The notes under the pieces: generated by a model | Told to the model about the DNA's origin: nothing | Database searches by the model: none | The model's input: only the letters and a program-made list of their open reading frames with translations | Translations under genes and position numbers: made by a program | In this document: piece after piece, positions 1-36,018 of the stretch | Layout of the letters: every line of letters starts with the position of its first letter | How positions within the stretch are numbered: the first letter of the stretch is position 1 | NCBI GenBank assembly: GCA_009838845.1 | Contig: VXRD01000108.1 | Location: 1-36,018, forward strand | Source: Gemmatimonadota bacterium | GTDB lineage: Bacteria > Latescibacterota > UBA2968 | Length of the DNA: 36,018 nucleotides | Direction: 5' to 3'

Positions 1-1041
1 GCTTGGTACATATCTAATAAATCTCCTTTCTAATTCAAATTCTTCATAAGGGATTACTTCTTTGAGTTGTACCCAAATATCATGTGGTTCTATATTATAG
101 CTCCATTTCTCAAAATAGACTTTTTGGGGCTTTCTATTCAGGGTACAGAGCCACTCAAGGAGAAAATATATATCTTGCCTGAGAAGCTCTATCGCCTGTG
201 GATAATACCGTCTTCCCTCTTTCTGTCGTTTTTCCCAGTGTCCAAACAGAATCAAGAGCTTTTCCATATCCTGTTCTAGCAATTCAGAATTACAATCCGT
301 TACCTTTTGGATAAACTCTGAAAGTTCCTTATAGGTCGTTGAAGGGCGAGGGTCCTTCCATAGGGTCAAAATTGTTTTTGCCGTTCTATAAAAGGAGAGT
401 CGTGTGAAAACATCCTTATACTCCTCTTCCCATTGCTGGCTCACGACGGCAAATCTCGATATCAAAATTTCTCGACCTGTCTCCCACGATAGGAATTTAT
501 CAATATGTTCATAGCCATCGAGAGCTTCTGCAAAAATATAGCTTTTCCAATAAGAAAAGTATGCTTCATATGGTCGGAAATAATCCCCATTAGGGTGCTC
601 CTGTATCTTCAGAGTTCGAGGGACTTCTCCTGAAAATCGATCGACAAAATCGCTCTTCAGTTCTTCATCATAAGGATGCAAGAGAGATTCAAGCGACCAG
701 TCACCCCGGGTAAGAATAGAAATACTATTGTAATCAGCAGGTATCAAGTTTTCTGGCGTTTCGGAGCCTCCTGTAAGCGGATAGTTCTCCCAACTTACAA
801 AATATTCGGAAGGCAACTCTACAAATAGATCAGGAATTAGCGCACGCTTGACAATCATATCTGTGATTGAAAGGTCATAGGGTATCCGCTGGATTTCCAA
901 TCTGTCTTTAAGATAGCGACCAAAAAGCCCATTGCAGACCTTTGCAAAACTCCCGGTGGAGTGAGGCTTATCCCTGTAGAGACTCACGTTTAAGTAGCGG
1001 CTATATATGTCTATTCCATTACAATGGGAGTACATCCACAT
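1..1041 (-). CDS. Unrecognised protein, partial (C-terminus off the left edge)
   Basis: An uninterrupted minus-strand reading frame of 347 codons runs from an ATG at 1041 to base 1 and continues outside the window. The start is supported by AGGAG eight bases upstream. The visible protein begins MWMYSHCNGIDIYSRYLNV and is rich in aromatic and charged residues. I see no signal peptide, membrane segment or nucleotide-binding loop. The second half looks helical (for example the stretch around EEEYKDVFTRLSFYRTAK). I do not recognise the family. Base composition is clearly AT-richer than the core genes to the right, as often seen for horizontally acquired genes. It lies about 100 bp downstream of the small TPR-like gene on the same strand and may be cotranscribed with it. 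Its place beside Fic, HNH and ATPase/Toprim genes makes a defence role conceivable, but nothing in the protein shows it. Confidence 0.7.
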   Translation of the reverse strand, partial: MWMYSHCNGIDIYSRYLNVSLYRDKPHSTGSFAKVCNGLFGRYLKDRLEIQRIPYDLSITDMIVKRALIPDLFVELPSEYFVSWENYPLTGGSETPENLIPADYNSISILTRGDWSLESLLHPYDEELKSDFVDRFSGEVPRTLKIQEHPNGDYFRPYEAYFSYWKSYIFAEALDGYEHIDKFLSWETGREILISRFAVVSQQWEEEYKDVFTRLSFYRTAKTILTLWKDPRPSTTYKELSEFIQKVTDCNSELLEQDMEKLLILFGHWEKRQKEGRRYYPQAIELLRQDIYFLLEWLCTLNRKPQKVYFEKWSYNIEPHDIWVQLKEVIPYEEFELERRFIRYVPS

Positions 1042-1141
1042 TGATTAATCTCCTGAATTTTTGGAGTGATGGACCTCAGAGAAAGCACTTGTCGTTGTAG
1101 AAATCTGGACGCGCGCTTAAGTAACTTGCTTGCAGGGGCAT

Positions 1142-1510
1142 TTAGTCATCAGCGGTTTCGACCACAGCGACACCTTTGGGTTTGCCGCGCATCCGTGCGT
1201 AGGTTTCCGCCAGCAGATCGCGCAGTTCCTCGGCAATTTTTGGATGAGGATCGCCAGCGAGAGCTTTGCAAGCCAATTGCTCTGCTAAGCGTGGTTTATT
1301 GCAGTCCAAAGCCAGCCAACCAGCACTGCGGTGCAGTATCGAGTACGTCGGTTCCACAGGCTCGGTTATCTCATCAAGGGCCTTAAGCTCCAACTCCAGT
1401 GCCTGCTCAAACAACTCTGTCGCCCGTTTCTCATTACCCCGCCGTCGTTCTTGATCAGCGAAAAACGCTACTTCCATAGCTTTATTGTGGAATTTATCAA
1501 GAGCACCCAT
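1142..1510 (-). CDS. Small TPR-like hypothetical protein
   Basis: This encodes 122 residues starting at ATG 1510, with GAGG placed five bases upstream; the frame is open 18 codons further up but without a ribosome site. The protein begins MGALDKFHNKAMEVAFFADQ and consists of helical pairs with the A/L/E spacing of tetratricopeptide-like repeats (ATELFEQALELELKALDE, then SAGWLALDCNKPRLAEQLA). It has no signal peptide or catalytic motif. Similar short helical proteins are known to me only as hypothetical. It probably acts in the cytoplasm as a protein-interaction module. It is divergent from the DUF5131 gene, with a 159-bp intergenic region between them, and upstream of the partial gene at the window edge on the same strand. 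Function unknown. Confidence 0.7.
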   Translation of the reverse strand: MGALDKFHNKAMEVAFFADQERRRGNEKRATELFEQALELELKALDEITEPVEPTYSILHRSAGWLALDCNKPRLAEQLACKALAGDPHPKIAEELRDLLAETYARMRGKPKGVAVVETADD

Positions 1511-1592
1511 TTTGTCCTCAGAAAGCGGTCTCCCAAACTCTACAACGACCACGTAAATTTTCAATCTCTTCCAAAATAAAAATACTCCATAC

Positions 1593-1621
1593 TTGCTCTT
1601 TCGGCAAGAACAAACTATACT
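1593..1621 (+). promoter_or_regulatory. Promoter of the DUF5131 gene
   Basis: TTGCTC (1593-1598), a 17-bp spacer and TATACT (1616-1621) fit a vegetative promoter. The start codon of the DUF5131 gene is 49 bp downstream, preceded by AGGAG. A short inverted repeat CTTGC/GCAAG overlaps the -35 box and could be an operator. Confidence 0.6.
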
Positions 1622-1669
1622 TATGTGCAGTAATCTTTAGACGCTTCAAGTAACACACAGGAGAATTGC

Positions 1670-2449
1670 ATGTCGCGCAGAAGTACTATCGAGTGGACCA
1701 ACAGCACCTGGAACCCGGTCACCGGATGCACAAAAGTAAGTGCGGGTTGCGACCATTGCTATGCCGAACGGTTATCGGAGCGTTTCCGCGGCGTCAAGGG
1801 CAACCCTTTCGAAACGGGTTTTGATCTCACGCTTCGTCCCGAACGCCTTGAGGAACCCAAGCACTGGCGGCGTCCGCAACTCATTTTTGTCAATTCGATG
1901 AGCGATCTGTTTCATAAGGACATACCAACTCAGTACATCCATCGTGTATTTGATACAATGGAGCATGCGGATTGGCACATCTATCAAGTACTGACCAAGC
2001 GTAGTTCGCTGATGCGCGATTTTGTCCATCAACGCTATGGGAGCCTGTCCGCTCCGCCACATATCTGGCTCGGTGTCTCTATCGAAAATGCTGCTGCCAT
2101 GACACGCCTGCGGCACTTAAAACAGACCAACGCCTCAACGCGCTTTGTTTCATTCGAACCGTTACTCGGCGCGCTTGGTTCGGTGGATCTTACAAATATT
2201 CATTGGGTAATCGCTGGGGGCGAGAGCGGACCGGGAGCGCGTCCGGTCAAGATAGAGTGGCTGCGTGAATTACGCGATCAATGTCAGGTGCAAAATGTCG
2301 CTTTCTTCTTTAAGCAGTGGGGAGGGCGCACACCCAAAGCCGGTGGCAACACGCTGGACGGGCGACAATGGCAGGAATATCCCGATATAAAACACAATCA
2401 AATGCTCGGCACTTCGTTACAAGTGGCTGGCACGCCACGCGAGGAGTGA
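1670..2449 (+). CDS. DUF5131 (phage Gp37/Gp68 family) protein
   Basis: A 259-residue protein with the conserved start STIEWTNSTWNPVTGC and a cysteine motif C20-x6-C27-x2-C30, followed by blocks FVNSMSDLFH and WLGVSIEN and a C-terminal FFKQWGG. These are hallmarks of the phage Gp37/Gp68 family, also called DUF5131. The three clustered cysteines resemble an iron-sulfur site and the family is often described as radical-SAM-like; the biochemical function is not settled. The start has AGGAG six bases upstream and a good promoter at 1593-1621. Family members often lie beside a three-Cys-motif partner protein, but no such partner is visible here: the neighbours are a divergent TPR-like gene and a Fic gene with its own promoter. 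Length is normal and the frame is intact. Presence in the accessory island suggests mobile or phage origin. Confidence 0.85.
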   Translation: MSRRSTIEWTNSTWNPVTGCTKVSAGCDHCYAERLSERFRGVKGNPFETGFDLTLRPERLEEPKHWRRPQLIFVNSMSDLFHKDIPTQYIHRVFDTMEHADWHIYQVLTKRSSLMRDFVHQRYGSLSAPPHIWLGVSIENAAAMTRLRHLKQTNASTRFVSFEPLLGALGSVDLTNIHWVIAGGESGPGARPVKIEWLRELRDQCQVQNVAFFFKQWGGRTPKAGGNTLDGRQWQEYPDIKHNQMLGTSLQVAGTPREE

Positions 2450-2503
2450 AAGCGATATTGAAAGGCTTTCACATACAAAATTTTCGCTACTTAACCTGAA
2501 AAA

Positions 2504-2616
2504 ACCGTGAATGGCACCCTTTTTTGTCCATCTATTCACTAAAATTTGGCAATATACCATGAATGATACCCATTTTAACCTGTCTATTCACTAAAATTTG
2601 ACAATATACCGTGAAT
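2504..2616 (+). repeat. Three operator-like boxes at 52-bp spacing upstream of fic
   Basis: The box ACCRTGAAT occurs at 2504-2512, 2556-2564 and 2608-2616, each exactly 52 bp from the next (five helical turns). In the second and third copies the identity extends to 34 bp (2531-2564 and 2583-2616, 32 of 34 identical), starting TCTATTCAC, so each holds ATTCAC and RTGAAT arms separated by 19 bp. The first copy keeps only the right half. The last GTGAAT lies inside the spacer of the fic promoter, which suggests repression by binding there. Confidence 0.7.
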
Positions 2617-2626
2617 AGGGTATTCT
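2598..2626 (+). promoter_or_regulatory. fic promoter, apparently leaderless transcript
   Basis: TTGACA (2598-2603), a 17-bp spacer and TATTCT (2621-2626). The fic ATG begins at 2633, six bases after the -10 box, so transcription should start at or very near the start codon, and no ribosome-binding site is present. The GTGAAT operator half-site (2611-2616) lies in the spacer. Confidence 0.65.
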
Positions 2627-2632
2627 AATGAT

Positions 2633-3517
2633 ATGGCAAGCAGACAACCGATAAAAAACCGCATTCAAGATCTGAAACGAGAGTACGATATCTTGCGTCA
2701 GGGTAAAGAATCGCTATTGTCGATGATTGACGAAGTAGAGATACCCGAGAGCGTGTACAACTCGAATGCGATTGAAAATTCCACCCTCACCCTCAATGAG
2801 ACAGAGAAAATTCTGTTGGAGCAGATGCTATCTCGGAATGTATCTGTGCGGGAAGTCTTTGAAGCGAAAAACCTGGCTCGTGTCACAGAATATAAGCGCA
2901 ACAGAGCCAAAGATAGCGAGCTGAACAAAGATCTGATCCTACTCTTGCATCAGATGCTTATTGGCGGCATTAACGATGACATTGCAGGGCGCTTTCGCCA
3001 GCACGGAGAATACGTGAGGGTGGGCACTCATATTGCGCCAGCACCCGAACATGTGGAACGAATGATGGATAATATCCTCGTCGAGTATTCCAGCGACCTC
3101 GACACCTACTTCCTGGATAAAATTGCCCGATTTCATCTGGATTTCGAGACCATCCATCCCTTTTGCGACGGCAATGGCCGCATGGGACGGGTCATTATAA
3201 ATTTCCAACTCCTGCAACTCGGTCTGCCGCGTCTCATCATCCGCAACTCTGAGAAAGAAACGTACTATCGGGCATTCAGAGACTACGGAGATAACAGAAC
3301 GACCAGGACGATGGAGGGAATTCTATCACTGGCTCTCACAGAGTCGCTGCACAAGCGACTGAGCTATTTGAAGGGAGAAGCAATCATCAAGCTATCGGAT
3401 TATATCAGACAGAATGGGCTTTCGGCACCCGCTGTCACCAACGCCGCCCGCCGCCAGACCATTCCCGCTTTTCGCGAGAAGGGGGTGTGGAAGATCGGCC
3501 AGAAATTCATCTACTGA
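2633..3517 (+). CDS. Fic family AMP-transferase (class II)
   Basis: A 294-residue Fic-domain protein. The catalytic motif is H175-PFCDGNGR-M-G-R186, matching HPFx(D/E)GNGR, which in known family members transfers AMP (or another phosphate-containing group) to a hydroxyl side chain of a target protein. An inhibitory-helix motif S44-NAIE-N49 matches (S/T)xxx(E/D)(G/N) and lies N-terminal to the core, which defines class II Fic proteins that hold themselves inactive until the helix moves. The flap region around residues 124-134 (HGEYVRVGTHI) is typical. The C-terminal ~60 residues look like a winged-helix DNA-binding segment, so autoregulation through the 52-bp spaced boxes upstream is plausible. 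No separate antitoxin gene adjoins it, in line with the internal inhibitory motif. The gene converges with the HNH nuclease gene. The ATG is set by the promoter rather than by a ribosome site. Confidence 0.9.
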   Translation: MASRQPIKNRIQDLKREYDILRQGKESLLSMIDEVEIPESVYNSNAIENSTLTLNETEKILLEQMLSRNVSVREVFEAKNLARVTEYKRNRAKDSELNKDLILLLHQMLIGGINDDIAGRFRQHGEYVRVGTHIAPAPEHVERMMDNILVEYSSDLDTYFLDKIARFHLDFETIHPFCDGNGRMGRVIINFQLLQLGLPRLIIRNSEKETYYRAFRDYGDNRTTRTMEGILSLALTESLHKRLSYLKGEAIIKLSDYIRQNGLSAPAVTNAARRQTIPAFREKGVWKIGQKFIY

Positions 3518-3590
3518 TTCCACAATTGGCGCATCTCCGGCGGCAAAGAACCAGCGGCAAGTGCCTTCTTTAAAGGGCGGTGTTTTCTTC

Positions 3591-4367
3591 TCAGCGGTTT
3601 CCCATGAATATATTTTCACGGTGATATGCAAGAAAGTCCTCCCGTGGCTGAAACTTATCTGGCAACGCTATCGTTTTTCCATCATAACTTCTCAGAGCAG
3701 TCACAAAAAATTTATTTCTCACATTAAATACCTGTGGTGATACTCGAACAGTCATATTATGATTTATCGTGATCATTCCGCGATCAAACGCCTTGTCGTG
3801 AAGTATTGATAAGGCTAAGCCATTCCTTGGGTTGAGTCTATTCGTCCGATCATCACGCCACGGCACGATATGACTGGCTACCAAGAGTTCCGGAATGGCA
3901 AGTTCAGTGATACAGCATCTATACATATAAGCACTCAGCACCGATTTTCTAAAAAATTTCTGACCAATCCGTGTTTTGGTTGGCACAATCCTATCCTGAC
4001 CAGTGTAATCCTGGTATTCAGATGCACTTTCATTTTCCGCAATGTACGACTCGCTACCTTGCAGAATAGAATTGATAGCTCCTTCTACCTCTGTTGCAAA
4101 ATTATTGCAATCATTTTGCATTTCTTGCCACATTTCTCTATCCGCCTTAGATACACTCGATAACCCTATGCGACCAGTCGAAGTTATCTCTGGATCAAGG
4201 CTCGCTATATTCGATAATTTCATAGCCAGTGCAGACGGCGTTCTGCCAATAAGTTTAGAGAATTTAATGATTTCTGGATTTCCTGCATGGAACTGGCCAA
4301 ATGGTATTTGATCGTACAGCCCAAATGCTACAAGCAACTCTTGTCGCGTCCATCTTCTATTTGACAT
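3591..4367 (-). CDS. HNH endonuclease (HNH_2 type), restriction-like
   Basis: A 258-residue protein. The C-terminal part carries a beta-beta-alpha-metal HNH nuclease: CCITELAIPELLVASH166, then IVPW, NPRNG (179-183) and LSILHDKAFDRG (187-198). This is the HNH_2 pattern seen in restriction-like nucleases. H166, N182 and H190 are likely active-site or metal residues. The first ~65 residues (RWTRQELLVAF...GRTPSALAMKLSNIASLDP) form a helical domain common in this group and possibly DNA-binding. It is the third gene of a minus-strand set: ATPase, Toprim protein, then this gene 25 bp downstream of the Toprim stop. The ribosome site (GAGA) is weak. Expected function is DNA cleavage in the cytoplasm, perhaps of foreign or modified DNA. 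Whether it works with the ATPase/Toprim pair is inferred only from its position. Confidence 0.85.
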   Translation of the reverse strand: MSNRRWTRQELLVAFGLYDQIPFGQFHAGNPEIIKFSKLIGRTPSALAMKLSNIASLDPEITSTGRIGLSSVSKADREMWQEMQNDCNNFATEVEGAINSILQGSESYIAENESASEYQDYTGQDRIVPTKTRIGQKFFRKSVLSAYMYRCCITELAIPELLVASHIVPWRDDRTNRLNPRNGLALSILHDKAFDRGMITINHNMTVRVSPQVFNVRNKFFVTALRSYDGKTIALPDKFQPREDFLAYHRENIFMGNR

Positions 4368-4392
4368 AGCTATCTCTGTGACTTGCTTAATT

Positions 4393-5073
4393 CTACTTGA
4401 ACAGTTTTATAAGCCAATCAACAAAGTCCTGGCAGAGAGGACCATCAACTTTCAAATCATGCGAGAGAATGGCTGAACCCATCTGCTTGGGATCTCTTCT
4501 GGCCGCCAGCCAGGCATAGAGCTTGGCTCTCAGCATCTTCTTCTCAGTAAATTTTCTATTATCTGTCGGAATCCCGTCAATGTATTGCTGAGACAAAGGC
4601 CATACAGGATCGCCGTCGGGAATCATTTTCACAACGAAATCCTCAAGTTCGCCACTTGACTCATTATCGGGCATCAGCCAGATACCGACGCGGGGCTTAC
4701 CTTCAATAATTGTCCCGGCTGATTCAGGAAACTGTGGAAATTGAATTTTCGCCATTCGAAGTCTATATCCTACAGCGTCCCAACGTGACCTCAGATTATC
4801 ATTTGCATCTACGAGAATACCAACGGCTTGCCGTCCCGAAACCTTGATTTCGACGTTAATGGACTCAAGCAGTTGCTCAACATTAACCCTATTTAGAATA
4901 TCAATGGTCTGCCATTCAGAAGATTCGCTTTCTGGACTACGGAATTCAAGCCGGTCATCATCATCGTCCACAATTTGAAAATCTGGGTAACGATTGCAAA
5001 GGCGACGAACAACATGCTTATCGCTCTCCCCTTCGACTAAAAGGACGCGATTCGATGTATTTTGATTAGCCAT
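4393..5073 (-). CDS. Toprim-like protein (DUF3226)
   Basis: A 226-residue protein with the acidic motifs of a Toprim fold: LLVEGESDK (E14, D18), ILVDAND (D89, D92) and WLMPDN (D136), followed by GELEDF (E142-F146) as in the DUF3226/DUF4435 group. Toprim domains of this kind bind Mg2+ and in OLD-type nucleases cleave nucleic acid. The start is three bases after the stop of the ATPase gene and its ribosome site (AGGTGA) lies inside the end of that gene, so the two are translationally coupled. This ATPase plus stand-alone Toprim layout matches the PARIS anti-phage system in principle (AriA ATPase with AriB, a DUF4435 Toprim effector). Here the Toprim belongs to the related DUF3226 family, so I call it PARIS-like rather than PARIS. 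Loss of the acidic residues would argue against nuclease activity, but they are present. Confidence 0.8.
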   Translation of the reverse strand: MANQNTSNRVLLVEGESDKHVVRRLCNRYPDFQIVDDDDDRLEFRSPESESSEWQTIDILNRVNVEQLLESINVEIKVSGRQAVGILVDANDNLRSRWDAVGYRLRMAKIQFPQFPESAGTIIEGKPRVGIWLMPDNESSGELEDFVVKMIPDGDPVWPLSQQYIDGIPTDNRKFTEKKMLRAKLYAWLAARRDPKQMGSAILSHDLKVDGPLCQDFVDWLIKLFK

Positions 5074-5076
5074 AAC

Positions 5077-6159
5077 CTATCTCACCTCAATGCTTTGTTC
5101 GCCCGCGATTCGGAGCTCTTCCTCGGAATATTCTACAACACGCATTTGTTCACCATCTCGCTCAAGGCGAACAAGAATTCCGTCCACTTCCTCTAAGCCC
5201 ACTGCCGCTTGTGCAAAACCGACCACGCAATCCCAACTATGGGTTGTAGCGAAAACCTGCACATTGTTCTCGACGGCTGTCGTCATCACCATCTTCCAGA
5301 AATCGCGCTGTACGGAATGATGAATACCGTTTTCTGCTTCGTCGATAACCAGAAAACCATCCTGGCTATTGGCAAGTGCCAAAGCAACGCCGAACAAGCG
5401 CACCGCACCGTCACCAAGGCTTTTCAAAGAAACTGGACTTTCTTGCCCTTTAAACCCCACAATTGCTCGCCGACCAGAACGGCCAGAAGATCTTTCATCA
5501 CCAATTACAACAACACGCTCTACTTCATTGCCATAAATCAGCCGCAGCGCGTGTATTGCCCGTGCTTCACCGTCTCTAAGGGCTACGCTATACCAGAATC
5601 GAGCTATATCATCATCGCTCAGCAAACTCGGCCCCACAGACACACATCTAATTTCAGATGGTCGTTCGGATTCGTCAGCCTGCGGTCTGCGATAGAGGGG
5701 GTGACGACGCATACTCGAGAAGAAAGGCATAGAAATCTCTGGCTTCGTACCCTGGAATCCAATTTTGATTAGGGGTACACCATTTTTCAAGCCCGGCTCA
5801 AACTCAATGCTAAGTTGCTGCGCCTCGCTATTCGGGCCTATGGATATGCGAGAATCTAATTTGGGATGCCGACCATTGAAGAGAGCCTCAAAATCGGGTA
5901 TAGTCCTCTCATCGCCATCTTCATCAACAATAACAGTAAGCTCTTCCCTATTTCGCAATATGCTCCAGAGCACGGGGAGGTTACCTCGTGCAGCATAGAT
6001 GCGAACAGCATCAAGCAAAGTGGTCTTGCCAACCCCGTTCTTTCCAGCAATCAGCGTCACACGCCCCAGCCGCGAGATCGAAAGGTCTTCAATTCCCTGA
6101 AAGCCTTTAATCGATAGGTTGGGAAGATGGAGTCCCTCGTTGGATAATTTTGCACACAT
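5077..6159 (-). CDS. OLD/ABC-type AAA ATPase of a PARIS-like pair
   Basis: A 360-residue ATPase of the SMC/ABC-like AAA_15/AAA_21 group. Walker A is G39-KNGVGKT-T47, directly after a first strand NLSIKGFQGIEDLSI typical of RecF/OLD heads. A signature-like SLKSLGDG lies at 244-251, Walker B FLVIDEAENGIHH at 269-281 (D273, E274) and a switch histidine in TTHSWD at H307. The protein lacks a fused Toprim domain, which is supplied by the next gene. Proteins of this type dimerise on ATP and act as sensors or scaffolds for an effector nuclease. The ATG at 6159 follows GGAGGAG. It is first in the minus-strand set with the Toprim and HNH genes. An 18-bp inverted repeat lies about 40-60 bp upstream and could control the operon. 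Confidence 0.85.
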   Translation of the reverse strand: MCAKLSNEGLHLPNLSIKGFQGIEDLSISRLGRVTLIAGKNGVGKTTLLDAVRIYAARGNLPVLWSILRNREELTVIVDEDGDERTIPDFEALFNGRHPKLDSRISIGPNSEAQQLSIEFEPGLKNGVPLIKIGFQGTKPEISMPFFSSMRRHPLYRRPQADESERPSEIRCVSVGPSLLSDDDIARFWYSVALRDGEARAIHALRLIYGNEVERVVVIGDERSSGRSGRRAIVGFKGQESPVSLKSLGDGAVRLFGVALALANSQDGFLVIDEAENGIHHSVQRDFWKMVMTTAVENNVQVFATTHSWDCVVGFAQAAVGLEEVDGILVRLERDGEQMRVVEYSEEELRIAGEQSIEVR

Positions 6160-6200
6160 GAGCTACTCTCCTCCGTTTGGTCACTGATTTTACTCAGGAT

Positions 6201-6218
6201 GTTTAAAATATGTTAAAC
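6201..6218. promoter_or_regulatory. 18-bp inverted repeat upstream of the ATPase operon
   Basis: GTTTAA and TTAAAC form perfect six-base arms around AATATG. The element sits in the 94-bp gap between the ATPase start and the end of the ThDP-enzyme gene. It is a plausible operator for the ATPase-Toprim-HNH operon, though AT-rich arms of this length can arise by chance. No convincing promoter could be fixed beside it. Confidence 0.35.
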
Positions 6219-6253
6219 AAAAAAGGTCTTGTATTGATTAGATGACTACACAC

Positions 6254-7882
6254 TCACGTCGGGACATTTGGCTCTGCCTTGGTCATAACCTCCAGCACAG
6301 CGGTTTTGCCCTCTCTATTCGCGGCGAGTGCGCGATGGATCGCGGGTGCGAGTTCGTCGGGCGTATCCACGCGCTCTGCTTGTGCGCCCAACCCCGCGCT
6401 CACCTGCGTGTAATTCCCGCTCAACTCATTGCTCCCAAAGCGATCTGAAGCATACGGCATATGCGAATCGTACTTCGTCATCACCCCATTATTGAGCACA
6501 ACCGTAAAAATCGGAATATCTGCCCGAACAGCCGTCTCCAGATCCAGCCCCGCCATCCCAAACGCAGCATCGCCCATCAAATTGATCACCTGTTTTTCCG
6601 GCGCAGCCAACTTTGCGCCCACTGCCAACCCCAGACCATATCCGAGCTGCGTTGACTTGCCCCATCCCAGGTACCCGCGCGGCGTCACGGGCTTCCACGT
6701 CGGAACGAGTTGATCCCGCGGATAACCCGAATCGTGGGTAATAATCGTATTGCCCACATCGACCGCATTCTCCAACTCTCGAATCACGCGATACGGACTA
6801 ATCGGAATCTCATCCGACGTAAAATGCGGCTCCCATAAATCGGCAAACTCCCGGGTCACAGCGGCGACCCGATCCTCGGCATCGTTCTCGCGCCCACCCT
6901 CGCCAACCTGTCGCTTGACCTCCTCAATCATCTGCCGCAACACCAGCTTCGCATCCCCCAGCGCGCCCACTGCAACCTCGAAGTCCTTACCCAGATCCTC
7001 GGCACAATTCGTCACCTGAGCCAGGGGAACCCCCTCTGGCATCGGCGTGGTAAATGTATTGCGCGTAAAACTCGTACCAATACCCAATCCAAAATCCATC
7101 GACGCCAAAAACCGCTTGACCATCAACGTATATGTGTGTCCGCCAGTACCCAGTGATAGCGGATGCGTCTCTGGAAAAGCACTCTTACCCGCAAGCGTCG
7201 TCATCACGGGAACACTGGCCAACTCGGCAAACTCGATCAGTTCCTCCGTCGCCTCGGCATACAACACTCCCTGCCCCGCAATAATAACCGGACGGTGAGC
7301 ACTGAGAAGATCTGTAATCATATCGCGCACATCTTCAGACGCAGCGGCAGAGCGCCGGGCCTGAACCGGCGTATAAGCGACCTCCTCACCGGGATATTCG
7401 GCAGCCATCGCCTCCCTGTGCATCTCCAACAACACGGGACCCAAACGCCCGCTCTTCATCTGTACAACCGCGCGACGCATCATAACCGGAATATCCTCTA
7501 CCGCGTATATTTGAGCCGCCCACTTCGTAATATGACGGTAATTCCGCACCGCTTCAAACGTGGGATGAATACCCTGACGCGACAGCGCTTCCCCACCGGG
7601 CAAATGCAACACGGGCACCGAATCCGCATAGGCCTGTGCCACGCCCCCAAACGCATTTTCCGCGCCGGGACCTTGCTGCATCGTAAAAACGCCAAACCTT
7701 TTTCCATTGGACACGCGACTAAAACCATCGGCCATATTGACACCCGCGCGCTCCTGACGACAAATAATAGGGGTAATCCCCACCTTCGCCGAGGCTTCGA
7801 TCAGTGTCTGATGGGGAAATGCCACCAGAAATTCAACGCCTTCTGCCTTCAGCACACGCGCCATAACATCGTAACCAGTCAT
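6254..7882 (-). CDS. ThDP-dependent enzyme, acetolactate-synthase-like
   Basis: A 542-residue protein starting at ATG 7882 (GGAG six bases upstream; the frame is open 22 codons further but lacks a site). It has the three-domain layout of the acetolactate synthase/benzoylformate decarboxylase family. The N-terminal Pyr domain has the conserved catalytic glutamate in CRQERAGVNMADGFSR (E44), and the middle domain begins near HRPVIIAGQGV. The C-terminal PP domain has the ThDP/Mg2+ motif GDAAFGMAGLDLETA ending in VVLNN about 28 residues on. These enzymes cleave or join carbon bonds next to a carbonyl group. The substrate cannot be read from sequence. No small regulatory subunit adjoins, which speaks against the biosynthetic IlvB role. 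It is divergent from the sugar-acid-like cluster starting at 8014, so a catabolic role on a 2-keto acid or related intermediate is a fair inference. Confidence 0.85.
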   Translation of the reverse strand: MTGYDVMARVLKAEGVEFLVAFPHQTLIEASAKVGITPIICRQERAGVNMADGFSRVSNGKRFGVFTMQQGPGAENAFGGVAQAYADSVPVLHLPGGEALSRQGIHPTFEAVRNYRHITKWAAQIYAVEDIPVMMRRAVVQMKSGRLGPVLLEMHREAMAAEYPGEEVAYTPVQARRSAAASEDVRDMITDLLSAHRPVIIAGQGVLYAEATEELIEFAELASVPVMTTLAGKSAFPETHPLSLGTGGHTYTLMVKRFLASMDFGLGIGTSFTRNTFTTPMPEGVPLAQVTNCAEDLGKDFEVAVGALGDAKLVLRQMIEEVKRQVGEGGRENDAEDRVAAVTREFADLWEPHFTSDEIPISPYRVIRELENAVDVGNTIITHDSGYPRDQLVPTWKPVTPRGYLGWGKSTQLGYGLGLAVGAKLAAPEKQVINLMGDAAFGMAGLDLETAVRADIPIFTVVLNNGVMTKYDSHMPYASDRFGSNELSGNYTQVSAGLGAQAERVDTPDELAPAIHRALAANREGKTAVLEVMTKAEPNVPT

Positions 7883-8013
7883 GAAATTCTCCGTTTTGTG
7901 TATTGTGAAAAATGGATAAATTGTTACCTTATGCAGGGTCGGAGCCAAAGATATTCTGATTGCACGAATAATACAATGGGATTTTGAGACGCCACATCAT
8001 TTAATCTATCACT

Positions 8014-8678
8014 ATGCACAACTTGCCAGCGGATACCTGTCCGCTTTGCAAAAGCCAGAACACAGCCCACTATCTCCGCGACACATTCAGAGAATATCTG
8101 ATTTGTATGGATTGTTCTCTCGTCTTTGTGCCCGAAACTTTTCACCTATCAGAACAAGAGGAAAAACAGCGGTACGACCAGCACAGAAATAATCCAGAAG
8201 ACCCAAAATACAGGGCATTTTTATCGCGAATTTGCAACCCCCTGAAAGCTCGCCTACCCAAACGCGCCCACGGCCTGGATTTCGGATGCGGTCCCGGACC
8301 GACATTATCCCTTATGTTTCAAGAATCCGGACATACCGTCGATATATACGACAAATTTTACGCCCACAACCCCGAAGTCTTCCAGCGCGAATACGATTTT
8401 ATAACCGCAACAGAAGTCGTCGAACACCTGAAAATCCCCAACGTGAATTGCAAAAACTTTATCACCTTATAAAACCAGGCGGCATACTCGGCATCATGAC
8501 CAAACTCGCAATCGACAAATCCGCATTTGAAAAATGGCATTACAAAAGAGACCCAACACACATCTGTTTTTTTTCAAAATCCACATTTGAATGGTTGGGA
8601 AACACCTATAAAACAGAAATCGAATTCATCGGAGCCGATGTGATCTTAATTCACAAAACAGGAAAAGGACACAGATGA
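8014..8678 (+). pseudogene. Class I SAM methyltransferase with a frameshift
   Basis: Two overlapping frames join into one methyltransferase of about 221 residues. The first frame begins MHNLPADTCPLCKSQN and has a zinc-ribbon-like CxxC pair (CPLC and CMDC). It carries the SAM-binding loop GLDFGCGPGPT and reaches the motif ATEVVEHL, then breaks and stops at 8472. The other frame continues with NPQRELQKLYHLIKPGGILG, the expected next block of this family. The frames meet at 8430-8434 (CTGAAAATCCCC), where restoring one base (HLENPQ or HLKNPQ) would mend the gene, so one base appears to have been lost. It is either a recent pseudogene or a sequencing/assembly error beside an A-run. The stop overlaps the next start as ATGA, which argues that the intact gene was part of the operon. 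No clear ribosome site precedes 8014. Confidence 0.8.
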
Positions 8679-9667
8679 AAAAATCATTAGACACAAAACT
8701 CGCCGACATACGCAGCAATCCCAACAGCGATGCATTTATCATCGCGTATGCCGCTGATCCCGACATGTCAAAAGGACTTGCAACACTCACAGATGCCACG
8801 CCATCTATACAAGCCTATTACGATGACCTTGTGGATATCACTGAACAAGCAAAAATCGACGTTTTACTGACCTCTGTCTCCACTATGGATGTCCTGGCAC
8901 ATGAGAAACGGCTTTTTGATACATCATCCGTAACACCTGCTGTACGCGCCAATGACACAACCGACCTGTGGGATGCAACAGGCGCAGAATACACCTCCCT
9001 TCCGTCTCGCCCCTTTGCCTCACCCACAATTGAAGAAGCGCAATACGGCACGCTATTGCCCCAACCTGACCAAAAACCAAATATCGACCTCGGCCTGTAC
9101 TCCATCACATTCAACAACAACCTGGATACAGACTGGCTCTCACTGATGCAGTTCAAAGCCTTCAGAACAGAAGCCACACGCAAAGGATTTCGATACTTCC
9201 TCGAAGTCTTTAATCCCAATATAGCGGACTGCGGGTTGCGCGCAGAAGACATCCCCGCATACGTCAATGACCAGATCGCCCGGATGCTCGCCGGCATACC
9301 CCGGGCATCGCGACCCGAATTTCTAAAAATCGCCTACAACGGTCCAGAATCTATGGAAGCCCTCGTCAATTACGACTCCACAGTCGTCGTCGGCATTCTC
9401 GGCGGACCAACGAGCACCACTTACGATTCATTCAAACTCATATCTGAAGCCAAAAAACACGGCGCGCGCGTCGCCCTCTTTGGCCGCCGCATCAAAGGCG
9501 CTGAAAATCCCAGAGCATTTGTCGAAGTCTTGCGCGATATCGCAGATGGCCTTATCAGCCCGGAAGAAGGGGTCAAAATCTATCACAACACACTCAAAAA
9601 ACTCGGCATTGCGCCATTGAGAAATTTCGAAGACGACATGGTGCTCTTCACACCGGGACTGGTATAA
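8675..9667 (+). CDS. TIM-barrel aldolase-like protein
   Basis: A 330-residue cytoplasmic protein. The pattern suggests a beta/alpha barrel of the class I aldolase group: strand FLKIAYNGP with a lysine (K218) where DeoC/FbaB-like enzymes have the Schiff-base residue, then VVVGILGGPT (GGP 243-245) and RVALFGRRI (GRR 270-272), which resemble the two phosphate-binding turns. The C-terminus includes ISPEEGVKIYHNTL, as in many aldolase tails. I do not recognise a named family and infer the aldolase link from these local motifs only. The start overlaps the methyltransferase stop (ATGA), so it belongs to the same operon; a beta-propeller gene follows 17 bp after its stop. It would fit an aldol cleavage step in breakdown of a sugar acid or phosphorylated sugar. 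Confidence 0.6.
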   Translation: MKKSLDTKLADIRSNPNSDAFIIAYAADPDMSKGLATLTDATPSIQAYYDDLVDITEQAKIDVLLTSVSTMDVLAHEKRLFDTSSVTPAVRANDTTDLWDATGAEYTSLPSRPFASPTIEEAQYGTLLPQPDQKPNIDLGLYSITFNNNLDTDWLSLMQFKAFRTEATRKGFRYFLEVFNPNIADCGLRAEDIPAYVNDQIARMLAGIPRASRPEFLKIAYNGPESMEALVNYDSTVVVGILGGPTSTTYDSFKLISEAKKHGARVALFGRRIKGAENPRAFVEVLRDIADGLISPEEGVKIYHNTLKKLGIAPLRNFEDDMVLFTPGLV

Positions 9668-9684
9668 TCACAAGGAAAAATAAC

Positions 9685-10653
9685 ATGCGCGTCACGCGGC
9701 TACTCGATGCACCCATCATCACCCCGGAATTGCACCCGAGTATCGGACACAACATCCAGGGACCCTCGCTAATCCGCGTACCCGACTGGGTGCCCGAACC
9801 CCTCGGATCGTATTACCTGTATTTTGCCGACCACAAAGGAAGCTACATCCGCCTCGCATACACAGATAACCTGCGCGGACCCTGGAAAATACATCCACCG
9901 GGAACCCTGCAACTCGCCGACTCGCATTTTCCCACACAGCCACTCACCGCATCAGAAAAAGACATAGCACAAATCAAAACACTCTGGCATGCGGAAAAAG
10001 GCCCTCAAAAATTATCCCACGATCTGGTGACAGAAGCCACCACACCGCATATCGCATCGCCAGATGTACACGTCAGCCACACCGATCAAACCATTGTCAT
10101 GTACTATCACGGCCTCGAAAAACTCGCACATCAAATCAGCCGCGTCGCCACATCTGCCGATGGAATCAACTTCACAGCGCGCCCAGAAACCTTTGCCAAA
10201 AGCTATCTCAGAATTTTTCGACACGCGGGTTATGTCTATGGCATGGCAATGCCGGGCCAATTTTATCGGTCAACTGACGGATTCTCACACTTTGAAGAAG
10301 GCCCATTGCTATTCAACAAAAACATGCGCCACGCAGCTCTGTTAAAGCGAGAAAATACCTTATATATATTCTGGACACAGGTAGGAGACGTACCCGAAAG
10401 CATATTACTCAGCACCATTGACATATCGGCTGACTGGCAAAACTGGCGCGAAACAGAAAGCGTAGAAATCCTGTGCCCAGAACATCCATGGGAAGGTGCA
10501 GATGCACCTCTGGAACCCTCTATTCGCAGCGTGGCTTATGGACACGTCAACCAGTTGCGCGACCCCGCAATCTTTGAAGAAAATGGCCACATCTATTTGC
10601 TATATGCCGTCGCAGGAGAAAGCGGCATAGCCATCGCCGAAGTAGAACTATAA
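9685..10653 (+). CDS. GH43-like five-bladed beta-propeller protein
   Basis: A 322-residue protein with the repeated blade signature of the GH43/GH68 superfamily. Examples are NIQGPSLIRVPDW early on, YYLYFADHKGSYIRLAYTDN with the typical YYLYxAxH phrase, SPDVHVSHTDQTIVMYYHG in the middle, and LRDPAIFEENGHIYLLYAVAGE near the end. Conserved acids such as D in RDPAIFEE match positions used in this fold, but I cannot assign a full catalytic triad. There is no signal peptide, so it is probably cytoplasmic, unusual for a polysaccharide hydrolase; it may act on a small glycoside, or not be a hydrolase. AAGGA lies eight bases before the ATG. It sits between the aldolase-like and aminotransferase genes in the same direction. 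Confidence 0.65.
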   Translation: MRVTRLLDAPIITPELHPSIGHNIQGPSLIRVPDWVPEPLGSYYLYFADHKGSYIRLAYTDNLRGPWKIHPPGTLQLADSHFPTQPLTASEKDIAQIKTLWHAEKGPQKLSHDLVTEATTPHIASPDVHVSHTDQTIVMYYHGLEKLAHQISRVATSADGINFTARPETFAKSYLRIFRHAGYVYGMAMPGQFYRSTDGFSHFEEGPLLFNKNMRHAALLKRENTLYIFWTQVGDVPESILLSTIDISADWQNWRETESVEILCPEHPWEGADAPLEPSIRSVAYGHVNQLRDPAIFEENGHIYLLYAVAGESGIAIAEVEL

Positions 10654-10686
10654 ATCACATCACCAATCTCTTTCATAGAGGCGAAC

Positions 10687-11823
10687 ATGTCGAGTTTACC
10701 TCCCAATAGTGACCCCGATAAACTCCTGGAATACTCTGTCGTCTATACAGACCGCGCACTCAACCACATGTCGCAATCCTTCCAGAGCATCATGCGAGAT
10801 ATCTCCACCACACTCAAAAAAGTGTATTGCGCCAGCGCGGTCATTGTCGTACCCGGCAGTGGCACATTCGGCATGGAAGCCGTAGCGCGACAATTTGCCA
10901 CAGACAAAAAATGCCTGGTCATTCGCAATGGATGGTTCAGCTATCGCTGGACCCAAATCTTCGAAATGGGCGACATCCCATCCCAATCCATAGTCCTTAA
11001 AGCGCGGCGCACAGGCGAAGACAAACACGCCCCATTTGCACCTCCGCCCATCGAAGAGGTCACAGAGACAATCGCATCGGAAAAACCGGACTTTGTCTTC
11101 GCGCCACACGTCGAAACCGCATCCGGGATCATTCTGCCCGACGACTACATCTGTTCCGTAGCAGATGCCATACACGCTGCTGGCGGCCTGCTAATATTGG
11201 ACTGCATCGCCTCGGGAACAATCTGGGTCGATATGAAAGCCAGCGGTGTCGATATCCTGATCAGCGCCCCACAAAAAGGCTGGAGTGCCGCTGCGTGTTG
11301 TGGCCTCGTCATGCTCTCTTCCTCTGCACTGGAAAAAATTGAATCCACAACCAGCACCAGTTTTACCTGCGACCTGCACAAATGGCTTCAAATTATGGAA
11401 GCTTACGAAGGTGGCGGCCATGCGTATCACGCAACCATGCCTACGGATGCCCTCACAGTTTTTCGCAACACAATGAAAGAAACCGAAAATTACGGCTTTG
11501 AAAAAATTTGCGCGCAACAACGCGAACTCGGCGACAAAGTGCGGGCACTCTTAAACAGCAAAGGCATAAAAAGCGTAGCCGCAGAGGGATTCCAGGCACC
11601 GGGCGTGGTGGTCAGCTACACCGAAGACCCCGACATACACACCGGAAAAAAATTTATGGACGCGGGCCTTCAAATCGCCGCTGGCGTACCCTTGCAATGC
11701 GACGAACCAGAGGATTTTCAAACCTTTCGCCTGGGCCTATTCGGCCTGGACAAACTCCAGAACATCGACCGCACCGTCCAAAAACTCGACGACGCCCTCT
11801 CGCAAATGCGAATAGACGAATAG
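10687..11823 (+). CDS. Class V aminotransferase (serine/alanine-glyoxylate type)
   Basis: A 378-residue PLP enzyme of fold type I. The phosphate-binding turn is VPGSGTFGMEA (56-65), the PLP-stacking aspartate is D172 in LLILDCIASG, and the Schiff-base lysine is K197 in SAPQKGWSA. This order matches alanine-glyoxylate/serine-pyruvate aminotransferases, which swap amino groups between small 2-oxo acids and amino acids. The start has GAGG seven bases upstream. The gene follows the beta-propeller gene by 33 bp and precedes a mannonate-dehydratase-like gene. Its last residues, MRIDE and the TAG stop, are encoded by an 8-bp tandem repeat (GACGAATA), so the natural C-terminus may have been replaced. 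Substrate is unknown; glyoxylate or pyruvate from the neighbouring aldolases is a reasonable guess. Confidence 0.85.
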   Translation: MSSLPPNSDPDKLLEYSVVYTDRALNHMSQSFQSIMRDISTTLKKVYCASAVIVVPGSGTFGMEAVARQFATDKKCLVIRNGWFSYRWTQIFEMGDIPSQSIVLKARRTGEDKHAPFAPPPIEEVTETIASEKPDFVFAPHVETASGIILPDDYICSVADAIHAAGGLLILDCIASGTIWVDMKASGVDILISAPQKGWSAAACCGLVMLSSSALEKIESTTSTSFTCDLHKWLQIMEAYEGGGHAYHATMPTDALTVFRNTMKETENYGFEKICAQQRELGDKVRALLNSKGIKSVAAEGFQAPGVVVSYTEDPDIHTGKKFMDAGLQIAAGVPLQCDEPEDFQTFRLGLFGLDKLQNIDRTVQKLDDALSQMRIDE

Positions 11824-11935
11824 ACGAACCCCGCCCAACCACCCAAAACCTCTGGATTGCGGCTAAAACCATGCCGCAATGACGGCTTTCATGTACATTA
11901 CCTGTTTCATTGATTCGTTGATTCGTTGATTCGTC
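11815..11935. repeat. Octamer repeat element with central hairpin
   Basis: GACGAATA (11815-11822) is followed by a partial copy, and together they code the last residues and stop of the aminotransferase. A perfect hairpin ATTGCGGC/GCCGCAAT (11856-11863, 11873-11880) lies in the middle. Three copies of GATTCGTT/C (11912-11935) end the element; their core ATTCG is the reverse complement of CGAAT. The rest of the 11824-11977 gap holds only the ribosome site of the next gene. The hairpin lacks a T-run, so it is not a standard terminator. Confidence 0.7.
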
Positions 11936-11977
11936 ACTGCGTTCATCGGTGGTTGCATTTTGAAAAGGAGAAATATC

Positions 11978-12958
11978 ATGTACGTAGGCACACAGTACTT
12001 CGGCACATCAAAAATAGAAATGGAATTTCTATCTCGCCATGGCGTCACCCATTTTGACGCCACAGTCGATGGCATGGATGCCGACACCCTCACGCGGCAC
12101 AGAGAAGAAGCAGCCGCTTACGGAGTCGAACTCGAAATGATTCACGTCCCCCCAATGGACAGCATCCCCATGGCAAAAGACCCGCAACGCGACAAAGACA
12201 TCGACCTGTTCTGTCAATACATCGAAAACGCGCATAAAGCCGGACTGCGAGGTCTAAACTACAACTTCTGCGTCTTGCGCGCACCTTCCGGCGGCCTTGT
12301 ACAGCGCACCGGGCGCAGGCCGGGTCGCGGCGGAACAACGTACAGCTCTTTTGTCCTCTCCGAATACGACAACGACACCCTCACCGACATCGGTCGCGTG
12401 AGCCGAGAAGAAGCTTTTGAACGGGCCGCGTACTTTCTCGAACGCATCATACCCGTAGCAGAAGAATACAAAATACAGATGGCGTGCCACCTCAACGACC
12501 CGCCAGCACCTGTGCTAAACGGCGTAGAAAAATGGAATTATCCCGTATTTGAAGGCCTGAAGCGATTCAGCGAACTGGTTGACAGCCCCTATCACGGATT
12601 CAATTTCTGCTGTGGCGTAGCCGCTGAAGGACTGGAAAACCCGGCCGGAGAACTCCCGCCCATCGTCAAATATTTCGCAGAAAGAAAAAAAATCTTCAAC
12701 ATACACTTCAGAAACATCCGCGGAGGCCTGCACGACTTTTGCGAAACCTGGCCAGATGAAGGCGACGTCAACATGTACGAAATCGTAAAAGCCTTACACC
12801 AGGCAGGCTATCCCTACATGCTCATGCCCGACCACGCCCCCCGCCATCCCGACGACACAGCTCCCGAAGGCGTCTCCAGCCGCGTAACCCAGGCGTGGGC
12901 ATTCCAATTTGGATACATCATCGCATTGATCCAGGCAGTCGAAAACGAAAGCAAATAG
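11978..12958 (+). CDS. Mannonate dehydratase (UxuA)-like protein
   Basis: A 326-residue TIM-barrel protein. The C-terminal half matches the UxuA pattern: H171-LNDPPAP, then GFNFCCG (C211/C212), IHFRNIRGG (H243), GDVNMYEIVKAL and MLMPDH (D285, H286). In mannonate dehydratase a Cys, two His and an Asp of this kind bind the metal that drives dehydration of D-mannonate to 2-keto-3-deoxygluconate. The protein is shorter than typical UxuA (about 390 residues) and the N-terminal half is divergent, so a related sugar acid is equally likely. The ATG at 11978 has AAGGAG eight bases upstream; an in-frame TTG at 11960 overlaps that site and is rejected. The RraA-family gene follows after 14 bp. Confidence 0.8.
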   Translation: MYVGTQYFGTSKIEMEFLSRHGVTHFDATVDGMDADTLTRHREEAAAYGVELEMIHVPPMDSIPMAKDPQRDKDIDLFCQYIENAHKAGLRGLNYNFCVLRAPSGGLVQRTGRRPGRGGTTYSSFVLSEYDNDTLTDIGRVSREEAFERAAYFLERIIPVAEEYKIQMACHLNDPPAPVLNGVEKWNYPVFEGLKRFSELVDSPYHGFNFCCGVAAEGLENPAGELPPIVKYFAERKKIFNIHFRNIRGGLHDFCETWPDEGDVNMYEIVKALHQAGYPYMLMPDHAPRHPDDTAPEGVSSRVTQAWAFQFGYIIALIQAVENESK

Positions 12959-12972
12959 AAACAGGAGAATAC

Positions 12973-13710
12973 ATGGCAATTGTACAACCCACCCCCGATC
13001 ACGTATTGGACAAAGCAACGCGAGAAGCACTCAAGCGCGTGAACACAACCGCTGTGGTCGATGTGCTCGCTCGCAATGGCTACGACGCGCGATACACCTA
13101 CATGCCCAATCTGCAAACCATGAACCCCGGGGAACGACTGGTCGCCAGAGCAATCACCGTGCGCTTTGTACCCTCGCGCCCCGATGCCGACGAAGAAAAA
13201 CCAGACGGTGAAGAATCCCCTGAATACGCCGCCTTTGAACTCGCCGGTCCGGGCGATGTCATCGTCATGGAATCCATGCGCACCAAATTGATGTCCATTG
13301 GCGGAGACATCAAATTTCTTCGCTTAAAACAGCGAGGAGTTGATGGGCTGATCTGCGATGGCGGCATCCGCGACATGCACACCGTCAAAGACTACGGCGT
13401 CATGTTGTGGGGATATGGCAAAACATCAAACCTCGGCACCCGCGTTGGAACCCCATATTCGACCAATGACTGGGTACAGGTCGATGGCGTCCTCGTCAGG
13501 CCGGGAGACTACATCGTAGCCGACGACGACGGCGTAGTGGTCATCCCGCGCAAAGTCGCGCCGGAAATGGCTCAAAAAGCGATAGAATACGACGACCTCG
13601 AAGAATGGATCAGAAGGCGCCTGGACACGGAAAATCTCTCCCCGGGCAAATACTATCCGCCAGATGAAGAAACATTCGAGCTATATCGCAAATGGAAGAA
13701 GGGATTATGA
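12973..13710 (+). CDS. RraA-family aldolase/decarboxylase-like protein
   Basis: A 245-residue protein of the RraA/HMG-aldolase (demethylmenaquinone methyltransferase-like) family. The hallmark GLICDGGIRD lies at 125-134 (D129, R133, D134), preceded by the GDVIVME strand and followed by VQVDGVLVRPGDYIVADDDGVVVIP. Catabolic members cleave 4-hydroxy-4-methyl-2-oxoglutarate or related acids to pyruvate, or decarboxylate oxaloacetate, using Mg2+. RraA itself binds RNase E, but neither the length nor this setting suits that role. The C-terminus carries an extra ~50-residue helical tail. The ATG is preceded by AGGAG at good spacing; longer starts overlap the upstream gene. It is placed between UxuA-like and GNAT genes, in line with a lower step of sugar-acid breakdown. 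Confidence 0.85.
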   Translation: MAIVQPTPDHVLDKATREALKRVNTTAVVDVLARNGYDARYTYMPNLQTMNPGERLVARAITVRFVPSRPDADEEKPDGEESPEYAAFELAGPGDVIVMESMRTKLMSIGGDIKFLRLKQRGVDGLICDGGIRDMHTVKDYGVMLWGYGKTSNLGTRVGTPYSTNDWVQVDGVLVRPGDYIVADDDGVVVIPRKVAPEMAQKAIEYDDLEEWIRRRLDTENLSPGKYYPPDEETFELYRKWKKGL

Positions 13711-14159
13711 TCGAGATTCGTCGGGGGCGACGAAAAGATGCGTCCAATATCGTAGATTTTCAGATCCGAATGGCAAAAGAAGCGGAAGATCTTACACTGG
13801 ATCAACCAACCGTTGAAAAAGGCGTACAGGCCGTTTTTGACGATCCCCACAAAGGGGCGTATTGGATTGCCGAGTTAGACGGTAAAGTCGTCGGCTGCTT
13901 GCTCACCGTCCCCGAATGGAGTGACTGGCGCAACGGAACCGTATTGTGGATTCATTCGGTCTATGTAATTCCCGGCGCACGGCGGCGCGGCGTTTTCAGG
14001 ATGATGTATGAAAACTTAAAAACCAGAGTCGAACAATCCGCCGACCTGCGCGGACTCAGGCTTTATGTCGAACGGGAAAACGAACGAGCGCAAAAAACTT
14101 ATAACGCAATGGGAATGGATGGCAACCACTACAAAATGTTTGAGTGGATGGACGAATAG
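13707..14159 (+). CDS. GNAT family N-acetyltransferase
   Basis: A 150-residue protein with the GNAT fold: an N-terminal IEIRRGRRKDASNIVDFQ, the strand YWIAELDGKVVGCLLT, then the acetyl-CoA-binding segment VYVIPGARRRGVFRMMYE and the C-terminal ERENERAQKTYNAMGM. The target is unknown. The start is taken as ATG 13707, which overlaps the RraA stop as ATGA; an ATG five codons earlier is possible but would sit deeper in the upstream gene. The stop codon (GACGAATAG) is the first unit of the GACGAATA tandem repeat, as for the aminotransferase. It is last in the plus-strand run and converges with the DUF1028 gene. Confidence 0.85.
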   Translation: MIEIRRGRRKDASNIVDFQIRMAKEAEDLTLDQPTVEKGVQAVFDDPHKGAYWIAELDGKVVGCLLTVPEWSDWRNGTVLWIHSVYVIPGARRRGVFRMMYENLKTRVEQSADLRGLRLYVERENERAQKTYNAMGMDGNHYKMFEWMDE

Positions 14160-14286
14160 ACGAATAGACGAATAGACGAATAGACGAATAGACGAATAGA
14201 CGAATGGCAGTACATACTGACTTTGGGGGGCGGGGCGGGATTCGCTGATTCGCTGATTCGCTGATTCGCTGATTCGTAGATTCTTC
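14151..14286. repeat. Octamer arrays between convergent genes
   Basis: Six perfect GACGAATA copies plus a seventh ending in G (14151-14206) start inside the last codons of the GNAT gene. After a 32-bp gap that includes a G-rich run, four GATTCGCT copies and two decayed ones follow (14239-14286) up to the stop of the convergent DUF1028 gene. Seen on the minus strand the second array also reads CGAAT every 8 bp. The two arrays could pair through CGAAT/ATTCG cores into a long imperfect hairpin. Confidence 0.85.
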
Positions 14287-15290
14287 TACTCTTTCATACC
14301 CTGTACCAGACGATTGATGAGATCGGGGTCGTCGGGAAGGAGTTCGGAAGCGGGAAGTCGGGAAAGAATCTCAGCCCAGCGTTTGTTTTGTTTGTATGCC
14401 CGGGCGAGAAAGGAAATCGCCTGATCGGGCTTGCCCTTCTCGGCGAGGGTAACGCCAACCCAAAAGGTGGCCTCGCCATTGGTGGCTTTATCGGGCACGA
14501 TCTCAGTGGCCGTGCGATAGGCGACAAGTGCCTTTTCAATATCGCCCTTACCAAGCCATTCATCGCCCTCATTGAGCTTGAGATAGGCGCGTTGCAAGGT
14601 AACGAGCCGGCGCAACTCAACAACGGGATTGGGATGATCTTCAACGCGGAGCTCAAACAATCGATCTCCCCATGTCCATGGCCTATTTGTATTTTTGGGA
14701 CCTACAATGAGAATAGCAGCCGATTGCCTGCCGCGAATATCGCCGCCTTCGGCTTCTGCTGCTTCAAGGGCTGCGAGCATGCGCTCGGCAAGGTCACCCG
14801 TGGAAGATTCATAGGCTTTGCTCATCGCAGCCCAAACCGTGGGTTTTTCCATCAGATTGGCCTGCACGGAATATTGCGTACCGGTTTGATGCCCGGCGGC
14901 ATAAATGGCGCGCTTGCCCGTATGAGCGGCAACATTGCCATTGGCGTCAACCATTGCAACCTGACGTACTTCGGCATCCTTATCCGCTGAAACGAGCGCT
15001 TTGAGCGCTTCGGGAGCAGTCCGCCCCATCCGCATCAGATCCAGACCGAGCGGTCCATAAGCGGGATCGACCAGAGATTGCGTGGCAACAGCTCCCACGC
15101 CGGGTTCAGCCCAGGGCACAATGGGACCAACAGAGAAAAAATGCGATTGCACGGCCACACCGAGTTGTCCCGTGGTCGAATCGCGGGCGACAATAGAATA
15201 AGTTGCAACCGGGCGACGAGGCATTACTTCCTCAGCTTGAAGTGGAAGCAAAAATAAAAAGGCGCTTAAGACAAAGACCACGCGTTTCAT
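14286..15290 (-). CDS. Exported DUF1028 (Ntn-hydrolase-fold) protein with TPR tail
   Basis: A 334-residue protein. A signal peptide (MKRVVFVLSAFLFLLPLQA) is followed by the DUF1028 domain, recognised by ATYSIVARDSTTGQLGVAVQ, then VGAVATQSLVDPAYGP and MVDANGNVAAHTG. DUF1028 proteins have an Ntn-hydrolase-like fold and are suspected amidohydrolases; activity is unproven. From about residue 235 the sequence becomes TPR-like (AYLKLNEGDEWLGKGDIEKA and the next pair), a tail some family members have. The start is ATG 15290 with GAGGGG upstream; a GTG two codons earlier is less likely. It follows the outer-membrane protein gene by 19 bp on the same strand, so the pair may be coexpressed in the envelope. 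Confidence 0.85.
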   Translation of the reverse strand: MKRVVFVLSAFLFLLPLQAEEVMPRRPVATYSIVARDSTTGQLGVAVQSHFFSVGPIVPWAEPGVGAVATQSLVDPAYGPLGLDLMRMGRTAPEALKALVSADKDAEVRQVAMVDANGNVAAHTGKRAIYAAGHQTGTQYSVQANLMEKPTVWAAMSKAYESSTGDLAERMLAALEAAEAEGGDIRGRQSAAILIVGPKNTNRPWTWGDRLFELRVEDHPNPVVELRRLVTLQRAYLKLNEGDEWLGKGDIEKALVAYRTATEIVPDKATNGEATFWVGVTLAEKGKPDQAISFLARAYKQNKRWAEILSRLPASELLPDDPDLINRLVQGMKE

Positions 15291-15309
15291 GCCCACCCCT
15301 CAAAAAAAA

Positions 15310-16107
15310 TTAAAACTTTCCAAAATACGCAATGCGAAGCTCCCGATCGGGATGTGGATTTTGCATGCCATTGCGGAAAATATTCTTCAAATCAAATTCC
15401 AGAGCAAATGCCTCAGACAGCATCCATCTGATACCGGCGTTGAAAAATCCCTTTCCAGAACCCAGGCTATTGTCCGAATTATCGTTCAATCCAAAATCGT
15501 ATTCCGCCAGCACCATCACATATTTTCCAAACCCTGTATCTACCCCGACATAACCCGTAAAATCATCATCACCATCGCCATCTTCAAAACTTCGGTTCGC
15601 CCCAACGTGAAGACCCGTATGCCCCAAAGGCAACTTAAAATTTTTGCTGGCAACGACATAAATCCCCTTGGACTTGCGGGTATAGCGCTTCGACTCATCA
15701 TCGAACATCCCGTACCCCTGCGATGTATAACCCACTGCCAGAGCCGGAATTGTATATCCCTCTTCAAGCACCCGCACGCGACCTGAAAACTCGATCCGCG
15801 GGTTTAAATCCAGCGCATCGTTTCCCAAAAGATCGCTCCCGCCAAAAGACACCCCAACCATACCCCGGCTGAACAAACCGACCGATACACCGCCCAAAAT
15901 CCCATCGCCTCCATAAAACCGCAGATCCAACCCCAGACCGCGACTGGGCAACAAACCCGCCGTGGGGGCTTCAACCAATTGCCGCGGCTGTAAGTCTTGC
16001 TGTGCCCAAACCGGTACAAATGCCATAACACAAACACACATGGCAAGCGTACAGTGCGTAAACCAACACATCCAAATGGATCTGCGATTATATCCTCTTT
16101 GGAACAC
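15310..16107 (-). CDS. Outer-membrane beta-barrel protein, YjbH-like
   Basis: A 265-residue exported protein. The first ~36 residues form a long signal peptide ending VMAFVPVWAQQ. The mature start RQLVEAPTAGLLPSRGLGLD matches the opening of YjbH-like and related outer-membrane proteins. Alternating strands follow (VSVGLFSRGMVGVSFGGSD, YVMVLAEYDFGL, FFNAGIRWML) and the last residue is phenylalanine (IAYFGKF), the usual signal for outer-membrane insertion. It is shorter than Proteobacterial YjbH. The start is GTG 16107 with GGGAGG upstream. It follows tsaE by 30 bp on the same strand. Role unknown; transport of a surface polysaccharide is known for some relatives only. Confidence 0.7.
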   Translation of the reverse strand: MFQRGYNRRSIWMCWFTHCTLAMCVCVMAFVPVWAQQDLQPRQLVEAPTAGLLPSRGLGLDLRFYGGDGILGGVSVGLFSRGMVGVSFGGSDLLGNDALDLNPRIEFSGRVRVLEEGYTIPALAVGYTSQGYGMFDDESKRYTRKSKGIYVVASKNFKLPLGHTGLHVGANRSFEDGDGDDDFTGYVGVDTGFGKYVMVLAEYDFGLNDNSDNSLGSGKGFFNAGIRWMLSEAFALEFDLKNIFRNGMQNPHPDRELRIAYFGKF

Positions 16108-16137
16108 GTCACTCCCTCCCGGTCTGACTGAATGACG

Positions 16138-16581
16138 CTACGATTCAATCGTCAGGTTCCGAACCATCTCCCCTACATGGACAAAATGCACATCAATGGC
16201 ATGGTCGGGAATCAGATCGCCCCCCAAATCTGCCCACTCAATCAAACACACACCCTCGCCGTAAAATAAATCATCACACCCAATCTCATAGAGTTCATCG
16301 GGACTGCCCAATCGATAAAGATCAAAATGATACACCGGCATCTGCTTTCCATCGGGCGAAACCCCCTCGTATTCATTGACGATGACAAAAGTCGGACTCG
16401 TCACATAATCGGTCACATTCAAGCCCGCGCAAACACCCTGTACAAAACAGGTTTTGCCACTGCCCAAATCTCCTGTGAGGGCAACGCAATCGCCTGGCTC
16501 GATCTGCGCCGCGAGATCGCGTCCAAACCCATGTGTTTGATCGGGCGACGAAGATACCCGTGTAATCGTCCTATTTGACAT
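16138..16581 (-). CDS. tsaE: tRNA t6A biosynthesis ATPase TsaE
   Basis: A 147-residue P-loop protein. Walker A is G37-DLGSGKT, followed by VTSPTFVIVNEYEG (the SPTF switch block), YHFDLYRL, then EWAD near the C-terminal third; these are the family signatures. TsaE works with TsaB and TsaD to attach threonylcarbamoyl to A37 of ANN-decoding tRNAs. The start is taken as ATG 16581, ten bases from the porX stop; a TTG at 16590 with GGGAAA upstream is an alternative. It is the third gene after the sensor kinase and porX on the minus strand, a placement I can explain only by transcriptional convenience. Confidence 0.9.
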   Translation of the reverse strand: MSNRTITRVSSSPDQTHGFGRDLAAQIEPGDCVALTGDLGSGKTCFVQGVCAGLNVTDYVTSPTFVIVNEYEGVSPDGKQMPVYHFDLYRLGSPDELYEIGCDDLFYGEGVCLIEWADLGGDLIPDHAIDVHFVHVGEMVRNLTIES

Positions 16582-16590
16582 AGTACCCAA

Positions 16591-18159
16591 TCATTTCCCG
16601 CGCATAATAGCAACCGGCAAAATACACTCTTCGAGGGAGATTCCCCCGTGTTGAAAACTATTGGCGTATTTGGCCTGGTACTCGTTGAAATTGGTGGGAT
16701 ACACAAAAAAGTAATCTTCCCTGCAAATAATGTAATGAGTCCCCTGTCCCAAACTCGGCAAACCAAAAGCCTCGGGATCTCGAATATGCATCGCGTGGCG
16801 GTTATCGCATCGCAAATTTTTGCCGTATTTGAAGCGAATCCCCGTCGAAGTATCCCGATTGCCATAAGCCAGAGAAGCCCGCGTACTCAGCATACAGCCG
16901 TGATCTGTTGTCAGCACCACCGTCGAGTCGGTCTCGGACAGCTTGCGCAACATCTCGAAAAGAGAAGAATGCGAGAACCACGACCGCGTCAAAGATCGAT
17001 AAGCAGGCTCATTGGGCGCCATTTCCTGTAACAATTCGGATTCGGAACGACCGTGCGTGAGCATATCCAGAAAATTGACCACAACTGCCATAAGTGGGAA
17101 AGACCGGTAAGAATGCACCTTCTTCGCCAGCCGGTTGCCCTCTGCAATATCCAGTATTTTGACGTAGCGCGTATCCAAATCCAATTCTGGATCAATTTCT
17201 GCGAGCTGTTGATCGAGCAATTGGTGCTCGTGTCGGTTGCGACTCATGTCGTCGTCACGCGCGACTTGCCACTCATCGGGATACATTCCCGCGAGATCAA
17301 TGGGAAAAAGGCCGCTGAAAATGGCATTGCGGGAATACGGCGTCGCAGTCGGCAAAATAGAGTAGTGGTAGTGTTGCTCAATATCAAAAATATCGGACAA
17401 CAATGGCAAAATGGCAAGCCAGTGATCCAATCGCATACAATCGACCACCACAAAAAACACCTGTTGTCCATCTTGCACACAGGGCGCAACAAATTCGGAT
17501 ACAATATCCACAGAAAGCGTGGGCGAATCTTCTTCGTCTTGCACCCACTGGCTATAATTATCCTCGATAAACTTGCCAAACGCCAAATTGCAGGCGCGGC
17601 GCAAATCGTCGTGCATAGTGCGCAAGCCCGGATCGTAAAAGCGATCCAATTCCAAATCCCACTCAGACAGCCGCACGTGAAGATCGATCCAATCTCGCCA
17701 TGAATCGGCCAGGACGAGGGCCTCGCGCAACCTGTTGGATGCAGCCGCATAGTCCAGCCCCATGCGGTCTTTTTGAATTTGACGTGCATCGAGCAACTTT
17801 TTGCACGCCAGCAAAATCTGACTCGGATTCACGGGCTTGGTCAAATAGTCGTCAATCCGCTGTCCAATGGCCTGTTCCATCAACCGTTCTTCTTCGTTTT
17901 TCGTAATCATAATAACCGGAATATGCGGATTGATATCCTTAATCGCCGCCAGAGTTGACAACCCATCTCGTCCAGCCATCATTTCATCGAGCAATACCGC
18001 ATCAAATCCGCGTTTCTGAACCATGGCAATAGCATCGTCGCCATTGGTCACAGGGGTTATATCATATCCCCGATCCTTGAGAAAAATTTGATGGGGTCGC
18101 AACAAATCGATCTCGTCATCTGCCCACAAAATCTGCTTAGCTTCTTGCGTTTGATTCAC
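16591..18159 (-). CDS. porX: PorX-type response regulator with PglZ phosphodiesterase domain
   Basis: A 522-residue protein. Residues 8-125 form a receiver domain with acid pocket D14/D15, phospho-acceptor D58 (VLLDEMM), T86 and K108 (YLTKPVN). A helical linker leads to a PglZ/alkaline-phosphatase-fold domain. Its metal-site residues are visible: D240 (VVVDCMRLDHW), T271 (ILPTATPYSRNA), D365 and H369 (FLDMLTH), D419/H420 (LTTDHG) and H504 (FQHGG). This layout and length match PorX of Bacteroidota, a zinc phosphodiesterase active on oligonucleotides that controls the type IX secretion system with kinase PorY. The start is GTG with AGAGG five bases upstream. The partner kinase gene is 35 bp upstream. 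No type IX secretion genes are in this window, so the regulated process here is open. Confidence 0.9.
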   Translation of the reverse strand: MNQTQEAKQILWADDEIDLLRPHQIFLKDRGYDITPVTNGDDAIAMVQKRGFDAVLLDEMMAGRDGLSTLAAIKDINPHIPVIMITKNEEERLMEQAIGQRIDDYLTKPVNPSQILLACKKLLDARQIQKDRMGLDYAAASNRLREALVLADSWRDWIDLHVRLSEWDLELDRFYDPGLRTMHDDLRRACNLAFGKFIEDNYSQWVQDEEDSPTLSVDIVSEFVAPCVQDGQQVFFVVVDCMRLDHWLAILPLLSDIFDIEQHYHYSILPTATPYSRNAIFSGLFPIDLAGMYPDEWQVARDDDMSRNRHEHQLLDQQLAEIDPELDLDTRYVKILDIAEGNRLAKKVHSYRSFPLMAVVVNFLDMLTHGRSESELLQEMAPNEPAYRSLTRSWFSHSSLFEMLRKLSETDSTVVLTTDHGCMLSTRASLAYGNRDTSTGIRFKYGKNLRCDNRHAMHIRDPEAFGLPSLGQGTHYIICREDYFFVYPTNFNEYQAKYANSFQHGGISLEECILPVAIMRGK

Positions 18160-18194
18160 ATGTACCTCTGCTTTTAATGATTGATAAAGGATTA

Positions 18195-19502
18195 TTAGTC
18201 ATCTATATCTGCCGGAGACAAAGGCAGCAAAATGACAAATGTCGTACCCTGACCTGGTACACTTTCTTTGATATACACCTTTCCACTGTGATAGTCTTCC
18301 ACAATGCGTTTCACAAATGCCAGACCGAGTCCCCACCCGCGTTTCTTGGTACTGGTACCCGGCAAAAAAACCTGCTTAAACATATGCGAAGGCATGCCCT
18401 TTCCCGTATCGCGCACTTCAATAACCACCCGGTGTTCCTCCACGCGCGACGACACATCAATGCGGCCCCCTCGGCCTTCCATTGCATCGGCGGCATTTCT
18501 GAAAAGATTTTCAAACGCCCACCCCAGAAGTTCCCGATTGATCGGAACAACCGGCACATCGTCCAGTTCCTCTACAATTTGCACATTCTCCGGCAAGCGC
18601 GCGCGCAGATAACCCGCTGTTTCAGCCACCACATCGCGCACCTGATCCAATCGCAATTCGGGCGTGGAACCAATCAGACTAAAACGAGAAGCAATCTTAT
18701 CTAATCGACTCGTATCCCGATCCATTTCCCCCAGAATATCTTTCAGCCTCTGACTGCTCTCTTTATCACCCTCTGCATCCAACTCGTCCTTCAACAACGC
18801 CAACCAACCGTACAGCGAAGACAGCGGCGTTCCCAACTGATGGGCTGTTTCCCGAGCCATCCCCACCCAAAGAGATCGCTGTTCTCTATTCTTAATATAA
18901 CGAAATCCGAGATATCCACCCCCAGTAAATACGATCGTCACCCCAAAAGCAACCCAGGGCAACCAGTTCAAACGCTTCTCCAGCGCGGACGCCCCCCAGT
19001 GCAATCTCCAGATTTCCGGTTCCTTCTTGACGGGTTTATTATCTGGACCCCATTCTGAGCCGGGATATTCAAACCGCAATGGATCATTTTCCCGATCGAG
19101 CGCGTAAGCCTTGTCCATCACTTTGCCCAGGGTTTCGGGGGTACGGTCACCAAAGGGAGGAATGTCAATCGCTTTCCAGTATCGTGGAATACCCTGTCCG
19201 TCTGTGATTACAACCGGAAAATTGGGATTCTGGACAGTGTGAAAAATGACATCCTTATAAAAGCCCTTGACTTCAATAGTGTCCAACGTAGCCACACCGT
19301 GCATAAACGCGTATAACTCTCCCATACGCCTGGCTTCTTGCCGCATGGGTTGCACCACGTAAAGCTGGGTATAAATGAGGAATACGATGACAATAAGGAC
19401 CGCCAAAAGAAAAAAATAAGCCGTTAAAAAACTCTGACTGGACAGGCGCAATTGTAAATCCTTGAGCTTGTCGTCGATCTTATTTTCATTTCTGAACTGC
19501 AT
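18195..19502 (-). CDS. Membrane sensor histidine kinase (PorY-like)
   Basis: A 435-residue kinase. Transmembrane segments lie at about 27-47 and 181-200, flanking a periplasmic sensor region of about 130 residues. The HisKA box is WVGMARETAHQLGTPLSSL (H221). The ATPase domain has N-box ENLFRNAADAME, DTGKGM (G1) and GWGLGLAFVKRIVEDYHSG (G2). The HQLGTPLSSL H-box is the variant seen in Bacteroidota/FCB kinases. Gene order kinase-porX implies that it phosphorylates D58 of the PorX protein, although in many Bacteroidota porX and porY are unlinked. The start is ATG 19502 with GGAGGGG five bases upstream; ATGs 11 and 25 codons earlier have weaker sites. It is divergent from rpsU. Confidence 0.88.
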   Translation of the reverse strand: MQFRNENKIDDKLKDLQLRLSSQSFLTAYFFLLAVLIVIVFLIYTQLYVVQPMRQEARRMGELYAFMHGVATLDTIEVKGFYKDVIFHTVQNPNFPVVITDGQGIPRYWKAIDIPPFGDRTPETLGKVMDKAYALDRENDPLRFEYPGSEWGPDNKPVKKEPEIWRLHWGASALEKRLNWLPWVAFGVTIVFTGGGYLGFRYIKNREQRSLWVGMARETAHQLGTPLSSLYGWLALLKDELDAEGDKESSQRLKDILGEMDRDTSRLDKIASRFSLIGSTPELRLDQVRDVVAETAGYLRARLPENVQIVEELDDVPVVPINRELLGWAFENLFRNAADAMEGRGGRIDVSSRVEEHRVVIEVRDTGKGMPSHMFKQVFLPGTSTKKRGWGLGLAFVKRIVEDYHSGKVYIKESVPGQGTTFVILLPLSPADIDD

Positions 19503-19691
19503 TCGCCCCTCCGTTTGGTAATCCTTTTCCCCCATCCAAAACGCCCGACGCTTTTTTGAGTTCCCATTCAAACCCAAAGTCCGAAAATTTCCGCATTAAA
19601 AATAAAAGACGCCTTCAAATGAACAAAGACGTTTTTTTCTTGAACAAATTCAAGGCGTATAGCCAAAGAGGGACGAAGGGGGAAAAACGAG

Positions 19692-19720
19692 TTGCAAAAG
19701 TACGGGACATTTTATATGTT
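19692..19720 (+). promoter_or_regulatory. Probable rpsU promoter
   Basis: TTGCAA (19692-19697), a 17-bp spacer and TATGTT (19715-19720), 59 bp before the rpsU start. The wider divergent gap (19503-19779) holds no gene that I can support; an open 71-codon frame there looks random. Confidence 0.4.
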
Positions 19721-19779
19721 ATATTGAAATTCGTTTTGGTTATTCATCACATTCTCCAAAGAAAGGGGTGAGTCCCGGC

Positions 19780-19977
19780 ATGCCTGGTGTCCTCGTACGC
19801 GACGACGAACCGTTCGAAAGAGCACTCAAGCGGTTCAAAAAGGCCTGCGAAAAAGCCGGTGTTATTTCCGACATGAAGAAAAATCAGCACTTTGAAAAAC
19901 CGAGTGAACGTCGGAAACGCAAAATTGCCGCAGCAAGACGCAAGCGGATCAAAATGGACCAGCAATACACCCGCTAA
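19780..19977 (+). CDS. rpsU: 30S ribosomal protein S21
   Basis: A 65-residue basic protein, MPGVLVRDDEPFERALKRFK, with the C-terminal run RRKRKIAAARRKR. This is the standard S21 sequence and length. S21 joins the 30S platform late and aids initiation. The ATG at 19780 is chosen because S21 proteins begin MPGVxV; an upstream GTG at 19768 would add four residues. GGGGTGA lies just upstream. A strong intrinsic terminator follows, so rpsU appears monocistronic. Confidence 0.95.
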   Translation: MPGVLVRDDEPFERALKRFKKACEKAGVISDMKKNQHFEKPSERRKRKIAAARRKRIKMDQQYTR

Positions 19978-20000
19978 GTCTTTCGCAATTATTCGAATTA

Positions 20001-20037
20001 AGCGATAATCACTCAGGGTGGCTATCGCTTTTTTTTT
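20001..20037 (+). terminator. Intrinsic terminator of rpsU
   Basis: AGCGATA (20001-20007) pairs with TATCGCT (20023-20029), with an inner CAC/GTG pair around TCAGG, followed by nine T residues. It lies 24 bp after the rpsU stop and just before cvpA. Confidence 0.85.
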
Positions 20038-20053
20038 ATCCATTCCCCCTCAC

Positions 20054-20662
20054 ATGAACATCGTCGATCTCATTTTTGCCCTCGGCCTCTTCTGGTTCGC
20101 TCGAAAAGGATGGCAAATTGGGCTGGTACAAAGCCTCATCATGCTGTTCAGCGTGATATTGGCCTATGGTTTTGCCCTCACTTATGGCGAAACAACAGCG
20201 CGCGCTTTGTTCGATACAACAGAAGACCTCGGCAGCGGCGCCGCGCTATTCGGATTCCTCGTCGTATTTGTGGCTGTCCTGGCCGCCTGCTATTTTCTCG
20301 GGCGCGCCCTTCACGGAATGCTGCGGACCTCTCCCCTCGGCGCGATTGACGCATTTGGCGGCATTGCTCTGGGACTGGTTCAAGGCGCATTGATTTTAGG
20401 CCTGATCACCATATTTTTTCGTGCCCATCCCATCCACAGCCGCGCGCCCGAATTCATCGACAATTCCACCTTAGGCGCACCGCTTCAAAAATCCGCTCGG
20501 ATGATTGCCGACGGTGTACAGGCCATGTTTCCCGACGTAAAAACCCTGCTCGAAAAACTGGGCATTCAGATCGAAAAAACGCCTCCTCTAATTGAAAAGC
20601 TGAACAAAGAAGCCGGTGAAGCGCGAAAAAAAATCGACGAAATGCTTGAGGAATCCAAGTAG
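20054..20662 (+). CDS. cvpA: CvpA family membrane protein
   Basis: A 202-residue protein starting MNIVDLIFALGLFWFARKGW, with four hydrophobic segments (about 5-22, 27-46, 62-86 and 105-127) and the GxxxG-rich central LGAIDAFGGIALGLVQGALI typical of CvpA (colicin V production) proteins. The last ~60 residues form a charged coiled-coil tail (LIEKLNKEAGEARKKIDEML). CvpA is an inner-membrane protein tied to envelope integrity in several bacteria. The ATG at 20054 is preferred because the frame upstream runs through the rpsU terminator; no good ribosome site is seen. Its stop codon lies inside a 31-bp palindrome. Confidence 0.8.
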   Translation: MNIVDLIFALGLFWFARKGWQIGLVQSLIMLFSVILAYGFALTYGETTARALFDTTEDLGSGAALFGFLVVFVAVLAACYFLGRALHGMLRTSPLGAIDAFGGIALGLVQGALILGLITIFFRAHPIHSRAPEFIDNSTLGAPLQKSARMIADGVQAMFPDVKTLLEKLGIQIEKTPPLIEKLNKEAGEARKKIDEMLEESK

Positions 20663-20688
20663 GTGAGGGTTTGAAACCCTCACCTACT
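20658..20688. repeat. 31-bp perfect palindrome over the cvpA stop codon
   Basis: AGTAGGTGAGGGTTT (20658-20672), one central G, then its exact complement AAACCCTCACCTACT (20674-20688). The TAG stop of cvpA (20660-20662) is inside the left arm. There is no T-run, so it resembles a REP-type or mRNA-stabilising hairpin rather than an intrinsic terminator. ispG starts 27 bp further on. Confidence 0.85.
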
Positions 20689-20714
20689 GACCATCACAAC
20701 CACAGAGACGACCA

Positions 20715-22667
20715 ATGTCCATAACCAGCGACCTGCTCATCTCTCCGGGCAAATACTGCAATTCGCTCACGGAATACGCCCACTTCAAAACCCGCGAAGT
20801 CGATATCGGGGGTGTGCCACTCGGTGGCGACAATCCCATCCGCGTGCAATCAATGACCACAACCGATACCATGGATACCGATGGCACGGTCGCCCAGTCC
20901 ATCCGCATGATCCGCGCCGGATGTGAATACGTGCGCATAACAGCACCCAGCCAGAACGAAGCCCGCAACCTCGAAAACATCCGAAAAAAAATCAGATCTG
21001 CGGGCTATACCACCCCACTGATAGCCGATATTCACTACACGCCCAACGCCGCTGAAATCGCAGCTCGAATCGTGGAAAAAGTGCGCGTGAACCCCGGCAA
21101 TTACGCCGACAAAAAAAAATTTCAGATCATCGAATACACCGATGCACAATACGCCGGGGAACTGCACCGCATTCGCGACAGATTCGCGCCACTGGTCAAA
21201 ATCTGCAAAGAACACGGCACAGCCATGCGGATTGGCACCAACCACGGGTCGCTCTCAGACCGCATTATGAGCAGATTTGGCGACACCCCACTCGGCATGG
21301 TCGAATCCGCCCTTGAATTTGCACGGATATGCATTGACCTCAACTATCACGACATCGTATTTTCCATGAAAGCCAGCAATCCGCAAATCATGGTTCAAGC
21401 CTATCGCCTGCTGGTAAACAAAATGATGGCCGAAGGCATGAACTATCCGCTCCATCTGGGAGTCACGGAAGCTGGCGATGGCGAAGACGGACGCATCAAA
21501 TCGGCCGTGGGCATAGGCGCGCTGCTCGAAGACGGCCTGGGCGATACCATTCGCGTCTCCCTCACCGAAGAACCCGAAGCCGAAATCCCCGTAGCGCAAA
21601 CACTGGTCGCCCGCTATTGCAACCGAAGCGATCACGCGCCAATACCGGAAATTCAAACATCTCATATCGATCCATTTTCTTACACCCGCCGCGCAACGCG
21701 ACAGGTTGAAAAAATCGGCAAACCGAGTGTCCCAATCGTCATTGCCACCCCACAGGGCACCATCACTCCCGAATCCCTGCAACCTTTTGGGTATTCGTAT
21801 GACGCTGCACTCGACAAATGGCATATCGCCGACATGGCCGTTGACTTTATCGACATCGGCGATCACACCCTGGATTTTGAACTCCCCGGCACGCTTGGCG
21901 TCATTCAAAATGCCCGGGCCTGGTCGCCCGCATCCGCCGCATACCCGATTTTCTCTGCAACTGCATACTTGCAAGCCAATCACACATCCGAGCGCATCAC
22001 CTTTGTCCGTGCCGAACTCGACGCACTCGACGAACCACTTATCCATGCGCTCAAGGCCGATTCCTGTGCAGTGCTCGTCCTGCTAACTCACAACACCCAC
22101 GCCATGCCCGAACTGCGCCGCGCATTCTGCCTGCTTGCAGATTGGTCCTGCGACATACCCGTAGTCATCCGCCGAACGTATAGCGCAACAAAGTATTCAG
22201 ACAATGACGCCTTCATGCTCCACGCCGCCACAGACTGCGGAGGACTGCTCGTCGATGGCCTCGGCGATGGCCTGTGGCTCGAAAATACATCCGATCAAAT
22301 AGACGATCACACCCTCACCCGCACGGCCTTCGGCATCTTGCAAGCCACGCGCACCCGCATCTCCAAAACCGAATACATATCCTGTCCTTCGTGCGGGCGC
22401 ACCCTATTCGACCTGCAGGAAACCACCGCCCTGATTCGAAGCCACACCAACCACCTCAAAGGCGTCAAAATTGGCATTATGGGCTGCATAGTCAACGGCC
22501 CAGGCGAAATGGCCGACGCCGATTACGGCTATGTGGGCAGTGGTCCCGGCAAAATCACGCTCTACAAGGGCAAAGACATCGTCAAACGCAATATCCCCAC
22601 AGAAGGCGCGGTTGACGAACTGATTGACCTGATACGCGCCGGCGGCGATTGGGTTGATCCAGCTTAA
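20715..22667 (+). CDS. ispG: (E)-4-hydroxy-3-methylbut-2-enyl-diphosphate synthase IspG, long form
   Basis: A 650-residue enzyme that reduces methylerythritol cyclodiphosphate to HMBPP in the MEP isoprenoid pathway. The N-terminal TIM barrel is clear (IRVQSMTTTDTMDTDGTV, PLIADIHYTPNAA, KVRVNPGNY, LHLGVTEAGDGEDGRIKSA). The C-terminal reductase domain has the [4Fe-4S] ligands C557-PSC560, C591 in IMGCIVNGPGE and E598. Between them (about 320-530) lies an extra domain missing from the ~370-residue E. coli enzyme. This three-domain form is known from plants, Chlamydiae, Bacteroidota and relatives. The ATG at 20715 has only a weak GAGACG site. It sits between cvpA and dnaG in the same direction. 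Confidence 0.95.
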   Translation: MSITSDLLISPGKYCNSLTEYAHFKTREVDIGGVPLGGDNPIRVQSMTTTDTMDTDGTVAQSIRMIRAGCEYVRITAPSQNEARNLENIRKKIRSAGYTTPLIADIHYTPNAAEIAARIVEKVRVNPGNYADKKKFQIIEYTDAQYAGELHRIRDRFAPLVKICKEHGTAMRIGTNHGSLSDRIMSRFGDTPLGMVESALEFARICIDLNYHDIVFSMKASNPQIMVQAYRLLVNKMMAEGMNYPLHLGVTEAGDGEDGRIKSAVGIGALLEDGLGDTIRVSLTEEPEAEIPVAQTLVARYCNRSDHAPIPEIQTSHIDPFSYTRRATRQVEKIGKPSVPIVIATPQGTITPESLQPFGYSYDAALDKWHIADMAVDFIDIGDHTLDFELPGTLGVIQNARAWSPASAAYPIFSATAYLQANHTSERITFVRAELDALDEPLIHALKADSCAVLVLLTHNTHAMPELRRAFCLLADWSCDIPVVIRRTYSATKYSDNDAFMLHAATDCGGLLVDGLGDGLWLENTSDQIDDHTLTRTAFGILQATRTRISKTEYISCPSCGRTLFDLQETTALIRSHTNHLKGVKIGIMGCIVNGPGEMADADYGYVGSGPGKITLYKGKDIVKRNIPTEGAVDELIDLIRAGGDWVDPA

Positions 22668-22725
22668 AGTTAGCCTACAACACTTATTTACAGCTTCCAT
22701 CTCCTCTCCCCGGGGAGTTCCTTAC

Positions 22726-24498
22726 ATGCCGCGCATTCCAGAAACCATCATCGATCAAGTGCGCCTGTCTATCGATATTGTCGATGTTGTAGGCGATCAC
22801 GTTGCACTGACCCGCCGGGGCAAAAATTTTGTCGGACTGTGTCCCTTCCACGACGATTCCACACCCTCCCTGAACGTCTCACAAGAAAAACAGATCTACA
22901 AGTGTTTCGCCTGCGGCGCGGGCGGCAACAGCTTTACATTTCTGCGCGACATAGAAAACATCAGCTTTATCGAAGCCGTCCGCCAACTCGCCGATCGCGC
23001 GGGCATAGCCCTGCCCGATGCAAAACCCGCAGACCCGGACCAGCAGGAAGTCTTTGACCAGATCTATCGCGCCAATGAACTCGCGGTCAAATATTTTCAC
23101 CACCTGCTCACACAGGATGAGAAAGCCGCCGATGCAATGGCCTACCTCGAAAATCGCGGCATAAACCGCGACGTAATCGATGCCTTTTCCCTCGGTTACG
23201 CGCCCGATCAATGGGATGGCTTCTTGCAAATCGCTACCCGTCGGGACTTCTCTCCACAAATACTCGAACGCGCCGGACTGGTCTTACAAAGGCAAACAGG
23301 AGGCGGTTTTTACGACCGCTTTCGCAACCGCATCACCTTCCCCATTCACGCAGCCACAGGTCGCCCGGTCGCTTTTGGCGCGCGCGCCCTCGATCCCGAC
23401 GAACAGGCCAAATACATCAACTCTCCGGAAACTCCTGTGTACAACAAAAGTGCCACCCTGTACGGCCTGTGGCGCAATAGAGACGCCATTCGCGACGCGG
23501 GTGTAGCACTCGTTGTAGAAGGGTATATGGACCTCATTGCTCTCGCGCAGTATGGCATTGAAAACGCGGTCGCATCCTCTGGTACAGCACTCACAACCGA
23601 CCAGGCGCGCCTGATCAGGCGTTACGTGCCCAAAACCATTCTCATCTTCGACGGCGACACCGCCGGAGCAACCGCGGCAATGCGAGGGATCGGATCGCTC
23701 TTTGAAGTGGGTCTCGAAGTTCGCGTTGTCACCCTTCCCGAAGACCACGACCCCGACAGTTATGTGCGCGCCCATGGACCCGATGGCCTTCTGCGCCTCA
23801 CCGAAAACGCCGCATCCGCCATCGATTTTCTCATAGAACAATTTGCCCAACGCGACGACCTCTCCACCGTAGATGGCAAAACCCGAACGGCAAACGCATT
23901 GGCCGAACTCATTGGGCGCATCACAGACAACGCCCTCAAACAATTTCTAATCAAAGACATCGCCGAAAAAATCGGGATAGATGAAAAAGTCCTCATTGGC
24001 ATTGCCCAAACGCAACGCCGCACCACGAGACCGCAAAATGGACAACCAGAACCCGAATCTTATGATACGCGGCCCCGTTCTGAGCGCGAATTGCTCACCT
24101 TCCTGATGCAACATCCCGAAACCACCGATAGCGTATTCAAACAAATTTCTCCCGACAACTTTACAAATAGTGCTTACCGGCAAATCGCCACCCTGATTGC
24201 CCGCAACCGACAACAGAAACAATCCATTGAAGCCGCGCACCTCATCAATCAGTGCAACGATGAACGCTTGTGCCGCATATTGACCGACCTATCTCTGGAA
24301 ATTGGCATTGAGAATCCCAACATCGATGTTCCCATTCAAGATTATATTCACAAGTTCCAACTCAAAAGTCTCGAAAGCGAAATCGAACTGCTCGAAAAGC
24401 AATTGCGCCAACCGCTTTCTCCCGACGATCTGCGCGCCACGCTGGAAAAACATCGCCACCTTACTGCCCAGCGCAAAGCGATGGCTGAGCCAAAATAA
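22726..24498 (+). CDS. dnaG: DNA primase DnaG
   Basis: A 590-residue primase that makes RNA primers at the replication fork. The N-terminal zinc-binding domain is C39-PFH42 ... C60-FAC63 (CHC2 type). The RNA polymerase core has RNRITFPI and the Toprim motifs VVEGYMDLIAL and LIFDGDTAGATAA. The C-terminal ~150 residues are the divergent helical helicase-binding domain (RSERELLTFLMQHPE onward). The ATG at 22726 has GGGGAG eight bases upstream; that site is inside the short palindrome CTCCCCGGGGAG (22706-22717), which could damp initiation. The frame is open to 22654 but that overlaps ispG. The usual dnaG neighbours rpsU (upstream) and ispG give part of the macromolecular-synthesis arrangement; rpoD is not in the window. 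Confidence 0.95.
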   Translation: MPRIPETIIDQVRLSIDIVDVVGDHVALTRRGKNFVGLCPFHDDSTPSLNVSQEKQIYKCFACGAGGNSFTFLRDIENISFIEAVRQLADRAGIALPDAKPADPDQQEVFDQIYRANELAVKYFHHLLTQDEKAADAMAYLENRGINRDVIDAFSLGYAPDQWDGFLQIATRRDFSPQILERAGLVLQRQTGGGFYDRFRNRITFPIHAATGRPVAFGARALDPDEQAKYINSPETPVYNKSATLYGLWRNRDAIRDAGVALVVEGYMDLIALAQYGIENAVASSGTALTTDQARLIRRYVPKTILIFDGDTAGATAAMRGIGSLFEVGLEVRVVTLPEDHDPDSYVRAHGPDGLLRLTENAASAIDFLIEQFAQRDDLSTVDGKTRTANALAELIGRITDNALKQFLIKDIAEKIGIDEKVLIGIAQTQRRTTRPQNGQPEPESYDTRPRSERELLTFLMQHPETTDSVFKQISPDNFTNSAYRQIATLIARNRQQKQSIEAAHLINQCNDERLCRILTDLSLEIGIENPNIDVPIQDYIHKFQLKSLESEIELLEKQLRQPLSPDDLRATLEKHRHLTAQRKAMAEPK

Positions 24499-24523
24499 CT
24501 TCTATAAGGTGTCCAGTTTTCAG

Positions 24524-24551
24524 TTGACAATTTATCTATGTTCCTTATCTT
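24524..24551 (+). promoter_or_regulatory. tRNA promoter
   Basis: TTGACA (24524-24529), a 16-bp spacer and TATCTT (24546-24551), 35 bp before the mature tRNA 5' end. Confidence 0.55.
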
Positions 24552-24586
24552 TGTTTTTCGCGTTGGATTAGCAAAACTAAATTTTA

Positions 24587-24663
24587 GGGCGCATAGCTCA
24601 GTTGGTTAGAGCGACGGACTCATAATCCGTTGGTCCGGGGTTCGAGTCCCTGTGCGCCCACCA
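24587..24663 (+). tRNA. tRNA with CAT anticodon (elongator Met or Ile2)
   Basis: A complete 77-nt cloverleaf: acceptor GGGCGCA/TGCGCCC, D arm GCTC...GAGC, anticodon stem ACGGA/TCCGT with loop CTCATAA, T arm CGGGG/CCCTG with TTCGAGT, discriminator A and encoded CCA (24661-24663). A CAT anticodon is shared by elongator tRNA-Met and by tRNA-Ile2, whose C34 is changed to lysidine by TilS. The full acceptor pair at 1-72 (G-C) excludes an initiator tRNA. Sequence alone does not separate Met from Ile2 here. Confidence 0.95.
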
Positions 24664-24673
24664 TAAATCATCG

Positions 24674-24705
24674 CGGTGGCCATCCAGCGAGGTCGCCGTT
24701 TTTTT
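24674..24705 (+). terminator. Intrinsic terminator after the tRNA
   Basis: CGGTGGC (24674-24680) pairs with GTCGCCG (24692-24698), including two G-U pairs, followed by seven T residues. It lies 10 bp after the tRNA. Confidence 0.7.
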
Positions 24706-24725
24706 GTGAATAGTCGCTTCATTAT

Positions 24726-24774
24726 TTGCTTGATACTCCGCCTCATTTTTATAAAACTATTAAACCGTTTAATA
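24726..24774 (+). promoter_or_regulatory. HU gene promoter with adjacent palindrome
   Basis: TTGCTT (24726-24731), an 18-bp spacer and TATAAA (24750-24755) form a likely promoter. A 17-bp perfect palindrome, TATTAAAC-C-GTTTAATA (24758-24774), lies at the expected transcription start and is a candidate operator. The ribosome site and GTG start follow at once. Confidence 0.5.
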
Positions 24775-24794
24775 TTTTTTGTGGAGGGTAGCGA

Positions 24795-25100
24795 GTGCAA
24801 ACTATAACCAAGGCAGACCTGGCAAAAATACTGGCAGATGAAATCGATTGCAAAAACACAATGACGAAACAAGCCGTAGATGTACTCTTTGAAACTCTTG
24901 CAGAAGCTATCATCGAAGGTGAAAGGATCGAAATTCGAGGCTTTGGAAGCTGGGAAGTCAAACGCACCAATGCCCGTCCTCGCGCGCGCAATCCCCGAAC
25001 GGGTGAAGAAGTCTATGTGCCTGCGCGACGCAAAGTGGGGTTCAAACCCGGCAAAATACTTCGAGACGCCCTCTCAATACCCCTCAAAGATCTGGAATAA
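24795..25100 (+). CDS. HU/IHF family DNA-binding protein
   Basis: A 101-residue nucleoid protein: helical N-terminus ITKADLAKILADEIDCK, then IEIRGFGSWEVKR, the DNA-contacting arm RPRARNPRTGEEVYVPARR, and KVGFKPGKILRDAL. These are the family landmarks in order. HU and IHF proteins bend DNA as dimers; the IRGFGSW and RNPRTGE segments fit either subtype, so I give no symbol. The start is GTG 24795 with GGAGG eight bases before. It has its own promoter/palindrome region and a strong terminator, so it is monocistronic. Confidence 0.9.
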   Translation: MQTITKADLAKILADEIDCKNTMTKQAVDVLFETLAEAIIEGERIEIRGFGSWEVKRTNARPRARNPRTGEEVYVPARRKVGFKPGKILRDALSIPLKDLE

Positions 25101-25123
25101 ACGGGGCAAAACAGTCTAAAAAC

Positions 25124-25155
25124 AAAACACCGCAACAGATTTGTTGCGGTGTTTT
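25124..25155. terminator. Bidirectional intrinsic terminator
   Basis: ACACCGCAACA (25127-25137), loop GATT, TGTTGCGGTGT (25142-25152), with an A-run before and a T-run after, so it can act on both strands. It separates the HU gene from the convergent lpd gene. Confidence 0.9.
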
Positions 25156-25186
25156 CTTGTGTTGGCAATAGGTGGCACTACTTGTT

Positions 25187-26572
25187 TTATATATGAATCG
25201 CCTCATCCTCCACATTCAACGCAGCCTCTTTCAGTGCCTCTGGAAGTGTAGGATGCGCGTGCATCGTTCGCGCGATATCCTCTGCACTCGCGGAAAATTC
25301 CATTGCCAGAACCCCCTCGGCGAGCATATCGGACGCGCGTGCGGCCAAAATGTGAATACCCAACACGCGATCCGTCTTTTCATGTGCAATAATCTTCACC
25401 TGTCCATCCACCGCCTGTAGCGTATGCGCGCGACCATTGGCAGCTATTGGAAACTTGCCCACCTTATAGGGAATGCCATCGGCCACAACCTGCTCCTCTG
25501 TCAGCCCCACCGATGCCAGTTCTGGATGTGTGTACACCACATTGGGAATCGCGCCATAATTCACATGCCCCGCCTTTCCCGCCATACATTCCACCGCAGC
25601 CACACCCTCTTCCTCTGCCTTGTGCGCCAGCATCGGACCGGGAATCACATCGCCAATTGCATAGACACCGGGCAAATTTGTCTCAAATACGTCATCGACC
25701 AGAATGCGTCCCTGGTCATCCATCTCCAACCCCACATCTTCGCCACCCAGCCCATCGGTATTTGGCCTTCGCCCAACAGCGACCAACAATCGGTCACACG
25801 TCTCAGAAGTCGTCTCATCGCCCTGTGCGAGCGTCACCATCACCTTCCCATCGCGAACCTCCGCCGACTCCGCGCGCGTATCAAACGAAAACTTCAGCCC
25901 CTGCTTCTCCAGCACCTTCTGCAAACCGAGAGACAATTCGCGGTCCATCGTCGGCGTCACCCCATCGAGAAATTCAACCACATGCACCTCTGCACCCAGG
26001 CGATGCCACACCGACCCCAACTCGAGACCGATCGCACCTGCGCCAATAACAATCATCTTCCCGGGCACCTTATCCAGCGACAACGCCTCGGTAGAACTGA
26101 TCACATACTCGCCATCATAAGGCAAATTGGGCAACTCAATCGCAGAACTGCCCGTAGCGATCAAAATGCGCTCTGCCGAATAAACATCTCCCCCAACATC
26201 GACCTTGCCATCGCCGGCCAACCGCCCCAGCCCCGAAATATGCGTCACATTATTCTTGCGAAACAGGCCGCGAATACCGCCCGTCATCCTTCGCACAATA
26301 CTGGACTTGCGCTTCATCATACCCTTCAAATCCAGTTCCACACCACCGGTCTTTACACCGTGAATACCCAACGAAGACTCCGCCTGGTGAAACAACTCAC
26401 TCGACTCCAAAAGGGCTTTACTCGGAATACAGCCCACATTCAGACATGTACCTCCCAATCCCTGTTTCTCAACACATGCCACGCGCATGCCCAATTGCGC
26501 CGCGCGAATCGCCGCGACATACCCTCCCGGTCCAGCACCAATAACAATGAGATCGAATGTATTATCTGCCAC
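25187..26572 (-). CDS. lpdA: Dihydrolipoyl dehydrogenase (E3)
   Basis: A 461-residue flavoprotein that reoxidises dihydrolipoyl groups with NAD+. The FAD-binding loop is DLIVIGAGPGGYVAA, the redox disulfide is GGTC43LNVGC48IPSK, the NAD-binding loop is IVIGAGAIGLELGS, a second FAD contact is GVYAIGDV, and the catalytic H...E dyad is HAHPTLPEAL near the C-terminus. The start is GTG 26572 with GAGGAG six bases upstream; a longer frame lacks a site. It is third in the sucA-sucB-lpd operon and serves as E3 of the 2-oxoglutarate (and possibly pyruvate) dehydrogenase complex. It lies 97 bp after sucB, a gap that holds a tandem repeat. Confidence 0.95.
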   Translation of the reverse strand: MADNTFDLIVIGAGPGGYVAAIRAAQLGMRVACVEKQGLGGTCLNVGCIPSKALLESSELFHQAESSLGIHGVKTGGVELDLKGMMKRKSSIVRRMTGGIRGLFRKNNVTHISGLGRLAGDGKVDVGGDVYSAERILIATGSSAIELPNLPYDGEYVISSTEALSLDKVPGKMIVIGAGAIGLELGSVWHRLGAEVHVVEFLDGVTPTMDRELSLGLQKVLEKQGLKFSFDTRAESAEVRDGKVMVTLAQGDETTSETCDRLLVAVGRRPNTDGLGGEDVGLEMDDQGRILVDDVFETNLPGVYAIGDVIPGPMLAHKAEEEGVAAVECMAGKAGHVNYGAIPNVVYTHPELASVGLTEEQVVADGIPYKVGKFPIAANGRAHTLQAVDGQVKIIAHEKTDRVLGIHILAARASDMLAEGVLAMEFSASAEDIARTMHAHPTLPEALKEAALNVEDEAIHI

Positions 26573-26639
26573 GAGAGGCTCCTCAAAATCGGTAAAATAT
26601 TCGGGCACCCACGAGGGATCGCCCCTACGGTTTATCCGT

Positions 26640-26669
26640 CATCTGCGTCCATCTGCGTCCATCTGCGGA
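26640..26669. repeat. 10-bp tandem repeat between sucB and lpd
   Basis: Three units of CATCTGCGTC (the third ends GGA) abut the sucB stop. ATCCG (26634-26638) and CGGAT (26666-26670) bracket the array as an inverted pair, the latter touching the stop codon. Confidence 0.7.
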
Positions 26670-27869
26670 TCACACTTCCAGCATCATACGTGCGGGGTCT
26701 TCGAGCAGGTCTTTTACGCGGACAAGAAATGTGACCGAAGTCTGGCCGTCAATCAGGCGGTGATCATAAGTCAATGCCAGATACATCATCGGGCGAACAA
26801 CCACCTCATCTCCCACGGCAACGGGACGATTCTGAATCGCGTGCATACCCAAAATACCCGTCTGAGGCGGATTGAGAATAGGCGTTGACAACAGCGACCC
26901 AAACACCCCGCCATTGGTAATCGTAAACGTTCCCCCACTCAACTCATCCAACCCCAGCTTGCCTTCTCGCGCAGAGAGCGCCACGCGCTTAATTTCCGAC
27001 TCAATAGTAGCAAAAGACATGCGCTCTGCCGACTTCAAAACAGGCACGACAAGACCGCGATCAGTACCCACAGCAATACCCATATTGACATAATCGCGAT
27101 AGACAATATCAGAACCATCGATACTGGCATTTACATCGGGATACTCCTGCAAAGCAATAACACAGGCACGAACAAAAAAGGACATCAAACCCAGGGATAT
27201 GCCGTGTACATCTGCGAACATCTCTTTGTACTTCGCGCGCAAATCAAAAATACCGCTCATATCCACTTCATTAAACGTCGTCAACATCGCCGCTGTCTGC
27301 TGTGCAGAAACCAGACGCTCGGCAATGCGCGTGCGAATTTGACTCATAGGTTCGCGCCGCTCACCATCGCTCGAAACAGCGGCAGCAGGAGGTGGTGCAG
27401 GAGCTTCGGGTTCAGAAACGGGCGGATCGGGTACTTCAGACACTTCTGAATCGAGATACGCCAGCACATCTCCTTTGGTCAATCGCCCGTCTTTTCCCGT
27501 CCCTGTAATCGCCGCGGGATCGAGATCGTGCTCTGTCACCAATCGGCGCACTGCCGGACTCAAACCATCGGCCTCTACAGGCTCTTCAGGCGAATCGACC
27601 TTCTCCGATACATCGGCCTTTGAGACGGCTTTCCCATCCTCATCTATTGTAGCAATGGTCTCGCCGACCTCAATCGTATCGCCATCGGCCTTCAGTGTAT
27701 GCAACACGCCTGCCGAAGGCGCGGGCAATTCGACATCGGCTTTATCCGTTTCAATAACCGCAAGGGGTTCATCTACCGCCACGGCCTCGCCATCCGATTT
27801 CAACCACTCGACCAGAATGGCATCGGTCACTGACTCTCCCAATTCGGGCAAAACCACATCAACAGGCAT
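26670..27869 (-). CDS. sucB: 2-oxoglutarate dehydrogenase E2, dihydrolipoyl succinyltransferase
   Basis: A 399-residue E2 component. The lipoyl domain carries the modified lysine in IETDKADVE (K43). An acidic, proline-rich linker leads to the E3-binding domain [18 protein letters not shown]...[16 protein letters not shown] second linker rich in P/A/E precedes the catalytic domain with [19 protein letters not shown]-type strands and the active site YDHRLIDGQ (H370, D374). It transfers the succinyl group from lipoate to CoA in the TCA cycle. Assignment to SucB rather than pyruvate E2 rests on the adjacent sucA (12-bp gap) and a single lipoyl domain. GGGAGG precedes the ATG. Confidence 0.95.
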
Positions 27870-27881
27870 GTACGCGCCTCC

Positions 27882-30674
27882 CTAAGAAAAATCCAGAGCC
27901 ATCTCCACGATCTCTTGCTGTTCGGCCAAATGCACCGACTGAATACCCGTGGCCGTTGCAGCCGTGGGCTTTCGTCCCAGATAGCGCACTGGCTTTTTGT
28001 TATCGAGCAATCGGCGGAGTTTTGGCTCCATAAAATCCCAACTACCCATATTTTGCGGCTCTTCTTGTCCCCAAAAAATATCCGCATCGCCGTATTTTTC
28101 AAGTATAGCACCCACCTCATCCCACGGAAAGGGATAGTGCTCCTCAATCCGCACCAGTGCGAGCCTTTCCTCGCCCTTTTTGTCCCGCCCCTCTTTTAAG
28201 TCAAAAAAGACCTTACCCGTACAGAAAACAACGCGCTCCACCGCGCTGGGATCGGGCTGTGCGGGATCGTCTAAAACGGGATAAAACGCGCCCCTGGACA
28301 AATCCTCGAGCGTTGAGGTCGATTCTTTGTGCCGCAACAAACTCTTTGGCATCATCAAAACGAGGGGCTTGCGAAATGCACGGAGCATCTGGCGGCGCAG
28401 CAAATGAAAATACTGCGCGGGTAGCGTGGGGCAACCCACCTGCATATTGTCTTCGGCACACAACGCCTGAAACCGCTCTAACCGCGCACTCGAATGCTCT
28501 GGTCCCTGGCCTTCAAACCCGTGCGGCAAGAGCATCACCAGCCCGCTCATCTTTTGCCATTTGGCCTCAGAACTGGAAATAAACTGATCGATAATCATCT
28601 GCGCGCCATTGGCAAAATCGCCAAACTGGGCTTCCCAGATCGTCAATTTATTGGGATTGGCATAACTCACGCCAAACTCAAAGCCCAGCACCGCCAATTC
28701 CGAAAGCATCGTATTATAGACCCTGAAACCACCCTGACCATCCGATAGATGGTTCAGCGGTGAATAAATCGAGCCATTTTTGACATCGTGCCACACCGCT
28801 TGCCGATGACTAAATGTACCCCGCTGAGAATCTTGCCCGGCCAATCGCACCGGGAACCCATCAACTAACAAACTGCCAAATGCGAGCATCTCCGCACAAC
28901 CCCAGTCTATACCCACCTTACCGTGGACCATTTGCATGCGGTAATCGAGTTGGCGCATCAATTTGCGATAAGCGTTAAATCCCTCGGGCACCGTCGTCGC
29001 CTTTTGGGCAATATCAATCAACTTCTCTCTATGCACCGCGGTTTTTGCCGTGCGATCTGCGCCCGCCTTCCCAAATCCCTTCCACGCGCCCCCAAATGCA
29101 GGCTCACGCGGTTTTGTCTTTTGATTTTTCGCATCGACAAATGCCGCCTCGAGCTTCTCGCGCACACCCTGCTTCATCGCATCGACATCATCTTCTGTTG
29201 CGATATTTTGCTCAATCAAACGCCTCGAATACAAATCGACAACCGTTGGATGCCCGGCGATTTCAGCAGATTGCAGGGGCTGTGTAAAAGCGGGATCGTC
29301 GGATTCATTGTGACCGTATCGGCGATAACACCACAGATCGATAATCACATCGTTTTTCACCGCCTGGCGATAAGCCATAGCCATGCGCGCCGCGTGTACC
29401 ACAGCTTCGGGATCATCGGCATTGACGTGGAAAATGGGCATCTTAACAATCTTCGCCACATCTGTTGGATACGCTGTAAAACGGGATTCCCGGGGCAATG
29501 CGGTAAAACCAATCTGATTATTCACAACAATGTGAATCGTACCCCCATTATCATAGCCATCAAGATGGGACAAGCAAATCGTCTCAGGCACAATGCCCTG
29601 CCCGGCAAAAGCGGCATCGCCGTGAATGATCAGCGGTACGATATGCTCGTGCTGAACATCGCCTTTTGTCTCTTGCTTCGTACAAACAATGCCCTCAATC
29701 ACGGGATTGACCAATTCGAGGTGACTCGGATTCGGCGTCAATCCCAAATGCACAGTGTGCCCATCGCGCGTGACATACTCATGGGCGAACCCCATGTGGT
29801 ATTTTACATCGCCCGACCCCTCTCCCAACTCAACACCCTCAAACTCGCTGAATATCTCCGGATAGGGCTTTTGCATAATATGCGTGAGCACATTGAGCCT
29901 GCCGCGATGCGCCATCCCCATCACCATTTCTTCGACATTTAACGCAGCCCCGGTTTCAATAAGCGCGTGCAACATCGGGATAAGCACTTCGCCGCCTTCA
30001 ATAGAAAATCGCTTTTTCCCGATATATTTAACATGCAAAAATTGTTCAAACTCCTGTGCTTCGATCAATAGCCTCAACAGATCCCGGCATTGTTCCGCAC
30101 TGAATTTCGGCGAATTTAAGATCGGTTCCATGTGCTGCTCCAGCCACTCGTGCTGGCTCTTATACGGAATATCGGTGTATTCTACCGCCACAGAACCGCA
30201 GTATGTTTGCCTGAGCTTTGCAACGAGGTCGCGCAACGTCCCGTCCGTAGGACCGAGAAATCCGCCATTCCCGACGATTTGATCCAGATCCTCTTCTGTA
30301 AAGCCGTATTCGGACAACTCCAACAGCGGATACGGTGGGCGCGTATAACTCATCGGCGCAATATCGGCGACCAGGTGCCCCCATGTGCGATACGCATTGA
30401 CCAGAGCCATAGCCCCCTGCTGCCTATTCGCGTCCATGCGGGTATATTCCTCCAATGTGTCATAAGCATCGAGAAACGCCATGACATTTTCCTCCGCCTG
30501 GTTCTCATCTGACGTATCTGAAACTATTTCGGTGCCGTCGCGCTGCATCCCCAAATCAAAACCCGCAAAAAATATATGCCATCTTTCATCCACCAGATCT
30601 GGGTCTTGTTTGTATTTCTCATACATCGCGTCGATATAATCGGCATTGGCAATTGCAGCAATATCGAATGACAT
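27882..30674 (-). CDS. sucA: 2-oxoglutarate dehydrogenase E1
   Basis: A 930-residue ThDP enzyme, the same size as E. coli SucA. It decarboxylates 2-oxoglutarate and passes the succinyl group to E2. The N-terminal segment ANADYIDAMYEKYKQDPDLV is the E2-binding signature of SucA. Other landmarks are MGMAHRGRLNVL, HIVPLIIHGDAAFAGQGIV with the ThDP/Mg2+ site, VNNQIGFTALP, WCYRRYGHNESDDPAFTQP and LLPHGFEGQGPEHSSARLER. The start is ATG 30674 (AAGGTGG upstream); the frame opens 17 codons earlier without a site. A strong promoter lies at 30730-30758. It heads the sucA-sucB-lpd operon. Confidence 0.97.
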   Translation of the reverse strand: MSFDIAAIANADYIDAMYEKYKQDPDLVDERWHIFFAGFDLGMQRDGTEIVSDTSDENQAEENVMAFLDAYDTLEEYTRMDANRQQGAMALVNAYRTWGHLVADIAPMSYTRPPYPLLELSEYGFTEEDLDQIVGNGGFLGPTDGTLRDLVAKLRQTYCGSVAVEYTDIPYKSQHEWLEQHMEPILNSPKFSAEQCRDLLRLLIEAQEFEQFLHVKYIGKKRFSIEGGEVLIPMLHALIETGAALNVEEMVMGMAHRGRLNVLTHIMQKPYPEIFSEFEGVELGEGSGDVKYHMGFAHEYVTRDGHTVHLGLTPNPSHLELVNPVIEGIVCTKQETKGDVQHEHIVPLIIHGDAAFAGQGIVPETICLSHLDGYDNGGTIHIVVNNQIGFTALPRESRFTAYPTDVAKIVKMPIFHVNADDPEAVVHAARMAMAYRQAVKNDVIIDLWCYRRYGHNESDDPAFTQPLQSAEIAGHPTVVDLYSRRLIEQNIATEDDVDAMKQGVREKLEAAFVDAKNQKTKPREPAFGGAWKGFGKAGADRTAKTAVHREKLIDIAQKATTVPEGFNAYRKLMRQLDYRMQMVHGKVGIDWGCAEMLAFGSLLVDGFPVRLAGQDSQRGTFSHRQAVWHDVKNGSIYSPLNHLSDGQGGFRVYNTMLSELAVLGFEFGVSYANPNKLTIWEAQFGDFANGAQMIIDQFISSSEAKWQKMSGLVMLLPHGFEGQGPEHSSARLERFQALCAEDNMQVGCPTLPAQYFHLLRRQMLRAFRKPLVLMMPKSLLRHKESTSTLEDLSRGAFYPVLDDPAQPDPSAVERVVFCTGKVFFDLKEGRDKKGEERLALVRIEEHYPFPWDEVGAILEKYGDADIFWGQEEPQNMGSWDFMEPKLRRLLDNKKPVRYLGRKPTAATATGIQSVHLAEQQEIVEMALDFS

Positions 30675-30729
30675 AACAATCCCCACCTTTCTGTAGCCTT
30701 TACAAGAGGTGTATCTTACACACACGGAA

Positions 30730-30758
30730 AAAGTAACGCCTACACCGCATCATGTCAA
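30730..30758 (-). promoter_or_regulatory. sucA promoter
   Basis: On the minus strand TTGACA (30758-30753), a 17-bp spacer and TACTTT (30735-30730), 55 bp before the sucA ATG. Confidence 0.7.
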
Positions 30759-30789
30759 GATGGCAGCGGACAAAGGTCGCCCCAACCGC

Positions 30790-31539
30790 TCACCTCGTCC
30801 AAAACGACTTCGTCTTCCGCGCGAATTGATAGAGCTTGAAAGAATGGCGCAGCAGGGGTAGCGCGCCCCATCCGAGATGGTATTTTCTGCGGATACGCCA
30901 CATCGCCCGATCCCGGTCTTCCCGCTGACTTACACTGTGTGGATGCACCCGATAATAATATAATGTCTCGGGCACATACTGCCCAATCCCCCCCTGTCTG
31001 AGCGCGATATTCAGCCACAAATCCCAATCCTGATATCGGCGCACAGCGGGATCGAATCCGGGAAAACTATCAGCTCGAATCAACGCGGCGAGATCGATAT
31101 AATTTCCGGCGCGCAATCGCCGCACATCAAACGGGCCAGACACCTCGCGTTCGCCCTGCTGTAAATCGCCATCGGCAAACACAATGCGATCGCCATAAGC
31201 ATAAGCCGCGTGGGAAACCTCTTCCAATGCGCTGTAGAGCACCTCTAAAAAGCGCGGCATCATCACATTATCCGCATCGAAAAACGCGACATAAGGAGTC
31301 GAAATCTTCAAAAAACCAAAATTTCGAGCGCGGTTGCCATTGCGAAAATCCACGCGGCAATACGCTACATCGGAAAATGATGCCACAACATCTGCCGCAT
31401 TGTCTTCACTCGCATCGTCAACCACCAACACCTGACGGGGCAAAAGCGTCTGTGACAAAACCGATTCCAAACACGCGGCGAGATAATGCCCATAGTTGTG
31501 CGTGGTAATCACCACCCCAATGTCTGATCGCGCGCTCAT
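30790..31539 (-). CDS. Glycosyltransferase family 2 protein
   Basis: A 249-residue GT-A fold glycosyltransferase. The nucleotide-sugar-binding start GVVITTHNYGHYLAACLESV, VLVVDDASED, NGNRARNFG and the metal-binding D88-A-D90 (VAFFDADNVMMP) are clear, followed by the acceptor-side block DWDLWLNIALRQGG and ETLYYYRVHPHS. The donor and acceptor sugars cannot be told. No membrane segment, so it is a soluble or peripheral enzyme. The start is ATG 31539, overlapping the stop of the upstream oxidoreductase as ATGA, which couples the two genes. They may serve synthesis of a surface glycan or glycosylated product. Confidence 0.9.
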   Translation of the reverse strand: MSARSDIGVVITTHNYGHYLAACLESVLSQTLLPRQVLVVDDASEDNAADVVASFSDVAYCRVDFRNGNRARNFGFLKISTPYVAFFDADNVMMPRFLEVLYSALEEVSHAAYAYGDRIVFADGDLQQGEREVSGPFDVRRLRAGNYIDLAALIRADSFPGFDPAVRRYQDWDLWLNIALRQGGIGQYVPETLYYYRVHPHSVSQREDRDRAMWRIRRKYHLGWGALPLLRHSFKLYQFARKTKSFWTR

Positions 31540-32513
31540 ACAGACCAATCCGCCTGCTTTAACAGGGCAATTTGATACTGCAAATTCACCAAAGCATCCG
31601 CACCAGAAACAACAACCCGCCCACCTTCCCCTCGTACATGCTTACCAAATTCATCGATTAAAATATGCATAAAATCGCGGCAAATCACAGCTTCGTCTCC
31701 ATGGACCAATCGCGCGCGATAAATACCCTCATCATCGGCAAACCCCTCCCAATTCACCAAAAAGCCATTCACGCCAAATCGCCGCACGGGAACCCCCTCA
31801 TCGATATCGCGCAAAACAAATTGCACATCGCATCGTCCATTGGGTGTAACCACCTCAAAACTCGCGCGATTTTCCCGCTCGCCTATTGCACACGAGGCCG
31901 TTGCCCAATCGATTTCTCCCCCTGGCAAAAATCCCAGAACCAAACTCAGCGGATGGGACGCCACATCAATCCAGATATCTTCCCGCGCCTTTGGTCCCCC
32001 GCGCCCCTTCACCTCCATCTCCATCTCAAGCGATTCAATCGCATCCCATGTCCCTCGCACACGCGTGTAAAAATCGCGATAAACTGAAATCCCCGCGGGA
32101 TATTGTGCAGACATCACCAGCGATCTACCCGCCTGTTCCGCCACATGCACCACAGCCTGTCCATCTGCCAAAATATCATCCAGGCTCCTATCCACATTCC
32201 AGCACAGGGGCTTTTCGCACACCACATGGCACCCACTCTCCAGAGCCATAATTGCATGCTCTTTATGCAAGTGAAAAGGACTTGAAACATCGACCACATC
32301 GGGCTGTTCAGCCGCCAGCATCTGCGCCACATCTGTATAAGCGCGCCCATCAAATCCAAAATACGCCTGCAATTGCGATTGGGTCTTTGCACACGACGCT
32401 TCCGAAGTACCCACAAATGCCACCACCTGAGACCCCGACAAATGGTGCCATCGCGCGTGGTGCTGCCCAATGCCACTCGCGCCAATAACAGCGACTTTTA
32501 ATCTATCAGGCAT
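31536..32513 (-). CDS. Gfo/Idh/MocA family oxidoreductase
   Basis: A 325-residue NAD(P)-dependent dehydrogenase. The Rossmann loop is VAVIGASGIGQHHAR (G11, G14, G16), then PDVVDVSSPFHLHKEHAIMA and the catalytic CEKPL motif whose lysine is conserved across the family. The C-terminal alpha/beta domain has IWIDVASHPLSLVLGF with the histidine near the active site. Members oxidise or reduce sugars, inositols or related polyols. The substrate is unknown; coupling to a glycosyltransferase points to nucleotide-sugar or glycan metabolism. The ATG has GAGGAG seven bases before and a good promoter at 32553-32580. Confidence 0.9.
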   Translation of the reverse strand: MPDRLKVAVIGASGIGQHHARWHHLSGSQVVAFVGTSEASCAKTQSQLQAYFGFDGRAYTDVAQMLAAEQPDVVDVSSPFHLHKEHAIMALESGCHVVCEKPLCWNVDRSLDDILADGQAVVHVAEQAGRSLVMSAQYPAGISVYRDFYTRVRGTWDAIESLEMEMEVKGRGGPKAREDIWIDVASHPLSLVLGFLPGGEIDWATASCAIGERENRASFEVVTPNGRCDVQFVLRDIDEGVPVRRFGVNGFLVNWEGFADDEGIYRARLVHGDEAVICRDFMHILIDEFGKHVRGEGGRVVVSGADALVNLQYQIALLKQADWSV

Positions 32514-32552
32514 TTAACTCTCCTCGCATTGAGATCGAAAAAACACTGCGCT

Positions 32553-32580
32553 ATAATAGGTACTTGTCCCAAAAATTCAA
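32553..32580 (-). promoter_or_regulatory. Promoter of the oxidoreductase/glycosyltransferase pair
   Basis: On the minus strand TTGAAT (32580-32575), a 16-bp spacer and TATTAT (32558-32553), 40 bp before the oxidoreductase ATG. Confidence 0.55.
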
Positions 32581-32651
32581 CCCTTTTCAGTTAATCGCCA
32601 AAGCTAAATTAATCTGACTTATCATAATTTGAGAAAAAAATAAAAAACTTG

Positions 32652-32686
32652 TTGACATATACCCAACATTTGTTTTATTTGTTGGG
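32652..32686 (+). promoter_or_regulatory. Porin operon promoter region with inverted repeat
   Basis: A perfect TTGACA (32652-32657) is followed after 17 bp by TTATTT (32675-32680). CCCAACA (32662-32668) and TGTTGGG (32680-32686) form an inverted repeat across the spacer and -10 box, a good position for a repressor. A second repeat, GTTTTA/TAAAAC (32692-32697, 32702-32707), follows. This would give a leader of roughly 190 nt before the porin gene. Confidence 0.5.
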
Positions 32687-32725
32687 CGAGTGTTTTACTA
32701 ATAAAACATTTTTATAGACCGCCAA

Positions 32726-32803
32726 ACAAAAAAGACCACCTCCCGTTTCAAGAGCCTGCCAGCCCGGCGGAAGATGGTCTGAGTCACGCCATAAGCACAA
32801 CTC
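32726..32803 (-). ncRNA. Candidate minus-strand small RNA of about 78 nt
   Basis: On the minus strand TTGACA (32838-32833), a 17-bp spacer and TACTTT (32815-32810) form a promoter of the same type as that of sucA. Transcription would start near 32803. It would end at a 13-pair stem (32780-32768 with 32745-32733, 22-nt loop) followed by six U residues (32733-32728). Two stem pairs are G-U only when read on the minus strand (they are C-A mismatches on the plus strand), which supports this orientation. I recognise no known RNA family. The rest of the 32514-32878 gap holds only the promoter elements and hairpin described separately. Confidence 0.4.
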
Positions 32804-32806
32804 ACA

Positions 32807-32849
32807 TTCAAAGTAGGGTTTTCCCCGCATCCTGTCAACCCACTTTGAA
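32807..32849. other. Hairpin just upstream of the porin ribosome site
   Basis: TTCAAAGTAGGGTT (32807-32820) and AACCCACTTTGAA (32837-32849) pair over 13 positions with one bulged A and a 16-nt loop. In the porin leader it lies about 20 nt before AGGAG. The same segment contains the promoter boxes of the candidate minus-strand RNA. Confidence 0.6.
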
Positions 32850-32878
32850 TAGTCTTGTGTTTCACCCAGGAGAAAAGC

Positions 32879-33997
32879 ATGCGCTTTAAACTGCTCGCTT
32901 CGTTTCTGTCTCTGGCATTTGCACTACCCACCATAGCCGAGGAAGACAAACGGCCCGAATTACCCGGCAGCATATACGACAAACCCTATATCAAACGCAT
33001 GGGCAGAAATGTAGCTATCGGCGGATATATTGACCACGAATTTGAATGGACAGAAGGAAAAGACAGCACTTTTGACCAGCACCGTTTCATCCCCTTCATC
33101 TTTTCGGAAATTACCGACCGAATTCACGTTTCGTGCGAAATCGAATTTGAGCACGGCGGTCTCGTCAAAGGCAGCAGCAACACCGATGGCGAAATCAAAC
33201 TCGAATTCGCCATCATGGACTTCACCTTTAAAGAAGCCTTCAACTATCGGGGCGGTGTCATACTCTCCCCGCTCGGGCGTTTTAACCTCCTGCACGACAG
33301 TCCGCTCAACGACCTGACAGAACGCCCCACCGTGAACCGTCAGATCATGCCATCTACCCTCTCAGAGGCGGGAATGGGCTTCTTTGGCACCTTTTATCCC
33401 TCTGAACTCTCCGTAGCAACTTATGAAATCTACCTCGTCAACGGGTTCAACGAAAAAGTCAACTCCGGCGGTAAACTCCGCATTCGAAGCGGACGGGGCA
33501 GCCAAAAATCGGACAACAACCACGACAAAGCACTCGTCGGACGATTCGGCTTTAGCCCGCGCCTGGGCATTGACCTCGGCGCATCTTTCCACACCGGCAA
33601 ATACGACGATGCGGACAACAACCGCCTCTCCATCTTCGGAGCCGACGCGCAATTTACACAGGGACCCTTTGAACTTCAGGGCGAATACGGACAGGCCACT
33701 GCCGATGGATTTAACGGCGACCAGCGCGGTGCTTATGCACAGACCAACTTTCATTTCGGGCACGATCATTTCTTATCAGAATCCGTGTTCACGGCCGTAG
33801 CACGCTGGGACTGGGTCGATTTTGATACCTCGATAACTGGCGATTCGGAATACGGGATCACCTTTGGTTTGAACTTCCGCCCCGTTGAAGACACGGCTTT
33901 CAAGCTGGATTACAACACCACCTATAAAACGCCAGCAAATGGCGACAAAGGCGATGGCATTGGACGCCTCTTCTTTTCGATTGCCTCGTATTTTTAA
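32879..33997 (+). CDS. Outer-membrane porin-like beta-barrel (phosphate-selective porin type)
   Basis: A 372-residue exported protein. The signal peptide is MRFKLLASFLSLAFALPTIA. The mature part is a string of amphipathic strands (NVAIGGYIDHEFEW, IHVSCEIEFEHGG, AIMDFTFKEAFNYRGGVILS, PFELQGEYGQA, AFKLDYNTTYK) and ends FFSIASYF with a terminal phenylalanine, as needed for outer-membrane insertion. The YIDHEFEW start and RGGVILSPLGRFN resemble porins of the OprO/P-like group. The substrate is not predictable. The ATG has AGGAG eight bases before. It heads an operon with an FMN-binding and a PepSY-like protein, 21 bp apart from the former, which hints at a link with envelope redox or metal handling. 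Confidence 0.8.
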   Translation: MRFKLLASFLSLAFALPTIAEEDKRPELPGSIYDKPYIKRMGRNVAIGGYIDHEFEWTEGKDSTFDQHRFIPFIFSEITDRIHVSCEIEFEHGGLVKGSSNTDGEIKLEFAIMDFTFKEAFNYRGGVILSPLGRFNLLHDSPLNDLTERPTVNRQIMPSTLSEAGMGFFGTFYPSELSVATYEIYLVNGFNEKVNSGGKLRIRSGRGSQKSDNNHDKALVGRFGFSPRLGIDLGASFHTGKYDDADNNRLSIFGADAQFTQGPFELQGEYGQATADGFNGDQRGAYAQTNFHFGHDHFLSESVFTAVARWDWVDFDTSITGDSEYGITFGLNFRPVEDTAFKLDYNTTYKTPANGDKGDGIGRLFFSIASYF

Positions 33998-34018
33998 AAA
34001 AAGGAGTTGGAGAAAACA

Positions 34019-34594
34019 GTGATAAAAAATAAGTATGTGCTCTGTATCATGGTCTGCCTCCTGTCGGGACTCGGATTCGCGCAGGGTCCCGATGGCCCAG
34101 AGGCTATCACTGTATATCTCACAGAAGAACAGGCTCTAAAAAAAGCCTTCCCAGATGCAGACACGCTCTGGAGCGAAGTCTGGATCCCAACCCCACAAGA
34201 ACGGCGGCGCATTGAACGGCGGTTGGGGTGGCGCCTCGAAGAACCCGATTTCACGATTTTTCAGGCAAAAAAAAATGACCGACATCAGGGATACGCGATC
34301 ATTGCGAATCAAATTGGCCTCTACAAACCCATCACCTTCATCGTCAAAGTCAAACCCGACCACCGCGTTGGCGGTGTATGGATCATGGTCTATCGCGAAT
34401 CGCGAGGCGGTCAGGTCAAGCGCCAGCGGTTCTTGACCCAATATACAAATAAAAATGTCAATCATCACATTCGTCTCAACCGCGACATCATCGGCATCAG
34501 CGGTGCCACTCTCTCGGTACGCGCCTTAAATGCGGGCGTCAAGAGGGTCCTCACCGTCCTCAATGTCATTTACTCGGAAAAAGAATCCCAATGA
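34019..34594 (+). CDS. Exported FMN-binding domain protein
   Basis: A 191-residue protein with a signal peptide (MIKNKYVLCIMVCLLSGLGF, cut near AQ). The FMN-binding domain includes YAIIANQIGLYKPITFIVKV, then HHIRLNRDIIGISGATLSVRA. The SGAT motif is the flavinylation site where ApbE-type transferases attach FMN to the threonine, as in RnfG/NqrC. The domain is therefore expected to carry covalent FMN outside the cytoplasm and pass electrons. The start is GTG 34019 with GGAG six bases upstream; a TTG at 34007 abuts the other GGAG too closely. It overlaps the next gene as ATGA. No apbE gene lies in the window. Confidence 0.85.
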   Translation: MIKNKYVLCIMVCLLSGLGFAQGPDGPEAITVYLTEEQALKKAFPDADTLWSEVWIPTPQERRRIERRLGWRLEEPDFTIFQAKKNDRHQGYAIIANQIGLYKPITFIVKVKPDHRVGGVWIMVYRESRGGQVKRQRFLTQYTNKNVNHHIRLNRDIIGISGATLSVRALNAGVKRVLTVLNVIYSEKESQ

Positions 34595-35373
34595 GTGCTA
34601 CCCCTCAAGCCTCCACGCGCAGGAGCAAAACCATCCCGCTTCACAAAGAACAACCCAGAACGCGAACAAAACGCGTCGAATTTTTCCGCAAACTCCATCG
34701 CTATGTCGGCATTGGTGCACTCATATTTTTATCTCTGCTCGCCGTCTCGGGTTTTTTGCTCAATCACCCCGGCCTGCTCGGCGCGCCCTCTGAGCGCACC
34801 CTCTCATTTGCGGTTGACCCCCGCGATCCCCAACACCTCTATCGCGGCACGCGCTTGGCCCTTTATTCCTCTGAAGACGGCGGCAAAACCTGGACCGAAG
34901 TCCCAATGCTCTTCGCTGCAGAACGCGCCGTTGACATCGCCTATGCGCCCGACAATCCCGACCACATTTACGTCGTCCTCGAAGACCTGGGCCTCATTCG
35001 CTCAACCGACGGCGGCATCGTCTGGGAGCAAGTCGGCCTCGGATTTATGCCCCTTGCCGAAGGCATCCGCCTCCAGCGCATTGGCATTGGCTCCACCCAA
35101 AATCTGAACCTGTGGACCTCAGGCGGTCTGCTCACCAGTTCCAACGGCGGAAAAACCTGGGCCTCTATCGCCCAATCTACAAAGCCCGGACACGATCTCT
35201 ACACGATCATACACCAGATTCACACGGGTTATTTCTTCGCCGATTGGTTTGTCTATCTCTACGACATCGCTGCCTGGGGCCTGGTCGGCCTGTCCATCTC
35301 TGGCCTGATCATCTGGTGGCGCACCAGAAAGCGCCGCCTACATCGTACAAAAAAAAGTGCCCTCAGATACTGA
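34591..35373 (+). CDS. PepSY-type membrane protein with BNR repeats
   Basis: A 260-residue inner-membrane protein. Residues 33-60 (FRKLHRYVGIGALIFLSLLA) form the first helix, with the RKLHR and GFLLNHP phrases of PepSY-associated transmembrane proteins. The loop outside the membrane carries three Asp-box/BNR repeats (SSEDGGKTW, STDGGIVW, SSNGGKTW), as in Ycf48-like propellers. A C-terminal helix (AAWGLVGLSISGLIIWW) ends in a basic tail, giving two visible helices. Histidines at LHR, NH and HQIHTG could bind haem, which known PepSY ferric reductases do. It overlaps the FMN-binding gene by ATGA. I infer an electron-transfer role between the membrane and the flavoprotein. Its stop lies within a bidirectional terminator. 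Confidence 0.75.
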   Translation: MSATPQASTRRSKTIPLHKEQPRTRTKRVEFFRKLHRYVGIGALIFLSLLAVSGFLLNHPGLLGAPSERTLSFAVDPRDPQHLYRGTRLALYSSEDGGKTWTEVPMLFAAERAVDIAYAPDNPDHIYVVLEDLGLIRSTDGGIVWEQVGLGFMPLAEGIRLQRIGIGSTQNLNLWTSGGLLTSSNGGKTWASIAQSTKPGHDLYTIIHQIHTGYFFADWFVYLYDIAAWGLVGLSISGLIIWWRTRKRRLHRTKKSALRY

Positions 35374-35382
35374 GAGCACTTT
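35354..35382. terminator. Bidirectional terminator between PepSY/BNR and ferritin genes
   Basis: AAAGTGC (35354-35360) pairs with GCACTTT (35376-35382), and CTCAG with CTGAG, around an ATA loop; one unpaired base lies on each side. A-rich sequence precedes it and T residues follow. The stop codon of the PepSY/BNR gene is in the stem. Confidence 0.7.
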
Positions 35383-35403
35383 CTGTGTACATCGCTTTAT
35401 CTC

Positions 35404-35883
35404 TCACCCCATATCTCGATCCAACAAAAACAGACCATAAGCGTCATCGCCCACCAGCTTCAACTTTTGCACAATACTGCTGATTTGGGCCTCCTCTTCT
35501 ACCTGTTTCTCGATAAACCACTTCAAAAAAATCTCCGTTGCATGGTCGCGCTCATTCAGTGAGAGATCGACCAGATCATTGATCATCCCACTGGATTTCT
35601 GCTCTTGCCGATGCGCATCTTCAAAAACCTCCAGAGGGGATGCCCATTCAGAAGGTGGTTCGGCGATCTGTTTGAGCAGGACCCGGCAGTTTCGCGCATT
35701 GATATAATCCACGATCTTGAGCGCGTGCTGCCGTTCTTCTTTGTATTGCTCGCGCATATACGTGGCAAATCCGTGCAGATTTACCCCGTGAAAATACGTC
35801 TCCATGGCGAGATAGTGAAATGCCGAATGGAACTCAAAATTGAGTTGCTCGTTCAAAGCCATGAGGACCTTCTTGGGAATCAT
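35404..35883 (-). CDS. ftnA: Ferritin (non-haem iron storage)
   Basis: A 159-residue four-helix protein: IPKKVLMALNEQLNFEFHSA, then AMETYFHGVNLHGFATYM and REQYKEERQHALKIVDYI. The ferroxidase residues are in place (E in NEQLNFEF, E/H in EERQHA, E in WFIEKQVEEEAQ), as in bacterial FtnA. It oxidises and stores iron in a 24-subunit cytoplasmic shell. ATG 35883 is chosen from family length; AGGAGG lies 13 bases upstream, a rather long spacing. No promoter is evident in the 135 bp to the window edge, and no gene is seen there. It converges with the PepSY/BNR gene, putting iron storage beside the putative envelope redox operon. Confidence 0.93.
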   Translation of the reverse strand: MIPKKVLMALNEQLNFEFHSAFHYLAMETYFHGVNLHGFATYMREQYKEERQHALKIVDYINARNCRVLLKQIAEPPSEWASPLEVFEDAHRQEQKSSGMINDLVDLSLNERDHATEIFLKWFIEKQVEEEAQISSIVQKLKLVGDDAYGLFLLDRDMG

Positions 35884-36018
35884 AACAAAAAACAAACCTC
35901 CTGTTGGGTGACTTATGGGCCACACTGGGGTAATCAAATGCTCCGCGTCTAAAAGTTACTAAAGGTTTACGCAATTTCGCAAAAAGAATCAATAGAAAAA
36001 TGCCATATACCATTGGGG

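Follow-up and report, generated by a model that had tools for sequence, protein, structure and literature searches.

A conserved row of alternating half-sites at the promoter of an apparently leaderless fic gene, the probable operator of a Fic protein with a predicted C-terminal helix-turn-helix

Introduction

CccR, a Fic protein of Yersinia pseudotuberculosis, represses its own gene, as established by footprinting, EMSA, ITC and reporter assays (PMC9755527; PDB 7XUX). It shares an N-terminal DUF4172 domain with SoFic and with CbFic2 of Coxiella burnetii, for which DNA binding has been proposed to switch the enzyme to a dimeric deAMPylase (PMC10628234). In E. coli, the Sofic gene is followed by an antitoxin gene (PMC12249575).

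The fic gene described here lies in the window, the whole 36,018-nucleotide stretch of DNA that was analysed. Its product, like CccR, joins a Fic domain to a C-terminal helix-turn-helix (HTH; here predicted, residues 251–289, pLDDT about 95), and both genes have widely spaced inverted repeats at their own promoters near the −35 and −10 elements; those of its own gene are bound by CccR (PMC9755527). The sequence match between the two proteins is, however, confined to the Fic domain (residues 96–197, E 2.4e-9), and CccR is longer, at 380 aa against 294. Whereas the CccR operator is a single inverted pair, AGATAATCAT-N26-ATGATAATCT, the fic family described here has at least three GTNAAW half-sites whose orientation alternates, which in the window are GTGAAT half-sites separated by N19 and N20/21. 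CccR is also a T6SS effector, whereas the window Fic carries no pointer to secretion.

CbFic2 resembles the window Fic in being a class II enzyme (inhibitory motif TSAIEG) that ends in a winged HTH, but differs in its DUF4172 N-terminus, in the DeoR type of its winged HTH, in having no known specific operator, and in its described target, host histone H3 (PMC10628234); a search of the window Fic for DUF4172 gave no match even at E values up to 10. Among solved structures, FICD/HYPE (4u04, 6i7g), which shares the class II inhibitory motif, is nearest to the Fic domain both in sequence (E 1e-20, residues 23–216) and in fold. PADLOC matches to the defence-candidate models PDC-S04 (4.9e-37) and SoFic (2.2e-28) involve the Fic domain alone, and the NCBIfam SoFic score is 36 against a cut-off of 550; the antitoxin gene downstream of E. 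coli Sofic has no conserved counterpart at fic here. A survey of the open-access literature found neither this fic family nor its operator described.

Collection of homologues

Homologues of the 294-aa Fic were collected by a genome-contig search, which gave 80 loci at 60–97% identity, and from the whole genomes of relatives both close and remote, where identity fell to about 48%. We then read the DNA upstream of fic at 95 loci and scanned its last 130 bp for two identical GTNAA[A/T] half-sites, with a first-order Markov (shuffled) control.

The array upstream of fic

A scan of the window finds the box ACCRTGAAT on the + strand at 2504, 2556 and 2608, at a spacing of exactly 52 bp, as an earlier sequence-only reading had described; the 36-kb window contains one further copy, at 26357, with 0.72 expected by chance. 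Between each pair of direct boxes lies an inverted copy, ATTCAC, at 2534 and 2586, and the array is a row of five half-sites, > < > < >, with steps of 27, 25, 27 and 25 bp (Table 1). The 52-bp direct repeat is the sum of two alternating steps. The description of three direct boxes in phase at exactly 52 bp is thus accurate for the window, but the sites themselves are alternating inverted half-sites, and the 52-bp phase follows from their steps. Homologues place boxes of the same orientation either 51 or 52 bp apart, so an exact 52 bp is not what has been conserved. A sixth half-site, counted at 2482 by a lenient scan, was rejected on inspection by eye.

Other details of the earlier reading stand as given: the downstream two units share 32 of 34 bases, the middle unit has TTGGCA at the −35-like position and ATGAAT as its box, and the promoter is TTGACA-N17-TATTCT with the last box inside its spacer. 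In a weighted logo, the first box is directly preceded by an AAAA tract and the last by the AAAA of TTGACAAAAA.

Table 1. Positions of the putative operator, promoter and protein features at the fic locus (window coordinates)
Feature	Position	Strand	Remarks
Two copies of a 52-bp operator/promoter-like unit	2499..2602	+	77% identical
Half-site 1, GTGAAT	2507..2512	+	
Half-site 2, ATTCAC, inverted	2534..2539	-	27 bp from half-site 1
Half-site 3, ATGAAT, degenerate	2559..2564	+	GTGAAT in L034, L037
Half-site 4, ATTCAC, inverted	2586..2591	-	immediately 5' of −35; invariant in genus
-35 hexamer, TTGACA	2598..2603	+	exact in 66/94 homologues
Half-site 5, GTGAAT	2611..2616	+	inside −35/−10 spacer; 25 bp from half-site 4
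-10 hexamer, TATTCT	2621..2626	+	17-bp spacer; 6 nt to ATG 2633
fic, 294 aa, class II Fic	2633..3517	+	HPFCDGNGRMGR, residues 175–186; inhibitory motif SNAIEN, 44–49
Predicted C-terminal winged HTH, residues 251–289	3383..3499	+	predicted recognition helix 265–273, wing 279–289
Codons of residues 265–266 (Ala-Pro)	3425..3430	+	columns best tracking third base of box

Conservation of the half-sites and promoter

The sequence-only reading had made conservation of the boxes upstream of fic orthologues a test of its proposal, and across the 95 loci this conservation is strong. Half-sites in diverging order (< >) stand 25 bp apart in 65 of the 95 and 24 bp apart in seven, with almost no other distance. 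In converging order (> <) they are separated by 26 bp in 41 loci and 27 bp in 44, and same-orientation pairs by 51 bp (38 loci) or 52 bp (23 loci); the control gives an expectation of about 0.1 of 95 loci. Alternating sites, with TTGACA within the last inverted pair and a −10 element just 3' of it, are found at nearly all of the 95 fic loci, the constant spacing among homologues being the 25 bp of the inverted pair around the −35 element. The locus titles span more than 12 phyla, including Latescibacterota, Nitrospirota, Thermodesulfobacteriota, Gemmatimonadota, Pseudomonadota, Elusimicrobiota, Spirochaetota, Nitrospinota, Lentisphaerota, Omnitrophota, several Patescibacteria groups and others, with the proviso that nearly all loci are from MAGs and individual phylum assignments may be wrong.

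Three half-sites is the commonest form (56 of 94 loci), and most other loci have four to six. The extra 52-bp upstream unit is found mainly in the genus of the window, in the window itself and in L034, L036 and L037, of which L036 has three TTGACA-like units; a locus of Elusimicrobiota, L063, also has five half-sites. Within the genus, the inner copy of the extra unit varies (ATGAAT, GTGAAT, ATGAAC) and the promoter-proximal pair is invariant. Across these loci, the 52-bp duplication looks like an addition made at the level of the genus to an operator of one unit, which fits the earlier suggestion of a unit that was duplicated and has since decayed, its −35 and box both being degenerate.

The spacer is 17 bp long in 61 of 94 loci. 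Between the −10 hexamer and the start codon there are 6–9 nt in 65 of 94 homologues, which supports the leaderless start proposed for the window, and 22–27 nt in a second class of 21; Shine-Dalgarno-like words occur in only six of the 94. From these distances we infer that a leaderless fic message is the rule across homologues. Loci of the longer-leader class often carry one more inverted half-site, which keeps the regular step and lies just 5' of the start codon (L069, L076, L079, L081, L083, L086, L088 and L096).

The Fic protein and its predicted winged helix

The protein matches Pfam PF02661 (E 1.1e-20) and carries HPFCDGNGRMGR at the active-site motif HPFx[D/E]GNGRxxR, with H175, P176, D179–R183 and R186 invariant in 61 sequences. 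The inhibitory motif [S/T]xxxE[G/N] is present N-terminal to the Fic core, its S44 being invariant and its E48 and N49 conserved in at least 90%. The catalytic and inhibitory motifs, both intact, mark the protein as a class II Fic enzyme nearest to FICD.

An AlphaFold2 model (mean pLDDT 82.8, and near 95 over the last 50 residues) consists, at its C-terminus, of a strand (251–253), two helices (254–261 and 265–273) and two further strands (279–282 and 285–289), a winged HTH that was reproduced when the C-terminal domain was modelled alone. The winged-helix-like C-terminus that had been suspected from the sequence is thus predicted with high confidence. The predicted recognition helix starts exactly at residue 265, residues 265–266 forming its first turn. 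In a Foldseek search with the HTH domain, DNA complexes of RacA, NmlR and BldC were among the leading matches, with a TM of about 0.6 but E values of 0.6–1, which are not significant, and the MerR-type likeness of the model is accordingly a resemblance, carrying no assignment.

Co-variation between box and predicted recognition helix

The boxes occur in three alleles, GTGAAT, GTTAAT (in Smithella and other lineages) and GTGAAA (in a divergent clade), with nearly unchanged spacing. Three recognisable boxes were present in 88 of 95 loci, and in 78 of these 88 the third base is common to all three; the boxes therefore change in concert. When 54 G-type proteins were compared with 17 T-type proteins, residues 265 and 266 were the most discriminating of all 294 columns, and in an enlarged, weighted set they again took the top two places, with mutual information of 0.745 and 0.649 against 0.48 for the next column. 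Among divergence-matched pairs, 265/266 differ in 96–100% of G/T pairs versus 28–55% of same-type pairs, and lie within the top three columns in every identity band (z 4.2–5.2).

Ala-Pro or Ala-Ser accompanies GTGAAT, and Ile, Val, Leu or Phe followed by Asn or His accompanies most GTTAAT boxes. The cleanest case is a well-supported clade of five rows, in which L069 and L077 (SAPA, GTGAAT) stand against L074, L082 and L085 (SVHA, GTTAAT). Exceptions are L104, L105 and L113, where G boxes go with residues that differ in part, and L123 (Gly-Gln) and L125 (Ser-Ser), which have T boxes. The G-to-T switch gives five independent contrasts on the best tree and two on strongly supported branches, numbers that do not suffice for a sign test; the column ranking is the stronger part of the evidence for co-variation. 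That Fic itself binds the boxes, as had been proposed, is well supported by this co-variation of its predicted recognition helix with the box sequence.

Proteins with G boxes also differ from those with T boxes at residue 42 (window 2756–2758), a Tyr/Phe position beside the inhibitory motif (0.87 versus 0.02 in divergence-matched pairs); the difference is likely a clade effect, or possibly a functional link. The divergent clade (L118, L119, L121 and L127–L136, about 47–53% identity) has the recognition helix SHSNLIN and an EAFL wing, and at the same loci the boxes are mostly GTGAAA and the inner pair is often 24 bp apart. This GTGAAA clade appears as a third specificity of the fic operator system.

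Genomic specificity and neighbourhood

Within the genome (5.75 Mb), fic is the only place with GTGAAT-N20/21-ATTCAC. ATTCAC-N18–20-GTGAAT has one more site (N19), which lies within a coding frame and is at chance level, and a regulon with other targets was rejected on this pattern. The paralogous Fic genes of the same genome (L139–L141) have other C-termini, and no such boxes were seen upstream of them. The genome holds no second copy of the 52-bp unit, against a dispersed repeat or mobile-element end. An origin as a plasmid or phage gene was also set aside, the searches returning no plasmid matches at 1e-40, one phage Fic of 29.5% identity and one partial viral contig.

Among about 90 loci, with ORFs of at least 80 aa considered, fic has no conserved neighbour, recurrent groups numbering 2–4 loci and the largest 4, and no conserved adjacent antitoxin gene of the type II toxin-antitoxin kind (phd-doc, FicTA). 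Since the pattern is found only at fic and the neighbours are not conserved, fic and its operator look like a self-contained unit.

In the window, the genes directly 3' of fic (3591–6159, − strand) encode an HNH protein, which fits the PADLOC HNH model at E 3e-120, as well as a DUF3226 and AAA_15 ATPase pair that matches the candidate defence pair PDC-M38A/B and is also AbiLi-like; together they form a small defence-like cluster. On the 5' side, a DUF5131 gene (1670–2449, + strand) matches the PADLOC candidate models PDC-M41B and PDC-M30B (E about 1e-102).

Discussion

The explanation that best accounts for these observations, to which we give a probability of roughly 0.83, is that Fic binds its own operator via the C-terminal HTH and represses its own leaderless promoter. 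Fic protomers would bind GTGAAT half-sites through the MerR-like winged HTH, and a Fic dimer probably spans ATTCAC-N19-GTGAAT, the inverted pair on either side of the −35 element, the strict 25-bp diverging pair being the best candidate site for one dimer. The further half-sites of the row would be occupied by neighbouring protomers, which may touch one another, as the less strictly spaced converging pair (26/27 bp) suggests; binding may be cooperative. A bound dimer would keep RNA polymerase off the near-consensus promoter, given that its two half-sites lie just 5' of the −35 and within the 17-bp spacer. The fic mRNA, starting at or beside the ATG, would then be made only while free Fic is scarce. 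Binding to DNA may in addition keep Fic dimeric and non-AMPylating, by analogy with other Fic proteins.

Most transcription factors work in trans, and a different host-encoded regulator could bind the boxes, with Fic merely its target. We consider this improbable: the same architecture accompanies fic through more than 12 phyla without a conserved neighbour, the pattern is absent elsewhere in the genome save for the chance-like site inside a coding frame, and the box letters track residues 265–266 in Fic's own HTH. If Fic does bind the boxes, it might activate or tune the promoter in the manner of MerR, whose domains its HTH resembles. MerR activators bind within the −35/−10 spacer, but the promoters that they activate have overlong spacers of 19–20 bp, whereas no activator seems needed here, because the spacer is 17 bp in most loci and the −35 is exact in 66 of 94. 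Related CccR, moreover, represses. Repression is preferred to activation on account of where the boxes lie and of how good the 17-bp promoter is, and activation is quite improbable.

Tandem 52-bp units with inverted repeats, at a gene whose presence across distant phyla suggests horizontal transfer, could also be read as acting in RNA or as a recombination or mobile-element end, with no protein operator. That seems extremely improbable, given that in most loci every half-site lies 5' of the inferred start and would not be transcribed from this promoter, that a second genomic copy of the unit is absent, and that the letters of the half-sites vary together with the Fic HTH.

Autorepression by Fic could be part of a wider scheme, which we regard as speculative and on balance unlikely. 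Here, a one-gene enzyme-regulator family would have spread with its operator as a unit across many phyla; a row of Fic protomers on alternating half-sites, with dyads of two sorts (25 and 26/27 bp), would both silence the gene and hold Fic inactive or deAMPylating, release from DNA would be the activating step, and three box/helix specificities, GTGAAT, GTTAAT and GTGAAA, would coexist.

As proposed, the system would be a variant of known Fic-HTH autorepression, with CccR as the demonstrated precedent and with another Fic subtype and operator. Conservation of the operator would let both the binding geometry and the recognition code be read from sequence alone, and offers testable specificity swaps between residues 265–266 and the third base of the box. 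It also provides a defined DNA ligand for asking whether DNA binding switches AMPylation, CbFic2 being without a known specific site. Fic enzymes are usually regarded as restrained by an antitoxin or an inhibitory helix, and here a large and widespread Fic family seems to hold its own transcriptional brake within the same polypeptide.
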